DNA of 64,000 nt from Synechococcus sp. A10-1-5-1 (GTDB lineage Bacteria > Cyanobacteriota > Cyanobacteriia > PCC-6307 > Cyanobiaceae), in NCBI RefSeq assembly GCF_023115425.1, contig NZ_CP096032.1, positions 1,550,001-1,614,000 on the forward strand, read 5' to 3'. The notes under the pieces were generated by a model. It made no database searches, had not been told where the DNA came from, and was given only the letters and a program-made list of their open reading frames with translations. Position numbers and translations under genes: made by a program. This document shows positions 1-64,000 of the stretch, piece by piece (position 1 is the stretch's first letter; each line of letters begins with the position of its first letter).

Positions 1-511
1 TCCATTCCTGCAGCGCTGATTTCCAGTTGTGCAGGTGGGGATCGGCTTCAAAATCCTTTGCGGTTCTTTGCCAGTGGGGGGTCAGCCAAAGCAGCACCGG
101 CCTGAGGTCGCCCCAGATGCGATAGAGCGCCCCGATGCAGGCTTCACATGCTTCGGCCCTCAGAGTGGCCTGGGCACTGGCATCTCCTGCTGCCGTTGGA
201 CCCATGCGTAAGACGGCGTCGATCCCCACCGCCTGGCCGAGTTCTGCAAGCCAGCGGTCGCTGACCAGTTGGGCCCGCAAAGCAGAGCTCTGCCCAACGC
301 TCAAGTTGGGGTAGTGCTGCTCGAGGAATTCCGAGGCCGCCAGCCGCAGCACGGCGTCCCCAAGAAATTCCAGTTTTTCGTGGTTGACGCTGAGCCCGGC
401 GGAGGTGTGGGTGAGGGCCTCATCCAGTCGCTTGAGGTCCATGCCGGCCTGGGGGGTGAGCCCCAGACCTTCAAGGAACTGCAGCAATTGGGCGTGGCGT
501 TCAGCGTTCAT
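1..511 (-). CDS. rnc: Ribonuclease III, 3' end cut by window edge
   Basis: Endoribonuclease that cleaves double-stranded RNA in rRNA and mRNA processing. About 170 residues are visible, starting at an ATG (complement of 509-511). The family signature KLEFLGDAVL lies near residue 45, followed by the helical RNase III catalytic domain; the acidic EACEACIGALY segment is the second conserved metal-binding region. The sequence reaches the start of the expected C-terminal dsRNA-binding domain (HNWKSALQEW) and runs off the left edge. The start lies only about 6 nt downstream of the RNase P RNA gene on the same strand, and no clear Shine-Dalgarno sequence fits between them. Family assignment is secure; the start is the only in-frame ATG that precedes the conserved domain. 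Confidence 0.93.
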   Translation of the reverse strand, partial: MNAERHAQLLQFLEGLGLTPQAGMDLKRLDEALTHTSAGLSVNHEKLEFLGDAVLRLAASEFLEQHYPNLSVGQSSALRAQLVSDRWLAELGQAVGIDAVLRMGPTAAGDASAQATLRAEACEACIGALYRIWGDLRPVLLWLTPHWQRTAKDFEADPHLHNWKSALQEW

Positions 512-517
512 TGGGGT

Positions 518-911
518 GAAAGCAGGACGTAAGCCGGGTTCTGTTCTCCTCTCCGAAGAAAGGGGGCGATCATCTGTCTGGGACCACCGTTACCGGTGGC
601 CTCAAGCGGCGCAAGAAAAGCGGAACGGGTGTCATGGCCAACCCTTGTTCCTAGGCCTTGCTCCCAGCCGGGGTTTACCGAGCCAGCACCTCTCGATGCT
701 GCTGGTGCGCTCTTACCGCACCTTTGCACCCTTGCCTGATCCCCGAGGGGCCATCGGCGGTGTGTTTCTGTGGCACTCTCCTCACGGTCACCCGCACTGG
801 GCGTTACCCAGCAAGCCTGGCCATTGGGGAGCCCGGACTTTCCTCAACCGGTCCGTTCCACCAGCCCGAGGGCTTGGGCGTCTCCCGGTCGCGATCACCT
901 CGCCTGCTTTC
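518..911 (-). ncRNA. rnpB: RNase P RNA (M1 RNA)
   Basis: Catalytic RNA of RNase P, which matures tRNA 5' ends. On the minus strand the conserved blocks appear in order: GAGGAAAGTCCGGGC near the 5' end, ACAGAAA, GGTAAACCCC, AGACAGATGATCG, and ACAGAACCCGGCTTA near the 3' end. The ends were set by helix P1: the 9-nt run GAAAGCAGG (911 to 903) pairs perfectly with CCTGCTTTC (526 to 518). This gives an RNA of about 394 nt, normal for a cyanobacterial A-type RNA. rnc follows on the same strand with no terminator between them, so read-through and 3' processing are likely. Confidence 0.96.
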
Positions 912-917
912 AAACCC

Positions 918-924
918 CATAATG
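918..924. promoter_or_regulatory. Candidate shared -10 region for rnpB (-) and tRNA-Arg (+)
   Basis: The sequence CCATAATGG is nearly self-complementary. It reads CATAAT (918-923) on the plus strand, about 11 nt before the mature tRNA-Arg 5' end, and CATTAT (924-919) on the minus strand, about 8 nt before the P1-defined rnpB 5' end. Both are 4-5/6 matches to TATAAT. No convincing -35 box is seen for either. The call is inference from position and similarity. Confidence 0.45.
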
Positions 925-933
925 GCGACCTGG

Positions 934-1007
<74 letters not shown>

Positions 1008-1099
1008 TCTTCGATGCGCTCAGGGGTAGTCACCGCTACCGGTAGTGGCGTGCTGGACGTTGCCACTGCCGCTAGCGTGTAGGCAATCGCCACATCGCC

Positions 1100-1414
1100 A
1101 TGGCACAGCTGCATGATCTCAGGCTGCGGCTACTGGTGCAACAGGAGAGCGAGCGGATCGTCAACAGCCTTCCCGACGGCCTAGACCTCTCTGTGATCCA
1201 GGCCCGCTGCCTCTGCTGGTTGGCCCTGTTGGCTGAGGCCCACGAGGACAGCGCCAACGAGGCGGTCCATGAAGGCGACACCGATCAGGCCATGGCCTGG
1301 TTCGCCGATTCGATGCGCCTGCGCGATGTGATCCAGGTGGTCAGCTCGATTGAGATTCCGATTCCCGGAGCCACGGAAGACACCAGCGAGCCCGGCGATT
1401 CTCTGGCGGCCTAA
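1100..1414 (+). CDS. Conserved hypothetical protein, 104 aa
   Basis: Soluble acidic protein starting at ATG 1100. No catalytic motif or signal peptide is visible. It is mostly helical by composition, with a Cys-Leu-Cys-Trp segment near residue 37 and a run of acidic and Ala-rich residues toward the C-terminus. It resembles the short hypothetical proteins common in marine Synechococcus genomes, but I cannot assign a function. It stands alone on the plus strand between tRNA-Arg and the next small ORF (56-nt gap). The codon choice looks native to this genome, which supports it as a real gene. Confidence 0.6.
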   Translation: MAQLHDLRLRLLVQQESERIVNSLPDGLDLSVIQARCLCWLALLAEAHEDSANEAVHEGDTDQAMAWFADSMRLRDVIQVVSSIEIPIPGATEDTSEPGDSLAA

Positions 1415-1469
1415 GCCAACAAATTCAGATTCCCTTTATTTCTGAGTCAACCTGGTGTCATGATGTGAT

Positions 1470-1952
1470 TTGACCAACGAAGGGACCGCGGTGCCGGAAG
1501 AGCCCTGCCAATGCCCTGACTGTCAGCGGTTCTACCGGGAACACGACCGGTTGATTCGGGAGAATCCCACGCTGCGTCAGCAACAGGAGCTCAGCTGGGC
1601 TGCTCTGCAGTCATTCCGCACCCTGGCTGGTCGGGTCCTTGAGGATCTCCAGAAATCCACTCCTGACTCCGACGCCCAGTCCACCCCTGCCGCGGCCGCT
1701 GCTGGCGCCGCTCCCCAGGAAGCTTCGGCCCACGATGCGCTCCAGCAGGCCGTTAACGATCTCGAGAACATCAACGCCCACCTCTTCTCCATCGAGGCCC
1801 TCATGGAGCGGATTTTTGATGTGCGCGTTCCTGAGCCTGTGGAACACAAGTTCCGTGAGATTGCCGGCGAGCTCGCTCCCGATCCGCTCAATGCCGATCG
1901 CCTGCGTCTGAACCGCTTGTTGCACCAAACCCCCGATCTTCCCGATCGCTGA
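1470..1952 (+). CDS. Conserved hypothetical protein with CxCxxC motif, 160 aa
   Basis: The start is TTG at 1470 (GTG at 1491 is an alternative). Near the N-terminus is CQCPDC, a possible metal-binding or redox cluster. The middle is a low-complexity Ala/Pro segment, and the C-terminal half looks helical and probably coiled-coil (DLENINAHLFSIEALMERIF). No known domain is recognised. The last 65 nt overlap the convergent 3' end of ackA, an unusually long tail-to-tail overlap. Reality is supported by the structured C-terminal half and by lack of any other gene in the interval; function unknown. Confidence 0.6.
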   Translation: MTNEGTAVPEEPCQCPDCQRFYREHDRLIRENPTLRQQQELSWAALQSFRTLAGRVLEDLQKSTPDSDAQSTPAAAAAGAAPQEASAHDALQQAVNDLENINAHLFSIEALMERIFDVRVPEPVEHKFREIAGELAPDPLNADRLRLNRLLHQTPDLPDR

Positions 1953-2940
1953 TCAGCCTGGCGATCATTCCCTCCTCATCGGCGGCGATCTGAAGCCATT
2001 GGGGCGTCCCAAGCCAGGACATCTCGTCTTTTAGTTGCTCGAGCAGCTCGCTGTCATTGGATCCAATTCCCCCTGTCAGCGCAATCTGATCGACACCCCC
2101 CAGGCTGGAAGCCATCGCCGCGATCCCCGCTTTTAGGCGGTGCAGGAAGACCTGAATCGCCAGTTGGGCACCCCTGTGCCCTTGAACGGCCGCCCCTCGC
2201 AGTTCTTTCCAGTCACCGCTCAGGCCAGAGAGGCCAGCGAGGCCGCTGTGGTGGTTGAGCATGTCATCCACTGCGCTGACTCCCATGCCGTTGTGGAGCA
2301 GGGCCAGCAGTAAGCCTGGGTCGATTGAGCCGCTGCGGGTGGCCATCACCAGCCCTTCCATCGGTGTGAAACCCATGGAGGTGTCGATGCATTGGCCTTC
2401 GGTGATGGCGGCCACGGAGCAGCCGGCACCGAGGTGAACGCTGATCAGCCGCGGCCCAGGCGCCAGTTGGGACACGTGTTGGTGGTTGATCCCATGGAAG
2501 CCGAAGCGGCGGTAGCCCTGGCTCCGCAGCTCTTGGGGGATGGCGTAGCTGTAGGCCGCCTCCGGCAGGGTGGCGTGAAAGGCGGTGTCAAAGCAGGCCC
2601 ATTGCGGCAGGTCGGGCCGCTGCTGCTGCAGCCACCGAATCGCGGCGAGGGCCGGCGGATTGTGCAGCGGTGCCAGTGGGCTCAAGGCCTCCAGCTCAGG
2701 CAGGGTCGAGGGGGTGATCGGTGTCGGCGCCCGGAAGCGCTCACCGCCATGGACCACCCGGTGGCCAGCTCGCGAGATCTGACTCCACCAGGGAGCCAGT
2801 GCTGGGCCGAGCCATGTATCCAAGTCCCCGGGGAGTTTCACCCCCGAACGGGAGGCATTCCAGAGTCGCTCGGTTCCCGATGTGTCAAAGACAGCCGCCT
2901 TGAGGCTGGAGCTGCCCACGTTGAGCACCAGGATCGCCAT
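1888..2940 (-). CDS. ackA: Acetate kinase
   Basis: Converts acetyl phosphate and ADP to acetate and ATP. Family landmarks are present in order: N-terminal VLNVGSSSLK with the conserved Asn, GHRVVHGG with the substrate Arg, CFDTAFHATLP with the catalytic Asp, the RRFGFHG segment, the HLGAG phosphate loop, TRSGSIDPG, and the C-terminal DEEGMIAR with the metal-binding Glu. At 350 aa it is shorter than the usual ~400 aa; part of the loss is just after FHGINHQHV. It is the third gene of the run xfp-glgP-ackA, 15 nt after glgP, so it likely uses acetyl phosphate made by the phosphoketolase. Its 3' end overlaps a convergent hypothetical gene by 65 nt. Confidence 0.93.
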   Translation of the reverse strand: MAILVLNVGSSSLKAAVFDTSGTERLWNASRSGVKLPGDLDTWLGPALAPWWSQISRAGHRVVHGGERFRAPTPITPSTLPELEALSPLAPLHNPPALAAIRWLQQQRPDLPQWACFDTAFHATLPEAAYSYAIPQELRSQGYRRFGFHGINHQHVSQLAPGPRLISVHLGAGCSVAAITEGQCIDTSMGFTPMEGLVMATRSGSIDPGLLLALLHNGMGVSAVDDMLNHHSGLAGLSGLSGDWKELRGAAVQGHRGAQLAIQVFLHRLKAGIAAMASSLGGVDQIALTGGIGSNDSELLEQLKDEMSWLGTPQWLQIAADEEGMIARLISDREDRGFGATSGSDAGDRH

Positions 2941-2955
2941 GGCGACGCTGGATCC

Positions 2956-5480
<2,525 letters not shown>

Positions 5481-5481
<1 letters not shown>

Positions 5482-7901
5482 CAGGCCAGCTCGGTTGGGA
5501 CTGCAGTGCTCCACTGCCAATTGCTGATCTCCGGGGCATCCATCCCGTGCTCATGCGCGTAAGCGCGATTGGCCAGGATCGATTCCTTCATCTGCTCCTT
5601 GATGTGAGCAGCGCGGGACATTAACCCCGGAACTCTGTCGATCACATCGATCACCAAGCTGAACCGGTCGATTTGGTTGTTCATCGCCAGTTCCAGCGGG
5701 GTGTTGATGTTGCCTTTTTCCTTGTATCCACGGACATGGAAATTGGCATGGTTGCGGCGCCGGTAGGTCAACCGGTGGATCAACCAGGGATACCCATGGA
5801 AGTTGAACAGAACCGGGCGATTGGTGGTGAAGAGTGTGTCGAAATCCCGATCGCTTAAGCCATGGGGATGTTCGCTCGGTTGCGTCAGGGCAAAGAGCTT
5901 CACCACATTCAGGACCCGGACCCGTAGCTCGGGGAGCTCCCGCCGCAGGATCTCCACCGCCGCCAGGGTCTCCTGGGTGGGGATGTCACCGGCGCAGGCC
6001 ATCACCACATCCGGCTCATCTGGCTGCCCACTGACGTGGTCATTGCTGGCCCAGCCCCAGAGGCCGACGCCCTTCGCGACATGGGTTCTGGCCTGCTCAA
6101 GGGAGAGGTACTGCAGGTGCTCTTGCTTGTCGCTGACGATCAGGTTGCAGACGTCAGGCTCCACCAAGGCCTCCTCGGCGACGGCCAGCAGGCAGTTGGC
6201 ATCGGCCGGGAGGTAGACCCGCACCACATCGCCGCTCTTGTTGCCGGTCAGATCAATGAACCCCGGGTCCTGGTGGGTGAACCCGTTGTGGTCCTGACGC
6301 CAGACCGTTGAGGAGATCAGGCAGGTCCAGGGGGCGATTGCGGCGCGCCAAGGGGCGTGGTGGCGGCAGCTCTCTAGCCATTTGGCGTGCTGGTTGAACA
6401 TCGAGGCGATCACGTGAGCAAAGGCCTCGTAGGTGTGGAACAGGCCGTAGCGGCCCGTCAGGAGATACCCCTCGAGCATCCCCACCAAGGTGTGTTCACT
6501 GAGCATCTCCACGACCCGTCCCTGCCTGGCCAGCTCCCCGCCATCGCTGTCTTCGGGCCGCAGTTCCGCCATCCAGACCTTTTTGCTGCACTCGTAGATG
6601 GCCTGCAGCCGGTTGGAGGCGGTTTCGTCAGGGCCGAAGACCCGCAGGTTGGTTGGGTTTTGGGCGATCGCGTCCCGCAGTAGTGCCCCTAGGGCAGCGG
6701 TGTTGCCATGGCGGCTCACCCCGGGTTTGGAGACCGGCACTGCATACCGCTCCCGATCCGGGAGGGTCAGGGGGTGGCGCAGCAACCCCCCATTGGCATG
6801 GGGGTTGGATCCCATGCGCTTGGTCCCGCTGGGCGACAGTGCCTGCAGCTCTGGGCGGAGTCGTCCTTCTTCGTTGAAGAGTTCCTCGGGGCGATAACTC
6901 TTGAGCCAGGCCTCCAGTTGCTGGAGTTGCTCGGGATCCTGCTTGGGGTTTGGAAGGGGCACTTGATGGGCACGCCAGAACCCTTCAATCCGATGGCCGT
7001 GGAGCGCTTCAGGCCCTGTCCAGCCCTTGGGGGAGCGCAACACGATCATCGGCCAGATCGGTCGGCTGGCCTGGTCGGCGCCGCCTTCCTCCTGGGCGTG
7101 CTGGCGGATCTCCTGCAGCCGGCTGATGACCTGATCCATGGCGGAGGCCATCGCTTGATGCATCGCCTGCGGATCGCTGCCTTCGACAAACAGCGGCTCC
7201 CAGCCGTAGCCCCGCAGCAGGCTGCTGAGCTCCTGCTTAGGAATGCGGGCTAGCAGGGTCGGGTTGGCGATTTTGTAGCCGTTGAGGTGCAGCACCGGCA
7301 GCACCACCCCATCGCTGATGGGGTTGAGGAACTTGTTGATGTGCCAGCTGGTGGCGAGAGGCCCTGTCTCCGCCTCGCCATCACCAACGCAGGCAATGGC
7401 GATCAGCTCCGGGTTGTCGAAGACCGCGCCGCAGGCGTGGGAGAGGACATAGCCCAGTTCTCCCCCTTCATGGATCGATCCCGGGGTTTCGGGGGTGCAG
7501 TGGCTGCCGATGTGACCGGGAAAGGAGAACTGCTTGAAGAAGCGCTTCAGGCCTTCGGCATCCAGTGATTTGTCCGGATAGATCTCCGAATAGGAGCCAT
7601 CGAGGTAGGTGGGGCCGAGCACCCCCGGTGCGCCATGGCCTGGCCCCGAGAGGTAGATCGCGTTCAGCCCATGGCGCTGGATCACCCGATTGGCGTGGGC
7701 CCAGATGAAGGCCTGCCCTGGGCTGGAGCCCCAGTGCCCGAGCAGGCGGTTTTTGATGTGCTCAGGCTTCAGTGGCTCCCGCAGCAGCGGGTTGTCCTGG
7801 AGATAGATCATTCCCACCGCCAGGTAGTTGGCGGCACGCCACCAGGCGTTCAGTCGCTCAAACTCCTCTGCTGGCAAGGGATGGGCGGAATCGATGGCCA
7901 T
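5481..7901 (-). CDS. xfp: Phosphoketolase (xylulose 5-phosphate / fructose 6-phosphate)
   Basis: Thiamine-diphosphate enzyme that cleaves xylulose 5-phosphate or fructose 6-phosphate with phosphate to give acetyl phosphate plus glyceraldehyde 3-phosphate or erythrose 4-phosphate. At 806 aa it has the usual length. Visible signatures are SGPGHGAPG near residue 85, the ThDP/Mg motif GDGEAETGPLATSW near 173, and the RHHAPWRAAIAPWTCL region in the second half. It is the first gene of the minus-strand operon with glgP (TGATG overlap) and ackA. No pta is nearby, and none is needed for acetyl phosphate made here. The antiporter gene is divergent upstream with a 95-nt gap. Confidence 0.96.
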
Positions 7902-7996
7902 GGCTTCCGCTGCTTGTGCCTGGGCGGAAGGTAGCCGTGGTCACAGGAAATGACGCCGTCGGGCGAGACTCTCGTGCGGAATCACTTACGACCGTT

Positions 7997-9334
7997 ATGC
8001 CGGAGATCGGCGCCCATCAGCTCGAAGTGGTCGAAACCCTGATCGGGGTCGGCCGCTTCCTGGTGATTTTCGTGGCGGCTCGCCTGTTGGCGGAACTGCT
8101 GGTGCGCTGGCAGTTGCCCACCATCCTTGGTGAGCTGGTCGCCGGCGTGATCATCGGTGCCTCGGGCTTGCACCTGATCGTTCCGCCTGAGACCCAGGCT
8201 GCCGTGGCCAATTGGGCTCTGCAGTTAATGGGCTCCCTGGCGGATGTCCCTCCGCAACTGGTTGGGGAGGTTTACAACGAAAGTTTCCCCAGCCTGCAGG
8301 CGGTGGCCACCTTGGGCCTCTTCGCCCTGCTCTTCCTGACGGGTCTCGAGAGCGACCTGGATGAGCTCGTTGCGGTTGGGGCCCAAGCGATCACCGTGGC
8401 CGTCGCCGGCGTGGCAGTGCCCTTTGCCCTCGGCACCGCGGGCTTGATGGCGCTCTTCCACGTGGAGGTGATCCCCGCGGTCTTCGCTGGGGCGGCCATG
8501 ACAGCCACCAGCATCGGCATCACGGCCAGCGTGTTCAGCGAGCTCAAGATGCTCCGCTCCCGTGAGGGCCAGATCGTGATTGGCGCGGCGGTTCTGGACG
8601 ACATCCTGGGCATCGTCATCCTCGCGGTGGTGGTGAGCATCGCCGGAGGCGGCAGCCTGGAGCTGGGCCCGATCCTCAAACTGCTGGCCGCGGCCGTGGT
8701 CTTCGTTGTCGCCGCCATTGGCCTGAGCCGCTCGGCTGCCCCTGGATTCGATTGGTTGATTGATCGCCTCAAGGCCCCCGGTGATGTCGTGGTGGCCTCG
8801 TTTGTGGTGCTGACCCTCTGCTGCTTTGCCGCCACGGCTATCGGCCTGGAGGCGGCCCTGGGGGCCTTCGCTGCTGGCTTGATCTTGAGCAAGTCAAACC
8901 ACACCCACGCCATCGAAGCGGCGGTCAAGCCGGTGGTGGCGCTCTTCGCCACGATCTTCTTTGTTCTGATCGGCACCGGCATGGATCTGTCGGTGCTTAA
9001 TCCCCTGGACCCACAGAACCGTGAGGGCCTGGTGATCGCTGCCTTCCTGCTGGTGGTTGCGATCCTGGGCAAGGTGGTCTCCGGCTGGACCTTCCTCTCC
9101 AAGGAGCCCACGAACCGTCTGGTGGTGGGTCTGGGGATGATGCCCCGCGGCGAAGTGGGCCTGATCTTCCTGGGTCTTGGCACCCAGGCCAAGCTCCTCA
9201 GTCCGGCGCTTGAGGCGGCGATCTTGCTGATGGTGATCGGCACCACCTTCTTGGCCCCGATCCTGCTCAGACTGGTCTTGGCTGGAAAGAGTGATGGACC
9301 CGACCTCGACCCCCTCGCCGAAATCCCCACTTAG
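7997..9334 (+). CDS. CPA2-family Na+(K+)/H+ antiporter
   Basis: Integral membrane cation/proton exchanger of about 445 aa with 11-13 hydrophobic segments and no C-terminal regulatory domain. The N-terminal LPTILGELVAGVIIGASGL is the typical first helix hairpin; AVLDDILGIV contains the paired acidic residues expected in the transport core, and GMMPRGEVGLIF matches the conserved helix of this family. The ATG at 7997 was chosen because upstream in-frame sequence runs antisense through xfp. NhaS3-type proteins are the likely cyanobacterial relatives. The ion preferred cannot be told from sequence. It overlaps the next gene by about 41 nt. Confidence 0.88.
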   Translation: MPEIGAHQLEVVETLIGVGRFLVIFVAARLLAELLVRWQLPTILGELVAGVIIGASGLHLIVPPETQAAVANWALQLMGSLADVPPQLVGEVYNESFPSLQAVATLGLFALLFLTGLESDLDELVAVGAQAITVAVAGVAVPFALGTAGLMALFHVEVIPAVFAGAAMTATSIGITASVFSELKMLRSREGQIVIGAAVLDDILGIVILAVVVSIAGGGSLELGPILKLLAAAVVFVVAAIGLSRSAAPGFDWLIDRLKAPGDVVVASFVVLTLCCFAATAIGLEAALGAFAAGLILSKSNHTHAIEAAVKPVVALFATIFFVLIGTGMDLSVLNPLDPQNREGLVIAAFLLVVAILGKVVSGWTFLSKEPTNRLVVGLGMMPRGEVGLIFLGLGTQAKLLSPALEAAILLMVIGTTFLAPILLRLVLAGKSDGPDLDPLAEIPT

Positions 9335-9845
9335 AGGTTGGCAGTTCAGCTGGGGCGGTTGGTTCGACAACCGCCACGGGGAGTGGTGGCTGCTCGCCCA
9401 GCTGCTGTTGGTTGCAGCCACCCTGTTTCCGGCTTGGCCTGTCCCTGGGAGCTGGGGCTATGCCTGGCCTTTGCCGCTGGCATTGGCTGGTGTGCTGCTC
9501 TTTCTGCTGGGTTTGGCTTTGGCGGCCCAGGCCTTCTGGCGTTTGGGTCCCAGCCTGACGCCCTTGCCCGATCCCAAGCCCGGTGCGGCCTTGGTGACGA
9601 GCGGGGCCTACGGGCGCTGCCGCCATCCGCTCTATCAAGCCGTTTTGCTGTGTGAGCTCGGCGTGGCCTTGGCCCTCGGCAGCCTGTTTCATCTCGGGCT
9701 CTTTCTGGCCCTGGCCGCGGTGCTCGGCGGCAAAGCGCGGCGGGAGGAGCGGTTCCTCGTCCCGCTCCATCCGGAGTACCTCAGCTATCGCCGCAGCACC
9801 CCGGCGATCCTGCCGGGTCTGCCTTGGTTGGATTGGCGCAGCTGA
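9294..9845 (+). CDS. Membrane methyltransferase, isoprenylcysteine O-methyltransferase-like
   Basis: About 183 aa with three to four hydrophobic stretches. The conserved C-terminal core of the ICMT/phospholipid methyltransferase group is seen as TSGAYGRCRHPLYQA followed by a membrane helix pair and REERFL...HPEYLSYRRSTP. This core binds S-adenosylmethionine at the membrane face. The substrate is unknown. The start is ATG 9294 (GTG 9291 is equally possible); both lie inside the end of the antiporter gene, so the two are probably translationally linked. It converges on dus with 1 nt between their ends. Confidence 0.8.
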   Translation: MDPTSTPSPKSPLRGWQFSWGGWFDNRHGEWWLLAQLLLVAATLFPAWPVPGSWGYAWPLPLALAGVLLFLLGLALAAQAFWRLGPSLTPLPDPKPGAALVTSGAYGRCRHPLYQAVLLCELGVALALGSLFHLGLFLALAAVLGGKARREERFLVPLHPEYLSYRRSTPAILPGLPWLDWRS

Positions 9846-9846
9846 G

Positions 9847-10845
9847 CTAGAGCCCGCGCTCTTCCAGTTGCTGGGCGGCCCGCTCGAGGACCTCCGGCCC
9901 GGCGTCCCGTTGGCCAGCGGCTTGGCCAAGATTCCGGCGCCAATGGCGGGCGCCGCTCACCCCTTCCACCACCTGCACGAGGTGCCGGGCAATGGACCAC
10001 AGCCGCCCTCCGCTGCTGCACCAACCTTCGGCATAGGGAATCAGACCCCGCACCACCGTGGAGGCCTTGGCCACCGCCTGGCTGTCGTCCCCGAAGAGAT
10101 CCCGGTCCACCGTGGCCCAGCGCAATGGGTGGTCGTAGGCGGCCCGGCCCACCATCACCCCATCCACCGATTCGAGCTGCTCGAGGCAGCTGCTGAGCTC
10201 CAGCAGGCCTCCGTTCAGTTCAATCGTCAGCTGCGGCCGGTCGGCCTTGAGCTGATGCACTAGCTCGTAGCGGAGGGGAGGAATCGTGCGGTTTTGCTTG
10301 GGGTCCAAGCCTTCGAGCCAGGCCTTGCGGGCGTGGACGCTGAAGCGCTGGGCACCGGCCGCGGCCACGGTGTCGACAAAGGTCAGCAGTTCCCCGTAGG
10401 AATCGCGCTCATCAATGCCGATGCGGTGCTTCACCGTGACCGGCAGCGGCGAGGCCTTGGCCATGGCGCTAATGCAACGGGCCACCTGCTCGGGCTCGGC
10501 CATCAGACAGGCTCCGAAGCGCCCCTTCTGGACTTTTTCGCTGGGACAGCCGACGTTGAGGTTGATCTCGTCGTAGCCGCGATCGGCGGCGATGCGTGCG
10601 GCTTCGGCCAGCAGGACGGGGTCGTCTCCCCCCACCTGCAGGGCGATCGGGTGTTCGATCGGATCGAAGTCGATCAGTCGGTCTCGCCGCTCGCTGTGGT
10701 GGAGGGCCTGGGCCACCACCATTTCGGTGTAGAGCAGGCTGCGACGGCTGATTTGCCGCATCAGCACCCGGAAGTGCCGATCGGTGTAGTCCATCATCGG
10801 AGCCACACTGAAGCGGTAGGCCCCGTTCAGCAGCGAATCGGGCAT
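9847..10845 (-). CDS. dusA: tRNA-dihydrouridine synthase (DusA type)
   Basis: FMN-dependent reductase that makes dihydrouridine in the tRNA D loop. The 332-aa protein begins with YRFSVAPMMDYTDRHFR, typical of the flavin-binding first strand, and carries NLNVGCPSEKVQKGRFGACLM with the active-site Cys, then the VKHRIGID and ELNGG...VMVGRAAY phosphate-binding strands of the TIM barrel. The C-terminal helical part ends in ERAAQQLEERGL. An upstream in-frame ATG at 10941 lies inside the divergent flavoprotein gene; the ATG at 10845 directly precedes the conserved sequence and is preferred. DusA rather than DusB/C is inferred from the MMDYTDRHFR form. Confidence 0.92.
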   Translation of the reverse strand: MPDSLLNGAYRFSVAPMMDYTDRHFRVLMRQISRRSLLYTEMVVAQALHHSERRDRLIDFDPIEHPIALQVGGDDPVLLAEAARIAADRGYDEINLNVGCPSEKVQKGRFGACLMAEPEQVARCISAMAKASPLPVTVKHRIGIDERDSYGELLTFVDTVAAAGAQRFSVHARKAWLEGLDPKQNRTIPPLRYELVHQLKADRPQLTIELNGGLLELSSCLEQLESVDGVMVGRAAYDHPLRWATVDRDLFGDDSQAVAKASTVVRGLIPYAEGWCSSGGRLWSIARHLVQVVEGVSGARHWRRNLGQAAGQRDAGPEVLERAAQQLEERGL

Positions 10846-10870
10846 CACCCCATGCTCGCCTTTCACGCTG

Positions 10871-12121
10871 ATGCCCCCCCGTTCTGAGCACTGGTCCCTG
10901 GTGGTGGCGGGTGGCGGCCCCGCCGGTTTCATGGCGGCCATTGCCGCGGCCGAGGCGGGTCAGCGGCGGGTGCTGGTCTTGGAGAGCACCCCCGAGCCCC
11001 TGGGCAAGGTCTTGATCAGTGGCGGCGGCCGCTGCAATGTCACCCACGCCTGCTGGGATCCGCGGGAGCTGGTGGGCTTCTATCCCCGCGGAGGGAAGGC
11101 CCTGCGGGGACCCTTCAGCCGCTTTGCAGCTGGTGATGCCGTCTCCTGGTTTGACGATCACGGTCTGACCTTGGTGGAGGAGGCCGATGGCCGCATGTTT
11201 CCCCAGGCCAACCGCTCCACCGCCGTCATCCAGTGCCTGCGGCAGGCGGCTGAACGGGCAGGGGTGACCCTTCGCAACAGTGAGGCGCTCCAAGAGGCCG
11301 ATCAGCGGCCTACGGGTGGTTTTGCCTTGACTCTCCGCAGCGGCACCCAGCTCAGCGCCGATGTCCTGGTGCTCGCGACCGGCAGCCATCCCAGTGGCCG
11401 GCGCTTGGCCTCAGGCCTGGGCCATGGCGTGGTGGCACCGGTGCCATCGCTGTTCACCCTCGCCTTGAAGCCCAATCCGCTGGTGGCCTTGGCGGGGGTG
11501 GTGATGGATCCGGTGGATCTGGAGCTCGATGCCGGGGGCCAGCGCTTCCGCCAGAGCGGCCCCGTGTTGATCACCCACTGGGGCTTGAGCGGTCCGGCGA
11601 CCCTGCGGCTGACGGCCTTTGCCGCCCGGGCCCTCCATGGCGAGGGATACCGGGGCAGCCTGCAGGTGGATTGGAGCGGCGGGCGCTCCCAGCAGCAGCT
11701 TGAGGAGCTTTTCGCTGTTTGCCGGCGGGATCAGGCCAAGCGCCAGCTCAGCAATGCCCGCCCCTGGCCAGGCTTGAGCCGTCGCCTTTGGCAGCACCTG
11801 TTGGAGCAGCAGGGGGTCGAGCCCGAGCGCCGTTGGGCGGATCTGGCGAAGCGCCAGCAACTGGGTCTTCTGGAGTCCCTGCGCCGGAGTCGTTTCCCTG
11901 TGGCGGGCCGCGGCCCCTTCGGCGAAGAGTTTGTGACCGCTGGCGGGGTGCCCCTGGGGGAGGTCAACCTGGCCACGATGGAGAGTCGCAAGGCGGCGGG
12001 GCTCTACCTAGTGGGCGAGCTCCTGGATGTCGATGGCGTCACCGGTGGCTTCAACTTCCAGCACTGCTGGAGTTCCGGCTGGCTGGCTGGCCAAGCGGTT
12101 GCGGCGGCCGGCCCTAGTTGA
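10871..12121 (+). CDS. FAD-dependent oxidoreductase of the HI0933/BaiN family
   Basis: Flavoprotein of 416 aa. The N-terminal Rossmann motif VAGGGPAGFMAAIAAAEAG binds FAD, followed at about residue 50 by the family-specific ISGGGRCNVTHAC. The C-terminal FVTAGGVPLGEVNLATMESR and the final DGVTGGFNFQHCWSSGWLAG motif are diagnostic of this group. The physiological substrate is unknown in cyanobacteria. It is divergent from dusA (25 nt between starts) and its stop overlaps the convergent pilC stop by 8 nt. Confidence 0.9.
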   Translation: MPPRSEHWSLVVAGGGPAGFMAAIAAAEAGQRRVLVLESTPEPLGKVLISGGGRCNVTHACWDPRELVGFYPRGGKALRGPFSRFAAGDAVSWFDDHGLTLVEEADGRMFPQANRSTAVIQCLRQAAERAGVTLRNSEALQEADQRPTGGFALTLRSGTQLSADVLVLATGSHPSGRRLASGLGHGVVAPVPSLFTLALKPNPLVALAGVVMDPVDLELDAGGQRFRQSGPVLITHWGLSGPATLRLTAFAARALHGEGYRGSLQVDWSGGRSQQQLEELFAVCRRDQAKRQLSNARPWPGLSRRLWQHLLEQQGVEPERRWADLAKRQQLGLLESLRRSRFPVAGRGPFGEEFVTAGGVPLGEVNLATMESRKAAGLYLVGELLDVDGVTGGFNFQHCWSSGWLAGQAVAAAGPS

Positions 12122-13349
12122 TCTGATCGAAGATCGAGAACATCGGCAGGTACATCGCCAGCAGGATCGAGCCGACGATGCCACCGACGATCACGATCAT
12201 GGCCGGCTCCAGCATCGAGGTCAGGGCCTTGACGGCGGCTTCCACCTCGTCTTCGTAGAAGTCGGCCACCTTCGAGAGCATGGCGTCCATCTGGCCGGTT
12301 TCTTCGCCGATGGCGAGCATGCTCAAGGCCAGCTCCGGGAAGACCCGTTTGCGCCCCAGGGCGACGCTTAGGGGGAGACCCTCCTGCACGTCCTGACGGG
12401 AGCCGACGATGGCATCGGCAATCACCGCGTTGCCGGCTGTTTCCTGCACGATCTCCAGGGACAGCAGGATCGGCACCCCAGCACGGGTCAGGGAGCTGAA
12501 GGTGCGGCAGAACTTGGCCGTGGCGGTTTTCTGAATCAGATCGCCAAAGAGCGGCAGTTTCAGCAGGAGCCCGTCCACGCGCCTGCGGCCGCTGGCCGTG
12601 GCGTAGTAGCGGCCGAACATCCAGACCCCCAAAGCGATGGCCAGGGCCAGAAACAGCGAGAAGGAGGACCGCAGCAATTTGCTGAGGTCGACCATCATCT
12701 GGGTGAACAGCGGTAGTTCAGCCCCCAGGTCTTCAAAAATCCCGGCGAAGGTGGGGATCAGGAAAATGGTCATCCCCAGGAAGACCAGGATCGCGATCGC
12801 CAGGACGGCCACCGGGTAGCCCATGGCGCCCTTGATCTGGTTCTGCAGCCGGGCATTGCCCTCCAGCAATTTGGCCAGGCGGCGGAGGCTTTCGTCCAGG
12901 ACACCCCCCGCCTCTCCGGCCTCCACCATGGCGATGGTGAGCTTGTCGAACACCCGCGGCCAGGACCGCAGCGCCGCCCCCAGGCTGCCCCCCTGGTTCA
13001 CGTCCGTGCTGACGGCTGTGAGGGCCCGCTTGAACAGCGGCATCCGTTGCTGGCGGGCCATGAGATCGAGGCTCCGCACGATGGGCACGCCCGCATCCAC
13101 CAGGGCCGCCAGCTTGTTGGCAAACAGAGCCTTCTCGCGGATGCCGGGCTTGGCCTCGAGCAGGATGGAGAGATCCATCCCAAAGACCGTGGTTGCGGCC
13201 GCTGGTTGGCTGGTGACGAGCTGCAGGCTGCTGGGCACGATGCCCCGGCGCCTCAGCTCCCGCCGGGCACGGTTCGGATCACTGGCCTGCAGCTGCAGCG
13301 TCCGGGTTTGACCGGAGCGGTTGGTGTAGGTGGCGCTGAAGTTGGGCAC
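12114..13349 (-). CDS. pilC: Type IV pilus inner-membrane platform protein PilC (GspF family)
   Basis: Platform protein that couples the PilB/PilT motors to pilin assembly. The 411-aa protein has two repeats of the T2SF domain, each starting with a helical segment (FANKLAALVDAGVPIVRSL, then FCRTFSSLTRAGVPILLSL), and three strong membrane helices around residues 170-190, 220-240 and 375-400. The start is GTG at 13349-13347, overlapping the pilT stop as TAGTG, so translation is likely coupled. Gene order pilB-pilT-pilC is the usual cyanobacterial arrangement; the pilMNOQ genes are not in this window. Confidence 0.94.
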   Translation of the reverse strand: MPNFSATYTNRSGQTRTLQLQASDPNRARRELRRRGIVPSSLQLVTSQPAAATTVFGMDLSILLEAKPGIREKALFANKLAALVDAGVPIVRSLDLMARQQRMPLFKRALTAVSTDVNQGGSLGAALRSWPRVFDKLTIAMVEAGEAGGVLDESLRRLAKLLEGNARLQNQIKGAMGYPVAVLAIAILVFLGMTIFLIPTFAGIFEDLGAELPLFTQMMVDLSKLLRSSFSLFLALAIALGVWMFGRYYATASGRRRVDGLLLKLPLFGDLIQKTATAKFCRTFSSLTRAGVPILLSLEIVQETAGNAVIADAIVGSRQDVQEGLPLSVALGRKRVFPELALSMLAIGEETGQMDAMLSKVADFYEDEVEAAVKALTSMLEPAMIVIVGGIVGSILLAMYLPMFSIFDQIN

Positions 13350-14422
13350 TAGCCCTCCAGGAGCCGCATCAGCTCGTCTGGCTTGCTCGCCTTGGCGAGG
13401 GCTTCACTGCGCTCAACGGCTCCGGCCAGCACCAGGTTGGCGAGGGCGCGCTCCAGGGTTTGCATGCCCTGCTGACCGCCGGTTTGGATCTGGGAATAGA
13501 GCTGGGCCGTTTTGCCCTCCCGGATCAAGTTGGCGATCGCCGGGGTGTTGATCAAGATTTCCTGGGCCATGACCCGCCCGAATTGACCGGGTTTGGGGTT
13601 CTGGCGTTTGCACAGGGTTTGGGAGAACACCCCCACCAGAGAGCCGCTCAGCTGAACACGGATTTGGGTTTGCTGCTCCGGTGGGAAGACATCGACCATG
13701 CGATCCACGGTTTGCGCCGCCGAGCTGGTGTGCAGGGTGCCGAAGACCAGATGCCCGGTCTCTGAGGCCGTGATCGCCAGCTGAATCGTTTCGAGGTCCC
13801 GCATCTCGCCGACGAGGATCACGTCCGGGTCCTCCCTTAGGGCCGCTCGCAGGGCGGCGGCGAAGCTGCGGGTGTCTTCCCCCAGCTGGCGCTGGTGGAT
13901 CACGCTTTTGTCGTTGCGGTAGGTGAATTCGATCGGGTCTTCGATCGTGAGGATGTGCTCGGCGCGGCTGCGGTTGATGTGATCCAGCAGGGCCGCCAGG
14001 GTTGTGGTTTTGCCGGAGCCTGTGGGGCCGGTCACCAGCACAAGACCCCTGGGCCTACGGCTGGTCTCTTCGACGATGGGGGGGAGTCCCAGGCTGTCCA
14101 AGCTGGGAATCGTGCTGCCAAGGGCCCGCAGGCAAGCGGCGTAGCTGCCCCGTTGGCGGTAGACATTGACCCGGAAGCGCGAGACGCCTTTGAGGCCATA
14201 GGCGCAGTCCAGCTCCCAGCTTTGCTCCAGCTGCTTGCGCTGGGCGTTGTTGATCATCGAGAAGATCAACCGGTTGCAGAGGTCCTCGCTGAGGCGCTCC
14301 TCGCGCATCGGTTGGAGCACGCCACTGAAGCGGCCGTAGGGCGGTTGGCCCGCGGCCAGGTGCAGATCACTGCCACCTGCCTCGACCAGCTCCTCCATCA
14401 ACTGTTCGATCTGGAGCTCCAT
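13349..14422 (-). CDS. pilT: Type IV pilus retraction ATPase PilT
   Basis: Hexameric ATPase that depolymerises pili. At 357 aa it has standard length. Walker A GPTGSGKT lies near residue 132, the Asp box IEDPIEF and His box GTLHTSSAAQTVDRMVD follow, and the Walker B region is ILVGEMRDLETI. The retraction-specific AIRNLIRE-like helix is seen as AIANLIREGKTAQLYSQIQTG. The ATG at 14422 is preferred over 14479, because MELQIEQLMEELV matches the family N-terminus. It sits between pilB (66 nt upstream) and pilC (stop/start overlap). Confidence 0.95.
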   Translation of the reverse strand: MELQIEQLMEELVEAGGSDLHLAAGQPPYGRFSGVLQPMREERLSEDLCNRLIFSMINNAQRKQLEQSWELDCAYGLKGVSRFRVNVYRQRGSYAACLRALGSTIPSLDSLGLPPIVEETSRRPRGLVLVTGPTGSGKTTTLAALLDHINRSRAEHILTIEDPIEFTYRNDKSVIHQRQLGEDTRSFAAALRAALREDPDVILVGEMRDLETIQLAITASETGHLVFGTLHTSSAAQTVDRMVDVFPPEQQTQIRVQLSGSLVGVFSQTLCKRQNPKPGQFGRVMAQEILINTPAIANLIREGKTAQLYSQIQTGGQQGMQTLERALANLVLAGAVERSEALAKASKPDELMRLLEG

Positions 14423-14488
14423 GCAGCTCGGGGCGCCGGTGGCTGTCCTCAGTGTGGGAAGCCCGCCAGGGCCTGGCAATGGCGCTGC

Positions 14489-16309
14489 TTAATGCAGTTG
14501 CCGGGGGGTCAAGCAGTAGGGGCACTCCAGCCACTCATCACGCATTCCTCCTCCGCAGGTTCGGCAGGTGACGGTGTGGAGAGCCTTGGCCCGGCGTTCG
14601 GTTTCCAGGCTGGAGTCCGTCAGGATCATCCGTTCGATCTCCTCGAGGGTGGTCTCCCCGTCCCGCACCAGGTCGAGTCCGTAGCCCAGCAGGGTTTTCA
14701 TGCCGCTCTCAATCGCCAGCTTGCGCAGCTGATCGGTGCTGGCCTCCTGGGCGATGGCACTGGCGAGGGTGTCGTTGACGCGCAGCACCTCGTAGACGCC
14801 GACTCGGCCCTTGTATCCGAGTCCTTGGCAGCTGGGACAGGGTTCGCTGTCGCCCGCCTGCAGCCGCTTGGCCTTGAAAAAGGTGATGGCTTGCTCGTTG
14901 CTGGCAAACAGGCCAAAGCGGCCCAGGTCCTGCTCGCTGGGGTGGTACGGCTGGCGGCAGTCCGGACAGACCCGCCGCACCAACCGCTGGGAGACGATGC
15001 CAATGAGGGAGGCGCTGACCATGAAGGGCTCCACCCCCATCTCCGAGAGGCGGGCGATGGCACTGGGGGCGTCGTTGCAGTGGAGGGTGGTCAGCACCAG
15101 GTGTCCGGTCAGGGCTGCTTCGATCGCGGTCTTGGCCGTTTCCCGGTCGCGGGTCTCGCCCACCAGCAGGACATCGGGGTCTTGCCGCATGAAGGCCCGC
15201 AGGGCCATGGCGAAGTCGTAGCCCTTTTCCCGGTTGACCTGGGTTTGGGAAATCCCCTTGAGGGTGTATTCGATCGGGTCCTCGACCGTGGAGATGTTGA
15301 CCCCCGGGTCGTTGCGTTCCGCCAGTAGGGAATAGAGCGTGGTGCTCTTGCCTGAGCCCGTGGGCCCCGTGACCAGCAGCATTCCAAAGGGCTTGCTGCC
15401 CATCTCTCGGACGCTGGCGAGGGCCGAGGGTTCGCTGATGAGCCGATCCAGGCCCAAGTGGGTCGCGCCGCTATCCAGCAGTCGCATGCAGACCTTCTCG
15501 CCGTAGCGGGTGGGAAGGGTGCTCACCCGCAGGTCAAAGAGGCGGCCCTGATAGCGCCGTCTGATGCGGCCATCCTGGGGGAGCCGCCTTTCGGCGATGT
15601 CCAGGTCCGCCATGATTTTCAGGCGAGAAGTCACCGCGGGGGTGAGCTTCTTCGGCAGCTTGTCCAGCTGCGCAAGAACCCCGTCCTGGCGCAGGCGAAT
15701 CAGCAGGCCATCTTCCTGGGGTTCGAGGTGGATGTCGCTGGCACTGCGCTCCAGCGCTTGAACCAGGATTCGATCCACCAGGCTCACCACGGGTGAGGCG
15801 TTCGAGGCCTGCAGGCTGCTCTCGACATCCAGTTCAATCTGGCTGTCGTCGGAAGCCTCCTCAAGCCGTCCCTCGAGTTTCAGGTCGTCCACCAGAGAGA
15901 CCCGGCTGGGGGCCGCGATCGTTGCTGGTGGGCTGGTTGGTGCTGGGCCTGCGCTTGGGCTTTGATTGAGCACCGCCTGCAGGTCACCCTGGAGAGCCAG
16001 CCGCAGTTCCAGGGGCGGTCCCTCTGGAGCTGCATCGCACAGGCTCTGGCGTTGTTCGGCGCTCCAGTGGGTGGGCACCGCCACCACCAACCTGTTGTGG
16101 GCTAGCTGGACCGGCAGACAGCCCAGGGTTTTGCAGCGGGCTTGGTTGAGTTGGGGATGCCAACTCCAGCGCTCGCCTTCTGCTGCGCTCAGATCTGCGC
16201 TGCTGAGGACGGCTTCCTTGAGCAGTAATTCGACCTCGAGCCGTTGCTGCTCAGGGGTTTGAGCCTCGGCCACCGGTCGCTGGGGAATGGTGCTGGCGCT
16301 TGCTGTCAT
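14489..16309 (-). CDS. pilB: Type IV pilus extension ATPase PilB, with an extra C-terminal zinc ribbon
   Basis: Assembly ATPase of the GspE/PilB family, 606 aa. The N-terminal part is a degenerate MshEN-like domain followed by a Pro/Ala-rich linker. The ATPase domain begins near residue 175; Walker A GPTGSGKS is at 315-322, the Asp box VEDPIEY and Walker [13 protein letters not shown] follow. The family tetracysteine CPDC...CPSC zinc site is present. Beyond the usual end, residues 582-606 add [18 protein letters not shown], a second CxxC-CxxC ribbon. It is divergent from grpE with a 95-nt gap. Confidence 0.94.
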
Positions 16310-16404
16310 CAGCCGCTCCGCCGAGGAGGTGCGGGCTTCCGCCGCTTGTGGGGTGGCGACCCTTCACATCAACATGTCTAGATCAGATCTCCGGTTCGGT
16401 CAGC

Positions 16405-17079
16405 ATGAGCGGCGACGCGACTCCGTTTCCCCAGGACTCCGCCCCGGCCCCAGCTGAGGCCGCAGCGGCGCCAGACACCAGTGCTGCAGTGGATTCAGCC
16501 CCTGCTGAGGTGGCCGCTGAACCCAGCGCTGATCCTGAGCAGCGCGTGCGGGAGCTCGAGGCTGAGCTGACGGCCCTCAAGGCCGAGCACGAGACCGTCC
16601 GCAGTCAGTACATGCGGATTGCGGCGGATTTCGACAACTTCCGCAAGCGCCAGAGTCGCGATCAAGAGGATCAGCGCACCCTGATCGCCTGCTCCACCCT
16701 GAGCGAAATCCTGCCCGTGGTGGATAACTTCGAGCGGGCCCGTCAGCAGCTCGATCCCCAGGCCGAGGAGGCTCAGGCCATCCACCGCAGCTACCAGGGG
16801 CTCTACAAGCAGCTGGTGGACGTGTTCAAGCAGTTGGGCGTCTCGCCGATGCGGGTTGAGGGCGAGCCCTTTGATCCCACCCTCCATGAGGCGGTTCTGC
16901 GGGAACCCAGCGATGAGCACGCCGAAGACCTGGTGATCGCTGAACTGCAGCGGGGTTATCACCTGAATGACCGCGTGTTGCGTCACGCCCTGGTGAAGGT
17001 CTCGATGGGCCCTGGTCCCAGTGGTGACGGTGCTCCGGCCAGCTCTACTGACGACGCTGCACCCTCCCAAGAGGCCTGA
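16405..17079 (+). CDS. grpE: Nucleotide exchange factor GrpE
   Basis: Exchanges ADP for ATP on DnaK. The 224-aa protein has a long Ala/Pro/Glu-rich N-terminus (about 50 residues), then the coiled-coil helix [18 protein letters not shown], the signature [23 protein letters not shown], and the C-terminal beta domain with FDPTLHEAV and [16 protein letters not shown]. The ATG at 16405 is chosen because upstream in-frame sequence runs into pilB. dnaJ starts 2 nt after the stop. No CIRCE operator or clear sigma-factor box is visible in the 95-nt gap to pilB. Confidence 0.95.
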
Positions 17080-17081
17080 AC

Positions 17082-18209
17082 ATGGCCGACTTCTACGACC
17101 TCCTCGGGGTCAGCCGTGATGCTGACGCGGACACGCTCAAGCGGTCCTATCGCCGTCTGGCGCGTCAGTACCACCCGGACATCAACAAGGACCCCGGGGC
17201 GGAGGACAAGTTCAAGGAGCTTGGCCGCGCCTACGAGGTGCTGAGCGATCCCCAGACTCGGGCCCGCTACGACCAGTTCGGCGAAGCCGGCCTGGGCGGG
17301 GCCGCCGGGATGCCCGACATGGGCGACATGGGCGGCTTCGCTGACCTGTTTGAGACCTTCTTCAGCGGATTTGGCGGGGGCATGGGTGGTCCCTCCGCCG
17401 GGGGCGCACGCCGGCGCGTTCCCCGCCAGGGCGATGACCTGCGCTTTGACCTGACCATCAGCTTCAGCGAAGCGGTCTTTGGGCAAGAGAAGGAGATCCA
17501 GATTCGGCACCTCGAGACCTGCAACAGCTGCAGCGGTTCAGGGGCGAAGAGCGGGAGTGGTCCCACCAGCTGCGGTACCTGTGGCGGCGCTGGGCAGGTC
17601 CGTCGTGCCACCCGCACGCCCTTTGGCAGCTTCACCCAGGTGGCGGCCTGTCCCACCTGCGAAGGCACCGGTCAGGTCATTGCCGATCCCTGCAGCTCCT
17701 GCGGTGGCCAGGGCCTGCAGCAGGTGCGCAAAAAGCTCCGCATCAATATCCCAGCGGGTGTCGACACCGGTACCCGCCTGCGGGTGGCCGATGAGGGCAA
17801 CGCTGGACAACGGGGTGGCCCCGCGGGCGATCTCTATGTCTTCTTGACGGTTCAGTCCCATCCGAACCTCCGCCGCGACGGGATCAATATCCACTCGGAG
17901 GTGACGGTCAACTACCTCCAGGCGATCCTCGGCGACACGATTGAGGTCGAGACCGTTGACGGTCCCGAGCAACTGGAGATTCCGGCGGGAACCCAGCCCG
18001 GCGCGGTCCTCACCCTGACGGGTAAGGGGGTGCCGAAATTGGGCAATCCCGTGGCGCGGGGCAACCACCTGATCCAGATCAAGGTGCAGCTCCCGACCAA
18101 GGTCAACCGTGAGGAGCGTGAGCTGCTTGAGCAATTGGCCGGTCACCACACCGCGAAGGGGCAAAAGCATCCCCACAAGAGCGGACTCTTCGGCGGTTTG
18201 TTTGGCTAG
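17082..18209 (+). CDS. dnaJ: Chaperone protein DnaJ (type I)
   Basis: Hsp40 co-chaperone that stimulates DnaK ATPase activity. The 375-aa protein has the J domain at 1-70 with the HPD tripeptide (YHPDINKD), a Gly/Met-rich region with GFGGGMGG, a cysteine-rich zinc domain with four CxxCxGxG-type repeats ([32 protein letters not shown]), and the C-terminal substrate-binding domain. All four zinc repeats are intact. It is second in the run grpE-dnaJ-tusA-like-rsgA. Confidence 0.96.
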
Positions 18210-18216
18210 GTCAGTG

Positions 18217-18438
18217 ATGACCCAGCTCGATCTGCGTGGTACCCCCTGCCCGCTCAATTTCATCCGCACGAAGTTGGCCCTCGAGAAGCTGCCCGCTGGT
18301 GAGTGGTTGCAGGTGGATCTGGATGCCGGAGAGCCCGAAGAGATGGTCGCCAGCGGCTTGCGGGAGGCGGGACATCGCGTTGAGCTGGAGTCCTTGGAGG
18401 CCGGTGCGGTGCGCCTGTTGATCTGTCGCTGTGGCTGA
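18217..18438 (+). CDS. TusA/SirA-like sulfurtransferase, 73 aa
   Basis: Small sulfur-carrier fold. The diagnostic N-terminal LDLRGTPCPLNFIRTK contains the conserved CPxP-like site, here CPLN, with the active Cys at residue 12. The rest matches the alpha/beta TusA fold (LQVDLDAGEPEEMVASGL). It ends in LLICRCG with two further Cys. The start is ATG 18217 (GTG 18214 possible). It lies 7 nt after dnaJ and overlaps rsgA by 8 nt. The precise acceptor is unknown; tRNA thiolation or general sulfur relay are both possible. Confidence 0.85.
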   Translation: MTQLDLRGTPCPLNFIRTKLALEKLPAGEWLQVDLDAGEPEEMVASGLREAGHRVELESLEAGAVRLLICRCG

Positions 18439-19435
18439 TGCCCTGGTCATGGCCCTTGAGGCCAACTTTTGCCGGGTGCAACTCGATCGGCCGGGCCCTG
18501 GAGGGGTCGAAGAACTCCTCTGCGTGCGCCGCACGCGGCTTGGCAAGACCGGCCAGCAGATCTGTGTGGGTGATCGCGTTGAAGTGGAGGGCATCGATTG
18601 GCCTGAGGCTCGGGCGGCGATTGCGGCTGTGGCTCCCCGCAGCAGCCTGCTGGAGCGCCCCGCGGTCGCGAACTGCAACCGCGTCGTGGTCGTGGCGGCC
18701 TTGGATCAGCCGGAGTTGGATCCGCTGCAACTCACCCGGTTTTTGCTGACCGCAGAACGGACGGGGGTGGCCGTGGAGCTGGTTCTCACCAAGGCGGATC
18801 TGTTGAGTGAGTCCGAGCAGCAGCAGTGGCGTGAGCGGCTCAGGGGTTGGGGGTATTCCCCCCTCCTCGTCTCCTCCAAGTGCGGCGATGGCCTGGCCGC
18901 CCTCCGTGATCGCTTGGTGGCACCAGGGATTTCGGTGCTTTGCGGCCCTTCCGGGGTGGGCAAGAGCAGCCTGATTAATGCCCTGTTGCCGCAGCTGAGC
19001 TTGCGGGTGAGTGCGGTTTCCGGGCGTCTACAGCGGGGGCGCCACACCACGCGCCACGTGGAGCTCTTCCCTCTGGCGTCGGGCGCGCTCTTGGCGGATT
19101 CTCCCGGCTTTAATCGGCCTTCTTTGCCCGCGGATCCTGCGGAGCTGGGGATGCTCTTCCCAGAGATCCGGCAGCGGCTCGAGGCTGCGGTTTGTCAGTT
19201 CAAGAATTGCCTGCACCAGGGCGATCCCGGCTGCGCTGTGGGCAGCGATTGGGATCGCCATGGCCTGTATCTCACTTGCCTGGAGTCGGTCCAGCAGCAG
19301 GTGGCGCGGCAACCCCGGCTGCGCACGGCCGGGTTGAAGCAGCGGGGAGGCAAAGAGGAGCCCTTGCTGGATCAGCGCCTGCGCCAAAGCTCGAGGCGCA
19401 GGCTGCGGCAGGTGGAGCCTGACGAGGAGGCTTAG
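18431..19435 (+). CDS. rsgA: Ribosome small-subunit-dependent GTPase A
   Basis: Circularly permuted GTPase that helps late 30S subunit maturation. The 334-aa protein has an N-terminal OB fold, the permuted motif order G4 (LTKADLL) before G1 (GPSGVGKSS near residue 175) and G3 (DSPGF), and a C-terminal zinc site seen as [14 protein letters not shown]. The start is GTG 18431, inside the end of the tusA-like gene, so translational coupling is likely. Its TAG stop shares the TTAG tetramer with the convergent ebfC stop. Confidence 0.94.
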
Positions 19436-19770
19436 CCCATGCCGGGCAGGTTCAGGTTCAGGCCGCCGGTGAGCTCTTCCATGCGCTCTTTCATGGTCCC
19501 GGTGGAGTTGTCGTAGGCCGACTTCAGGGCTTCGAGGGTGGCGCTTTCAGCGCTGGAGACGCCTTCTGCGAGCAGGGCGGGGTCCAGGCGCACCTTCAGG
19601 GGCTGCTGATTGCCTGAGAGCCAAACGCTGGCGCGGCCGCAGCTGCTTTGACCTTCGATTTCCATCGCATCCAGCTCCTCCTGGAGCTTGGCGGCGTCCT
19701 GCTGGATTTGTTGAGCCTTCTTGAAGGCTTCGGTGAGCTGGCCGAAATTGGGGAGACCGAAACCGGCCAT
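19432..19770 (-). CDS. YbaB/EbfC-family nucleoid-associated protein
   Basis: DNA-binding dimer of the YbaB/EbfC family, 112 aa. It shows the typical amphipathic N-terminal helix ([22 protein letters not shown]) and the middle beta segment, and closes with the Thr-Gly-Gly and NLPGMG tail seen in cyanobacterial members. These proteins bind DNA with low sequence specificity. It is first after a 26-nt gap downstream of murB on the same strand, and could be cotranscribed with murC-murB. Confidence 0.9.
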
Positions 19771-19796
19771 GCCTGCACTGCTGAATTGGCCGCAGG

Positions 19797-20714
19797 CTAC
19801 GCCGCCAGAGCGATGTCTTCGAAGGGGCCCAGGCGTTTCACCTCGGTGTGCAGGGCGATGGAGTGGTGCTCCATCACGCGCTCCTGGACCTGGGCAATCA
19901 GCCGATCAATATCCCCGGCGCTAGCGGCACCGGTGTTGACGATGAAGTTGGCGTGGATCGGGGAGACCTGCGCGCCGCCAATGGAGAGTCCTTTCAGGCC
20001 GAGCGCCTCGATCAACTGCCCCGCTTTTTGTGGTTCGGGGTTGCGAAAGACGCTGCCGCAGCTTGGTTGTTGGTAGGGCTGGCTGCTGGTTCTGCTGTGG
20101 AGGTTGGCGCTGGTGCGTTGGCTCACGGTTTTCGGGTCGTGGCCAGGGGAGAGGCGCAAGCGCGCCGAGAGAACCACCAGCGGCTCCTCCTGCAGACGGC
20201 TGTGGCGATAGGCAAAGTCGAGTGCCGCGCCGGGGATCGTGTGGGTCTGGCTGGGCTCCTGAGGGTTCACCACCGTGACGCTCTCAAGGATCTCGGCGGT
20301 GCAGCCCCCCTGGGCACCGGCGTTCATGACCGCCGCGCCGCCCACGGTGCCTGGAATGCCAACGGCCCACTCCAGGCCTGAGAGGCCGGCTCGGGCGGCC
20401 CGCCTCGCCAGGGTGGGGATCGGTTCTCCAGCCTGGGCTTCAACCAGGCCGCTACTGGTCTCGAGTTCAGCCCCTTGGATGTGGCGCGTGCAGAGGGTTA
20501 GCCCCTCCAAGCCTTGATCGCTGATGAGCAGATTGGAGCCAGCTCCGATGACCCGCTGGCTGCAGCCAATTCCCTTAGCCCAATGCAGCAGGGCCAGCAG
20601 TTCCTCCGTCGACTCCGGTTCAGCGAAGTAGGTCGCTGGTCCCCCCACTTTCCAGGTGGTGTAGTCGGCCAGGGCGACCGATCTGCGCAGACCATCGGGG
20701 AGGGAGAGGGCCAT
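19797..20714 (-). CDS. murB: UDP-N-acetylmuramate dehydrogenase MurB
   Basis: FAD-dependent reductase that makes UDP-MurNAc in peptidoglycan synthesis. The 305-aa protein has the FAD-binding NTWKVGG-like start ([12 protein letters not shown]), [35 protein letters not shown], the catalytic Ser in SCGSVFRNP, and the C-terminal [19 protein letters not shown] with the family His and Asn. It appears to be a type II (short loop) MurB. It starts 2 nt after the murC stop. Confidence 0.95.
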
Positions 20715-20716
20715 GG

Positions 20717-22225
20717 CTAGGCCACAAGGGGAAGTGCGTTAGCGGGATCGTTGCGGCCTTCCAGGCGGCTCCAAAGGCTGTTGACATCCCCAGCACCCAT
20801 CGCCAGGACCAAGTCACCGTTTTGGCTGGTTTCACCAATGGCATCGGTCAGGGCTTCGAGCGTGTCAAAGGCGCTCACGGGCAGATCGGGGGCAATCCGC
20901 TGGATTTCAGCGGCGAGGGCAGCGCTGGAGATGCCCGGGAGCGGGGCTTCACCTGCTGCGTAGAGCGGGGCCAGCAGGACGGCATCGGCTTGGCTCAGGG
21001 CCTGGGCAAAGTCCGAAAGGAATTCAGCCGTCCGGCTGTAGCGGTGGGGCTGGAAGACAGCCAGCAGCCGTTGGGGGGCCTCTGGCAAGGGGCTGCGGCC
21101 GCTGCTGACCATCAGCCGTGCCATGGCCAAGGTGGCCTTCACCTCGCTCGGGTGATGGGCGTAGTCGTCGACCACTTGGCGGCCATGCCAGGTGCCCCGG
21201 TAGTCGAAGCGGCGTCCAGGTGCCTGGAGCCCTTCCACAGCGCGTTGCAGTTCGGCAAAGGACACCCCATGGAGCCGGCAGGCGGCCATGGCTGCTGTGG
21301 CATTGCTCAGGTTGTGGAGCCCCGGCAAGGGCAGCCGGAACTGTCCCAGGGCCTCGCCCTGTTCGTAGAAGGTGGCGATGGTGCTGTCTCCATGCAGCTC
21401 ATCGGCGATGGCGGAAAAATCCACGCCGTCGCTGCCGTTGATCGACCACCAGTGGCTGGCTTGGAAGTGCTCCCGCAGCACCGGACAGTCCCGGTTGGCC
21501 AGCAGCTTTTCGCTGCCCTTGGCAAACCGCTGCAGGGTTGTGATCAGGGAGGCGAGATCGCTGTAGTGGTCGGTGTGATCCAGCTCCAGGTTGGTGATCA
21601 CGCCCAGCCAGGACTGGAATTTCACCAAGGAGCCATCGGACTCATCCGCTTCGGCCACCAGCAAGGGGCCATTGCCATTGCGGCCATTGCTCGCGAAGGC
21701 AGGTACCACCCCTCCAATGACCGCTGTGGGGTCGTGGTTGGTGGCGTGCAGCAGGCTCGCGACGAGGGTGCTGGTGGTGGTCTTGCCGTGGCTGCCGGCC
21801 ACGGAGATCGAGGGCTGGGCGGCAATTAAGGCCGCAAGGACATCCGAGCGATGCCAGATCTCAAGCCCGGAGCGTTCGGCTTCAACGCGTTCAGGGTTGC
21901 TCGCCGGCACAGCAGAGCTAACGACGACGGCAGGGGTGCAGGAGGTGCCGCTGCGAATGGCGTCGATGGTGGCGGCGCTCTGCTCACGAAACACCCGGAC
22001 ACCGCGGCTGCGCAGGTTCTGCAGCACGGCGTTGTCCCTGGGATCGGAGCCGCTGATGCTGTAGCCACGGTCCGCCAGGATCCCAGCGATGGCAGACATG
22101 CCGATGCCGCCAACTCCGATGAAATGGAGAGGTTGGTGGCGATCGAGCGTCAGGACCAAGGGCGTATCCAAGCCTGGCCAGAAACTAAGCCCGAACGCGC
22201 CGCCTGTCCCCTCCTGACGCCGCAT
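20717..22225 (-). CDS. murC: UDP-N-acetylmuramate-L-alanine ligase MurC
   Basis: ATP-dependent ligase adding L-Ala to UDP-MurNAc. The N-terminal [21 protein letters not shown] binds the nucleotide sugar, [16 protein letters not shown] is the ATP loop near residue 130, and EADESDGSL and [10 protein letters not shown] are family markers. As annotated from ATG 22225 it is 502 aa; a TTG at 22171 would give a start closer to the conserved region and may be the true one. It is divergent from gap2, and their 112-nt gap holds a perfect inverted repeat. murB follows directly. Confidence 0.94.
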
Positions 22226-22255
22226 TTGAGCGTTTTCGACAGGTGTTGCGCTTCT

Positions 22256-22293
22256 GTCCCCAGATGGGGACGTTCAAGCAATTTCTGTATGAT
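22256..22293 (+). promoter_or_regulatory. Candidate gap2 promoter with upstream inverted repeat
   Basis: A good -10 hexamer TATGAT lies at 22288-22293, 45 nt before the gap2 ATG. No clear -35 is present. The place of a -35 box is instead held by a perfect 6-bp inverted repeat GTCCCC-AGAT-GGGGAC (22256-22271). There is no T run, so it is not a terminator. It could be an operator or chance; murC is transcribed away on the other side. Confidence 0.4.
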
Positions 22294-22337
22294 CGGCGGC
22301 CAAATCCCCCTGTTAGCGGGTGTGCCCGCGATATGCC

Positions 22338-23360
22338 ATGACCTTGAAGGTTGCGATTAACGGATTCGGCCGCATTGGTCGCAACTTCATGCGTTGCTGG
22401 CTGAGCCGCGGAAGCAACACCGGCATTGAGATTGTTGGCATCAACGGCTCTGGTGACACCAACACCAACGCCCACCTGCTGAAGTACGACTCGATGCTCG
22501 GCCCCCTGCGTAATGCAGAGGTGACCACCACCGAGGACACGATCGTCATCAACGGCAAGACGATCAAGACCTTCTACGACCGCAATCCCGCCAACCTCCC
22601 CTGGAAGGAGTGGGGCGTGGATCTGGTCATTGAGTCCACCGGTGTTTTCAACGACGACGTCGGTGCCAGCAAGCACTTCGAGGCCGGCGCCAAGAAAGTC
22701 ATCCTGACCGCCCCTGGTAAGGGCGCCAAGGTCGGCACCTTCGTGGTCGGCGTGAACGCCGATCAGTACCGCCACGAGGACTACGACATCCTCAGCAACG
22801 CCAGCTGCACCACCAACTGCATGGCGCCTGTGGTCAAGGTCCTGGATCAGGCCTTCGGCATCGTCAAAGGCACGATGACCACCACCCACAGCTACACCGG
22901 TGACCAGCGCATCCTCGATGCCTCCCACCGTGACCTGCGCCGCGCTCGCGCCGCCGCGGTGAACATCGTCCCCACCAGCACCGGTGCGGCCAAGGCCGTG
23001 GCCCTGGTCTACCCCGAAGTGAAGGGCAAGCTCAGCGGCATCGCCCTGCGCGTTCCTACCCCCAACGTCTCGGTGGTGGACATGGTGCTTGAAATGAGCC
23101 GCGAGACCACCAAGGAGGAGGTCAATGCCGTCCTGAAGGCCGCTTCTGAGAACGGCATGAAGGGAATCATCAAGTACTGCGATCTGCCCTTGGTCTCCAG
23201 CGACCACGCCGGTACTGACGAGAGCACCATCGTTGACTCCGACCTCACCCTGGTGATGGGCGGCAACATGGTCAAAGTCATCTGCTGGTACGACAACGAG
23301 TGGGGCTACAGCCAGCGCGTTGTTGATCTCGCCGAGATCGTTGCCAAGAACTGGAAGTGA
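22338..23360 (+). CDS. gap2: Glyceraldehyde-3-phosphate dehydrogenase, Gap2 (Calvin cycle) type
   Basis: NAD(P)-dependent GAPDH working in the reductive direction in the Calvin cycle. The 340-aa protein has [15 protein letters not shown] at the N-terminus, the catalytic Cys in [13 protein letters not shown] near residue 155, the [24 protein letters not shown] stretch, and [12 protein letters not shown] at the C-terminus. The plastid/cyanobacterial Gap2 pattern fits, and it lacks the GapB-type C-terminal regulatory extension. The ATG at 22338 gives the usual N-terminus. It is monocistronic, with its own candidate promoter and a strong terminator at 23390. Confidence 0.96.
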
Positions 23361-23389
23361 TCTGAGTTCTGCTTACTCCGTTTCCCTCA

Positions 23390-23413
23390 GCCGTCCTTCT
23401 GGGCGGCTTTTTT
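23390..23413 (+). terminator. Rho-independent terminator of gap2
   Basis: The stem GCCGTCC (23390-23396) pairs with GGGCGGC (23401-23407) around a TTCT loop, with one T-G pair, followed directly by six T residues (23408-23413). It is 30 nt downstream of the gap2 stop. It is one of only two textbook terminators seen in the window. Confidence 0.92.
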
Positions 23414-23446
23414 GTGCTCGATTGAGGATTCAGTGAGCGTTACGGC

Positions 23447-24412
23447 TTAGCTGAAGTGCCGGTAGCCCGGATCGGTTGTGCTGAGGGGCTCGCCGGTCTC
23501 GCTCCAGGTCAGGGCCGGGTAGGGCTGAGCCACCAGTTCGCCGATCACCTGGCAACCGGGAAGGGCTTGGCAGAGCTTCTCTGCCCAGGCTGGCTTGAGG
23601 GCTAAGACCAGTTCAAAATCTTCGCCCCCATTGAGGCACCAATGCTCTGCTGAGGGCAGGGGGGCCATGGCTGGGTCGAGGGGCAAGGCTGAGCGCCTGA
23701 GCTGTGCCCCACAGCCGCTGGCGGTTGCCAGGTTCAGGACCGCTCGCTGGAGCCCATCACTGCTGTCTGTGCCAGCGGCCCGCCATGGAGTCCCCTGGGG
23801 TTGGCTTGCTTCAAGGGCGCCGATGGCCTCCAGGCGGGGGATCGGCCTTTGATGGGCCGCAATGGCCCGCTGCCGCAGGTCATTGGGTATGGGGCCACTG
23901 AGCTGGTCTTGCAGCAGTGCCAGTCCCAGGCGGCTCAGGCCATGGGGGCCAGTGCTCACGAGCCAATCGCCCGGTCGCCCATCGCCCCGACGGATGGCCC
24001 CAGGCCCCAGGGTTCCGAGGGCCGTGATGGCGAGGAGGCGTTGGCTGCCGCTGCTGCAGTCTCCGCCCAACAGCACCCCGCCATAGCGCTGAAGCGCCTC
24101 AGAGAGCCCCTGGTAGACCCCCTCGACCCAGCTCCAGGGGGTTTCGCCTGGCGCCACCAGGCCAACGGTGAGACCCAGCACGTTGCTGCACCCCATCGCA
24201 GCCAGATCGGAGAGATTGGCCGCGGCCGCGCGCCAGCCCAAGTCCTGCGGGGACATGGTGGCGTCGCTGAAATGCACCGTGTCCACCAGGACATCGGTGT
24301 TGACCACCACGGCCCCTGGCAGGATCGCGGCGTCGTCCGCCAGCTGGCCGGCGGGCGCATAGGCCGAGAGCCGTTCAATCAGCTCCCATTCCCCGAGCTG
24401 ATCCAGCCGCAT
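23447..24412 (-). CDS. thiL: Thiamine-monophosphate kinase ThiL
   Basis: Phosphorylates thiamine monophosphate to the active diphosphate. The 321-aa protein belongs to the AIR-synthase-like family: DDAAILPG for metal/ATP binding near residue 27, VNTDVLVDTVHF, NLSDLAAMGC, GGDCSSGSQRLLAITALG, the DSSDGL motif, and the C-terminal GGEDFELVLAL. It follows the CYP38-like gene with no intergenic base (stop of the latter at 24413-24415), so the two are on one transcript. It faces gap2 tail to tail across the terminator. Confidence 0.93.
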   Translation of the reverse strand: MRLDQLGEWELIERLSAYAPAGQLADDAAILPGAVVVNTDVLVDTVHFSDATMSPQDLGWRAAAANLSDLAAMGCSNVLGLTVGLVAPGETPWSWVEGVYQGLSEALQRYGGVLLGGDCSSGSQRLLAITALGTLGPGAIRRGDGRPGDWLVSTGPHGLSRLGLALLQDQLSGPIPNDLRQRAIAAHQRPIPRLEAIGALEASQPQGTPWRAAGTDSSDGLQRAVLNLATASGCGAQLRRSALPLDPAMAPLPSAEHWCLNGGEDFELVLALKPAWAEKLCQALPGCQVIGELVAQPYPALTWSETGEPLSTTDPGYRHFS

Positions 24413-25498
24413 TTAGGCGTGGGCTTTGAGGTTGTCGGCCCCGTCGATTAGCCGGGCGCGGACGATGCCGTCGTCGATCCCCAGTTCCTCGAGAACCTCA
24501 AAACCATCCACCACGTAGCCAAAGGCGCTGTAGCGGCCATCCACGAGGTTCAGGCCTGCGGGGGTGAGTTCGGCTTCGTAGAGGAAGAAGAAGAACTGGG
24601 AGGAGCCATCGGCGAGGGACTCATCGGAGTGGGCCCAACCCATGGTCCCTAGGGTTGCGAAGGGAAGGACCGGAGTGGCTTCAAAGCGGCCTAGGTCTTC
24701 AAACGTGGCGTTGTAGAAGGGCTCGGTCTCCCCGGGAACCATGATTTCAAGGGGAACCTGGCGCTCAGTCTTGGTTTTGGGGTCGATGTAGCCAGTCTCC
24801 GGGCCTTTGGGGTCCCCGGTTTGCAGGACATAGAAGTCTTCCGCCCGGGTGAAGGGCAGGTCGTCGTAGAAGCCCTGCTTCACCAGATCAACGAAAGCCC
24901 CTGCGGTGAGCGGCGCGTTGTAGCCATCGGCGATGGCCGTCAGGGTGCCCTTTGTGGTCTCGATCTCAACGGTTGCCCGACCCAGCAGCCGGGGGAGGGC
25001 GTCAAATTCGCTGGGGATGGCAAAGGGGAAATCACCCACCAGGAGTGCCTCCAGTTCACCCACGGTGCTGAGGGCCGCGCGGCGATCGTCCAGGAATACG
25101 TCGCGGTCTGAGCTCTCGCTGCTCTCCGCGAGGGTCAGCATCTGGGTCTGCAGGGTCGCGATCAGGGTTTGTCCTTCGGCTTGTTTGGCCTCCGGCAGGC
25201 TCGCCACGATGGCGTTGGCGCGGGTGTTGAGCAGCGCCTGACTCTTGCGAACCGTATTAACCAGGGCGCTCCAGCGCTTGGCTCGGAGGTCGTCGCTGGT
25301 GCTCTCCAGCCTGTGTTGCAGCTCCTGGAGATCCGACTGTTCGATCGGAAGAGCGTTACGAAGGATGGCGGCGGGATCCTTCACCGCGTTCCCGGGCGGA
25401 AGCGCAGCTTGAGCTGGAGCCACCAGTGGGGAGGCGGCGAAAGCGATTGCGATCAGCAGGGCGGGCACCCAGCGATCCAGCCAGCGCTTCAGATCCAT
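24413..25498 (-). CDS. Lumenal cyclophilin-type protein, CYP38/TLP40-like
   Basis: Exported immunophilin related to plant CYP38 and Synechocystis Sll0408, which assist photosystem II assembly. The 361-aa protein has a Sec signal peptide (hydrophobic [16 protein letters not shown], cleavage near AQA-ALPPG), an N-terminal helical domain (residues about 40-170), and a C-terminal cyclophilin domain ([44 protein letters not shown]). Several catalytic cyclophilin residues differ, so isomerase activity may be weak. The ATG at 25498 directly precedes the signal peptide; 25531 would add 11 residues. Adjacent thiL is probably coupled. Confidence 0.88.
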
Positions 25499-25565
25499 GC
25501 TGCAGCCTTGTCTCTGCCGGGACTCTGCCACAGCCGTACAATCCCGCCAGAACCGTTATGCCGGA

Positions 25566-26126
25566 ATGATCTCGAGCAACGACTTTCGTACCGGCACGAC
25601 GATCGAGATCGACGGTCAGGTCTGGCGCGTCGTTGAGTTCCTGCACGTCAAGCCCGGCAAAGGCTCCGCCTTTGTGCGCACCAAGCTCAAGGCCGTCCAG
25701 TCCGGCAACGTTGTTGAGAAGACATTTCGAGCCGGCGAGACCGTTCCCCAGGCGGTTCTTGAGAAAGCCGTGCTTCAACACACCTACATGGAGGCCGAGG
25801 ACTTCGTCTTCATGGATATGTCCACCTACGAGGAGACGCGCCTGACCGCCAAGCAGATCGGCGATCAGCGCAAGTACCTCAAGGAAGGCATGGAGGTGAA
25901 CGTTGTCTATTGGAACGGGAAGCCTTTGGAAGTGGAACTCCCGAACTCCGTTGTTCTGGAAATCACCCAAACTGACCCCGGTGTGAAGGGCGATACCGCG
26001 ACCGGCGGCACCAAGCCAGCCATCGTCGAGACCGGTGCTCAGGTGATGGTTCCGTTGTTCCTCTCGATCGGCGAAAAGATCAAGATCGACACCCGCACCG
26101 ACAGCTACCTGGGCCGCGAGAACTGA
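25566..26126 (+). CDS. efp: Translation elongation factor P
   Basis: Relieves ribosome stalling at polyproline. The 186-aa protein has the standard three-domain OB/KOW structure: domain I with the loop KPGKGSAF carrying the tip Lys near residue 32, the [14 protein letters not shown]-like segment ([10 protein letters not shown]), and the C-terminal signature [14 protein letters not shown]. No epmA/epmB partners are seen here. The start is ATG 25566. accB follows after 4 nt, a classic cyanobacterial pairing. Confidence 0.96.
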
Positions 26127-26130
26127 TCCC

Positions 26131-26604
26131 ATGCAACTCGACCACAACCAGCTGCGCGAGCTGATCGCTCTGCTCGGCGACAGCGATATCCAAGAGCTCA
26201 AGCTCGAGGGCGATGACTTCCGCCTTGAGCTGCGTCGCAACCTCCCCGGCGTCCAGCCCCAGGTGGTGATGCAGGCGGCTGCTCCCGTTGCAGCTCCAGC
26301 CCCAGCCCCTGCAGTTGCGGCTCCCTCCGCTGCTCCTCCGGCCGCACCAGCGGTCCGTAGCGATCTAATTGAGATCACCGCCCCAATGGTGGCGACCTTC
26401 TATCGCTCCCCTGCTCCGGGTGAAGCCACTTTCGTTGAGCTGGGCTCCAAGATCAACGTTGGCCAGACCGTCTGCATCCTCGAGGCGATGAAGCTCATGA
26501 ATGAGCTCGAGTCTGAGGTGAGTGGCGAAGTTGTTGAGATCCTGGTGGAGAACGGCACCCCCGTTGAGTTCGGCCAGGTGCTGATGCGGGTGAAGCCCGC
26601 CTAG
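26131..26604 (+). CDS. accB: Biotin carboxyl carrier protein of acetyl-CoA carboxylase
   Basis: Carries the biotin that shuttles carboxyl groups in fatty-acid synthesis. The 157-aa protein has the N-terminal MQLDHNQLRELIALLGDSDI region, an Ala/Pro linker (about residues 50-75), and the biotinyl domain with the EAMKLMNELE motif, whose Lys is biotinylated. It starts 4 nt after efp. Its TAG stop shares the palindrome CTAG (26601-26604) with the convergent pdxA stop. Confidence 0.96.
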   Translation: MQLDHNQLRELIALLGDSDIQELKLEGDDFRLELRRNLPGVQPQVVMQAAAPVAAPAPAPAVAAPSAAPPAAPAVRSDLIEITAPMVATFYRSPAPGEATFVELGSKINVGQTVCILEAMKLMNELESEVSGEVVEILVENGTPVEFGQVLMRVKPA

Positions 26605-27617
26605 CCCAGTTCCTGAGCCGCCTCGAGGGCCGCGACCATGCTCTCGGAGCGCGCGAGGCCGCGACCGGCAATGTCGAACCCGGTTCCGTGATCCGGTGAG
26701 GTTCTGAGGAAGGGCAGCCCCAGGCTGGTGTTGACCGCCTGGTCAAAGGCCAAGAGCTTCACGGGAATCAGCCCTTGGTCGTGGTAAAGCGCCAGGAAGC
26801 CATCGGGTGCGTCTCCCCCCTGCCGCCAGGCCAGGCCAGCGCTGATCCAGCAGGTGTCAGGGGGTAGCGGCCCCAGCAGCCGGACGTCCGGGTTGCGCGC
26901 TGCCCAGTCCTGGAGGGTCGCTTCCAGCCATGTCGCCTCCTCCTGCCCCAGGCGTCCCGCTTCCCCTGCATGGGGATTGAGTCCCGCCACGGCCAGGGTC
27001 GGGTCGGGGCGAAACCGACGGCAGAAGTTCAGCAAGACATCGAGCTTGGCTAGCACCCGTTCCCGGTTCAAGGCCTGGGGCACCTGCTTCAGGGGGATAT
27101 GGGTGGTGGCGAGCAGGGTGTTGAGCCGCCAGCCGCTCTGGGGAGACCGGGCCGTGAAGAGCATGGAGGCCTCTTGCACTCCGGCGAGTTCAGCTAAGCG
27201 CTCCGTTTGACCGGGGTAGTCATGGCCGGCCGCGTGCCAGTGCTGTTTGGCGATCGGGGCGGTTACGAGGGCCTTGCCGGAGCCCCCTTGCACCAGCAAG
27301 GCAGCTTCTGTCAGCCAGCGGAAACTGGCGTCACCGCTTAGGGCACTCGGAGCCCCTGGCCGGACGGGTTGCTCGAGCGGACAATCCAGCACGTCGAGCT
27401 CGGCGGGGTCGGCCAAGGGGGCCTCGCTGCAGCCCTTCAAGTGCTGGTAGCTCTCTTCGAGCCAACGGCGGCAGCCGACCAGTAGCGGTGGTTCCGCCTC
27501 ACTGCTCCAGCGGGCCAAGGCTTTGAGCACGACCTCGCCACCGATGCCCGCGGGATCGCCGAGGGAAACGATCAGGCGAGGGCGCTTAGCGTTGCTGTCG
27601 CTTGGCGGATCACCCAT
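26601..27617 (-). CDS. pdxA: 4-hydroxythreonine-4-phosphate dehydrogenase PdxA
   Basis: Oxidises 4-phosphohydroxythreonine in pyridoxal phosphate synthesis. The 338-aa protein shows SLGDPAGIGGEV at the start, ALVTAPIAKQ, metal-binding His residues in HDYPGQTE, GLNPHAGEAG and YHDQGLIPVK, and the DHGTGFDIAGRG ending. Family membership is secure; since cyanobacteria may make PLP by other routes, the in vivo substrate is inferred. Its ATG overlaps head to head with the small gene on the plus strand within CATG (27615-27618). Confidence 0.92.
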   Translation of the reverse strand: MGDPPSDSNAKRPRLIVSLGDPAGIGGEVVLKALARWSSEAEPPLLVGCRRWLEESYQHLKGCSEAPLADPAELDVLDCPLEQPVRPGAPSALSGDASFRWLTEAALLVQGGSGKALVTAPIAKQHWHAAGHDYPGQTERLAELAGVQEASMLFTARSPQSGWRLNTLLATTHIPLKQVPQALNRERVLAKLDVLLNFCRRFRPDPTLAVAGLNPHAGEAGRLGQEEATWLEATLQDWAARNPDVRLLGPLPPDTCWISAGLAWRQGGDAPDGFLALYHDQGLIPVKLLAFDQAVNTSLGLPFLRTSPDHGTGFDIAGRGLARSESMVAALEAAQELG

Positions 27618-27780
27618 GTTGCGTTGGCTGTTGCTGATCGGGATGGGCTTTGCCCTGGTGAAGGGTGTGCAGAACGGTTGGGTGGAGTTGCATTGGAATC
27701 GTCTGTTCCACGACGCCGGGGTGCCTTTTGTGCCGCACCCAGATCAAGGTCCGGCCGGCTCCGACGCGAAGCGCATCTAA
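27616..27780 (+). CDS. Small membrane protein, 54 aa
   Basis: A short ORF with ATG 27616. An N-terminal hydrophobic segment (LRWLLLIGMGFALVKGV) is followed by a polar tail with Trp and His residues and ending DAKRI, typical of one-helix picocyanobacterial membrane proteins. It starts within the same CATG that contains the pdxA start on the other strand, so the two are truly back to back. No known domain. An upstream start at 27523 would run antisense into pdxA and is rejected. Confidence 0.6.
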   Translation: MLRWLLLIGMGFALVKGVQNGWVELHWNRLFHDAGVPFVPHPDQGPAGSDAKRI

Positions 27781-27791
27781 GCCTTATTCCA

Positions 27792-28670
27792 TCACTTGAG
27801 ATGGGTCTGTTCTTCCTCCCAGCTGGCGGTAAACCCCTCCCGATAGGTGGGGTAGAGCAGGCGGTACCCCAGGTCCTGACAAAGCAACGCATTGCTGATG
27901 CGCCGGTTGTCGGCCCAGAAACTGAGGGCCATGGGACTCATCTCGCCCTCGGCCTCGCGGAAGGTCCGCAGTGCCGGCAATTTGCAGCCCAGCAGATGGG
28001 CGGCAAAGCCGAGAGTTTCACTTGAGGGGCAGGGAAGATCGTCGCTGACGTTCAGGAGTGCTGGCCGGACCTCAGGGGGCAGGCCGCAGCAGTGCAGCAA
28101 GGCCCCGACGATGTCATCCACATGGATGCGGCAGAACACCTGCTGAGGCTTGTGGATCAGGCGTGCTGTGCCCTGCTGCAGTTGCTGGAAGGGGCAGCGG
28201 CCCGGGCCATAAATGGCTGGGAGCCGAAAGCTCTGGAGCGGCAAACCGCTGGCCAGCCAGCGTCGCTCGCACTGCAGGCGTGACTGGCTGCGGCGTAGCC
28301 CTGGCTGCGTCGGACTCCCTTCATCGACCCAGCGCCCTTGGCTGTCGCCGTAGACCCCTGTGGTGGAGAGGTAGCCCACCCACTGGAGCGGCTGTTGCTG
28401 CAGGGCCTCCTTCAGCAGGTTGTAGGCGTCGTCCTCGCCGCTGCCATTGGGCGGCAGGGTGATCAGCACATGGCTGAGGCCTTCAGGCAGCTGGGGGATG
28501 GCTCCCTCCCCGGCATTGAAGTGGAGCCACTGCGCTCCCTCCCGAGCTGACCGTGATGTCAGCCAGACCTGGGCCCCCTGCGCCTTTGCCGCAGCGGCAA
28601 AGCGCTGGCCGGTGTATCCCCCGCCGATGACCAGCACGCGGGAGGAGGGCTTGACACCATGACTAGTCAT
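27792..28670 (-). CDS. NAD(P)-dependent epimerase/dehydratase-like SDR protein (YeeZ type)
   Basis: Extended short-chain dehydrogenase fold, 292 aa. The Rossmann motif VLVIGGGYTGQRFA is at the N-terminus, STTGVYGD at about residue 103 holds the usual active-site Tyr region, and RLPAIYGPGR and HVDDIV are SDR family elements. It resembles the YeeZ-like proteins of unknown substrate. The expected YxxxK is not evident, so catalytic status is unclear. Its ATG lies inside a perfect 14-bp palindrome (28658-28671). Confidence 0.8.
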   Translation of the reverse strand: MTSHGVKPSSRVLVIGGGYTGQRFAAAAKAQGAQVWLTSRSAREGAQWLHFNAGEGAIPQLPEGLSHVLITLPPNGSGEDDAYNLLKEALQQQPLQWVGYLSTTGVYGDSQGRWVDEGSPTQPGLRRSQSRLQCERRWLASGLPLQSFRLPAIYGPGRCPFQQLQQGTARLIHKPQQVFCRIHVDDIVGALLHCCGLPPEVRPALLNVSDDLPCPSSETLGFAAHLLGCKLPALRTFREAEGEMSPMALSFWADNRRISNALLCQDLGYRLLYPTYREGFTASWEEEQTHLK

Positions 28671-28685
28671 GAGTACACCTGTATT
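28658..28685. promoter_or_regulatory. Palindrome and LexA-like site between divergent genes
   Basis: CATGACTAGTCATG (28658-28671) is a perfect 14-bp palindrome containing the SDR gene start. Immediately beside it, AGTACACCTGTATT (28672-28685) matches the published cyanobacterial LexA box RGTACNNNDGTWCB except for one base (the conserved C is T). Both lie between the divergent SDR gene and the small secreted protein gene. Whether either is functional cannot be told from one copy. Confidence 0.3.
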
Positions 28686-28700
28686 ACTCGTTGCTGATCG

Positions 28701-28943
28701 GTGACCGCATCCTGCTTCCCTGCCCCTCTCGCGTCCTCCTTCGTGTCACGGGCTCCTGTGCGTGCGCGCCCCAGGCGGCGACCACAGAGGCTCGGGATCG
28801 CCGGTGTCGAGCGTCGCCTGATCGGCCTTTCGGCCCTCGCGGCGATGGTCTTCGCCGCCCTGCTGCTCGCTCCGGATCAGCCCCAGGCTCAGGCGGAGAT
28901 CTGCCAGCGCCATAACGGGGCTGCGGCCTGTCGGATCTGGTGA
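28701..28943 (+). CDS. Small secreted or membrane-anchored protein, up to 80 aa
   Basis: Short ORF with GTG 28701 or the more conventional GTG 28743 as start. It has an Arg-rich N-terminus, one hydrophobic stretch (IGLSALAAMVFAALLLA), a likely signal cleavage after AQA, then a short mature part EICQRHNGAAACRIW with two Cys. The mature tail resembles small cysteine-containing secreted proteins of picocyanobacteria. No function known. It ends 1 nt before the convergent HNH gene. Confidence 0.55.
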   Translation: MTASCFPAPLASSFVSRAPVRARPRRRPQRLGIAGVERRLIGLSALAAMVFAALLLAPDQPQAQAEICQRHNGAAACRIW

Positions 28944-28944
28944 A

Positions 28945-29358
28945 TCACGCGGCCTGGAGGTATGGCTGTATGGGGTTGAAGCCGGAGTCCGCAGCGGCGG
29001 GGGTGGGACTGCCCTCAGGGCTCGCCCATTGCAGGAGGCGTAGAGCCAGGCGAAGGTCACCGTCGGTCCAGGCACGGATGGCCATGGCTCGTCGAGGGTC
29101 GTAGAACCGCTGCTGCCTGTACCACTCGAAGGCGTCGGCGTCGCTTTTGCGGCCATTGCAGGCCAGGCAGGCGGGGACGCAGTTCTCGGTCACGCTCAGC
29201 CCGCCGCGACTTTGCGGGAAGACGTGGTCAATGGATTCAGAAGGTTTGCCGCAGTAAATGCATGTTTTCCCCGTGTAAGTGTGGAGGGATTGTCTCCACC
29301 GACGAACGCGAAGTTTGGGGCACAAGTCTTCAAGGAAAACGGCATCCCTGCTGTGCAT
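28945..29358 (-). CDS. HNH endonuclease
   Basis: Small nuclease of 137 aa of the HNH family. The zinc-bound core has CIYCGK near residue 33, the HNH strand ESIDHVFPQSRGG with the metal-binding His, the Asn in LSVTENCVPACLACNGRKS, and a second CxxC pair. The conserved surroundings (RVRRWRQSLHTYTGKTC) and the tail FYDPRRAMAIRAW look like the free-standing HNH proteins common in cyanobacteria. DNA or RNA target unknown. The gene is divergent from a SNF2 helicase across 168 nt of visibly lower GC. Confidence 0.85.
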   Translation of the reverse strand: MHSRDAVFLEDLCPKLRVRRWRQSLHTYTGKTCIYCGKPSESIDHVFPQSRGGLSVTENCVPACLACNGRKSDADAFEWYRQQRFYDPRRAMAIRAWTDGDLRLALRLLQWASPEGSPTPAAADSGFNPIQPYLQAA

Positions 29359-29446
29359 CCGAATAATTCGGTTGCTGGGAGTCTGGCCTGGGTGGCTTGG
29401 ATGTCAATGTGTCGAACGATGCATTTTGCAAGGCTTATTGCAAGTG

Positions 29447-29474
29447 TTGCGCGGGCTCCGCGCTTCGCTAAATT
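29447..29474 (+). promoter_or_regulatory. Candidate promoter of the SNF2 helicase gene with inverted repeat
   Basis: TTGCGC (29447-29452) and TAAATT (29469-29474) are spaced 16 bp apart, weakly resembling -35/-10 boxes. A perfect inverted repeat GCGCGG-GCT-CCGCGC (29449-29463) overlaps the -35 and spacer. The direct repeat TTGCAAG...TTGCAAG lies just upstream. It is 53 nt before the ATG at 29527. Purely pattern-based. Confidence 0.3.
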
Positions 29475-29526
29475 ATGAGTTGCTGCCACAGCTGCGACGG
29501 CCCAGCAACGCACCGCGCGCTGTCTG

Positions 29527-31101
29527 ATGCGGCTAGGAGCATCGGGCTCCATTGAGTTGGTGCTGCCATTTGATGCGGTGACCCAGGCGCAGCTGCGGGC
29601 CGTGCGTCCCCGCGGGTACTGGCGCTCAAGGCAAGGCTGTTGGGAGTTCCCGCTGGAAGCGGCCCTGGTCTTGCGCCAGCACTTCGGCCAGCGGTTCGCG
29701 ATGGAGCCGCCGCTGCCCCAGTGGTGCCGCTGGCTGGAGCAGCCTCTACCCCCCTTGCCGCCCCACCGCGAGCTGATTGCCATCGCTGGATTGGCTGACC
29801 CCTTGCCGGATGGTCGTGAGCTGTTTGCCCATCAGCGGGCTGCGGTCCGTTGGTTGTTGGCGCGGCGTGGGGCTGTGTTGGCGGACGCCATGGGGCTTGG
29901 GAAAACCCTGACGGCCTTGGTCGCCGCGCGCGCGATGGTTCGGACGGCGGATTGCCATGTGGTCGTGATTGCCCCAACGGGGTTGCATCGCCATTGGCGG
30001 CAGGAGGCGGCGGCCTTACAACTGCAGATCAACTTGCTGAGTTGGGCGGCGCTGCCGGAGGACTTGCCAGAGGCGGGCACGGTCCTGATTGCCGATGAGG
30101 CCCATTACGCCCAGAACCTGAACGCTGCGCGAACCCAGGCGTTCCTGCGCTTGGCGCGCCATCCGCGGCTGCGGGTGGCCTGGCTGTTGAGTGGGACACC
30201 GATGAAAAACGGGCGCCCGGCCCAGCTGTTTCCTTTGCTGGCGGCGATTGGGCACCCGCTTGCTCAGGATCAGCGGGCCTTTGAGGAGCGCTACTGCCTC
30301 GGCCATTGGCATGAACGCTCCGGCACCCGCCAGTGGAGCGCAACGGGGGCGACCCATCTGCCGGAGCTGCAGCGTTTGGTGCGGCCTCTGTTGTTGCATC
30401 GCCGCAAGCAGGATTGCCTGGATCTCCCCCCCAAACGGAGGCGGATGCTGCCCGTCACCCTTTCGGAGGCGGAGGGCCAGGGCTTCCAGCACCGCCTGCA
30501 GCTCATGGTCGATGACTATCGCCGCCGCGCAGCAGCGGGTCTGGTGCGCCGGGATGCTGAGGCCTTAGCCGTGCTCACGGCCCTGCGCCAGATCGGCTCG
30601 GAGTACAAGCTGCCGGCTGCTGCTGCCCTGCTCGCCAGGCTGCAGGCCCAGGGGCAAGCCGTCGTGGTCTTCACCGCCTTTGTGGCGGCTGCCCAGTTGT
30701 TGCAGCAGCGACTGGGCGGCGCCCTGCTCACCGGACGCTTGGCGGCTGCAGAGCGTCAAAGCGTGGTGGACCGCTTTCAGGCGGGAGAGGAGCAGCTGTT
30801 GATCAGCACCTACGGGGTGGGGGGCCTCGGGTTCACGTTGCATCGCGCCAAGCATGTGGTCCTCTTGGAGCGGCCATGGACTCCAGGCGATGCCGAGCAG
30901 GCGGAGGATCGCTGTCATCGCATTGGCATGCAGGGCACCCTCGATTGCCACTGGCTCCAACTCGGGGTGGCCGATCAGTTGGTCGATGGTCTGATTGCCG
31001 ATAAGGCTGAGCGGATTGCCCTGTTGCTCAGTCGCGGTCAGGCTCAGTTGGATCGCCAGCCGCTGCCGCGGATGGTTCAGCAGCTGCTTGATCAGTGGTG
31101 A
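29527..31101 (+). CDS. SNF2-family DNA translocase with HARP-like N-terminus
   Basis: Superfamily 2 ATPase of 524 aa. Helicase motifs in order: Q-like DGRELFAHQRAAVRWL (95-110), Walker A DAMGLGKT (120-127), Walker B DEAH (190-193), SGTP (222-225), STYGVGGLGFTL (427-438), and the arginine finger segment EDRCHRIGMQG (460-470). Residues about 9-57 (LPFDAV...RGYW...CWEFPLEAALVLRQHF) resemble the HARP domain of SMARCAL1-type annealing helicases; this is my inference. A compact domain with no extra C-terminal module follows. The HNH nuclease gene is its divergent neighbour. Its 3' end overlaps a convergent lipoprotein gene by 74 nt. Confidence 0.88.
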   Translation: MRLGASGSIELVLPFDAVTQAQLRAVRPRGYWRSRQGCWEFPLEAALVLRQHFGQRFAMEPPLPQWCRWLEQPLPPLPPHRELIAIAGLADPLPDGRELFAHQRAAVRWLLARRGAVLADAMGLGKTLTALVAARAMVRTADCHVVVIAPTGLHRHWRQEAAALQLQINLLSWAALPEDLPEAGTVLIADEAHYAQNLNAARTQAFLRLARHPRLRVAWLLSGTPMKNGRPAQLFPLLAAIGHPLAQDQRAFEERYCLGHWHERSGTRQWSATGATHLPELQRLVRPLLLHRRKQDCLDLPPKRRRMLPVTLSEAEGQGFQHRLQLMVDDYRRRAAAGLVRRDAEALAVLTALRQIGSEYKLPAAAALLARLQAQGQAVVVFTAFVAAAQLLQQRLGGALLTGRLAAAERQSVVDRFQAGEEQLLISTYGVGGLGFTLHRAKHVVLLERPWTPGDAEQAEDRCHRIGMQGTLDCHWLQLGVADQLVDGLIADKAERIALLLSRGQAQLDRQPLPRMVQQLLDQW

Positions 31102-31477
31102 GGCGAAGGCAATTGCGCTTGCGCAGATCGATCTCGTCTCGCATCAGCGCGTCGATGGGGTGCTTGCCTTGTTCCACCAGGGCGGCCGCTTTCAAGCTGT
31201 CGCGGCAGGCCTCCTGAGGCTTGCCCGCCAACTTGAGCAGTAGGGATCGCTCGTTGCGCGGCTGTGGATGCTCGGGGAAAGCCTCAACGACTGCGTCGCA
31301 GTGCTGGAGCAAGGCGGGCAGACGATCGAGATTGACGCCGCGCAGGCAGTCGTCGACCCGGGTCTGGCTTTCGCCAGGTTCAGGAGCAGCACTGCAACTG
31401 CTGAGGGCGAACCACAGCAAACCGGCCCCCAGGGACGGCGATAGCCAAGAGCGGCCCTGGGCGGTGCGGGTTGCCAT
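31028..31477 (-). CDS. Lipoprotein with TPR-like region, 149 aa
   Basis: Starts at ATG 31477. A signal peptide ends in LSSC, a plausible lipobox (FALSSC, Cys at about residue 28), so the mature protein would be membrane-anchored. The mature part has helical repeats (LDRLPALLQHCDAVVEAFPEHPQPRNERSLLLKLAG) like tetratricopeptide repeats, four further Cys, and an Ala/Glu-rich tail. The 3' 74 nt overlap the end of the SNF2 gene on the opposite strand. It follows the secreted protein gene by 5 nt and is probably cotranscribed with it. Function unknown. Confidence 0.65.
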   Translation of the reverse strand: MATRTAQGRSWLSPSLGAGLLWFALSSCSAAPEPGESQTRVDDCLRGVNLDRLPALLQHCDAVVEAFPEHPQPRNERSLLLKLAGKPQEACRDSLKAAALVEQGKHPIDALMRDEIDLRKRNCLRLTTDQAAAEPSAAAAGDPTEPDRD

Positions 31478-31482
31478 CAGCC

Positions 31483-31944
31483 TCAGTAGGCGTAGCGGTT
31501 CACATTGCCGCCGCTGCTGCTGCCACTGCCACTGGTGATGCCTGAGCTGGTGCTCGTGCGGTTGGTGCTGTCGGGATGGGTGGACTGGCTCTTCTCCTCA
31601 GTTGTATCGACAGCTTTCACGTAGAGGTCGCCGAGGTAGCGGCCGCAGTCGTTGTATTTGCCGGGATCGGCCACCACGGCTTCCGTGATCATCACGGCCG
31701 CGTGCTCAGGGGAGGTCTTGAACACCGAAGCGCTTTGACGCTTGATCACGGCGTAGGCGGCTTTCCAGCTCACCTCATGGTTGTTGCCGCTGCTGCGCAT
31801 GTAGCAATAGATCTGGGCGCCTTTGGCACCGGTCTCATTGCCGGCCAGAGCAGCGGTCGGCAGCGCAGACCAGCCCAGGGCAGCAAGCGGTAGGGCTGCA
31901 GCCAGCCGAAGCAGCCGGCGGTTGAAGGACAGGGGATGACGCAT
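31483..31944 (-). CDS. Conserved secreted protein of picocyanobacteria, 153 aa
   Basis: A signal peptide (RRLLRLAAALPLAALGWSALPTAALAG) is followed by a mature domain containing IYCYMRSSGNNHEVSWKA and KTSPEHAAVMITEAVV, and a Ser/Gly/Thr-rich C-terminal tail. I recognise the mature domain as belonging to a widespread picocyanobacterial hypothetical family (possibly DUF6554) without known function. The ATG at 31944 is chosen because it directly precedes the signal peptide; an in-frame ATG at 32016 would add unconserved residues. It lies between an AbrB-like gene upstream and the lipoprotein gene downstream. Confidence 0.7.
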   Translation of the reverse strand: MRHPLSFNRRLLRLAAALPLAALGWSALPTAALAGNETGAKGAQIYCYMRSSGNNHEVSWKAAYAVIKRQSASVFKTSPEHAAVMITEAVVADPGKYNDCGRYLGDLYVKAVDTTEEKSQSTHPDSTNRTSTSSGITSGSGSSSGGNVNRYAY

Positions 31945-32016
31945 GCCGAAGCAGGGGGAAGGCATTGGATGACCCACCGTATCGATCGTTCCCCTCTGGA
32001 TCCAGGGGCCGATCAA

Positions 32017-32541
32017 TCAGCTGGCAGGGGGTGGAATGTCCCCGTGGCCCAGGAGAAGTCGGACCGCCAGGGGAAGCACCAAGAGCACCGTGATCAGGCG
32101 GACAGCGTGCAGGGCTGCGACCGCGGCGCCAACGCCAAATTCAGCGCCCACCAAGCTCATCCCGCTGATGCCCCCTGGCGCCGCTCCCAGCAGGGCAATC
32201 AAGGGGTCCATGCCCAGAAGCCGACTGCACCAGAGCCCCACCACCAGGCCCGTCATCACCAGGGTGAGCGTGATCAAGAGGGCCGGCCGCCAGAGCTGTT
32301 TCAACTCGCTGAAGGCCGTCGCCGTCAACCCGGTGCCGATCACGGTGCCGATGCCGATCTCGAGAGCTGTCCGGGTGCCTGCGGGCCAATTCGCGGGTTC
32401 CAGCTTGCCGCTCATGCTCAGCAGCCCCGCCCCGAGGAGCGCGCCGGCCAAAGGGGCGGCCGGGATGCCAGTCCGGAGGGCAAGCAAGCCGCCGCTGATG
32501 CCCGCCAGTAGATAGGCCAGCAGGTGAAGGCTTGATGGCAT
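32017..32541 (-). CDS. AbrB-family membrane protein, single repeat (half size)
   Basis: Polytopic membrane protein of 174 aa with five to six hydrophobic segments. ISGGLLALRTGIPAAPLAGALLGAG and LLGAAPGGISGMSLVGAEFG are the landmarks of one AbrB/ammonia monooxygenase-like repeat. Family proteins usually carry two such repeats in about 350 aa; this one has only one, so it would need to dimerise. The same short form is known in some cyanobacteria. The transported substrate is unknown. It is not related to the AbrB DNA-binding regulators. Confidence 0.75.
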   Translation of the reverse strand: MPSSLHLLAYLLAGISGGLLALRTGIPAAPLAGALLGAGLLSMSGKLEPANWPAGTRTALEIGIGTVIGTGLTATAFSELKQLWRPALLITLTLVMTGLVVGLWCSRLLGMDPLIALLGAAPGGISGMSLVGAEFGVGAAVAALHAVRLITVLLVLPLAVRLLLGHGDIPPPAS

Positions 32542-32637
32542 CGCTGGGCTGCCCTGGAATCTCTTCAGTCTGCTTGGCCGCTTGGGCTTGAGAAGTGCTC
32601 AGGGCTGTGGTGTTATCGGGCCAGTTGAACCCTGGGC

Positions 32638-32928
32638 ATGGCTGGCGAATCGGTCTCGTTTCGCATCACTCGCACCACCGAGGACCTCGCTCAAACCGTG
32701 GCGGCTCTCTCGCAGCGACTGGTGAAGCTGGAGCAGCGCCTGAATGCGATGGAGCTGCAGCTGGATCAGGTCTCCGTTGTAGAGGCGCCAGACCCTGAAG
32801 AGCTCACTCGCCTTGACCATGTCGAGACACTCCTGGCCGACTGCCGCAGCTTGCTGGAGGACAGCGTTGAGGTTGAGGAAGCACCCGCGTTGGTGAATCC
32901 TCACGTGGATGAGTCCATGGCTGCGTGA
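32638..32928 (+). CDS. Coiled-coil hypothetical protein, 96 aa
   Basis: Short acidic protein from ATG 32638. Residues about 12-50 form a strongly predicted coiled coil (TVAALSQRLVKLEQRLNAMELQLDQV), with further acidic segments after it. There is no signal peptide, membrane span or known domain. The following small ORF starts 38 nt later on the same strand and may be cotranscribed. The organisation looks native, and the length is typical of conserved picocyanobacterial hypotheticals. Confidence 0.6.
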   Translation: MAGESVSFRITRTTEDLAQTVAALSQRLVKLEQRLNAMELQLDQVSVVEAPDPEELTRLDHVETLLADCRSLLEDSVEVEEAPALVNPHVDESMAA

Positions 32929-32966
32929 CCCCTTGCGCCGGGGCCACAATGGAAAGAAAGCGAACC

Positions 32967-33185
32967 ATGGCCTTTTCCAACAGCCATCGCTCCGTGCCCG
33001 TTGCCCCTGCCGTCTCGGGGACCCCGGCTTGCAGCAGCCGCTCCTATGCCGAGGGCGGACATCAGCTCGAGAAGCTGGAGTTTGCCCTCGCTGTCGCAAT
33101 CACCCGCGGGGATGCAACACGAGTGAGGCAACTTCGCGATCAGATCGCGGCTCTGGGCGGCAATCGTGAGGAGCCGGGTACCTAG
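32967..33185 (+). CDS. Conserved hypothetical protein, 72 aa
   Basis: I place the start at ATG 32967, preceded by a GGAAAGAAAG tract; ATG 32949 is an alternative. The N-terminus is Ser/Pro/Ala-rich (SNSHRSVPVAPAVSGTP), and the C-terminal half is a helical region (LEKLEFALAVAITRGDATRVRQLRDQIAALGG) of the type found in conserved picocyanobacterial proteins. Function unknown. It follows the coiled-coil gene, and together they form a pair of small genes. Confidence 0.65.
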   Translation: MAFSNSHRSVPVAPAVSGTPACSSRSYAEGGHQLEKLEFALAVAITRGDATRVRQLRDQIAALGGNREEPGT

Positions 33186-33256
33186 TCCCTGCTTGGCTTT
33201 GACCCTTGAGTTGTGTCAGGGCCGGCCCAGCTTTGGGGCTCTCTCAATGTGGCGAC

Positions 33257-33262
33257 TAATAT
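33257..33262 (+). promoter_or_regulatory. Candidate -10 box before the 68-aa gene
   Basis: TAATAT at 33257-33262, in a locally AT-rich stretch, lies 22 nt before the ATG at 33285. This spacing would leave a leader of about 15 nt. No -35 is obvious. It is the only notable element in the 99-nt gap between the two small genes. Confidence 0.35.
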
Positions 33263-33284
33263 TTATCCAAACAAGATCAAATAA

Positions 33285-33491
33285 ATGCCATCCAGCCAAC
33301 AGGCGCCTGTAGCTGAGCAACGAGACGATTTGATGCGCGAGGCTGCAGCGTTTTCGGCTGCGGCTGAGCAGGCCGCTTCGAGCGGCGAGATTGAGCAGTC
33401 AGCGCGCGATATTCTCCGCTCCCTTGATTGTGAGCGCCGTGCAGGAAGTGTGGGGCCTCAGGTGATGCAGCTGATCAAGCCCAGAAATTGA
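33285..33491 (+). CDS. Small hypothetical protein, 68 aa
   Basis: ATG 33285. The protein is helical and acidic (REAAAFSAAAEQAASSGEIEQSARDILRSL), ending RNWP-free with a basic MQLIKPRN. It has one Cys, no membrane segment and no recognised domain. A -10-like box lies just upstream, and a weak ribosome-binding sequence is all that precedes the ATG. It ends 34 nt before the convergent tRNA-Gly. Reality is likely but unproven. Confidence 0.45.
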   Translation: MPSSQQAPVAEQRDDLMREAAAFSAAAEQAASSGEIEQSARDILRSLDCERRAGSVGPQVMQLIKPRN

Positions 33492-33525
33492 GGCCAATAG
33501 TTTTGCCCCGCTGAAAAGTTTGAGA

Positions 33526-33597
33526 AGCGGATGACCGGGCTCGAACCGGCGACGTTCAGCTTGGGAAGCTGACATTCTACCACTGAATTACATCCGC
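33526..33597 (-). tRNA. tRNA-Gly (anticodon CCC)
   Basis: Minus-strand cloverleaf of 72 nt. The acceptor GCGGATG (33597-33591) pairs with CATCCGC (33533-33527), with discriminator T at 33526. The anticodon arm is TCAGC-TTCCCAA-GCTGA with anticodon CCC, reading GGG. The T arm has GGTTCGAGCCC. CCA is not encoded. It stands between small hypothetical genes and the aminotransferase gene. Confidence 0.97.
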
Positions 33598-33653
33598 AAA
33601 TTGATAGTTAACAGCTCAGATTAGAGCAGTTTGCTATCTCTAAGAAGCGTAGC

Positions 33654-33681
33654 AAGGGAGTCCCGCCCTGGGAGCTCCCTT
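33654..33681 (-). terminator. Hairpin downstream of the aminotransferase gene
   Basis: AAGGGAG (33654-33660) pairs with CTCCCTT (33675-33681), and the inner TCCC with GGGA, forming an 11-bp stem with one bulged base. It is 13 nt beyond the aminotransferase stop on the minus strand. No T tract follows on either strand, so termination is uncertain; it may instead stabilise the mRNA 3' end. Confidence 0.45.
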
Positions 33682-33694
33682 GTGGTCGGCTGCT

Positions 33695-34846
33695 TCAGCT
33701 GGCCAGGGCCGCAGCGCAGGCTGCGACGCCAGCACCAGGAGTGCCTTTGTGCAGGCCCAGTTCCTGAAGGGTGGCTTCAATCGCTGCGACGGCGGTCAGC
33801 ACATCGCGATCACAGACGAAGCCCAGGTGGCCGATGCGGAAGACCTTGCCCTTGAGGTGGTCTTGGCCGCCGGCCAGAAGGATGTCAAAGCGATCCTTGA
33901 CCGTCTTGCGCAGGCTCTCGGCGTCGATCCCTTCGGGAGCCACGGCCGTAATGGCAGGGCTGCCGTAGCCCTCAGTGGCGTAGAGGGGCAGGCCAATGGC
34001 TTTCATGCCCGCTTGGGCGGCGGCGCGATGGCGCGCATGGCGGGCAAAGATTCCCTCGAGGCCTTCGGCCTGCATCATCTCCAGTGCCGCTTCCAGGGCG
34101 AAGTAGAGGTTGATTGCGGGGGTGAACGGGTTGCTGTTGGCTTGGGCCGATTTCCGGTACTTGCCCAGATCGAGATAGAACTTCGGCAGGTCGGAGCGGC
34201 TGTAGGCCTCCCAGGCCTTGTCGCTCATGGCGACGAAGGCCAAGCCCGGGGGCATCATGTAGCCCTTCTGGGAACCGGATCCGATGATGTCGATCCCCCA
34301 GGCATCCATGGGCACATTGCAAGCCCCGAGGCTGGTGACGCAGTCAGCAATGGTCAGGGCCGTGCCATGGGCTTTGACGTGCTTCGCGATGGTCTCCAGG
34401 TCGTTGATGACCCCAGTGGAGGTCTCCGAATGGGTCACGATCACGGCCTTGATGGCCTTGCTGGAGTCGGCCTCCAGGGCGGCGCGGAATGCTTCGGGAT
34501 CCAGTGGGGAACCCCACTCGGCCTTGATCACCTCCACCTCAAGGCCATAGGCCTGAGCCACCTTCACCCAGCGCTCGCCAAACTTGCCGTTATCGCCGCA
34601 GAGGACCTTGTCCCCTTTGCTCAGCACATTGATGATTCCGGCTTCCATCGCGGCGGTGCCGCTGCCGGTGATCACTAGAACGTCATTGCTCGTCTGATGC
34701 AGCCACTTCAGCTGGGCAGTGGTGCGCTCAACGATCTTTTGGAAATCCGCGCTGCGGTGACCGATGGGGTGACGTCCCATCGACTGCAGGACGCTTTCCG
34801 GCACCGGTGTGGGGCCGGGGATCATCAGAGTCAGCTTGTCCTGCAT
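33695..34846 (-). CDS. Class V aminotransferase (serine/alanine-glyoxylate type)
   Basis: PLP enzyme of 383 aa in the SGAT family, long labelled as soluble hydrogenase 42-kDa subunit in cyanobacteria; this label is misleading. The N-terminal IPGPTPVPE, the VLVITGSGTAAMEAG segment, TIADCVTSLGACNVPMD with the PLP-binding Asp, and GSQKGYMMPPG with the Schiff-base Lys are all present. The ATG at 34846 gives the family N-terminus; the upstream ATG 34903 would add 19 residues. It probably acts in photorespiratory serine/glycine metabolism, although the exact substrates are inferred. It is divergent from cbiD. Confidence 0.92.
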   Translation of the reverse strand: MQDKLTLMIPGPTPVPESVLQSMGRHPIGHRSADFQKIVERTTAQLKWLHQTSNDVLVITGSGTAAMEAGIINVLSKGDKVLCGDNGKFGERWVKVAQAYGLEVEVIKAEWGSPLDPEAFRAALEADSSKAIKAVIVTHSETSTGVINDLETIAKHVKAHGTALTIADCVTSLGACNVPMDAWGIDIIGSGSQKGYMMPPGLAFVAMSDKAWEAYSRSDLPKFYLDLGKYRKSAQANSNPFTPAINLYFALEAALEMMQAEGLEGIFARHARHRAAAQAGMKAIGLPLYATEGYGSPAITAVAPEGIDAESLRKTVKDRFDILLAGGQDHLKGKVFRIGHLGFVCDRDVLTAVAAIEATLQELGLHKGTPGAGVAACAAALAS

Positions 34847-34932
34847 GGTGGGTGAGCCGGGGCGATCGCTGCCCGTTGGATCAGCAGCGCAATCGACCAA
34901 CATAAAAAACGGACCTCATCCTTCTCTGTTCC

Positions 34933-36048
34933 ATGGCTGAGTGCGGCTACACCCTTCCGGTGTGGGTAGCGGCCGCAGCTGTGGCCGCCGTTCGGGAGCT
35001 TCTTGGTCAGACGTTTGAAGCGCAGGTCCCACTGCTCCTCGAGACCGTGGCGGGTCGTCAATCCACGGCGATTCCGGTTCAGGCGGCGGCCCGCTTGAGC
35101 CCGGAGCGGGCTTTGGCCACCAGTTGCTGTGATCCCGGCGAGGTTTTGGATCTCACCCGTGGCCTACAGGTCTGGGTGGAGGCCAGCTGGAATGCGGCTG
35201 GCACCGATGGGGACTGGTTGCAGTTGTTGCCCGGTGAGGGCGTGGGAGTTCACGCCGCCTCCGGTGAGGCCTGCCTCTCGGCCTACGCGCGGCAGTTGCT
35301 GGAGGTCAATCTGCGTCCACTCCTGCCCGATGGCCGGAGCCTCCGGTTGACGATCACCCTCCCGGAGGGGCGCCAACGGGCCCAGCGCACGAGCAATGCC
35401 GCCTTTGGTGTGGTGGAGGGCTTGGCCCTGATTGGGACCCAGGCGTTGGTTCAGCGCAGCGCCGCCCCCGATCAACTGGCCCAGGCCCGTCAGGAGTTGG
35501 AGCGCCGCAGTCAGGAGCCGTTCTGGCGTGGCGACCTGGTGCTGGTCTTGGGCGAAAACGGCTTGGATCTGGCCCCCCAGCAGGGGCTGCCCCCGGCGTT
35601 GTTACTGAAGGCGGGCAATTGGATTGGACCCTTGCTGGTGGCCGCGGCTGAGCTGGGGGTCCGGCGCCTTCTGTTGTTTGGCTACCAGGGCAAATTGATC
35701 AAGCTGGCGGGGGGCATCTTTCATACCCATCACCATCTGGCCGATGGTCGCCTGGAAATCCTGGCGGCCCAGGCCGTCCAGCACGGTTGTTCGCTGAACC
35801 AGATCCGGCTGCTGCTCCAGGCAGCCAGCGTTGATCAGGCCATTGCTGATTTGGCCGAGGGCGACGCAGGTCTGGCGGCGGGCCTGCAGCAGCGCTTGGC
35901 TGCGGTGATCGAGCAGCGCGCTCGCTCCTATCTGGCCAAGCATCACGACGCTGATCTCCAGCTGGGTGCGGTTCTGTTTGACCGCAGCCGCACCCTTTGC
36001 GCCCGCGGCCCTATCGGGGCCGAGCTGCTGGAGTGCTTTCAGGCCTGA
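34933..36048 (+). CDS. cbiD: Cobalt-precorrin-5B C1-methyltransferase CbiD
   Basis: Methylates C1 of the corrin ring in anaerobic-pathway cobamide synthesis. The 371-aa protein begins GYTLPVWVAAAAVAA, which fits the family N-terminus, and carries the LTITLPEGRQRAQRTSNAAFGVVEG segment, the KAGNWIGPLLVAAAELGV motif, FGYQGKLIKLAGGIFHTHHHLADGR and the C-terminal RARSYLAKHH part. The domain is complete. Its neighbour guaA starts 46 nt downstream on the same strand. No other cob genes are in the window. Confidence 0.93.
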   Translation: MAECGYTLPVWVAAAAVAAVRELLGQTFEAQVPLLLETVAGRQSTAIPVQAAARLSPERALATSCCDPGEVLDLTRGLQVWVEASWNAAGTDGDWLQLLPGEGVGVHAASGEACLSAYARQLLEVNLRPLLPDGRSLRLTITLPEGRQRAQRTSNAAFGVVEGLALIGTQALVQRSAAPDQLAQARQELERRSQEPFWRGDLVLVLGENGLDLAPQQGLPPALLLKAGNWIGPLLVAAAELGVRRLLLFGYQGKLIKLAGGIFHTHHHLADGRLEILAAQAVQHGCSLNQIRLLLQAASVDQAIADLAEGDAGLAAGLQQRLAAVIEQRARSYLAKHHDADLQLGAVLFDRSRTLCARGPIGAELLECFQA

Positions 36049-36094
36049 GATCTAGGGTGATCCGAATGCCTGGGCCACAGCTGCTGGCCGCTCC

Positions 36095-37690
36095 ATGTCA
36101 GACGTGACTCCAACCTCGATCGGTGAAACCAATCGTCATCCGGCGATTGTGATCCTGGATTTTGGTTCTCAATATTCCGAGCTCATCGCCCGTCGGGTGA
36201 GGGAAACCGAGGTGTATTCCCTGGTGATGGGGTACTCCACCAGCGCAGCTGAATTAAAGGCCCTGAATCCGAAGGGAATCATCCTCAGTGGCGGTCCCAG
36301 CTCGGTCTATGCCGAGCACGCCCCAAAGTGCGATCCAGCGATTTGGGATCTGGGTATTCCGGTGCTTGGTGTTTGCTACGGCATGCAGCTGATGGTGCAA
36401 CAGCTGGGTGGTTCTGTTGTGGCTGCCGGCCGCGCCGAATACGGCAAGGCTCCGCTGTTTGTCGACGACCCCACTGACCTGCTCACCAACGTCGACGAGG
36501 GCTCGACGATGTGGATGAGCCATGGCGACTCCGTGGAGCGCTTACCCGAGGGCTTTGTTCGCCTGGCCCATACGGACAACACGCCTGAAGCTGCTGTGGC
36601 TGATCACCAGCGGCGTCTCTATGGCGTTCAGTTCCACCCCGAGGTGGTGCACTCCGAATGCGGAATGGCCTTGATCCGCAATTTCGTTTATCACGTTTGC
36701 GGTTGCTTGCCGGATTGGACAACGGCGGCCTTCATTGATGAGGCGGTTGCTGACGTGCGTCGTCAGGTTGGCGATAAGCGCGTTTTGCTGGCCCTCTCTG
36801 GCGGTGTTGACTCCTCAACCCTCGCTTTCTTGTTGCACAAGGCGATTGGTGATCAGCTGACCTGCATGTTCATCGACCAGGGCTTTATGCGTAAAGGCGA
36901 GCCTGAATTCTTGATGGACTTCTTCGACAAGAAGTTCCATATCAGGGTCGAATACATCAATGCCCGCGAGCGCTTCATTAACAAGCTGGACGGTGTCACT
37001 GATCCCGAGGAAAAGCGCAAGCTGATTGGCACTGAATTCATTCGGGTCTTCGAAGAAGAAAGCAAGCGCCTCGGACCTTTTGATTACCTCGCCCAGGGCA
37101 CCCTCTATCCCGATGTGATTGAGAGTGCAGGCACCAACGTCGATCCCAAAACGGGAGAGCGGGTGGCGGTGAAGATCAAGAGCCACCACAACGTTGGCGG
37201 CCTGCCGAAGGATCTCCGGTTCAAGCTGGTCGAGCCCCTGCGGCGCCTGTTCAAAGACGAGGTCCGCAAGGTCGGCCGCACCCTGGGACTTCCCGAGGAG
37301 ATCGTGGGCCGCCATCCCTTCCCCGGTCCTGGCTTGGCGATCCGAATTCTGGGTGAGGTGACCGACGACAAGCTCGACATCCTGCGGGACGCCGATCTGG
37401 TGGTCCGCGAAGAAATCAAGGCCGCTGGCCTGTATCACGACATCTGGCAGGCCTTTGCGGTGCTGCTGCCGGTGCGCAGTGTTGGTGTGATGGGCGATAA
37501 GCGCACCTATGCCTTCCCGGTGGTTCTGCGCTGCGTCTCCTCGGAAGACGGCATGACGGCCGATTGGTCCCGCTTGCCTTACGACCTGCTGGAGAAGATC
37601 TCCAACCGGATCGTCAATGAGGTCAAAGGGGTCAACCGGGTGGTTCTCGATATCACCAGTAAGCCCCCCGGCACCATCGAGTGGGAATAA
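36095..37690 (+). CDS. guaA: GMP synthase (glutamine-hydrolysing)
   Basis: Amidates XMP to GMP. The 531-aa protein has an N-terminal class I glutamine amidotransferase domain (catalytic Cys in [10 protein letters not shown], His/Glu in [11 protein letters not shown]), then the ATP-pyrophosphatase domain with the PP-loop [11 protein letters not shown] near residue 230, and the C-terminal dimerisation domain ending in the signature KPPGTIEWE. Complete and highly conserved; ATG 36095. It may be cotranscribed with cbiD. Confidence 0.97.
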
Positions 37691-37758
37691 TTCCCATCCG
37701 TTGAACCATGGCTTTGGCCGGGTGACTCCGTTACCCTCGGGGCCCCGGCCCAGGAGCC

Positions 37759-38370
37759 TTGACCGCCGCCCCTCAGCAGGAAATCCAGCTGCAGCGCCGC
37801 CTTCAGCAGGACAGCATTCAGCTGGCAGGCAAGGTGGTGTACCTCAACCCCTTCCTGTATTGGCGCCGCTTTGATGCCAATACCGACCGTTGGTTGAGGG
37901 AGCCTGGCCAACTGGCGGAAGATCAGATCACAACCAACCGGGTGCGCTTCTATCCCGAGCTGGACTGGGAGCTGCTCAGCGAGAACGACCGCGCCGTTAA
38001 GGACGGGGCTGTGGAGATGTTCCTCAAGAGCCTGGAGCTGATCAGCACCTTCAACCCTGAGCTCACCCCCGGCCAGCTGCTGGAGGTGGAGCGCAAGATG
38101 GCCGTCACCAAGAAGAAGGCCTTCGAGCGCTGGGTCTCCAAGTCCCTCAAGCGTCGGCTTCAGCAGCAGGCCAGCGAGCGTCGCCGCTTCGATCGCGAAC
38201 GCTTGGCGCGCGACTGGAGTGAGTGGATGGTGCTGCCGGTCACGCGGCAGGCCCTGCTCCCGCTCTCGGCCCTCATGGTGATCGCGGTGGGTGCGGGCTG
38301 GTGGCTCGGTTCCCAACAGTTCTGCCGTCAGCAGATTGTTCAGCCGGCCATCTCGAGGAGTGCGGGGTAG
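37759..38370 (+). CDS. Hypothetical protein with C-terminal membrane segment, 203 aa
   Basis: The start is TTG 37759, well supported by AGGAG at 37752-37756. The first 160 residues are charged and helical (VERKMAVTKKKAFERWVSKSLKRRLQQQ), and a membrane helix follows near residues 170-190 (LLPLSALMVIAVGAGWWLG). No known domain. The topology suggests a tail-anchored or peripheral membrane protein. It precedes a short hypothetical gene and mrdA on the same strand, which hints at a cell-envelope role, but this is inference. Confidence 0.7.
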   Translation: MTAAPQQEIQLQRRLQQDSIQLAGKVVYLNPFLYWRRFDANTDRWLREPGQLAEDQITTNRVRFYPELDWELLSENDRAVKDGAVEMFLKSLELISTFNPELTPGQLLEVERKMAVTKKKAFERWVSKSLKRRLQQQASERRRFDRERLARDWSEWMVLPVTRQALLPLSALMVIAVGAGWWLGSQQFCRQQIVQPAISRSAG

Positions 38371-38424
38371 TCCAGCCAGATCGAGGATCAGGCGCCAGAC
38401 TGGGCTCACTCATCGCCTCACTTC

Positions 38425-38790
38425 ATGGGTTCTGACCCCCTCGACAACCTGCGCTTGACCTTGATGCAGGACGTTCTGCCGGTGGGGATGGCCGTGGTGG
38501 AGCGGGCCAAGCGCGGCGGTGCCCGTGATTTGGCCGACGCCTTCTCGAAAGGTCCCGACGGACTCACTGAGCTCCGGGAGGAAGGAGCCGAAGCAGCCCG
38601 CCAGGTCCGCGAGCGCCTGGATCGGATTCAGCCTGGTTTGGGCAACCCGGTGATGAAGGTTCAGGTGACCGATGTTCCTGTGGAGTCGGCCCTGGCCAAG
38701 CATGCAGGGGAGGAAGACTTGCAGCTGGCTCTGGCTCGCATCTCCGATCGGTTGACGTTGCTGGAGCAACGGCTCACGGAAGGGAGCTGA
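38425..38790 (+). CDS. Hypothetical protein, 121 aa
   Basis: ATG 38425. Soluble, acidic and helical, with a leucine-rich C-terminal helix (LQLALARISDRLTLLEQRL) that might form a coiled coil. There is no recognised domain. The middle contains two short repeats of hydrophobic-polar pattern. It ends 4 nt before mrdA, so the two are almost certainly one transcript. Confidence 0.65.
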   Translation: MGSDPLDNLRLTLMQDVLPVGMAVVERAKRGGARDLADAFSKGPDGLTELREEGAEAARQVRERLDRIQPGLGNPVMKVQVTDVPVESALAKHAGEEDLQLALARISDRLTLLEQRLTEGS

Positions 38791-38794
38791 ATTC

Positions 38795-40588
38795 TTGGCC
38801 ATCGCCTCCAACCCCCATCGCAGTGCCGGGCTACAGCGTCAGCCGGCCGTCCTGCTGGGTTTGGTGCTGTTCTTCGCTTCGGCGATGGTCCTGCGCCTGG
38901 GTTGGTTGCAGCTGTTGCATGGCAGTGAAAACCGGGAGAGGGCCGATGAAAACCGCATCCGTTTGTTGGCCCGCAATCCCGTTCGCGGGCGGATCTTGGA
39001 TCGCCATGGTCAGGTCTTGGTGTCCAGCCGGCTGATCTACAGCTTGTATCTGCAGCCAAAAGATCTTCCCAAGGGTTCCTGGCCTGCTTTGCGGGATCGT
39101 CTGAGCGCGTTGTTGAAGATTCCCCAGAAGCAACTGGAGCAGCGCAAGCGTCGAGGGCCCGGCAAGCAGGAATACCGGATTGAGCTGGCTAGTGAACTGA
39201 CGCCGGAGCAGGTCCTGCGCTTCCGCGAGCAGGCCAGTGACCTCAGGGGCGCCCAGGTGGATCTGGATGTGGTGCGCAGCTATCCCCATGGCTCCCTCGG
39301 GTCCCACACCTTGGGCTACACCCAGCCGATCACTGAGCAGGAATACAAGGTGCTGGCGAAGCGCGGCTACAAGATTCGCGATCGCATCGGTCGCATCGGT
39401 GTGGAGGCCGCCTACGAGCAACACCTGCGCGGCACCTGGGGCGGCCAGATGGTCGAGGTGAACGCCATGGGTGAGATTCAGCGCGTCCTCGGTGACCGCC
39501 CCTCCAAGGCCGGCAAAGACCTGGTGGTGACCTTGGACCTTCCGCTCCAGCGTGCGGCTGAGACGGCCTTAAAGGGCAAGCCGGGAGGCGCCATCGTCGC
39601 CCTGAATCCCAAAACTGGGGCGATCTTGGCGCTGGCCAGTCGCCCCAATTTCGATCCCAACTTCTTTTCTAAGACCGTCACCACTCAGCGGGAGTACGAC
39701 GCCCTGTTTGCGTCTCCCTCGAAGCCCCTCTTCAGCCGGGCCATGAACGCCTATGACCCCGGCAGCACCTGGAAGCCGGTGACCGCCTTTGCAGGGATGG
39801 CCTCCGGCAAGTTTCCGGCCAACACCAAGCTGATGACCCGCGGCTGCATCACCTATGGAGGGCACTGTTTCCCGGATCACAACGGTGCCGGGTTTGGCCT
39901 GATCGGCTACGAGGATGCTCTGCGCTTCTCAAGCAACACCTTCTATTACCAAATCGGTGTTGGGGTGGGCTCGATGCCGCTCTATGACGCAGCGGTGAAG
40001 TTGGGCTTTACCAAGCCCACCGGCATCGAGATCGGCTACGAGGAAAGCACCGGTTTGGTGGGCAACGAGCAGTGGGCCGCCAAGGGGCGGACCTGGGGTA
40101 AGCCGGGCACCACCCCCTGGATTCCAGAGGACATGGCGAGCATGTCGATTGGCCAGTCGGTGGTTCAGGTCACCCCCCTGCAATTGGCTCGGGCCTATGC
40201 CGTCTTTGCCAATGGCGGCTACTTGATCACCCCGCATTTGGTCGATCGCGGTCTGGACTGGACGGCCCCGCCGCGCCGCACGAAGGTGGATATCAAGCCC
40301 TCCACCCTGGCCACGATTAATCGCGGTTTGCGCAAGGTGGTCCAGGAGGGCACGGGCTACGCCATGAACCAAGCGGCTGAGTTGCCCCCCGTGGCGGGCA
40401 AAACGGGAACGGCTGAGGACAGCACCGGCGGCCCTGACCATGCCTGGTTTGCTTGTTTTGCCCCCTACCCCAACGGCGAGATTGTGGTGGTGGCCTTTGC
40501 CCAGAACACCCCGGGTGGAGGTTCAGTCCACGCCTTGCCCATGGCGCGTCAGGTGCTGCAGGTCTGGGCCCAGCAACGCAGCCGTTAG
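38795..40588 (+). CDS. mrdA: Penicillin-binding protein 2 (elongation transpeptidase)
   Basis: Class B PBP that crosslinks lateral-wall peptidoglycan in the Rod complex. The 597-aa protein has an N-terminal membrane anchor (VLLGLVLFFASAMVLRLGW), the pedestal domain with NPVRGRILDRHGQVL, and the transpeptidase domain with SxxK seen as PGSTWKP near residue 325, SSN in FSSNTFYYQ, and KTGT in AGKTGTAED. These three motifs define the active site, so the enzyme is likely active. The start is TTG 38795. Its TAG stop shares TTAG (40585-40588) with the convergent sqdX stop. Confidence 0.93.
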   Translation: MAIASNPHRSAGLQRQPAVLLGLVLFFASAMVLRLGWLQLLHGSENRERADENRIRLLARNPVRGRILDRHGQVLVSSRLIYSLYLQPKDLPKGSWPALRDRLSALLKIPQKQLEQRKRRGPGKQEYRIELASELTPEQVLRFREQASDLRGAQVDLDVVRSYPHGSLGSHTLGYTQPITEQEYKVLAKRGYKIRDRIGRIGVEAAYEQHLRGTWGGQMVEVNAMGEIQRVLGDRPSKAGKDLVVTLDLPLQRAAETALKGKPGGAIVALNPKTGAILALASRPNFDPNFFSKTVTTQREYDALFASPSKPLFSRAMNAYDPGSTWKPVTAFAGMASGKFPANTKLMTRGCITYGGHCFPDHNGAGFGLIGYEDALRFSSNTFYYQIGVGVGSMPLYDAAVKLGFTKPTGIEIGYEESTGLVGNEQWAAKGRTWGKPGTTPWIPEDMASMSIGQSVVQVTPLQLARAYAVFANGGYLITPHLVDRGLDWTAPPRRTKVDIKPSTLATINRGLRKVVQEGTGYAMNQAAELPPVAGKTGTAEDSTGGPDHAWFACFAPYPNGEIVVVAFAQNTPGGGSVHALPMARQVLQVWAQQRSR

Positions 40589-41730
40589 ACCAAGGCTGGG
40601 GTGGAGGCTTCCATCACCTGGCGGTAGTAGCCGCGAAGCTGTTCGGTTGCACCGGACCAGCCCCAACGCTCGGCTTCTTCCCTGGCGTTGCGTCGCAGTT
40701 GTTCGCGCTGCCCAGGATCCCCCAGCAGCCGTTGGGTTGCAGCGGTCAGGCTGCCGGCACCGCCATCGGCTCCATCGGGTTCATAGAGACAGCCATTCAC
40801 CCCGTCGCTGACGATGTCAGGGATTCCTCCGCGGTTGGCTCCGACCACAGGGCAGCCCGCCGCCATGGCCTCCAGTAGCACCAACCCCAGGGTCTCGGTG
40901 CTGCTCGGGAAGAGGAAGGCATCGGCGCTGGCATAGGCACTGGCCAGCTCTTCACCGGCCAGGTAGCCCACGAAGTTGGTCGCACTGCCCGCGAACAGGG
41001 TCTCGAGCTGTTGGCGGTAGGGGCCATCACCGACCAGCGCCAGACGGGCATCGGGCATCGCGTCGAGGACGGGGCGGATGCGCTCGATTTGTTTTTCTGC
41101 TGACAAACGGCCGATGTAAAGCAGGAGCTTCCCGGTGTCGCTGCGGCCATCCAGCAGCCGCTCCCTCATGGCTTGGCTGCGGAGCTCCGGGCGGAACAGG
41201 TCTGTATCGACCCCCCGCTGCCAAAGATCGGTGTGCTGGATTCCCTTTTCGCTGAGCTCAGCCACCATGGCGGTGGAGGTGCAGAGGTTCAGCTGGGCCT
41301 GGTTGTGGGCCATCTTCAGCAGTTCCCATAGCACAGGCTCGAGCATCCCGAGGCCGTAGTGCTCTAGGTACTTGGGCAGATGGGTGTGATAGCTGGCCAC
41401 CAGGGGATAGCCCTTGGTCTTGGCCAGCCAGATCCCCCCGAGGCCGAGAACGGCGGGGTTGACCACGTGCACCAGGTCGGGGGCAAAGGCCTCGAGCGCG
41501 TCCGAGACCGACGGGCGCGGCAGCGCCAGCTTCAGCTCCGGATAAAGGGGAAGGGGCATGGCCGGAACCCCAACCACCTGTGCCCCCATGTAGCTCTCGG
41601 GGGCGCCCTCGGGGCAGAAGATCATCACCTCATCACCGGCCGTGACCAGGTGCTGCACCGTTTTGGTGAGCCGGGTCACGATCCCATCAACCTTCGGCAG
41701 GAAGGTCTCGGTGAAGAGGGCGATTTTCAA
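40585..41730 (-). CDS. sqdX: Sulfolipid synthase (sulfoquinovosyltransferase) SqdX
   Basis: GT4-family transferase that moves sulfoquinovose from UDP to diacylglycerol, making SQDG of thylakoid membranes. The 381-aa protein has ETFLPKVDGIVTRL at the N-terminus, SYHTHLPKYLEHYGLG, and the GT4 signature SSTETLGLVLLEAMAAGCPVVG. It starts 5 nt after sqdB on the same strand, the usual sqdB-sqdX pair. Confidence 0.95.
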   Translation of the reverse strand: MKIALFTETFLPKVDGIVTRLTKTVQHLVTAGDEVMIFCPEGAPESYMGAQVVGVPAMPLPLYPELKLALPRPSVSDALEAFAPDLVHVVNPAVLGLGGIWLAKTKGYPLVASYHTHLPKYLEHYGLGMLEPVLWELLKMAHNQAQLNLCTSTAMVAELSEKGIQHTDLWQRGVDTDLFRPELRSQAMRERLLDGRSDTGKLLLYIGRLSAEKQIERIRPVLDAMPDARLALVGDGPYRQQLETLFAGSATNFVGYLAGEELASAYASADAFLFPSSTETLGLVLLEAMAAGCPVVGANRGGIPDIVSDGVNGCLYEPDGADGGAGSLTAATQRLLGDPGQREQLRRNAREEAERWGWSGATEQLRGYYRQVMEASTPALV

Positions 41731-41735
41731 GGCAA

Positions 41736-42929
41736 TCAGGTGGCCTTAATGGCTTGTTCCTGGGTTTTAGTCCAGGCGGAGGTGCAGAGGATGCGGTTGC
41801 GGTCGCAGCGGTCGGCGAAGCGGGTGGCGATCTCCACCACTTCCTTCAGCAGACCGTCATCGAGGGTGGTGGGGTTCAGGCCCAGCTCGATGAAGCAGCG
41901 GTTGTCCACGATCAGATCGTTCTCCACAGCCTCGTTTCGGGGGTTGGGGAGGTTGTTGACCTGGGCTCCGGTCAGGGCGGCGACTTTCTTGGCGAGCTCA
42001 CCCACCTGATGACTTTCGGTCATCTGGTTGAAGATCTTCACCCGCTCGCCTGTGGTGGGGGGATTCTCCAGGGCCAACTGCACGCACTTCACCGAGTCAC
42101 GGATGTGGATGAAGGCGCGGGTCTGACCGCCCGTGCCGTGCACGGTCAGGGGATAGCCGATGGCCGCCTGCATCAGGAAACGGTTCAGGACCGTGCCGTA
42201 GTCCCCGTCGTAATCGAAGCGGTTGGTTAGGCGCGGATCGCGGTCGGTGGCATCGGTGTTGGTGCCCCAGACAATGCCCTGGTGCAGGTCGGTAATGCGG
42301 ACCTGGTCGTTTTTGTTGTAGTAGAGGAAGAGCAGCTGATCCAGTGTCTTGGTCATGTGATAGACGCTGCCCGGGCTTGCCGGGTGCAGGATCTCCTCCT
42401 CGAAACGGCTGCCGTCGGGCTGGGGAACCTCAACCTTCAGGTAGCCCTCAGGGATGGTGGCGCCGCGATGGGAGCCATAGCCGTACACACCCATGGTGCC
42501 GAGGTGCACCACGTGAATATCCAGGCCGCTCTCGACGATGGCCGCCAGCAGATTGTGGGTGCCGTTGACGTTGTTATCGACGGTGTAGCGCTTGGTGGCG
42601 CTGCTCTTCATGGAGTAGGGAGCAGCCCGTTGCTCGGCAAAGTGCACCACCGAGTCAGGCCGCTCGGCCAGGAGCAGGTCCACAAACCGCTGGTATTCGT
42701 GGGCGATGTCCATGTGCACAAAGCGCATGGGTTTGCCGCCAATCTCTTCCCAGGCCTTTAGGCGCTCACCAATGCTGGAGATGGGAGTCAGGGACTCCAC
42801 CTCCAAGTCAATATCGATCTTGCGGCGGCTCAGGTTGTCGACGATGACCACATCGTGGCCCTGGTCGGCCAGGTTCACGGCACAGGGCCAGCCACAGAAG
42901 CCGTCACCGCCGAGAACGAGAACCTTCAC
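41736..42929 (-). CDS. sqdB: UDP-sulfoquinovose synthase SqdB
   Basis: SDR enzyme that makes UDP-sulfoquinovose from UDP-glucose and sulfite. The 397-aa protein carries LGGDGFCGWPCAVNLA (NAD binding), SVVHFAEQRAAPYSM, HLGTMGVYGYG, the active-site YHMTK and IVWGTNTDATDRDPRLTNRFDYDGDYGTV, a stretch close to diagnostic for SqdB. It is the first gene of the sqdB-sqdX unit. The substrate sulfite is assumed from family knowledge. Confidence 0.96.
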   Translation of the reverse strand: MKVLVLGGDGFCGWPCAVNLADQGHDVVIVDNLSRRKIDIDLEVESLTPISSIGERLKAWEEIGGKPMRFVHMDIAHEYQRFVDLLLAERPDSVVHFAEQRAAPYSMKSSATKRYTVDNNVNGTHNLLAAIVESGLDIHVVHLGTMGVYGYGSHRGATIPEGYLKVEVPQPDGSRFEEEILHPASPGSVYHMTKTLDQLLFLYYNKNDQVRITDLHQGIVWGTNTDATDRDPRLTNRFDYDGDYGTVLNRFLMQAAIGYPLTVHGTGGQTRAFIHIRDSVKCVQLALENPPTTGERVKIFNQMTESHQVGELAKKVAALTGAQVNNLPNPRNEAVENDLIVDNRCFIELGLNPTTLDDGLLKEVVEIATRFADRCDRNRILCTSAWTKTQEQAIKAT

Positions 42930-42985
42930 CGCTGGACTCCTGCTGAACGAGCACTTGCTCCGTCAGGGCAAGCTACTACAGGGAT

Positions 42986-43153
42986 TCAGCTGATTCCTAC
43001 CGCAACGGCCAGCATCAGGATCACCAGCAGAGCGCCGCCGATCAGAAGCACTTTGCTGTTGGCGCCAAGGGCTTGGCCTGCTTCGATCACCTCCATTTGG
43101 GGCTCGTTGGCAAAGGCATTCAGCCTGCCGCCGTCCTCTTCTGTGACCTGCAT
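42986..43153 (-). CDS. Small single-helix photosystem protein, Psb34 (Ssl1498) like
   Basis: A 55-aa ORF below the usual length cut-off. The N-terminus reads TEEDGGRLNAFANEP, matching the (R)LNNFAxEP signature of the Ssl1498/Psb34 family; the C-terminal half is one membrane helix (SKVLLIGGALLVILMLAVAV). Psb34 binds CP47 during photosystem II assembly in other cyanobacteria. The family match is by recognition of the signature, and the rest of the protein is divergent. It starts at ATG 43153 and stands alone between sqdB and thiG. Confidence 0.65.
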   Translation of the reverse strand: MQVTEEDGGRLNAFANEPQMEVIEAGQALGANSKVLLIGGALLVILMLAVAVGIS

Positions 43154-43222
43154 CGCTGTGACACGTGGTTGTGGCGACAGTAAGGACGAAGTGGTGGATT
43201 GAATCGGCGCTGTGCGGAAGCT

Positions 43223-44035
43223 TTATGTGCCGACGCGTCCGCTGGTGGGGGAGCTGGGGCTGGCTTGGCCACGCACGGGTAGACGGCCTGCATGGAAGGC
43301 GGTTCGTCCGGCTTCGCAGGCCATGGCCATGGCCCGAGCCATGGCTGCTGGATCACCCGCGAGGGCGATGGCGCTGTTGATCAAGAGCGCATCAGCGCCC
43401 ATCTCCATGGCTTGAGCGGCTTCGCTTGGAACCCCCAGGCCCGCATCCACGACCACTGGAACCGTGGCGTTCTCAATGATTAGAGCGATGTTGGCGGCAT
43501 TGCGGATGCCCTGCCCTGAGCCTATGGGTGAGCCCAGGGGCATGACGGTGGCGCAGCCGGCGTCCTCAAGCCGTTTGGCCAGGAGTGGATCAGCGTTGAT
43601 GTAAGGCAACACCGTGAAGCCTTCTTTCACCAGCTGTTCTGCTGCCTCCAAGGTCCCGATCGGATCGGGCAGGAGGTGTCTGGAATCGGGGATCACCTCC
43701 AATTTCACAAAGGTGTTGTCTTCCTGGCCGGCCAGCTTCGCCAGCTCGCGCCCCAGCCGTGCCACGCGGATGGCCTCCTCGGCGGTGGCGCAGCCAGCGG
43801 TGTTGGGGAGCATCCAGATTTGGCTCCAATCCACCGCTTCCATCAAGCCCTCATGGCCCGCCGCTTGGGACTGAACCCGGCGGACGGCCACAGTCACGAT
43901 CTCGCAGGCACTGGATGCAAGGCTCGCCTGCATGGCCTCCAGGCTTGGGTACTTCCCCGTGCCCGTCATCAAGCGGCTGCGAAAGCGTCGACCACCGATG
44001 ATTAGGTCGTCAGCGTGCAGCGGCTCTGCAGACAA
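43223..44035 (-). CDS. thiG: Thiazole synthase ThiG
   Basis: Makes the thiazole phosphate of thiamine from deoxyxylulose phosphate, ThiS thiocarboxylate and dehydroglycine. The conserved part runs from [21 protein letters not shown] to the C-terminal [21 protein letters not shown]. The Schiff-base Lys is in [10 protein letters not shown], and [19 protein letters not shown] and [14 protein letters not shown] follow. The start is uncertain: no ATG fits; TTG 44035 gives about 270 aa, a plausible length, while a GTG further upstream would overlap the divergent gene. The C-terminal [10 protein letters not shown] tail is a short unconserved extension. Confidence 0.88.
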
Positions 44036-44115
44036 GGGGATGCGATCAGCTGTGCTGAGACCGTACAGCGCAGACCTGTCGTTTTCAGTTTCGATCCTTA
44101 ACGTGGAGCCACTTG

Positions 44116-44631
44116 ATGGCGCCACCTGTGATTCCGTTGCTGCTGGCTGCGCTTCCGCTGCCCACCGAGGCTGTCGCTCCGAGTCAGAGCACCCCTCTCC
44201 AGGAAAATTTCGGCATGGCGGCCACCGTCCGCCAATTCGATCCTGTGGCTCGTGCTGGCCAGTTGGTGCAGGAGCTTCCTCGGATTTGGTCCGGGAGCTA
44301 CACCCCCTTTGGTCCAGGTGAAGCGGCCAGCGCACGCTTGACCCTGTCGTCGCTCAAAGCCCTGGGGCAAATGGTGGATGTCCGGGGCGAAATCACCCTG
44401 GGCTCCACCACGATTCCGGTTCAGGGCAATTTAAATGCGGCCTCTGACCAGCTGGATTTGCTGCTGCTCGGGGACTACCCCGCCTCTGATCTGCAAAGCG
44501 GCGGTTATTTCGACGGGCTTCAGGGATTCACGCTCACTGGTTGGTCGGCCCCTCGGCTGACCAACCCCGGAGGTCAACTGGTGATGACTCCTGAGACCAG
44601 CGCCGCTCCGGCCATTCGCGGACTTTGGTGA
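44116..44631 (+). CDS. Secreted hypothetical protein, 171 aa
   Basis: ATG 44116 (TTG 44113 is adjacent). A short hydrophobic N-terminus ([19 protein letters not shown]) looks like a signal peptide; the mature part is beta-rich ([40 protein letters not shown]) without recognised motifs. Similar short secreted proteins are frequent in picocyanobacteria. It is divergent from thiG and converges on ycf37 with 1 nt between the stops. Confidence 0.6.
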
Positions 44632-44632
44632 C

Positions 44633-45154
44633 CTAGGCGGCGGTGCGCTCCAAGCGCTTCAGCCGTCGTTGGGCCGTCTTATTGGCGGCGTCGAGTTCCA
44701 GCACCTTGGCGTAGGTCTCTTTGGCTTCGTCGCTCTTCTGCTGTTTCTCCAGCGCGAAGGCCAGGTTGTTAAGGGCGACGGGGTAGTCCGACTTGGCCCG
44801 AAGAGCAGCGCGGTAGTGCTTGATGGCGCCGTTGTAGTTGCTTTGGGCTGCCAGGGCAAATCCCAGGGCGTTTTCAATCAAGGCCTGTGCCTCGCTCGGC
44901 TCGCCGCTGGCGCGCTTGGCGGCCAATTTCAGATTTTCAGTGGCTTGTCCGTAGAGGCGCTTTCGCAGCTGAACCGAGGCCAACTCATAGAGATCTCCTG
45001 CACTCTTCTCGCTGTCCTTGGCTTGGGCTTCCAGCCGTGCCAGGGCCGACTCATCGCGGCGGACGCGAAGAATCTGGCGCGCGACGAGGACCGAAGCGGT
45101 GCCGAGCAACAACAAAAGCCCAACCAGGTAGGCCTGTGGGAGTGAAACATCCAT
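44633..45154 (-). CDS. ycf37: TPR protein, Ycf37-like (photosystem I assembly)
   Basis: The 173-aa protein has an N-terminal membrane anchor (LPQAYLVGLLLLLGTASVLVARQIL) and about three tetratricopeptide repeats, including NALGFALAAQSNYNGAIKHYRAAL and ALNNLAFALEKQQKSDEAKETYAKVLEL. Length and layout match Ycf37, which stabilises photosystem I trimers and assembly in cyanobacteria. The name rests on layout and the anchor-plus-TPR pattern, since TPRs are common. It lies after rplT on the same strand, 41 nt away. Confidence 0.78.
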   Translation of the reverse strand: MDVSLPQAYLVGLLLLLGTASVLVARQILRVRRDESALARLEAQAKDSEKSAGDLYELASVQLRKRLYGQATENLKLAAKRASGEPSEAQALIENALGFALAAQSNYNGAIKHYRAALRAKSDYPVALNNLAFALEKQQKSDEAKETYAKVLELDAANKTAQRRLKRLERTAA

Positions 45155-45195
45155 GGACCGACCGGGCTGGGCTTAGTTGTGTTTGAAGAGGGCGA

Positions 45196-45543
45196 TCAGC
45201 TCTTGGCGGCGCCCACGACAGTGGCGAAGCTCGTGGGATCCAGCACAGCCAGCTGGGCCAGCATCTTGCGGTTCAGCTGCACGTCAGCCTTCTTCAGACC
45301 ACCGATCAGACGGCTGTAGCTCAGGCCGTTCAAGCGAGCAGCAGCGTTGATGCGGGCGATCCACAGACGACGGAAGTCACGCTTGCGGCGGCGACGGTCG
45401 CGATAGGCGTTGCAGAGCGCCTTCATCACCCGCTGGTTGGCGGTCCGGAACAGGGTGCCGTTGCCACCGCGGAAGCCACGCGCCAGGCGAAGGATCTTGT
45501 TGCGGCGTTTGCGGGCGACGTTGCCCCTCTTAACGCGGGCCAT
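45196..45543 (-). CDS. rplT: 50S ribosomal protein L20
   Basis: 115 aa; basic N-terminal tail ([25 protein letters not shown]) and the globular C-terminal domain of L20 ([31 protein letters not shown]). An early assembly protein of the large subunit. It is 44 nt downstream of rpmI on the same strand. infC, which often precedes this pair, is not adjacent. Confidence 0.98.
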
Positions 45544-45587
45544 GAATGGTTCTCAGTAAATGTTGAATCAGCTAGGGAGTGAAGCGA

Positions 45588-45785
45588 TCAGCTGTAGGGG
45601 AGCATCGCTTTCACGTTGTCCGCGTCGCGCTCGTCAACCACGGCCATGGTGCCGAGGAAGCGCTTGCGCTTAGGGCTCTTGTGATCGAGCAGGTGGTTGC
45701 GGAAAGCGTGGCGGCGCATGAACTTCCCGCTGCCGGTCGCCTTGAACCGCTTGGCGGCTGCTTTGCGGGTCTTGAGCTTCGGCAT
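45588..45785 (-). CDS. rpmI: 50S ribosomal protein L35
   Basis: 65-aa basic protein with the L35 pattern: [42 protein letters not shown] and the LMPY-like end (AMLPYS). First gene of the rpmI-rplT pair. An 92-nt gap separates it from the divergent SpoIID-like gene. Confidence 0.97.
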
Positions 45786-45877
45786 CGTCTACGCGCTCGT
45801 GCACAAACGATGAGACTAAGACTTCAGAGTGCCTTCCGCCAACTCCCCCTAGGGTTTGACCTGGATCTAGCCAGGCC

Positions 45878-47380
45878 ATGCTGCGTTCCTTTACGGCGGC
45901 ACTCGCCGCATCCTGTCTGCTGGCGGGATGCCAAGGAACGGATGCCCAGGCCCTGACCCACCGGCCTGTGCCCGCGCCGCCGGTCGTCGATGGGGCCCAT
46001 CCGGTGCTCTGGGTGGCCCTGGCGGACCATCTGGGTGCGACCCCTCTTCAGCTGGTGGCAGCTGGCTCGACGTTGCAGCTCAGTGATGCCTCCGGGCGTC
46101 TCGGCAGTGCTCAGCGCTTCTCTTTCCGCTGGAGAACCCAGCCACTGCCCGAGACCCTGACAATTCGCCGTCGGGTGTTGGGGCCGTTCTCCAGCTTTGA
46201 GACGGCGGAGCAGGCCGCCTTGGCTTGGCGTCGTCTGGGTGTGGAGGCGGTGGTGGCCCACCCAGGGGAGTGGGAGGTCTGGGCCGATCCCGAGCGGCCT
46301 GTGCCTTCGGGGTATGGCTCGAAGGTTGAGGAAAAGGTTGTTAGTGAGGTGTTGACCCTGCAGGTCCAACGGCCCGACGGCTGGAGGGATCTCCAGGGGC
46401 CGGTTCGGCTTGAGGCCCCTGGTGGTCTGCGCTGGAACGGCGGTGTTTTCCAGGGGCCTTTCCGCCTGCAGCCGGATGCTTACGGGAGCTGGACGCTGGT
46501 GGAGGAGGTGCCGCTCGAGCGCTACCTCCAGGGCGTTGTCCCCCATGAGATCGGGGCCGGATCGCCGCCGGCCGCCCTGGCGGCTCAAGCGGTCTTGGCT
46601 CGGACCTGGGCTCTGGGCAATCAGCATCGCTTTGCCCTGGATGGCTATCACCTCTGCTCCGACACCCAATGTCAGGTCTACAGCGATCCACGCCAGGCCC
46701 GGGCCGGGGTGCAGCAGGCCATTCGAGCGACCGAGGGCCAGGTGCTGGCTTGGAAGGGGAAGCCAATTCATGCTGTGTATCACGCCAGCAACGGTGGGGT
46801 CAGTGCCAATGAGGACGAAGCCTGGTCCTTGCCTGAGCTGCCCTATCTCGAACCCGCCTTTGATCGGGCGGGGGGGGCACCGCAGGGGTTGTCCTTGCCT
46901 TTAACCCAGCGGCAGCAGGTGCGCTCCGTGTTGGGCGCGACCGCCGGTGTGTATGGCCAAAAGCATCCTTACTTCCGCTGGCAGCGGGTCCTGGGTCAGG
47001 AGACCTTTGCCCGTGCCCTCGGTGCGGGAGCTGCTGCCGTTGGATCCCCGGTGCAACCGGTTGTGTTGGAGCGGGGCCCCAGTGGCCGAGTGGTTCGTTT
47101 GGCCCTCCGGGGTCCTTTGGGTGAGCGAGTGCTGGTCCGGGATGCCATCCGCCGCACCCTGCGCCGCCTGCCCAGCACCCTGTTTGTGATCGAACCGGCC
47201 GGGGCGGGCCTTTGGCGCTTTGAGGGAGGCGGTTTTGGCCATGGCGCTGGTTTGTCGCAAGCCGGCGCCATTGATCTGGGTGGGCGCGGTTGGAGCGTCA
47301 AGCAGATCCTTCGGCACTACTACCCGGGAACGGAGTTGGTCCCCCTTCCGTCATTAGGGGCTTTGAAGGGGGGCTCTTAG
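45878..47380 (+). CDS. SpoIID/LytB-domain lipoprotein
   Basis: The 500-aa protein starts with a signal peptide ending in a lipobox (SCLLAGC), so it is likely a membrane-bound envelope protein. The SpoIID domain, a peptidoglycan glycan-stranding lytic enzyme in Bacillus sporulation, spans about residues 190-480: LERYLQGVVPHEIGAGSPPAALAAQAVLARTW and the C-terminal GGGFGHGAGLSQAGAIDL are the diagnostic stretches. The conserved Glu of the VPHEIG motif is present. Role in this cyanobacterium is unknown; cell-wall remodelling is likely. It is followed 24 nt later by the lipid glycosyltransferase. Confidence 0.88.
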   Translation: MLRSFTAALAASCLLAGCQGTDAQALTHRPVPAPPVVDGAHPVLWVALADHLGATPLQLVAAGSTLQLSDASGRLGSAQRFSFRWRTQPLPETLTIRRRVLGPFSSFETAEQAALAWRRLGVEAVVAHPGEWEVWADPERPVPSGYGSKVEEKVVSEVLTLQVQRPDGWRDLQGPVRLEAPGGLRWNGGVFQGPFRLQPDAYGSWTLVEEVPLERYLQGVVPHEIGAGSPPAALAAQAVLARTWALGNQHRFALDGYHLCSDTQCQVYSDPRQARAGVQQAIRATEGQVLAWKGKPIHAVYHASNGGVSANEDEAWSLPELPYLEPAFDRAGGAPQGLSLPLTQRQQVRSVLGATAGVYGQKHPYFRWQRVLGQETFARALGAGAAAVGSPVQPVVLERGPSGRVVRLALRGPLGERVLVRDAIRRTLRRLPSTLFVIEPAGAGLWRFEGGGFGHGAGLSQAGAIDLGGRGWSVKQILRHYYPGTELVPLPSLGALKGGS

Positions 47381-47404
47381 AGTCCGCACATCCTTGGGAT
47401 CGCC

Positions 47405-48730
47405 ATGGCCGCTGGGGGCACAGCCACAGGAGCGCGCCGACTACAGGCCTCCCTGTTCCTCGTCTGTTGCTGCGCCGCGGCAGCAGTGCCCCATGGGCTG
47501 CCGGCGGCTCAGGCCTTGTGGCCTGCCACGGCCTTGACCTTGCTGCTGGGTTTCTACGTCCTGCGCGCAGTCTTTCTTCCTGCTTTCCGCGGCGCTCAGG
47601 CGGAGAGCCCTGCCGCTTTGGAGAACTGGCCAGCGGTTGATCTTGTGGTGGCGGCCCGCGATGAGGAGGCGGTGATCGGTCGCTTGGTCGAGCGCCTGGC
47701 CGCCCTGAGCTACCCGGCGGACCGTCTCAAGATCTGGATCGTTGACGATGGCAGTGAAGACCGGACCCCAGAGGTCCTGACGGCATACCAGGCCCGCTTC
47801 CCTCAGCTCCAGGTCTTGCGCCGTCCTCGTGATGCCGGCGGCGGAAAGTCGGGAGCGCTGAATGCGGTGCTGCCCAACCTGCAGGGGCGTTGGTTGCTGG
47901 TGCTGGATGCCGATGCCCAGTTGCAACCAGATGTGCTGGAGCGGCTGGTCCGTTTTGCCGAACAGGGCGGCTGGTCAGCCGTTCAGCTGCGCAAGTCCGT
48001 GGTGAATCCAGACCTCAACTGGTTGACCCGGGCCCAGGCCATGGAAATGGCCCTGGATGCCGTCATTCAGCAGGGGCGTCTGCTTTCAGGCGGAGTCGTG
48101 GAGCTGCGCGGCAATGGTCAATTGCTCCAACGCGAGGCGGTGCTCAGTTGCGAAGGCTTCAACGAAGCCACCGTGACCGATGACCTCGATCTGAGTTTCC
48201 GCCTGCTGGTCCAGCAGCAACCGGTCGCCCTGCTCTGGGACCCGCCCGTGCAAGAGGAGGCCGTGACCGCCTGGAGTGCCCTCTGGCGTCAGCGCCAGCG
48301 TTGGGCCGAGGGTGGGTTGCAGCGTTTCTTCGACTATTGGCCCCAGCTCACCGGGAGTGAGGTGCCCGTGGTCCGCAAGCTTGATCTCAGCTGCTTTTTC
48401 CTGCTGCAGTACGCCTTGCCTGTGATGGCCGCCGCCGATGCGCTGACCGCGCTGATGACGCGAACCTCGCCCCTGAGCTGGCCCCTCTCGTTCGTGGCCT
48501 TTGGTCTTTCGGGTGGAGCGATCTTGGTGGGCTGCTCGCGCCGCTCAGAGGGGCCGGACTTGCCTTCGATGGGACCGATCAACCTGGCCTGGGGTATCGC
48601 CTATCTGGGCCATTGGTTTGTGGTGATCCCGTACACCACTCTGCGGATGGCGTTGCTGCCGAAGCGCCTGGTTTGGGCCAAGACGCTGCATGTGGGTGCC
48701 GAGCCTGACCCTGATCAAGCGGCGGCTTGA
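47405..48730 (+). CDS. Membrane glycosyltransferase family 2, probable monoglucosyldiacylglycerol synthase
   Basis: The 441-aa protein has two membrane segments near the N-terminus, a GT2 domain, and three to four C-terminal membrane helices. GT2 motifs are DLVVAARDEEAVIGRLV, VDDGSEDRTP, GGGKSGALN, the DADA metal site, VTDDLDLSFR and the QRQRWAEGG (Q/RxxRW) motif. The arrangement and the QLRKSVVNPDLNWLTRAQAMEMALDA stretch resemble Synechocystis Sll1377, the enzyme that makes monoglucosyldiacylglycerol, precursor of thylakoid galactolipid. Cellulose-synthase-like activity is the alternative. Its stop overlaps convergent dnaX by 16 nt. Confidence 0.7.
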   Translation: MAAGGTATGARRLQASLFLVCCCAAAAVPHGLPAAQALWPATALTLLLGFYVLRAVFLPAFRGAQAESPAALENWPAVDLVVAARDEEAVIGRLVERLAALSYPADRLKIWIVDDGSEDRTPEVLTAYQARFPQLQVLRRPRDAGGGKSGALNAVLPNLQGRWLLVLDADAQLQPDVLERLVRFAEQGGWSAVQLRKSVVNPDLNWLTRAQAMEMALDAVIQQGRLLSGGVVELRGNGQLLQREAVLSCEGFNEATVTDDLDLSFRLLVQQQPVALLWDPPVQEEAVTAWSALWRQRQRWAEGGLQRFFDYWPQLTGSEVPVVRKLDLSCFFLLQYALPVMAAADALTALMTRTSPLSWPLSFVAFGLSGGAILVGCSRRSEGPDLPSMGPINLAWGIAYLGHWFVVIPYTTLRMALLPKRLVWAKTLHVGAEPDPDQAAA

Positions 48731-50604
48731 TCGTCTCCTAATTCCGGCAGTGGGTCCTGCAGGTCAACCACTTCGCCGTTAAAGAAATCAGCCAGTCGCT
48801 TCGCCTGGTCGTCGATTAACCCATGGGGCTGCCGTGCTGGAGCCGGGGCTGCAACGGCTGGGCTGGGTTCAGGAGCGGGTGACTGTGGCGCCGGTGCGGG
48901 TGCTGGTGCAGCGGTTGGTGCGGTCTGCGTTGGAGCAGGAGTCTGAGCTGCCGTAGCGGCAGGGGTTTGGCTCGCCGGCGTTGGTGTTTCTCTGACCGGG
49001 GCTTGGGGTGCAGGAGTTGATTCGCTGGCTGCTGCTGGCACGGCTTGAGGCGGCGGAGCGGCACCGGCTTCCAGAACAACCTGCCTGGGGCTGCCCAGAG
49101 CCGAGGCGACCGCTTTCTCCAGAAGGGGCAAGCGGCTCTGCACCATGGCGGTCCAGTTGCCGGCCACTTGGACGACCGCGCGCTGATTGTCCAGGCGGGC
49201 TAGAGAGGCTTGCTGGGAGAGGAGCATCCGGGTGGAGGGCAGCTCCAGTCCTGCCAAGATCTGCTGCCAGAGGGCGGCCAGGTCGGGTGCCTCGGCGCTT
49301 GGTGCCGCTGCAGGCTCTGGGGCGGGAACCGCTGCTGAAGTTGCCTGGACGGCGGGTTCCGGGGCCGGCGGGGCGGGAGCGGGTACTGCCGGAGCAGGTG
49401 AGGCTGGGACTGGAGCGACAGCGGTAGGGGGCGCCGCCGGTGTGGGCGCGCTGATGGCCGCAGCCGGCCGTTGGCTCGCCGCGGTGGTGGTGGCGGTGGC
49501 CTGGGCGGCGGGTTCAGCCAGCAGACCCAGCAAGAGAACCTCGAGCCAGAGCCGGGGTTGAACGCTCTGGCGCAGTTGCTGCTCGCTTCCTTTGAGTTGG
49601 GCTTGCCAGCGCAGCAATTTCGCTTTGCCGAGGCTGCGGGCGAGAGTCGGCAATTCGCCTCGGGTCTGCGGCGAGAAACTCGTGAGTTCCAGGCGGTCGG
49701 GGGCGACGCCGGCGAGCACCAGGTCGCGCAGCAGGCCGGCCATCCCCTGCAGGACCGCCCCGGGCTCACGGCCGCGTTCCAGCAGGTTGCGGATCGCTTC
49801 AATCACCCCGAGTGGCTCGGCCCCCGCCAGGGCCTGAGCCAGTTGCAGAAGCTCTTGCTCGGGCACGGCTCCGAGCAATTCCCAGACCGCCATCGGCTCG
49901 ACGGGGCCTGGCAGCAAGCTCAGCTGATCCAGCAGGCTTTCGGCGTCCCGTAGACCCCCCTGCGCCCGCTGGGCCACCACATGGAGGGCTTCCGGCGTGA
50001 TCTGGATGTCTTCTTGCTCGGCGATCCAGCACAGGTGCTGCTCAAGAGCATCCAGGGGAATCCGCCGGTAGTCGAAGCGCTGACAGCGGCTGAGGATCGT
50101 TGGGAGGACCCGTTGTGGGTCAGTGGTCGCTAGGACAAACACCACCCGCGGGGGCGGTTCCTCGAGGGTTTTCAGGAGGGCGTTAAAAGCTGCGGTGGAG
50201 AGCATGTGGCACTCGTCCACCACATAGACCTTCCAGCGGGCCTGAACCGGGGCGAACCGAGAGCGTTCAATCAGCTCGCGGATGTTGTCGACCCCCGTGT
50301 TGGAGGCGGCGTCGATCTCGATGACATCGAGGGCGTTGCCGTTGGCGATGGAGGTGCAGAGCTCACAGGTGCCGCAGGGCTCTGGCGTCGGGCCGTCTGA
50401 GCTCAGGCAATTGAGGGAGCGCGCCAGGATCCGGGCGCTGGATGTTTTCCCGGTCCCGCGCGGGCCACTGAAGAGGTAGGCGGGCGCAATTCGCCCGGAG
50501 CGCAGGGCATTGCCAAGGGTCGCGGCGATCGTCTCCTGCCCCACAAGCTGGTCAAACCGCTGAGGGCGGTACTTGTGGTGGAGCGGTTGGTAGGCGGCCG
50601 GCAT
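48715..50604 (-). CDS. dnaX: DNA polymerase III subunit gamma/tau
   Basis: Clamp-loader ATPase. The 629-aa protein has QPLHHKYRPQRFDQLVGQE at the N-terminus, Walker A SGPRGTGKTSSAR, a zinc site with CGTCELC, Walker B VDECHMLS and the SRC motif in ILSRCQRF. After domain III (about residue 370) there is a long Ala/Pro-rich tau-like linker and a C-terminal domain. No intein interrupts the ATPase, although DnaX inteins occur in some cyanobacteria. Whether a short gamma form is made by frameshifting cannot be seen. It follows the LRAT-like gene by 9 nt. Confidence 0.95.
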   Translation of the reverse strand: MPAAYQPLHHKYRPQRFDQLVGQETIAATLGNALRSGRIAPAYLFSGPRGTGKTSSARILARSLNCLSSDGPTPEPCGTCELCTSIANGNALDVIEIDAASNTGVDNIRELIERSRFAPVQARWKVYVVDECHMLSTAAFNALLKTLEEPPPRVVFVLATTDPQRVLPTILSRCQRFDYRRIPLDALEQHLCWIAEQEDIQITPEALHVVAQRAQGGLRDAESLLDQLSLLPGPVEPMAVWELLGAVPEQELLQLAQALAGAEPLGVIEAIRNLLERGREPGAVLQGMAGLLRDLVLAGVAPDRLELTSFSPQTRGELPTLARSLGKAKLLRWQAQLKGSEQQLRQSVQPRLWLEVLLLGLLAEPAAQATATTTAASQRPAAAISAPTPAAPPTAVAPVPASPAPAVPAPAPPAPEPAVQATSAAVPAPEPAAAPSAEAPDLAALWQQILAGLELPSTRMLLSQQASLARLDNQRAVVQVAGNWTAMVQSRLPLLEKAVASALGSPRQVVLEAGAAPPPQAVPAAASESTPAPQAPVRETPTPASQTPAATAAQTPAPTQTAPTAAPAPAPAPQSPAPEPSPAVAAPAPARQPHGLIDDQAKRLADFFNGEVVDLQDPLPELGDDQAAA

Positions 50605-50613
50605 GGCTGGAGG

Positions 50614-51318
50614 CTACTGGCCCTCGACCCCTGTGTTCGGGTTTGAATCCTGCTGGCGATCTGTCAGGAGTTGCTCGAGCTCGGCTTCGATCTCCTCCAC
50701 CTCACTGAGCTGATCCGCAAGGGTTTGGGCGGCCAGGCGCAGGCGTTGAAATTGGGGCTGTGCGTCTCCGTGGCCCCAGCGCTCCTCGGCCCGTGCCAGC
50801 TCGGTTTCCAATTTGGTTTGCAGCTTCAACCGCAGGGCATCGAGTTGCTCGAGGCTGCGCCTGACAAGTTCACGTCCCTTCTCCAGCTGGCTGGGTTCCA
50901 GGCGCAGGCCTTGACGTAGCAGCACCTTGGCGCCGGTCAGGACGGCGGCCGGCATGAATTGTCCGAGTGCTAAGGCTCCCCAGCTGCCGGCCTGGAGAGC
51001 CTCTTCAACCTGGGCGCTGCGGTGTCGTCCGGTTTTGCACCAATGGGCGAAGTGCTCGCAGTTGTTGAACAGCAAGTTGTAGTTCTGCTCCCCCAGGCGC
51101 CCCATGGCACGGCGCAGGGTCTGCCCTGCCGGCAGGCAGTCACCCTCGGCATAGGACACCACCGAGAGGGGTTGGCCGCGGCTGAACTCCTCGAGGGGGC
51201 TGCGCAGAATCTCGCGGCCTTCGAGGTAGTGGGCGACGCTGCCGTCTCCGAGGTCGACGCCGTGATGATTGAACAGGCCGTGCCGCCGCGGCACCTGAAG
51301 GTGATCAGCGGCAGCCAT
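50614..51318 (-). CDS. LRAT-domain (NlpC/P60-like) protein
   Basis: The 234-aa protein has the permuted papain fold of the lecithin:retinol acyltransferase family. RHGLFNHHGVDLGDGSVAHY holds the catalytic His, and NLLFNNCEHFAHWCK holds the nucleophilic Cys, about 70 residues later. A hydrophobic stretch (ALALGQFMPAAVLTGAKVLL) follows, then a long coiled-coil tail (LQTKLETELARAEERW, LADQLSEVEEIEAELEQLL). Acyltransferase or cysteine-peptidase activity is possible. It lies between clpX (6 nt) and dnaX (9 nt) in one apparent transcript, an unexpected place for such a protein. Confidence 0.82.
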   Translation of the reverse strand: MAAADHLQVPRRHGLFNHHGVDLGDGSVAHYLEGREILRSPLEEFSRGQPLSVVSYAEGDCLPAGQTLRRAMGRLGEQNYNLLFNNCEHFAHWCKTGRHRSAQVEEALQAGSWGALALGQFMPAAVLTGAKVLLRQGLRLEPSQLEKGRELVRRSLEQLDALRLKLQTKLETELARAEERWGHGDAQPQFQRLRLAAQTLADQLSEVEEIEAELEQLLTDRQQDSNPNTGVEGQ

Positions 51319-51324
51319 GGGGCC

Positions 51325-52677
51325 CTAGGCCGATTCCTGTTGCGCGGGCTCGCTCCCGGGAAGGGGCAGCACTTTGGCTTGGGTGCGCTCCTCCACCAGC
51401 GCTCGGGTCACGGTGAAAGCCTTGGTGCTCTTGTCCGAGGGCAGGTCGTACATCAGATCGAGCATCAACTCTTCGACGATCCCGCGCAATGCCCGGGCAC
51501 CGGTCTTGCGGCGGTGGGCTTCGGCGGCGATGGCTTCAACGGCCCCGGGTTCAAACTCCAGCCGCACGTCATCCATGCTCAGCAGGGTCTGGAACTGTTT
51601 CACCAGAGCATCACGGGGCTCGGTGAGGATGGCCTCCAGCGCATGGCTATCCAGGGGCTCGAGCACGGCATTGACCGGCATGCGACCAATGAATTCGGGA
51701 ATGAGGCCGTACTTGACCAGGTCATCGGGCTCCAGGTGGCGGAGGACCTGAGCGGCCTGTTGATCTTTGCTCTGCCGGCCGCGGCGTCCGCCTTCGGGCA
51801 TGAAGCCGATGGCATTGCGGCCCATTCGGCGTTGGACCACATCATCGAGGCCCACGAAGGCGCCACCGCAGATGAACAGGATCTGGCTGGTGTCGATTTG
51901 GATGCAGTCCTGATAGGGATGCTTGCGACCCCCTTGGGGGGGGACGTTGGCCACGGTGCCCTCGAGCAGTTTCAGCAGGGCTTGCTGAACCCCTTCCCCT
52001 GAGACATCACGGGTGATCGATGGGTTTTCGCTCTTGCGGGCGATCTTGTCGATCTCATCGATGTAGATGATTCCCCGCTGGGCTTGATCGACGTCCAGGT
52101 CAGCCTTCTGTAGAAGCCGCAGCAGGATGTTCTCGACGTCCTCCCCGACGTAGCCAGCCTCGGTGAGGGTCGTGGCATCGGCCACGGCGAAGGGGACATC
52201 CAGCAGCTCGGCCAGGGTCTGAGCCAGCAGGGTTTTGCCGCTACCCGTGGGTCCGATCAGGAGGATGTTGCTCTTGTGCAGTTTGGTGGCGGTTTCGTTG
52301 CTCTCACCCTTGCCGTCGCCTTGCCAGGCCAGGCGCTTGTAGTGGTTGTAGACCGCGACGGAGAGGGTCTTCTTCGCTTCTTCTTGCCCCACGACCTGGC
52401 CGTCGAGGTGGGCCTTGATCTCTTGGGGCTTGGGAATCTCCGCCAGTGTCGGAGCTGGTTTGCTGGTTTTCTTGGCGGGGGCTTTGCCTTTGGCTTCCTG
52501 GGGTTGGCGGCCAGCGCCGGCACCATGGCCTTCAACCAGCTCTTCGTCGAGGATCTCGTTGCAGAGATCGATGCACTCGTCGCAGATGTAGACGCCAGGG
52601 CCGGCGATCAGTTTGCGCACCTGATCCTGCGACTTCCCGCAGAACGAGCACTTCAGGTGGGCGTCGAACTTGGCCAT
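51325..52677 (-). CDS. clpX: ATP-dependent Clp protease ATP-binding subunit ClpX
   Basis: AAA+ unfoldase that feeds ClpP. The 450-aa protein begins with a C4 zinc-binding domain ([10 protein letters not shown]...CDECIDLC), then a Gly/Ala/Lys-rich linker, Walker A GPTGSGKT near residue 145, Walker [11 protein letters not shown], and the sensor-2 region [11 protein letters not shown]. The IGF loop that docks on ClpP is not obvious by eye. It follows clpP by 101 nt. Confidence 0.97.
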
Positions 52678-52778
52678 CGGGCAAGGGCTGTGGCGGCGTG
52701 GAGCGGGAGGGCTTCGGGGCGGTGTCCCGAAACTTCAGGATCGGTGCGATCCAGCGCTTCGTCAGCCGTCCTTAAGGA

Positions 52779-53459
52779 TCAAACCGGGGTCGTATCGGTG
52801 ACGACACGATCGATTAGGCCGTATTGAACCGCTTCTGCCGGGGAAAGGAAGTAGTCGCGGTCGGTGTCTTCCGCGATTTTGTCCAACGGTTGGCCGGTGT
52901 GTTCAGCCATGAGGCCGTTGAGGGTCTCCTTCAGATACAGGATTTCTTTGGCCTGGATCTCGATGTCCACGGCTTGGCCCTGGGCGCCGCCCAGGGGTTG
53001 GTGGATCATGATCCGCGCATTGGGTAGCGCCAGTCGCTTGCCCTTGGTGCCGCCCGAGAGCAGGAAGGCACCCATCGAAGCCGCCAGGCCGTAGCAAATG
53101 GTGACGACGTCAGGTGCGACCTGTTGCATGGTGTCGTAGATCGCCAGACCAGCCGTCACCGACCCACCGGGGGAGTTGATGTAGATCTGAATGTCCTTCT
53201 CAGGGTCCTCAGCCTCCAGGAACAGGAGCTGGGCGACCAAAGCGTCGGCGACTTGATCGTCGATCCCGCTCCCGAGGAAGATGATTCGCTCCCGTAGGAG
53301 ACGGGAATAGATGTCAAAGGCCCGTTCGCCTCGGCCGGACTGCTCAACCACGGTGGGGAGCACGCCCGGGGCAGCGGACGGACCCGTGAAAATCGACGAA
53401 TGGGGCCCTTGGCCCAGCCAGCGGTTCTGGATTGGATGAGCAGTGCTGGCGTTGATCAC
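52779..53459 (-). CDS. clpP: ATP-dependent Clp protease proteolytic subunit
   Basis: Serine protease of 226 aa. The catalytic Ser is in [15 protein letters not shown], the His in [10 protein letters not shown], and the Asp in the [11 protein letters not shown] segment. The N-terminus ([21 protein letters not shown]) follows a leader of about 30 residues that may be processed. It lies between tig (38 nt upstream) and clpX, the standard tig-clpP-clpX order. Other Clp paralogues exist in cyanobacteria; none is visible here. Confidence 0.96.
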
Positions 53460-53497
53460 TCGGCCGGACTGGAGTCAGTCCGGCCAATCTATGGGGA

Positions 53498-54940
53498 TCA
53501 GGCCTCGGTGGTGGCCGCCTTGGCGTCGTCAGCCTTGGCTTTTTTCTTGGCAGTGCCCTTGGCCTTGGGCTGGTCCTCGCCGGCCTCAGCCGCCTTCTCA
53601 GTGATGGTGGAGTTGCTCTCCAGCCAACCCAGGAGCTTCTCGCGCATCAGGTCTTCCTGAACCGCCTGGCGCAGGCGGTCAGGATCAATGCGGGAGCTGT
53701 CGCTGAAGCCGCGGCTCAGTTCCTTGACCTTGGCGTCAATTTCGCTGGTCTCGAGCTCTAGCTTCTCGGCGGAGGCCAGGGCCTTGAGGGCCAGGCTGCG
53801 CTTGAGGCGCTCCTCGGCTTCAGGGCGAGAGGTCTCGCGCAGGCTCTGGATCAGCTGAGGCGTGAACAGTTTCTTGACGTCCATTCCCTGCTGAGCGAGT
53901 TGGCCAGCGGTTTGTTCGAGCAGGGTGACGATCTCCTCTTGGACGAGGGTCTCGGGCAGTTCAACCTCCAGTTGCTCGACCAGGGCGGCGAGCAGGGCGT
54001 CATGGCGATTGGACTGGTGGCGACGCTCGGCGTCCTCCTTCAGGCGGGTTTCCAGATCACTGCGGAGTTCGGCCAGGGTTTGCTTGTCGCTGGCTTGCTG
54101 GGCAAAGGCGTCATCGAGGGCAGGGAGTTCGCGGCCCTTGAGTTCGCTCAGGGTGATTTCGAAGCTGGCTTTGCGGCCAGCGGCGTCTTCCTGGGCGTAG
54201 TCCTCCGGGAACTGGCAATCGATGGTCTTGCTGTCGCCTGCCTTCATGCCGATGACCCCTTCCACAAAGCCGGGGATCATGCGGCCGTCTTCCAGTTCCA
54301 CTTCCATGGCGTCACCGCTGCCGCCTTCGATGGCTTCGCCGTTGTCGCTGTAGGTGCCCTTGAAGCTCAGTACGGCCACATCACCGGAGGCGGCGGCTCG
54401 GCCTTCGACCGGCACCAGGGTGGCCATCTGACGGCGGGACTGCTCGATCAGTTCGTCGACGCGAGCCGGATCAAAGCTGACGGATTCGGCTTCGGCCTTG
54501 AGGCCTTTGGTGCTCTTGAGCGTCGGAGTGGGCTCCACATCCATCTCGAGGGTCAAGGTGAGCTCTTGACCGGGCTCAAAGCGCTCGAGCAGGGATTCGA
54601 AGCCGCCGTCGAGGGCGGGTTGGCCGATGGCCGGGATGTCGGCTTGCTTGAGGGCGTCTTTGAAAACGCTGTCCACCAGGGACTCGAGCGCGGTCGCCCG
54701 AATCTGCAGAGGGCCGATTTGCTGCATCAGTACGGCCCGGGGCACCTTGCCTTTGCGGAAGCCGGGGAGTTTGACGCTGCGGCTCAGCTTCTCAACGGCG
54801 GCGTTATGGCTTCCTTGGGTGCGCTCCCCAGGAACGGCAATCTCGATCGCCATTCGGCTGCCGGGACGGGCGCTGGTGCTCAGCTTCAGGTCTGCCTGTT
54901 TGGCAGTGGCTTTGCTGGCGGTGCTAGCGGCAGGGCTCAT
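53498..54940 (-). CDS. tig: Trigger factor
   Basis: Ribosome-associated chaperone and prolyl isomerase. The 480-aa protein has the ribosome-binding signature in [15 protein letters not shown], an FKBP-like domain near the middle ([22 protein letters not shown]), a helical C-terminal domain and a Lys/Ala-rich tail. The ATG at 54940 adds about 19 unconserved residues before [20 protein letters not shown]; a shorter form is possible. First gene of the tig-clpP-clpX run. Confidence 0.95.
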
Positions 54941-55365
54941 GGATGCGATCGAGACGTCGGGCCGAACAGTCGGCTAGGGCAGCCCACGATCCTAAGTAGT
55001 CACCTGTGACGAGCTCCAACAGGCCTGTTCGAGGTCGGCCCTGGCGGCGTATTGTCTTAACAAGAACCAGTGACCTGAAGAGCTTTGTCGCGGTGTCTGC
55101 TCAGGCCCCGCACAGATGTTGCAAGTCGTGCATCCGTCTTTCCCGGGATGCGCCGTCGCTCGCTTTCCTCGGTATTGGGCTCGTCGATCGCACTACCCGT
55201 TGATTTGCCGCTTCACTCCTTTTCTCCTCTGACCTCCATCTCTTAATTGGCGCTCAAGACTCGGCGTTCCTCTAACTGCTCCCCCTCCGCTTGACAGATC
55301 TGGCTTCTTGCTGAGGCCCAGTTCAGATCTCAGGCCATCGAGCTCAACTTCTTTTTGCACCTCCG
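54941..55365. other. Longest gene-free interval: divergent tig and asd upstream region
   Basis: 425 nt between the divergent tig and asd starts. It holds a -10-like TAGGAT on the minus strand (54994-54989) and the inverted repeat GTCAC-CT-GTGAC (54999-55010) beside it, both facing tig. On the plus side a consensus-like TTGACA lies at 55291-55296 but without a -10 at the right distance. A 32-codon ORF from 55149 shows no conservation signal. I see no tRNA, known small RNA, or clear terminator. Confidence 0.6.
54989..55010 (-). promoter_or_regulatory. Candidate tig promoter with inverted repeat
   Basis: TAGGAT (complement of 54989-54994) lies 49 nt upstream of the tig ATG, and GTCAC-CT-GTGAC (54999-55010) sits where a -35 or operator would be. 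No good -35 sequence is present. Pattern-based only; it may mark regulation of tig-clpP-clpX. Confidence 0.3.
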
Positions 55366-56442
55366 TTGACTTCCACCGACGTTCGTTCGCTGCCCAACCG
55401 TCCTCTGCATGTCGCTGTCCTCGGGGCAACCGGTGCCGTTGGCCAAGAGCTGCTGACCTTGCTCAAGGAGCGGTCCTTCCCCGTTGGGCAGCTCACCCTG
55501 CTGGCCTCACCTCGCTCAGCCGGTCAAACCCTGGAGTGGAACGGTCAGGCTCTGATGATTCAGCCCGTCACGGCTGAGGCCTTTGCCGGTGTTGATGTGG
55601 TCCTCGCCTCGGCGGGTGGCTCTGTCTCGAAGCAATGGGCCCCCGTCGCTGCTGCCGCTGGGGCGGTGGTGATCGACAACTCCAGCGCTTTTCGGATGGA
55701 TGCGGGTGTGCCGTTGGTGGTTCCCGAGGTCAACCCCCACGAGGCCTTTCGCCATCAAGGGGTGATCGCCAATCCCAACTGCACCACGATTTTGATGACC
55801 CTGGCCCTGGCGCCCTTGGCGGCGCGCCGGGCCATGCGACGGGTGGTGGTCAGCACCTATCAATCGGCCAGTGGTGCGGGTGCCCGTGCCATGGAGGAGC
55901 TGAGTGAACTCAGTCGCACGGTCCTCGATGGAGGGACGCCCATGAGCAGCGTTCTGCCTTACTCCTTGGCCTTCAATCTCTTCCTGCACAACTCCCCCCT
56001 TCAGGGCAACGGCTACTGCGAAGAGGAGCTGAAGATGGTCAACGAAACCCGCAAGATCATGGGTTTGCCCGACCTCCGGGTCTCGGCAACCTGTGTTCGC
56101 GTTCCGGTCCTGCGGGCCCATTCCGAGGCCATCAACATTGAGTTCTGCGAGCCCTTCCCCGTGGATGAAGCCCGTGCGTTGCTCCAGGACGCCCCGGGCG
56201 TTGAGCTGATTGAAGACTTCAGCTCCAACCGCTTCCCGATGCCCACGGATGTCACGGGACGGGATCCTGTGGCCGTAGGCCGCATCCGCCAGGACTTGAG
56301 CGAACCCAACGCCCTCGAGCTTTGGCTTTGTGGTGACCAGATCCGCAAGGGGGCTGCCCTGAACGCGATCCAGATTGCTGAGTTGCTGCTTGATCCGGTG
56401 GCCGCCGCTGCGGCTCAGGCCACGGCAGGAGTCTCCGCATGA
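55366..56442 (+). CDS. asd: Aspartate-semialdehyde dehydrogenase
   Basis: Makes aspartate semialdehyde in lysine, threonine and methionine synthesis. The 358-aa protein carries the NADP motif [15 protein letters not shown], the catalytic Cys in [11 protein letters not shown], and [15 protein letters not shown]. The start is TTG 55366, directly preceding the conserved part; no ATG fits. dapA overlaps its end by 4 nt (ATGA), so aspartate semialdehyde passes to lysine synthesis by an operon. Confidence 0.94.
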
Positions 56443-57356
56443 GCCCTTCCTTGACCCCAGGCGCGCACTCCCCGGCCCCCTTTGGTCGTGTGATCACCGC
56501 GATGATCACCCCCTTTGCGGCCGATGGTTCTGTGGATCTGCCGATGGCGGCCAAGTTGGCTAGCCATCTGGTGGATCACGGTTCCGATGGCCTGGTGATT
56601 TGCGGCACCACCGGCGAATCGCCCACCCTCAGCTGGGATGAGCAACACCAACTGTTTTCAGCCGTCAAAGAGTCCGTTGGTGACCGCGCCAAGGTGTTGG
56701 CCGGCACCGGCAGCAACTGCACCGCCGAGGCCGTAGAGGCCATTGGTGAAGCGGCCGCCCTGGGGGCCGATGGCGCCTTGGTTGTGGTGCCCTACTACAA
56801 CAAGCCTCCCCAGGAGGGCCTGGAGGCCCATTTCCGGGCCGTGGCCCAGGCGGCTCCCCAGACGCCGCTGATGCTCTACAACATCCCTGGCCGGACCGGT
56901 TGCAGCCTGAATCCAGAGACCGCTGCTCGGTTGATGGATCTCCCCAACGTGGTCAGCTTTAAGGCGGCGAGCGGCACGACCGAGGAGGTCAGTGCTCTGC
57001 GCGCGGTGTGCGGCGAGCGTCTGGCGATCTACAGCGGCGATGACGCTTTGACGCTGCCGATGATGGCCGTCGGTGCGGTCGGCGTGGTCAGCGTGGCCAG
57101 CCATGTTGCAGGCGATCAGATCCAGCGCATGGTTCAGGCTTTCCTGGCCGGTGAATTCAGCGCAGCGTTGGCCGAGCACGAGCAACTGCTGCCCCTGTGC
57201 AAGGCCCTGTTCTGCACCACCAATCCCATTCCCGTGAAGGCTGCTTTGGAACTGAGCGGCTGGTCCGTTGGTGCCCCACGGCTTCCGTTGGTTTCTGCTT
57301 CAAGCGATGTGCGCGATCGACTCACCTCCGTCCTGGCAGCCCTGCGTCCCACTTGA
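56439..57356 (+). CDS. dapA: 4-hydroxy-tetrahydrodipicolinate synthase
   Basis: Condenses pyruvate and aspartate semialdehyde in lysine and diaminopimelate synthesis. The 305-aa protein has [18 protein letters not shown], the substrate loop [11 protein letters not shown], the Tyr in [10 protein letters not shown] and the Schiff-base Lys in VVSFKAASG. It overlaps asd by ATGA at 56439, so coupling is likely, and precedes rnj with 85 nt. Confidence 0.96.
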
Positions 57357-57441
57357 CGCCAAGGCCGACCTGACCTGTTGCTGAGCAACCCCTCTTTCAA
57401 CGTTTTGACCCAATGCGGCTCAGCCGCCTCCCTTTCTCTGA

Positions 57442-59451
57442 ATGACTTCTCAAACCCCTGGCCGTAACGGCGCCGCTAAGCAGCCCCACCTGCGGGTGAT
57501 TCCCCTCGGCGGCCTGCACGAGATCGGCAAGAACACCTGCGTGTTCGAGTACGGCGACGACATCATGCTCGTGGATGCGGGCCTCGCCTTCCCCAGCGAT
57601 GGGATGCATGGCGTGAACGTCGTCATGCCCGACACCAGCTATCTCAAGGAGAACCAGAAGCGCATCCGCGGAATGATCGTGACCCACGGTCACGAGGACC
57701 ACATCGGGGGCATTTCGCACCACCTGAAGAACTTCAATATCCCTGTGATCCATGGCCCTCGGCTGGCCATGTCGATGCTCCAGGGAAAGATGGAGGAGGC
57801 CGGTGTCACCGATCGCACCACCATCCAGACCGTGGGTCCGCGGGACGTGGTGAAGGTCGGCCAGCACTTCTCGGTGGAGTTCATCCGGAACACCCACTCG
57901 ATGGCGGACAGCTTCTCGCTGGCCATCACCACCCCGGTGGGGACAATCATCTTCACGGGTGACTTCAAGTTCGACCACACCCCGGTCGACGGCGAAACCT
58001 TTGATATGGCCCGTCTCGCCCATTACGGCGAGCAGGGCGTTCTTTGCCTGTTTAGCGACTCCACCAACGCTGAAGTCCCTGGCTTCTGTCCCCCTGAGCG
58101 CTCGGTCTTCCCGGCCCTCGATCGCCATATCGCCCAGGCCGAAGGCCGGGTGATCGTGACCACCTTTGCAAGCTCGATCCATCGCGTCGCGATGATCCTG
58201 GAGCTGGCCATGAAGAACGGCCGAAAAGTCGGCCTGCTCGGCCGCTCCATGCTCAACGTGATCGCCAAGGCCCGTGAGTTGGGCTACATGCGCGCTCCGG
58301 ATGATCTGTTCGTTCCGATCAAGCAGATCCGTGATCTGCCCGATCGCGAAACCCTGCTGCTGATGACCGGTAGCCAGGGTGAGCCCTTGGCCGCACTAAG
58401 CCGCATCTCCCGCGGCGAGCACCCACAGGTGCAGGTCAAGAGCAGCGACACGATCATTTTCTCTGCCAGCCCGATCCCTGGGAACACCATCTCTGTGGTG
58501 AACACCATCGACCGGCTGATGATGCTGGGCGCCAAGGTGGTCTATGGCAAGGGCGAGGGCATCCACGTTTCCGGCCACGGCTTCCAGGAGGACCAGAAGC
58601 TGATGCTGGCCCTCACCCGTCCCAAGTTCTTTGTGCCGGTTCACGGCGAGCACCGCATGCTCGTCTGCCACAGCAAGACCGCCCAGTCCATGGGCGTTCC
58701 GGCCGACAACATGCTGATCATCGACAACGGTGACGTCGTCGAGCTGACGGCCGACTCCCTCAAGAAGGGCGAGCCTGTGAAGGCAGGCATCGAGCTGCTG
58801 GATGCCTCCCGCAATGGGATCGTCGATGCCCGCGTTCTCAAAGAGCGTCAGCAGCTCGCCGATGACGGCGTGATCACGATGCTGGCCGTGATCAGCACCG
58901 ATGGTGTGATGGCCGCTCCGCCTCGGGTGAACTTGCGTGGTGTGGTGACCGCAGCCGATCCACGCAAGCTCAGCCTCTGGACTGAACGGGAAATTACCTG
59001 GGTGCTGGAGAACCGCTGGCAGCAGCTCTCCCGCAACACCGGCGGCAAGGCCCCTGAGGTCGACTGGATGGGCGTTCAGCGGGAAATCGAGGTGGGCCTG
59101 CAGCGTCGCCTGCGCCGCGAACTGCAGGTCGAGCCGCTGATCATCTGTCTGGTTCAGCCCGCGCCTGGTGGCACCCCGGCTTACAAGGGACGTGCAGACG
59201 CCGAGCCCGACACCCGTCCGGCTCCCCGTGGTCGCCGTGACGGCAACCGTGATGGCAACCGCGACCGGGATCGCGATCGCACCCCCCGTCGTGAGCTAGC
59301 TCCCGTGGGTGCGGCAGCGTCAGCCGCACCTGCCTCTGCTCCCGCACCGGTGGCAGCTGCCAAGGCTGTCCCTGCTGCTGCCGCCGCCGCCAAGCCTGAG
59401 GAGCCTGAATTCAGCGGCCGGACCCGCCGCCGCCGCTCCGCCGCGAGCTGA
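57442..59451 (+). CDS. rnj: Ribonuclease J
   Basis: Metallo-beta-lactamase RNase with endo- and 5'-exonuclease activity. The 669-aa protein has the metal motif VTHGHEDHIGGI near residue 77, GDFKFDHTPV, the beta-CASP region with GSQGEP, and PVHGEHRML in the C-terminal half. After about residue 575 it has a low-complexity tail (repeated Arg-Asp-Gly-Asn, then Ala/Pro), likely disordered and possibly for RNA or protein binding. It follows asd-dapA in the same orientation. Confidence 0.95.
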   Translation: MTSQTPGRNGAAKQPHLRVIPLGGLHEIGKNTCVFEYGDDIMLVDAGLAFPSDGMHGVNVVMPDTSYLKENQKRIRGMIVTHGHEDHIGGISHHLKNFNIPVIHGPRLAMSMLQGKMEEAGVTDRTTIQTVGPRDVVKVGQHFSVEFIRNTHSMADSFSLAITTPVGTIIFTGDFKFDHTPVDGETFDMARLAHYGEQGVLCLFSDSTNAEVPGFCPPERSVFPALDRHIAQAEGRVIVTTFASSIHRVAMILELAMKNGRKVGLLGRSMLNVIAKARELGYMRAPDDLFVPIKQIRDLPDRETLLLMTGSQGEPLAALSRISRGEHPQVQVKSSDTIIFSASPIPGNTISVVNTIDRLMMLGAKVVYGKGEGIHVSGHGFQEDQKLMLALTRPKFFVPVHGEHRMLVCHSKTAQSMGVPADNMLIIDNGDVVELTADSLKKGEPVKAGIELLDASRNGIVDARVLKERQQLADDGVITMLAVISTDGVMAAPPRVNLRGVVTAADPRKLSLWTEREITWVLENRWQQLSRNTGGKAPEVDWMGVQREIEVGLQRRLRRELQVEPLIICLVQPAPGGTPAYKGRADAEPDTRPAPRGRRDGNRDGNRDRDRDRTPRRELAPVGAAASAAPASAPAPVAAAKAVPAAAAAAKPEEPEFSGRTRRRRSAAS

Positions 59452-59465
59452 GCTCTGAAGCGGCC

Positions 59466-60188
59466 CTAGAGCCGCCTCAGCCTGAAGAACCGTCTCCAGC
59501 TTTGCCCTTGATTCAGGGGGTGCTGGGGGCGGTTTTCGCTTGGAGGGAGGTCAGTGCTCTGGGGCAGCTCCACCACGAGGTTGCCTTGGCTGTAGTCGGG
59601 CCAAGGGGGGCTGGTTTCAGGCTCTGCAGCTTCAACCAAGATCTCCACCTCGTCGGAGGCTTCCGCTGGTGTCTCGTTCTCAACGGGCTCCGAATCAGTC
59701 GGTGTGGCTTGCTCGTTCGGCGTGTTTTCACCCCAGGGAGTCGCTGGCGATCCGGGCACCGAAGCCGACTGCAGGGCGGTCAGGGCCTCTTGGGGTTCAC
59801 TCAGTTGGCTCAGCCACGGGGTGGCTGGGAGATCGGCGCTGTTCGCTGCGCCTTGAGCTCGTTGGGGTTTGGGATTGGGTTGAGAGGTCGGGCGCTGTTT
59901 GCAGCGTTTGAGACTGGCTTCCGCCAGGTCCACCAGGGTTGAGGGTGCTGCGCTGCTGGTCACGGCTCGGTAGTAGGTCTGGGCGTCCTCGGGTTGCCCT
60001 AGCCCGTAGAGATGGATGTGGCCTGTGAGCAGTTGGAGCCTGCTCAGGGCCATCTCAGCCTCTGGATTGGCGTCTGACTTCTGCAGCTCCGCCAGCAGCT
60101 GTTCGGCCCTTTGGAGCGCGTCAGCGAAGCGTCCTTCTCCATAGGCCCGTTCGATGGCTCCGTAGTCATCTCCGCTGGCGCTACTCAT
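59466..60188 (-). CDS. TPR-like hypothetical protein, 240 aa
   Basis: The N-terminal part (about residues 5-100) has a TPR-like pattern (DYGAIERAYGEGRFADALQRAEQLLAELQ, LQLLTGHIHLYGLGQPEDAQTYYRAV), and the rest is a Pro/Glu/Ser-rich, probably disordered tail ending in RRFFRLRRL. The start is ATG 60188, overlapping the tilS stop by ATGA; an earlier ATG at 60308 would lie inside tilS. The ATGA overlap suggests translational coupling with tilS. Function unknown. Confidence 0.7.
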   Translation of the reverse strand: MSSASGDDYGAIERAYGEGRFADALQRAEQLLAELQKSDANPEAEMALSRLQLLTGHIHLYGLGQPEDAQTYYRAVTSSAAPSTLVDLAEASLKRCKQRPTSQPNPKPQRAQGAANSADLPATPWLSQLSEPQEALTALQSASVPGSPATPWGENTPNEQATPTDSEPVENETPAEASDEVEILVEAAEPETSPPWPDYSQGNLVVELPQSTDLPPSENRPQHPLNQGQSWRRFFRLRRL

Positions 60189-61228
60189 GGCGTTGCGCTG
60201 CTCCCGCCCTGGTTTAGGTCGTTTTGCACAGGCTGGCTGCGCTGGGAGTGCGCCAGCCAGATCAGATCGCGGTTCCACTGCAATGAACACCCGCGGCTGA
60301 GGTCCCACTGGCCCGGGCCGCGGTGTGGTGGAAGGCGATTGAGTAGGTGCTCCAACTGCTCAGCATTGCCCAGGCTGATGTCCTGTGCGGCGAGCCAGCG
60401 GTTCAGCAGCTGCCGCTGATTGCTGCGGGCTAGGGCCGTGAACGGACGACGCTGCAAGGCCGGCTGCGCCTGGGCGGTTGTGCTCTTGAGGTTGGTCAGG
60501 GCGAGATCCAGCAACTGGTCGCAGCCTTCTTCTTCCTGGGCTAGCCGTTCGCTGAGTTGGCTGATCCGTCCGCTGGCTCCGGGGTGCAGCTCCTCCAGGA
60601 CCGGCAGGACCTCATGGCGAATCCGGTTGCGGCTATAGCGCGGGTCGCTGTTGCTTGGATCGAGCCAAATCGGTAAGGCCAGTTGCCGGCAGATCTGGGC
60701 GGTGTCGCTGCGGGTCAACCCCAGCAGTGGGCGTACCAGCTCGATGCTGCCGCCGAGCGTTCGCCTGGGCCTCAGGCTGGAGAGGCCGCGGCGATGGCTG
60801 CCCCTGGCGAGCTGGAGCAAGACCGTTTCGCTGCGGTCGCTGGCGGTGTGTCCCGTGACCACCCTGAGGCAACCCAGTTCCTGGGCGAGGGTCTGGAGCT
60901 GTCCATAGCGCCAGGCGCGGGCCGACGCTTCATCCGTCTGCGGCTGGGCCCAGCAGTCGATCTGGATCGGCAGGCCTTGGCCTTGGGCCCAGCTTTGGAG
61001 CTCTTGGGCCTGCTGCTCGGCCTCGGGACGCCAGCGGTGGTTGCCATGCCAGAGCTGCAGGGGCCAGTGGTGCAGCCGCCTCAGGTCGCTGAGCAGACCG
61101 GTGAGGGCCATGGAGTCTTGGCCGCCGGAGACCGCCAGCAGCAAGGGCTCTCCCTCGGGCAGCAGATCGCGCTGGTGGAGCAACTGCTGGTGCAGGCGCC
61201 GATGCAGATCACTCCAGCGTTCAGCCAT
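60185..61228 (-). CDS. tilS: tRNA(Ile)-lysidine synthase
   Basis: Modifies C34 of the tRNA-Ile that reads AUA. The 347-aa protein has the PP-loop LLAVSGGQDSMALTGLL near residue 30, RVVTGHTASDRSETVLLQLARGS, and the helical C-terminal domain with PIWLDPSNSDPRYSRNRIRHEVLPVL. It is the upstream partner of the TPR-like gene (ATGA overlap). Divergent from ycf23 with a 62-nt gap. Confidence 0.95.
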   Translation of the reverse strand: MAERWSDLHRRLHQQLLHQRDLLPEGEPLLLAVSGGQDSMALTGLLSDLRRLHHWPLQLWHGNHRWRPEAEQQAQELQSWAQGQGLPIQIDCWAQPQTDEASARAWRYGQLQTLAQELGCLRVVTGHTASDRSETVLLQLARGSHRRGLSSLRPRRTLGGSIELVRPLLGLTRSDTAQICRQLALPIWLDPSNSDPRYSRNRIRHEVLPVLEELHPGASGRISQLSERLAQEEEGCDQLLDLALTNLKSTTAQAQPALQRRPFTALARSNQRQLLNRWLAAQDISLGNAEQLEHLLNRLPPHRGPGQWDLSRGCSLQWNRDLIWLAHSQRSQPVQNDLNQGGSSATP

Positions 61229-61290
61229 GGCCCCAGCCTGAATCGCCCCGGCTCAGCGTGTGAGAATCGCAAAAATCCATCTGTACTGGC

Positions 61291-62046
61291 ATGTCCCGCC
61301 TCGATCGGCTGCCCGCTTCCCTTCGCATGGCCCTGGGCGAGAAGCGCGCTCTCAAGGTGATTGCTGGCCTCACCAACTTTGACGCCGCCAGCGTTGAGCG
61401 CATCAGTCGCGCGGCTGGTCTCGGTGGTGCTGATCTGATCGACGTGGCCTGCGACGCCGAGCTGGTCCAGCTGGCTGCTTCGGTCTCGGGCCTGCCCATC
61501 TGCGTGAGCGCCGTCGATCCTGAGTTGTTCCCTGCTGCTGTGGCCGCCGGCGCTGCCATGGTCGAGATCGGCAACTACGACGCCTTCTATCCCCTGGGAC
61601 GCATCTTTGATGCCGCGGAGGTGCTCTCCATCACCCGCCGCACCCGCGAACTGCTGCCCGAGGTTGTCCTCAGCGTGACCGTTCCCCACGTGCTGCCCAT
61701 CGATCAGCAGGAGCAGCTCGCCGCTGATCTGGTGGCCGCTGGTGCTGACATCATCCAGACCGAAGGTGGCACCAGCGCCAAGCCCTTCAGTGCCGGCAGC
61801 CTCGGCCTGATCGAGAAGGCCGCCCCCACCCTGGCTGCCGCCCACAGCATCAGCCGCGCTGTGGCTGTCCCTGTGCTCTGTGCCTCCGGTCTGTCTTCGG
61901 TCACCGTGCCGATGGCGATCGCCTCCGGCGCCGCTGGCGTGGGTGTGGGCTCCGCCGTCAACAAGCTCAACGATGAGCTGGCCATGGTTGCCGTGGTCCG
62001 CGGGCTGCGCGAAGCCCTGGGCGCCTCCGTCAAGGCTGCGGTCTGA
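61291..62046 (+). CDS. ycf23: DUF561 protein, Ycf23 family
   Basis: A predicted TIM-barrel protein of 251 aa, conserved in cyanobacteria and red/green algal plastids. ALKVIAGLTNFDAASVERI, LIDVACDAELVQLA, VEIGNYDAFYPLGRIFDA and the phosphate-binding-like GAAGVGVGSAVNKL are typical. Its biochemical role is unknown. A strong terminator follows at 62075. Confidence 0.9.
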   Translation: MSRLDRLPASLRMALGEKRALKVIAGLTNFDAASVERISRAAGLGGADLIDVACDAELVQLAASVSGLPICVSAVDPELFPAAVAAGAAMVEIGNYDAFYPLGRIFDAAEVLSITRRTRELLPEVVLSVTVPHVLPIDQQEQLAADLVAAGADIIQTEGGTSAKPFSAGSLGLIEKAAPTLAAAHSISRAVAVPVLCASGLSSVTVPMAIASGAAGVGVGSAVNKLNDELAMVAVVRGLREALGASVKAAV

Positions 62047-62074
62047 AGCGCAGCGCTCAACCTCGTTTGATCTC

Positions 62075-62103
62075 ACCCATGCCCTTCGGGGCATGGGTTT
62101 TTT
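62075..62103 (+). terminator. Rho-independent terminator of ycf23
   Basis: A perfect 10-bp stem ACCCATGCCC (62075-62084) and GGGCATGGGT (62089-62098) around the very stable TTCG loop (62085-62088), followed by TTTTT. It is 29 nt after the ycf23 stop and 49 nt before the uvrB start. Confidence 0.96.
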
Positions 62104-62151
62104 GTCGTTTGGGCATCCACGCCGTCTGGTTGGTTGTCCGAGAATGTCTTG

Positions 62152-64000
62152 ATGCCTAACCCGTTTGAACTCCACGCTCCCTATGAGCCCAAGGGGGATC
62201 AGCCCGAGGCGATCAAAGCGCTGGTGGCTGGCGTGGAATCAGGCGAGCGTTACCAGACCCTTCTGGGGGCGACGGGAACCGGGAAGACCTTCACCATTGC
62301 CAATGTGATCGCCAAGACCGGTCGACCGGCTCTGGTGTTGGCCCACAACAAAACCCTGGCGGCCCAGCTCTGCAATGAGCTCCGGGAGTTCTTCCCGAAG
62401 AACGCCGTTGAGTACTTCATCTCGTACTACGACTACTACCAACCGGAGGCGTATGTGCCCGTCTCCGATACCTACATCGCCAAAACGGCCTCGATCAACG
62501 AAGAGATCGACATGCTGCGGCACTCCGCAACGCGTTCTTTATTTGAGCGTCGCGATGTCATTGTCGTCGCCTCCATCAGCTGTATTTATGGCCTGGGGAT
62601 TCCGAGTGAGTACCTCAAGGCCGCCGTCAAATTTGAGGTGGGTGAAACCCTCAACCTGCGCGGCTCCCTACGGGAATTGGTCAACAACCAGTACTCCCGC
62701 AATGATTTGGAGATCTCGCGCGGACGGTTCCGGGTGCGGGGTGATGTGCTCGAGATCGGCCCGGCCTATGAGGACCGCCTGGTGCGGATCGAACTCTTCG
62801 GCGATGAGGTCGAGGCCATTCGCTATGTGGACCCCACCACGGGGGAGATCCTGCAGAGCCTCGAATCGATCAGCATCTATCCGGCTAAGCACTTCGTCAC
62901 CCCGAAGGAGCGCCTGGAAGACGCGATTAAGGCCATCCGCTCGGAGCTGCGGGGGCGCCTGGATGTGCTCAACGAACAGGGCAAGTTGCTCGAAGCTCAG
63001 CGCCTCGAGCAGCGCACCACCTACGACCTGGAAATGCTCGAGCAGGTCGGCTACTGCAATGGCGTTGAAAACTATGCACGCCATCTGGCGGGCCGGGAGG
63101 CAGGGACCCCGCCGGAGTGCTTGATCGACTACTTCCCCAAGGACTGGTTGTTGGTGGTGGACGAGTCCCACGTCACCTGCTCCCAGCTTCAGGCGATGTA
63201 CAACGGCGACCAAGCCCGTAAGGGTGTGCTGATTGAGCACGGCTTCCGGCTCCCGAGCGCTGCGGACAATCGCCCGCTCAAAGGCGATGAGTTCTGGGAG
63301 AAGGCGCGGCAGAGCATCTTTGTCAGCGCCACCCCCGGCGATTGGGAGCTCAAGCAGAGCGATACCGAAGTGGTGCAGCAGGTGATCCGTCCGACCGGGG
63401 TCCTGGATCCCGTCGTCGAGGTCCGTCCCACCGATGGCCAGGTCGATGACCTCCTGGGTGAAATTCGCATCCGTGCGGAGAAGAAAGAGCGGGTCTTGGT
63501 CACGACCCTGACCAAGCGGATGGCGGAAGACCTCACCGACTACCTCGCTGAGAACGGTGTCCGGGTTCGCTATCTCCACTCTGAGATCCATTCAATCGAG
63601 CGGATCGAGATCATCCAGGACCTCCGTAACGGTGAGTACGACGTGCTGGTGGGCGTCAACCTGCTGCGGGAAGGCCTGGATTTGCCCGAGGTCTCCCTCG
63701 TGGCGATTCTCGATGCGGACAAGGAGGGCTTCCTACGGGCAGAGCGGTCCTTGATTCAGACCATCGGCCGGGCGGCTCGACACGTGGAAGGCGTCGCCCT
63801 GCTCTACGCCGACAACCTGACCGATTCGATGGCCAAAGCCATTTCGGAAACCGAGCGCAGGCGTGCGATTCAGCAGGCCTACAACGAGAAGCATGGGGTG
63901 ACCCCGACGCCGGCAGGCAAGCGGGGTAGTAACTCGATCCTGGCTTTCTTGGAGGTCTCCAGGCGCCTCAACGATGAGCAGTTGGAGCAGGCCACAGAGC
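62152..64000 (+). CDS. uvrB: Excinuclease ABC subunit B, 3' end cut by window edge
   Basis: DNA-damage recognition helicase-like subunit of nucleotide excision repair. 616 residues are visible. Walker A GATGTGKT lies near residue 40, the flexible beta-hairpin region has [12 protein letters not shown], then VVDESHVT (motif II), SATPGDWEL, the motif V/VI area [15 protein letters not shown] and [12 protein letters not shown]. The C-terminal UvrC-binding domain is beyond the edge. ATG 62152 gives the family N-terminus. Confidence 0.96.

Follow-up and report, generated by a model that had tools for sequence, protein, structure and literature searches.

The SNF2-family gene at 29527–31101 of the window, by which we mean the whole 64,000-nucleotide stretch of Synechococcus sp. 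A10-1-5-1 DNA that was analysed, probably (about two chances in three) encodes a compact double-stranded-DNA translocase with a HARP-like domain and an SNF2 motor, captured from a mobile element and active in fork remodelling, the divergent HNH nuclease gene being a separate neighbour held in place by synteny. Both open reading frames were confirmed at the places given in the initial annotation, on opposite strands and diverging from a common gap (Table 1). In relatives this gap is about 85 to 292 bp long. The gap returned no Rfam match, and a tRNA was the sole match in the Rfam scan of positions 25000–35000.

Table 1. Location of the divergent HNH and SNF2 genes and of their conserved elements in the window.
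Feature	Position	Strand	Remarks
Free-standing HNH endonuclease gene	28945..29358	-	137 aa; present in 191/200 family genomes, with or without SNF2
HNH core, residues 33-68	29155..29262	-	CxxC, DH, N, CxxCN; invariant in 40 relatives
Divergent intergenic region, 168 bp	29359..29526	.	
SNF2-family ATPase gene	29527..31101	+	524 aa; HARP-like N-terminal domain and motor
HARP-like domain, residues 8-53	29548..29685	+	Profile comparison, HMM, AlphaFold2 model
Walker A, MGLGKT, residues 122-127	29890..29907	+	M122, G123, G125, K126 invariant
Walker B, DEAH, residues 190-193	30094..30105	+	
Motif VI, QAEDRCHRIG, residues 458-467	30898..30927	+	

Pfam recognised the SNF2 protein by SNF2-rel_dom (1.4e-23) and Helicase_C (1e-15), and its motor motifs were intact. 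Most of the family genomes sampled carry the gene once, at a syntenic site. The N-terminal residues that had first suggested HARP are all present, i.e. LPFD (13–16), RGY (29–31) and CWEFPLE (38–44), and the terminal helix corresponds to residues 43–53, which are helical in the AlphaFold2 model. Over 30 family members P14, D16, G30, W39, F41 and P42 are invariant, and the Tyr of Arg-Gly-Tyr is variable. Taking the HARP-like domain as such, it lies directly N-terminal to an intact SNF2 motor. Among the papers listed, we recognised none as describing this cyanobacterial protein.

The HARP similarity first noted by eye held as a remote relationship reached through intermediates by HMM and profile comparison, and did not hold as a match to the Pfam model PF07443 (curated cut-off 25 bits), which found nothing even at E 10, whether in the full-length protein or in its first 100 amino acids. 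The genome-wide search at E 10 likewise left the SNF2 gene unmatched and returned one other place only, G000:C1:955497, with 14.8 bits, a match that is probably due to chance; weak matches of this search were also obtained in 5 of 14 control genomes. Among seven scanned relatives at E 10, only the full-length relative L146 gave a match, sub-threshold (E 0.014) and at the same N-terminal place. Across 292 sampled genomes of the phylum, matches at E ≤0.05 were found in 26, and also in 2 of 14 control genomes; one genome was flagged over the cut-off, by two pieces that overlap within a 51-aa frame and of which one contains a stop. In L245 the N-terminal part of the SNF2 ORF reached 19.4 bits (E 0.00076). 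From this search the HARP-like places L242, L243, L244, L245 and L249 (the last being the same gene as L146) were used, and the remaining places, by eye in unrelated or broken frames, were discarded.

A HARP-like HMM built from 13 sequences, all outside the SNF2 family, aligned to residues 8–53 of the SNF2 protein with 10.2 bits, a score attained by none of 2000 shuffles (maximum 8.5), and its best match fell before residue 95 in 105/105 family sequences (30 plus 75 from named loci, with some genomes in twice). With hhalign, the family rows matched a HARP-like set at 88% and plasmid-type rows at 97%, in each case with 0/200 permutations as high; the set had eight rows, including the cut-off-passing bacterial L242 and L244, and three of the eight were SNF2 N-termini picked for the pattern. 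Against the four strict HARP copies alone, i.e. bacterial domains from proteins passing the PF07443 cut-off, the family rows reached 42% and the plasmid-type N-termini (L162–L165, on contigs of Laspinema, Nostoc and Amazonocrinis) a probability of 97.3, again with no permutation of 200 as high. An HMM of the four strict copies gave the SNF2 protein 1.6 bits, which 13 of 2000 shuffles also attained. The family and plasmid-type N-terminal profiles matched each other at 53%, a value obtained without permutation control. Homology to cyanobacterial plasmid helicases extends over the full length (40–42% identity over 93–94% of the SNF2 protein, three records) and is collinear through the N-terminal region. 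Profile comparison thus supports the N-terminal domain as a remote homologue of accepted HARP members, while its direct link to the strict copies alone is weak. Searching PDB sequences with the N-terminal profile or the L146 domain returned chance-like matches, including one to a bacterial toxin chain by name.

The AlphaFold2 model of the N-terminal domain (pLDDT 87.6) has the order beta-alpha-beta-beta-alpha, and the best of 246 aligned PDB chains was the N-terminal half of archaeal XPB (2fz4), which matched residues 27–80 with an rmsd of 2.2 Å over 51 residues, 16% identity and a Z-score of 4.9, under the level that the alignment tool calls safe. The predicted fold thus weakly resembles the XPB domain. 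Mason et al. reportedly described in 2014 a domain common to HARP, XPB and UvsW; the motor families differ between the SNF2 protein on the one hand and XPB and T4 UvsW on the other. In a viral-library fold search four matches had probabilities of 0.99–1.00 with E-values of 0.01–0.09, no match in that library falling under 0.001, and one of the four was a phage protein of 73 residues that bears the name of SMARCAL1 (rmsd 1.9 Å, probability 0.99, E 0.094). No HARP crystal structure appeared among the best 50 of 85 Foldseek matches or the VIA-align matches listed, and this absence is no evidence against a HARP fold.

A small lineage-specific N-terminal domain, HARP-like in its W-x-F-P pattern only and placed before a generic SNF2 translocase that could, for example, clear DNA of proteins or RNA polymerase as RapA does, would fit the lack of a Pfam call for the domain, the best Foldseek E-value of 1.6 against PDB, and the modest scores obtained in direct comparison with strict HARP copies and plasmid-type N-termini. 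We regard this explanation as rather unlikely, since the plasmid homologues are collinear and their close relatives match the strict HARP copies in the same domain at the 97.3% given above, since the family-free HMM finds the domain in every family sequence, and since the viral-library fold match is to a domain named after SMARCAL1.

The HNH protein was called above cut-off by the Pfam models HNH_5 (1.4e-9) and HNH (1.8e-9). Residues C33, C36, D44, H45, N59, C64, C67 and N68 are shared by all of 40 members, and the zinc cysteines and DH...N...N motif of an HNH endonuclease are intact. Its closest solved relative by sequence, among the best 60 of 72 matches, was 4h9d (E 1e-7, residues 16–80), the likewise free-standing HNH nicking endonuclease of Geobacter metallireducens, compared to which the protein here has a conserved C-terminal stretch (residues 79–111) beyond the HNH core. 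ZRANB3 was not found among these best 60 of 72. ZRANB3 has a helical insert of its own in the HNH domain; the alignment to 4h9d over residues 16–80 shows no insertion over about 3 residues.

The two genes had been proposed as a possible functional pair, to be tested by whether they co-occur clearly more than neighbouring genes do, and the neighbour-gene control gave the pair no support. The divergent adjacency is present in all 30 SNF2-containing regions and in 75 of 80 named loci, the other five (L162–L165 and L186) being from other cyanobacteria and treated separately; the HNH gene runs off the end of the locus in L169 and L181. However, along the ten block genes tested, all nine pairs of successive genes are adjacent wherever both members are present: 39/39, 40/40, 40/40 and 40/40 before the HNH-SNF2 pair (30/30), and 25/25, 26/26, 27/27 and 24/24 after it. 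The lasting adjacency of HNH and SNF2 is thus explained by synteny of the block as a whole. The HNH gene also stays in place in 10/10 fetched regions without SNF2. Among 200 genomes (searches at E 1e-40 and E 1e-15, compared by eye) 143 had both genes, 48 HNH only, nine neither and none SNF2 only, so that 48 of the 191 HNH-positive genomes are without SNF2. From the eight SNF2-less genera, g2, g8, g22 and g32 were taken as regions and g6 was left out; genera g5, g13 and g27 have neither gene. The HNH gene is therefore separate and more widely kept than SNF2, it appears to be no more than a neighbour within an extended block of conserved genes, and a dedicated HNH-SNF2 pair was rejected after the control.

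It is accordingly very improbable that HNH and the SNF2 motor form a two-chain structure-specific nuclease resembling the fused ZRANB3 of animals. Such a split enzyme would account for the constant divergent adjacency, for the lack of genomes with SNF2 and without HNH (0/200) and for the intact motifs of both proteins, and PMC5481773 describes bacterial HNH proteins that stand alone and resemble the domain of ZRANB3, as well as bacterial ZRANB3-like proteins. Equal conservation of the other block pairs, retention of HNH in the 48 genomes without SNF2, and 4h9d as the best solved relative argue against it. Furthermore, none of ten SNF2 relatives outside the family had an adjacent HNH gene, neither the five loci of other cyanobacteria (0/5) nor the five plasmid loci (0/5, with incomplete gene tables), and an HNH motif was detected by regular expression in just 2/80 viral-contig loci. 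Very improbable too is that picocyanobacteria domesticated a HARP-SNF2 motor of plasmid or phage origin as a bacterial single-chain counterpart of SMARCAL1, which, where retained, also directs the resident HNH to reversed forks, as an independently evolved two-gene functional analogue of ZRANB3.

In the SNF2 tree, the 30 family rows form one clade (support 100/100) inside a 99/99 clade with eight plasmid-type and nine viral rows, and the fork that puts the family next to most of the plasmid rows is supported at 91/94 (not starred). The branch leading to the family is long (1.07). The tree has a midpoint root only, includes many rows of unusual letter make-up, and was built without eukaryotic SMARCAL1 or ZRANB3 motor sequences; 28 of 80 viral loci were kept by a filter of two motor motifs in one frame, and the viral row L312, without Walker A, was left out. 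On the basis of these sequence relationships, the SNF2 motor of picocyanobacteria is probably a capture from plasmids or phages, with a probable role in fork remodelling. The plasmid and viral-contig DEAD/DEAH (SNF2) helicases are homologous over both the HARP-like domain and the motor, with identities of 35–41% between the family rows and the first plasmid row, and PHROG phrog_62 matches the motor at 9.8e-66. Unlike the family protein, the plasmid helicases are about 150–280 residues longer, mostly N-terminally, and the plasmid and viral genes are located on plasmids and viral contigs instead of at one syntenic site. An anti-phage component retained at the site, suggested by the PADLOC profiles DpdE, ZorD and DrmD, which match the motor (best 1.9e-28), was rejected as very improbable, as the best 25 of 43 matches are partial and to the motors of larger profiles, the block genes (efp, accB, pdxA, an epimerase and an aminotransferase) are unlike a defence system, and SNF2 presence is syntenic, whereas defence islands vary.

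Among characterised proteins, the catalytic unit of SMARCAL1 has the same arrangement of a HARP-type domain immediately before the SNF2 motor in one chain, and according to PMC4035279 its second HARP domain together with the motor suffices for annealing helicase activity. The domain here differs in that the Pfam HARP model does not detect it and in that it is present in a single copy. SMARCAL1 is also reported to have an RPA-binding motif. With ZRANB3/AH2 it shares an SNF2 motor with a HARP-like element (so named in reference titles) and an HNH encoded alongside; here, however, HNH domain and motor are separate chains, HNH being the product of a divergently transcribed gene on the opposite strand, which persists without SNF2.

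For the HARP-like translocase, we propose that the SNF2 gene product is an ATP-driven double-stranded-DNA translocase, whose one HARP-like domain, directly before the motor, may grip branched DNA or a junction of single- and double-stranded DNA while the motor rewinds the strands. In this way stalled forks or recombination intermediates would be remodelled, as they are by SMARCAL1 and phage UvsW. The gene may have been captured once, from a plasmid or phage, by the ancestor of the SNF2 family, and later lost in streamlined genomes.

Conserved adjacency alone thus needs to be tested against neighbouring genes before two genes are counted as partners. If the HARP assignment is true, most of the picocyanobacteria sampled, apart from those with the smallest genomes, would carry a chromosomal protein of 524 residues with the minimal HARP-plus-motor layout of SMARCAL1. 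It would offer a small bacterial system for studying the steering of a motor by a HARP domain, and also a marker of stalled-fork handling that small-genome relatives do without.

The HNH nuclease and SNF2 ORFs lie exactly where the initial annotation had put them, on opposite strands, in a 2.40-Mb single-contig genome (window G000:C1:1550001-1614000), and their start codons are separated by 168 bp. The full-length model of the SNF2 protein (pLDDT 87.6) fits SNF2 motors, e.g. INO80 (Z 28.4, model residues 81-502) and CSB (residues 78-524). The HNH protein has its motifs intact and is strongly conserved, 59 positions being invariant across 40 rows; its best solved relative among the matches listed is 4h9d. 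The epimerase and HNH genes are separated by a small ORF, convergent with HNH, which apparently encodes a conserved small membrane or secreted protein. Its product contains a hydrophobic stretch and ends in a conserved pattern of the type IC[QE][RK]HN...AC[RQ]VW-stop, and by eye it has a counterpart at the same place in 36 of 40 family regions (L096-L135), with or without SNF2.

Coordinates of the HNH and SNF2 genes and of other ORFs mentioned in the text
Feature	Location	Strand	Pfam
HNH nuclease ORF	window 28945-29358	minus	HNH_5 + HNH
SNF2 ORF	window 29527-31101	plus	SNF2-rel_dom + Helicase_C
Small ORF	window 28701-28943	plus	
Second HNH paralogue, genus g8	G095:C1:919922-920254		
Second HNH paralogue, genus g8	G083:C1:916358-916690		
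Second HNH paralogue, genus g8	G062:C1:288970-289305		
Second HNH paralogue, genus g8	G031:C3:16148-16486		
HARP-like/exonuclease VII fusion	L243:573-2159		PF07443 (18.1 bits, E 0.002, below cut-off); PF02601 (8e-51)
Free-standing two-copy HARP protein	L242:1165-1815		PF07443 (31.8 bits, above cut-off)
Free-standing two-copy HARP protein	L244:1096-1662		PF07443 (32.5 bits, above cut-off)
Divided SNF2 helicase, Microcystis plasmid	L152:2755-6927		

The N-terminus of the SNF2 protein had been likened to HARP (PF07443). The Pfam model itself gave no match at E 10 in the protein or in its first 100 residues, and the gene was not matched in the whole-genome PF07443 search; since scanning one sequence with an HMM tests a domain of 50 residues only weakly, a chain of intermediates was built. 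Full-length relatives were found by tblastn on plasmids of Microcystis, Nostoc and Synechococcus PCC 7502 (three records with 40–42% identity over 93–94% of the protein), and Arthrobacter phage helicases were ca. 27% identical over residues 8-495. Plasmid and family proteins aligned collinearly, with P14, D16, G30 and W39 invariant in ten rows. By eye, the more distant relatives L146 and L147 have the same N-terminal pattern, at which L146 matched PF07443 with an E-value of 0.014; the six other proteins scanned alongside, four of them plasmid proteins, gave no HARP match at E 10. Bacterial HARP proteins came from searching a sample of 292 genomes of the phylum with PF07443. Two of them (L242, L244) are free-standing, lack a motor, carry two HARP copies each by eye and exceeded the cut-off when scanned whole, and no SNF2-like ORF was recognised by eye in their ca. 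3-kb loci. The SNF2 protein of L245 (19.4 bits) fell below the cut-off, as did L243, from a distant phylum member, in which a HARP-like domain is joined to the large subunit of exonuclease VII; a full-text literature search for HARP and exonuclease VII together found no paper.

Against an eight-row HARP-like set, of which three rows were SNF2 N-termini, the family rows reached 88% in hhalign, with a score of 33.8 where the best of 200 column permutations scored 16.1; the plasmid-type rows (L162-L165) reached 97% (55.7; best permutation 17.7). Against the four strict HARP copies alone the values were 42% (25.2 vs 21.5 for the best permutation) and 97.3% (60.6 vs 19.2), respectively, and family against plasmid-type N-termini gave 53% (28.6, a figure without permutation control). 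An HMM built on 13 non-family sequences matched best ahead of residue 95 in all 105 family sequences, a set in which some genomes are counted twice, and assigned 10.2 bits to window residues 8-53, the best of 2000 shuffled N-termini reaching 8.5. With the HMM from the four strict copies, the best match lay before residue 95 in 103 of the 105 (E under 0.01 in 46), and the score of the window protein was 1.6 bits, a value equalled or exceeded by 13 of 2000 shuffles. Taken together, these profiles suggest a real remote HARP-like domain, an assignment which holds through intermediates yet is weak when tested directly.

AlphaFold2 modelling of residues 1-92 (40 sequences; pLDDT 87.6, pTM 0.69) predicted the order strand 9-12, helix 17-24, strands 31-33 and 38-41, and helix 43-53. 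Foldseek against the PDB returned 1.6 as the best E-value among the matches listed. In VIA-align of 246 alignable chains from that list, the N-terminal half of archaeal XPB ranked first (Z 4.9, 2.2 Å over 51 residues; runner-up Z 3.9), a Z level which may reflect only a common arrangement. The viral library gave four matches at probability 0.99–1.00 (E 0.01–0.09), one of them a phage protein of 73 residues that bears the name of SMARCAL1 (rmsd 1.9 Å). Mason et al. are said to have described, in 2014, a domain of this type common to XPB, UvsW and HARP.

The two genes had further been proposed as a functional pair, a split version of ZRANB3. Within the genus, SNF2 (in two frames in G006) and HNH were each present in 24 of 25 genomes, as divergent neighbours by coordinates in all 24, the exception being a 62%-complete genome. 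Among 200 genomes sampled in the family, SNF2 was detected at E 1e-40 in 143 (26/34 genera) and HNH at E 1e-15 in 191 (31/34 genera); all SNF2 genomes fell within the HNH set, leaving 48 with HNH alone and nine with neither. Forty regions were fetched, 30 with SNF2 (all 26 SNF2-bearing genera) and ten with HNH only. Divergent adjacency was found in 30 of 30, but every consecutive pair of the ten block genes tested was likewise adjacent wherever both were present, so a dedicated pair is not supported. The queries in this control were ten genes from the block in the window, adjacency meaning that no other query lay between (small genes outside the ten may intervene): efp-accB 39/39, accB-pdxA, pdxA-epimerase and epimerase-HNH 40/40 each, HNH-SNF2 30/30, SNF2-next gene 25/25, then 26/26, 27/27 and 24/24. 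The HNH-only regions have the same block minus SNF2; one (G190) belongs to genus g3, of which 18 other sampled members carry SNF2, and the other nine come from genomes of 1.6–1.9 Mb.

In 80 named loci, a divergent HNH stood beside 75 window-type SNF2 genes (67–96% identity) and was absent from five loci of other cyanobacteria (44–47% in the best piece). According to the incomplete PLSDB gene table, no HNH gene was adjacent to the SNF2 relative in five plasmids, and one of these plasmids has an HNH gene ca. 6 kb away. Outside the family, SNF2 was matched at 1e-40, over the motor, in two genomes of a phylum sample of 244, and HNH at 1e-15 in one genome of 194 (1e-16, residues 23-94); the window forms of both genes thus occur mostly within the family, plasmid-type SNF2 relatives aside. 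A record titled Bifidobacterium breve MAG (L203) carries a picocyanobacterial HNH-SNF2 locus, and the assembly is probably mislabelled or contaminated. Genomes of genus g8 (1.6–1.7 Mb) have a second HNH paralogue, 57–61% identical to the window HNH. In Prochlorococcus an HNH gene, PMM1528, is reported to be raised under UV (excerpt of PMC2921402).

In the IQ-TREE motor tree (67 rows), the 30 family rows formed a single clade (100/100) inside a 99/99 clade with all eight plasmid-type and nine viral-contig rows, the next inner fork having 91/94 (not starred). This tree is rooted by midpoint only, with a long branch leading to the family and an unusual letter make-up in many rows. Viral contigs yielded at least 575 relatives, the best 80 of which were kept; among ORFs passing the filter, the HARP-like domain preceded Walker A in 19 of 28, compared with 0 of 135 shuffles. 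The simplest reading would be that the SNF2 gene was captured once, from a mobile element and prior to the radiation of the family, with fixation at the syntenic site and loss afterwards. In the Microcystis plasmid L152, the SNF2 helicase is read as two genes, separated by one for an IS4 transposase.

Bacteria are described as having ZRANB3-like proteins, and also free-standing HNH proteins in which the insert of ZRANB3 is present (excerpt of PMC5481773); a bacterial relation to ZRANB3 is therefore, as a general idea, already in print. In the human protein, the second HARP domain and the SNF2 motor are enough for annealing helicase activity, which HARP domains also confer when fused to other SNF2 proteins (excerpt of PMC4035279), and T4 UvsW is counted among strand-annealing helicases (excerpt of PMC3409536). 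The architecture, intact motifs and conservation of the SNF2 protein were seen directly. Its motor would provide ATP-driven translocation and the HARP-like domain would read branched DNA, hence the protein may be a putative translocase for annealing, branch migration or fork regression.
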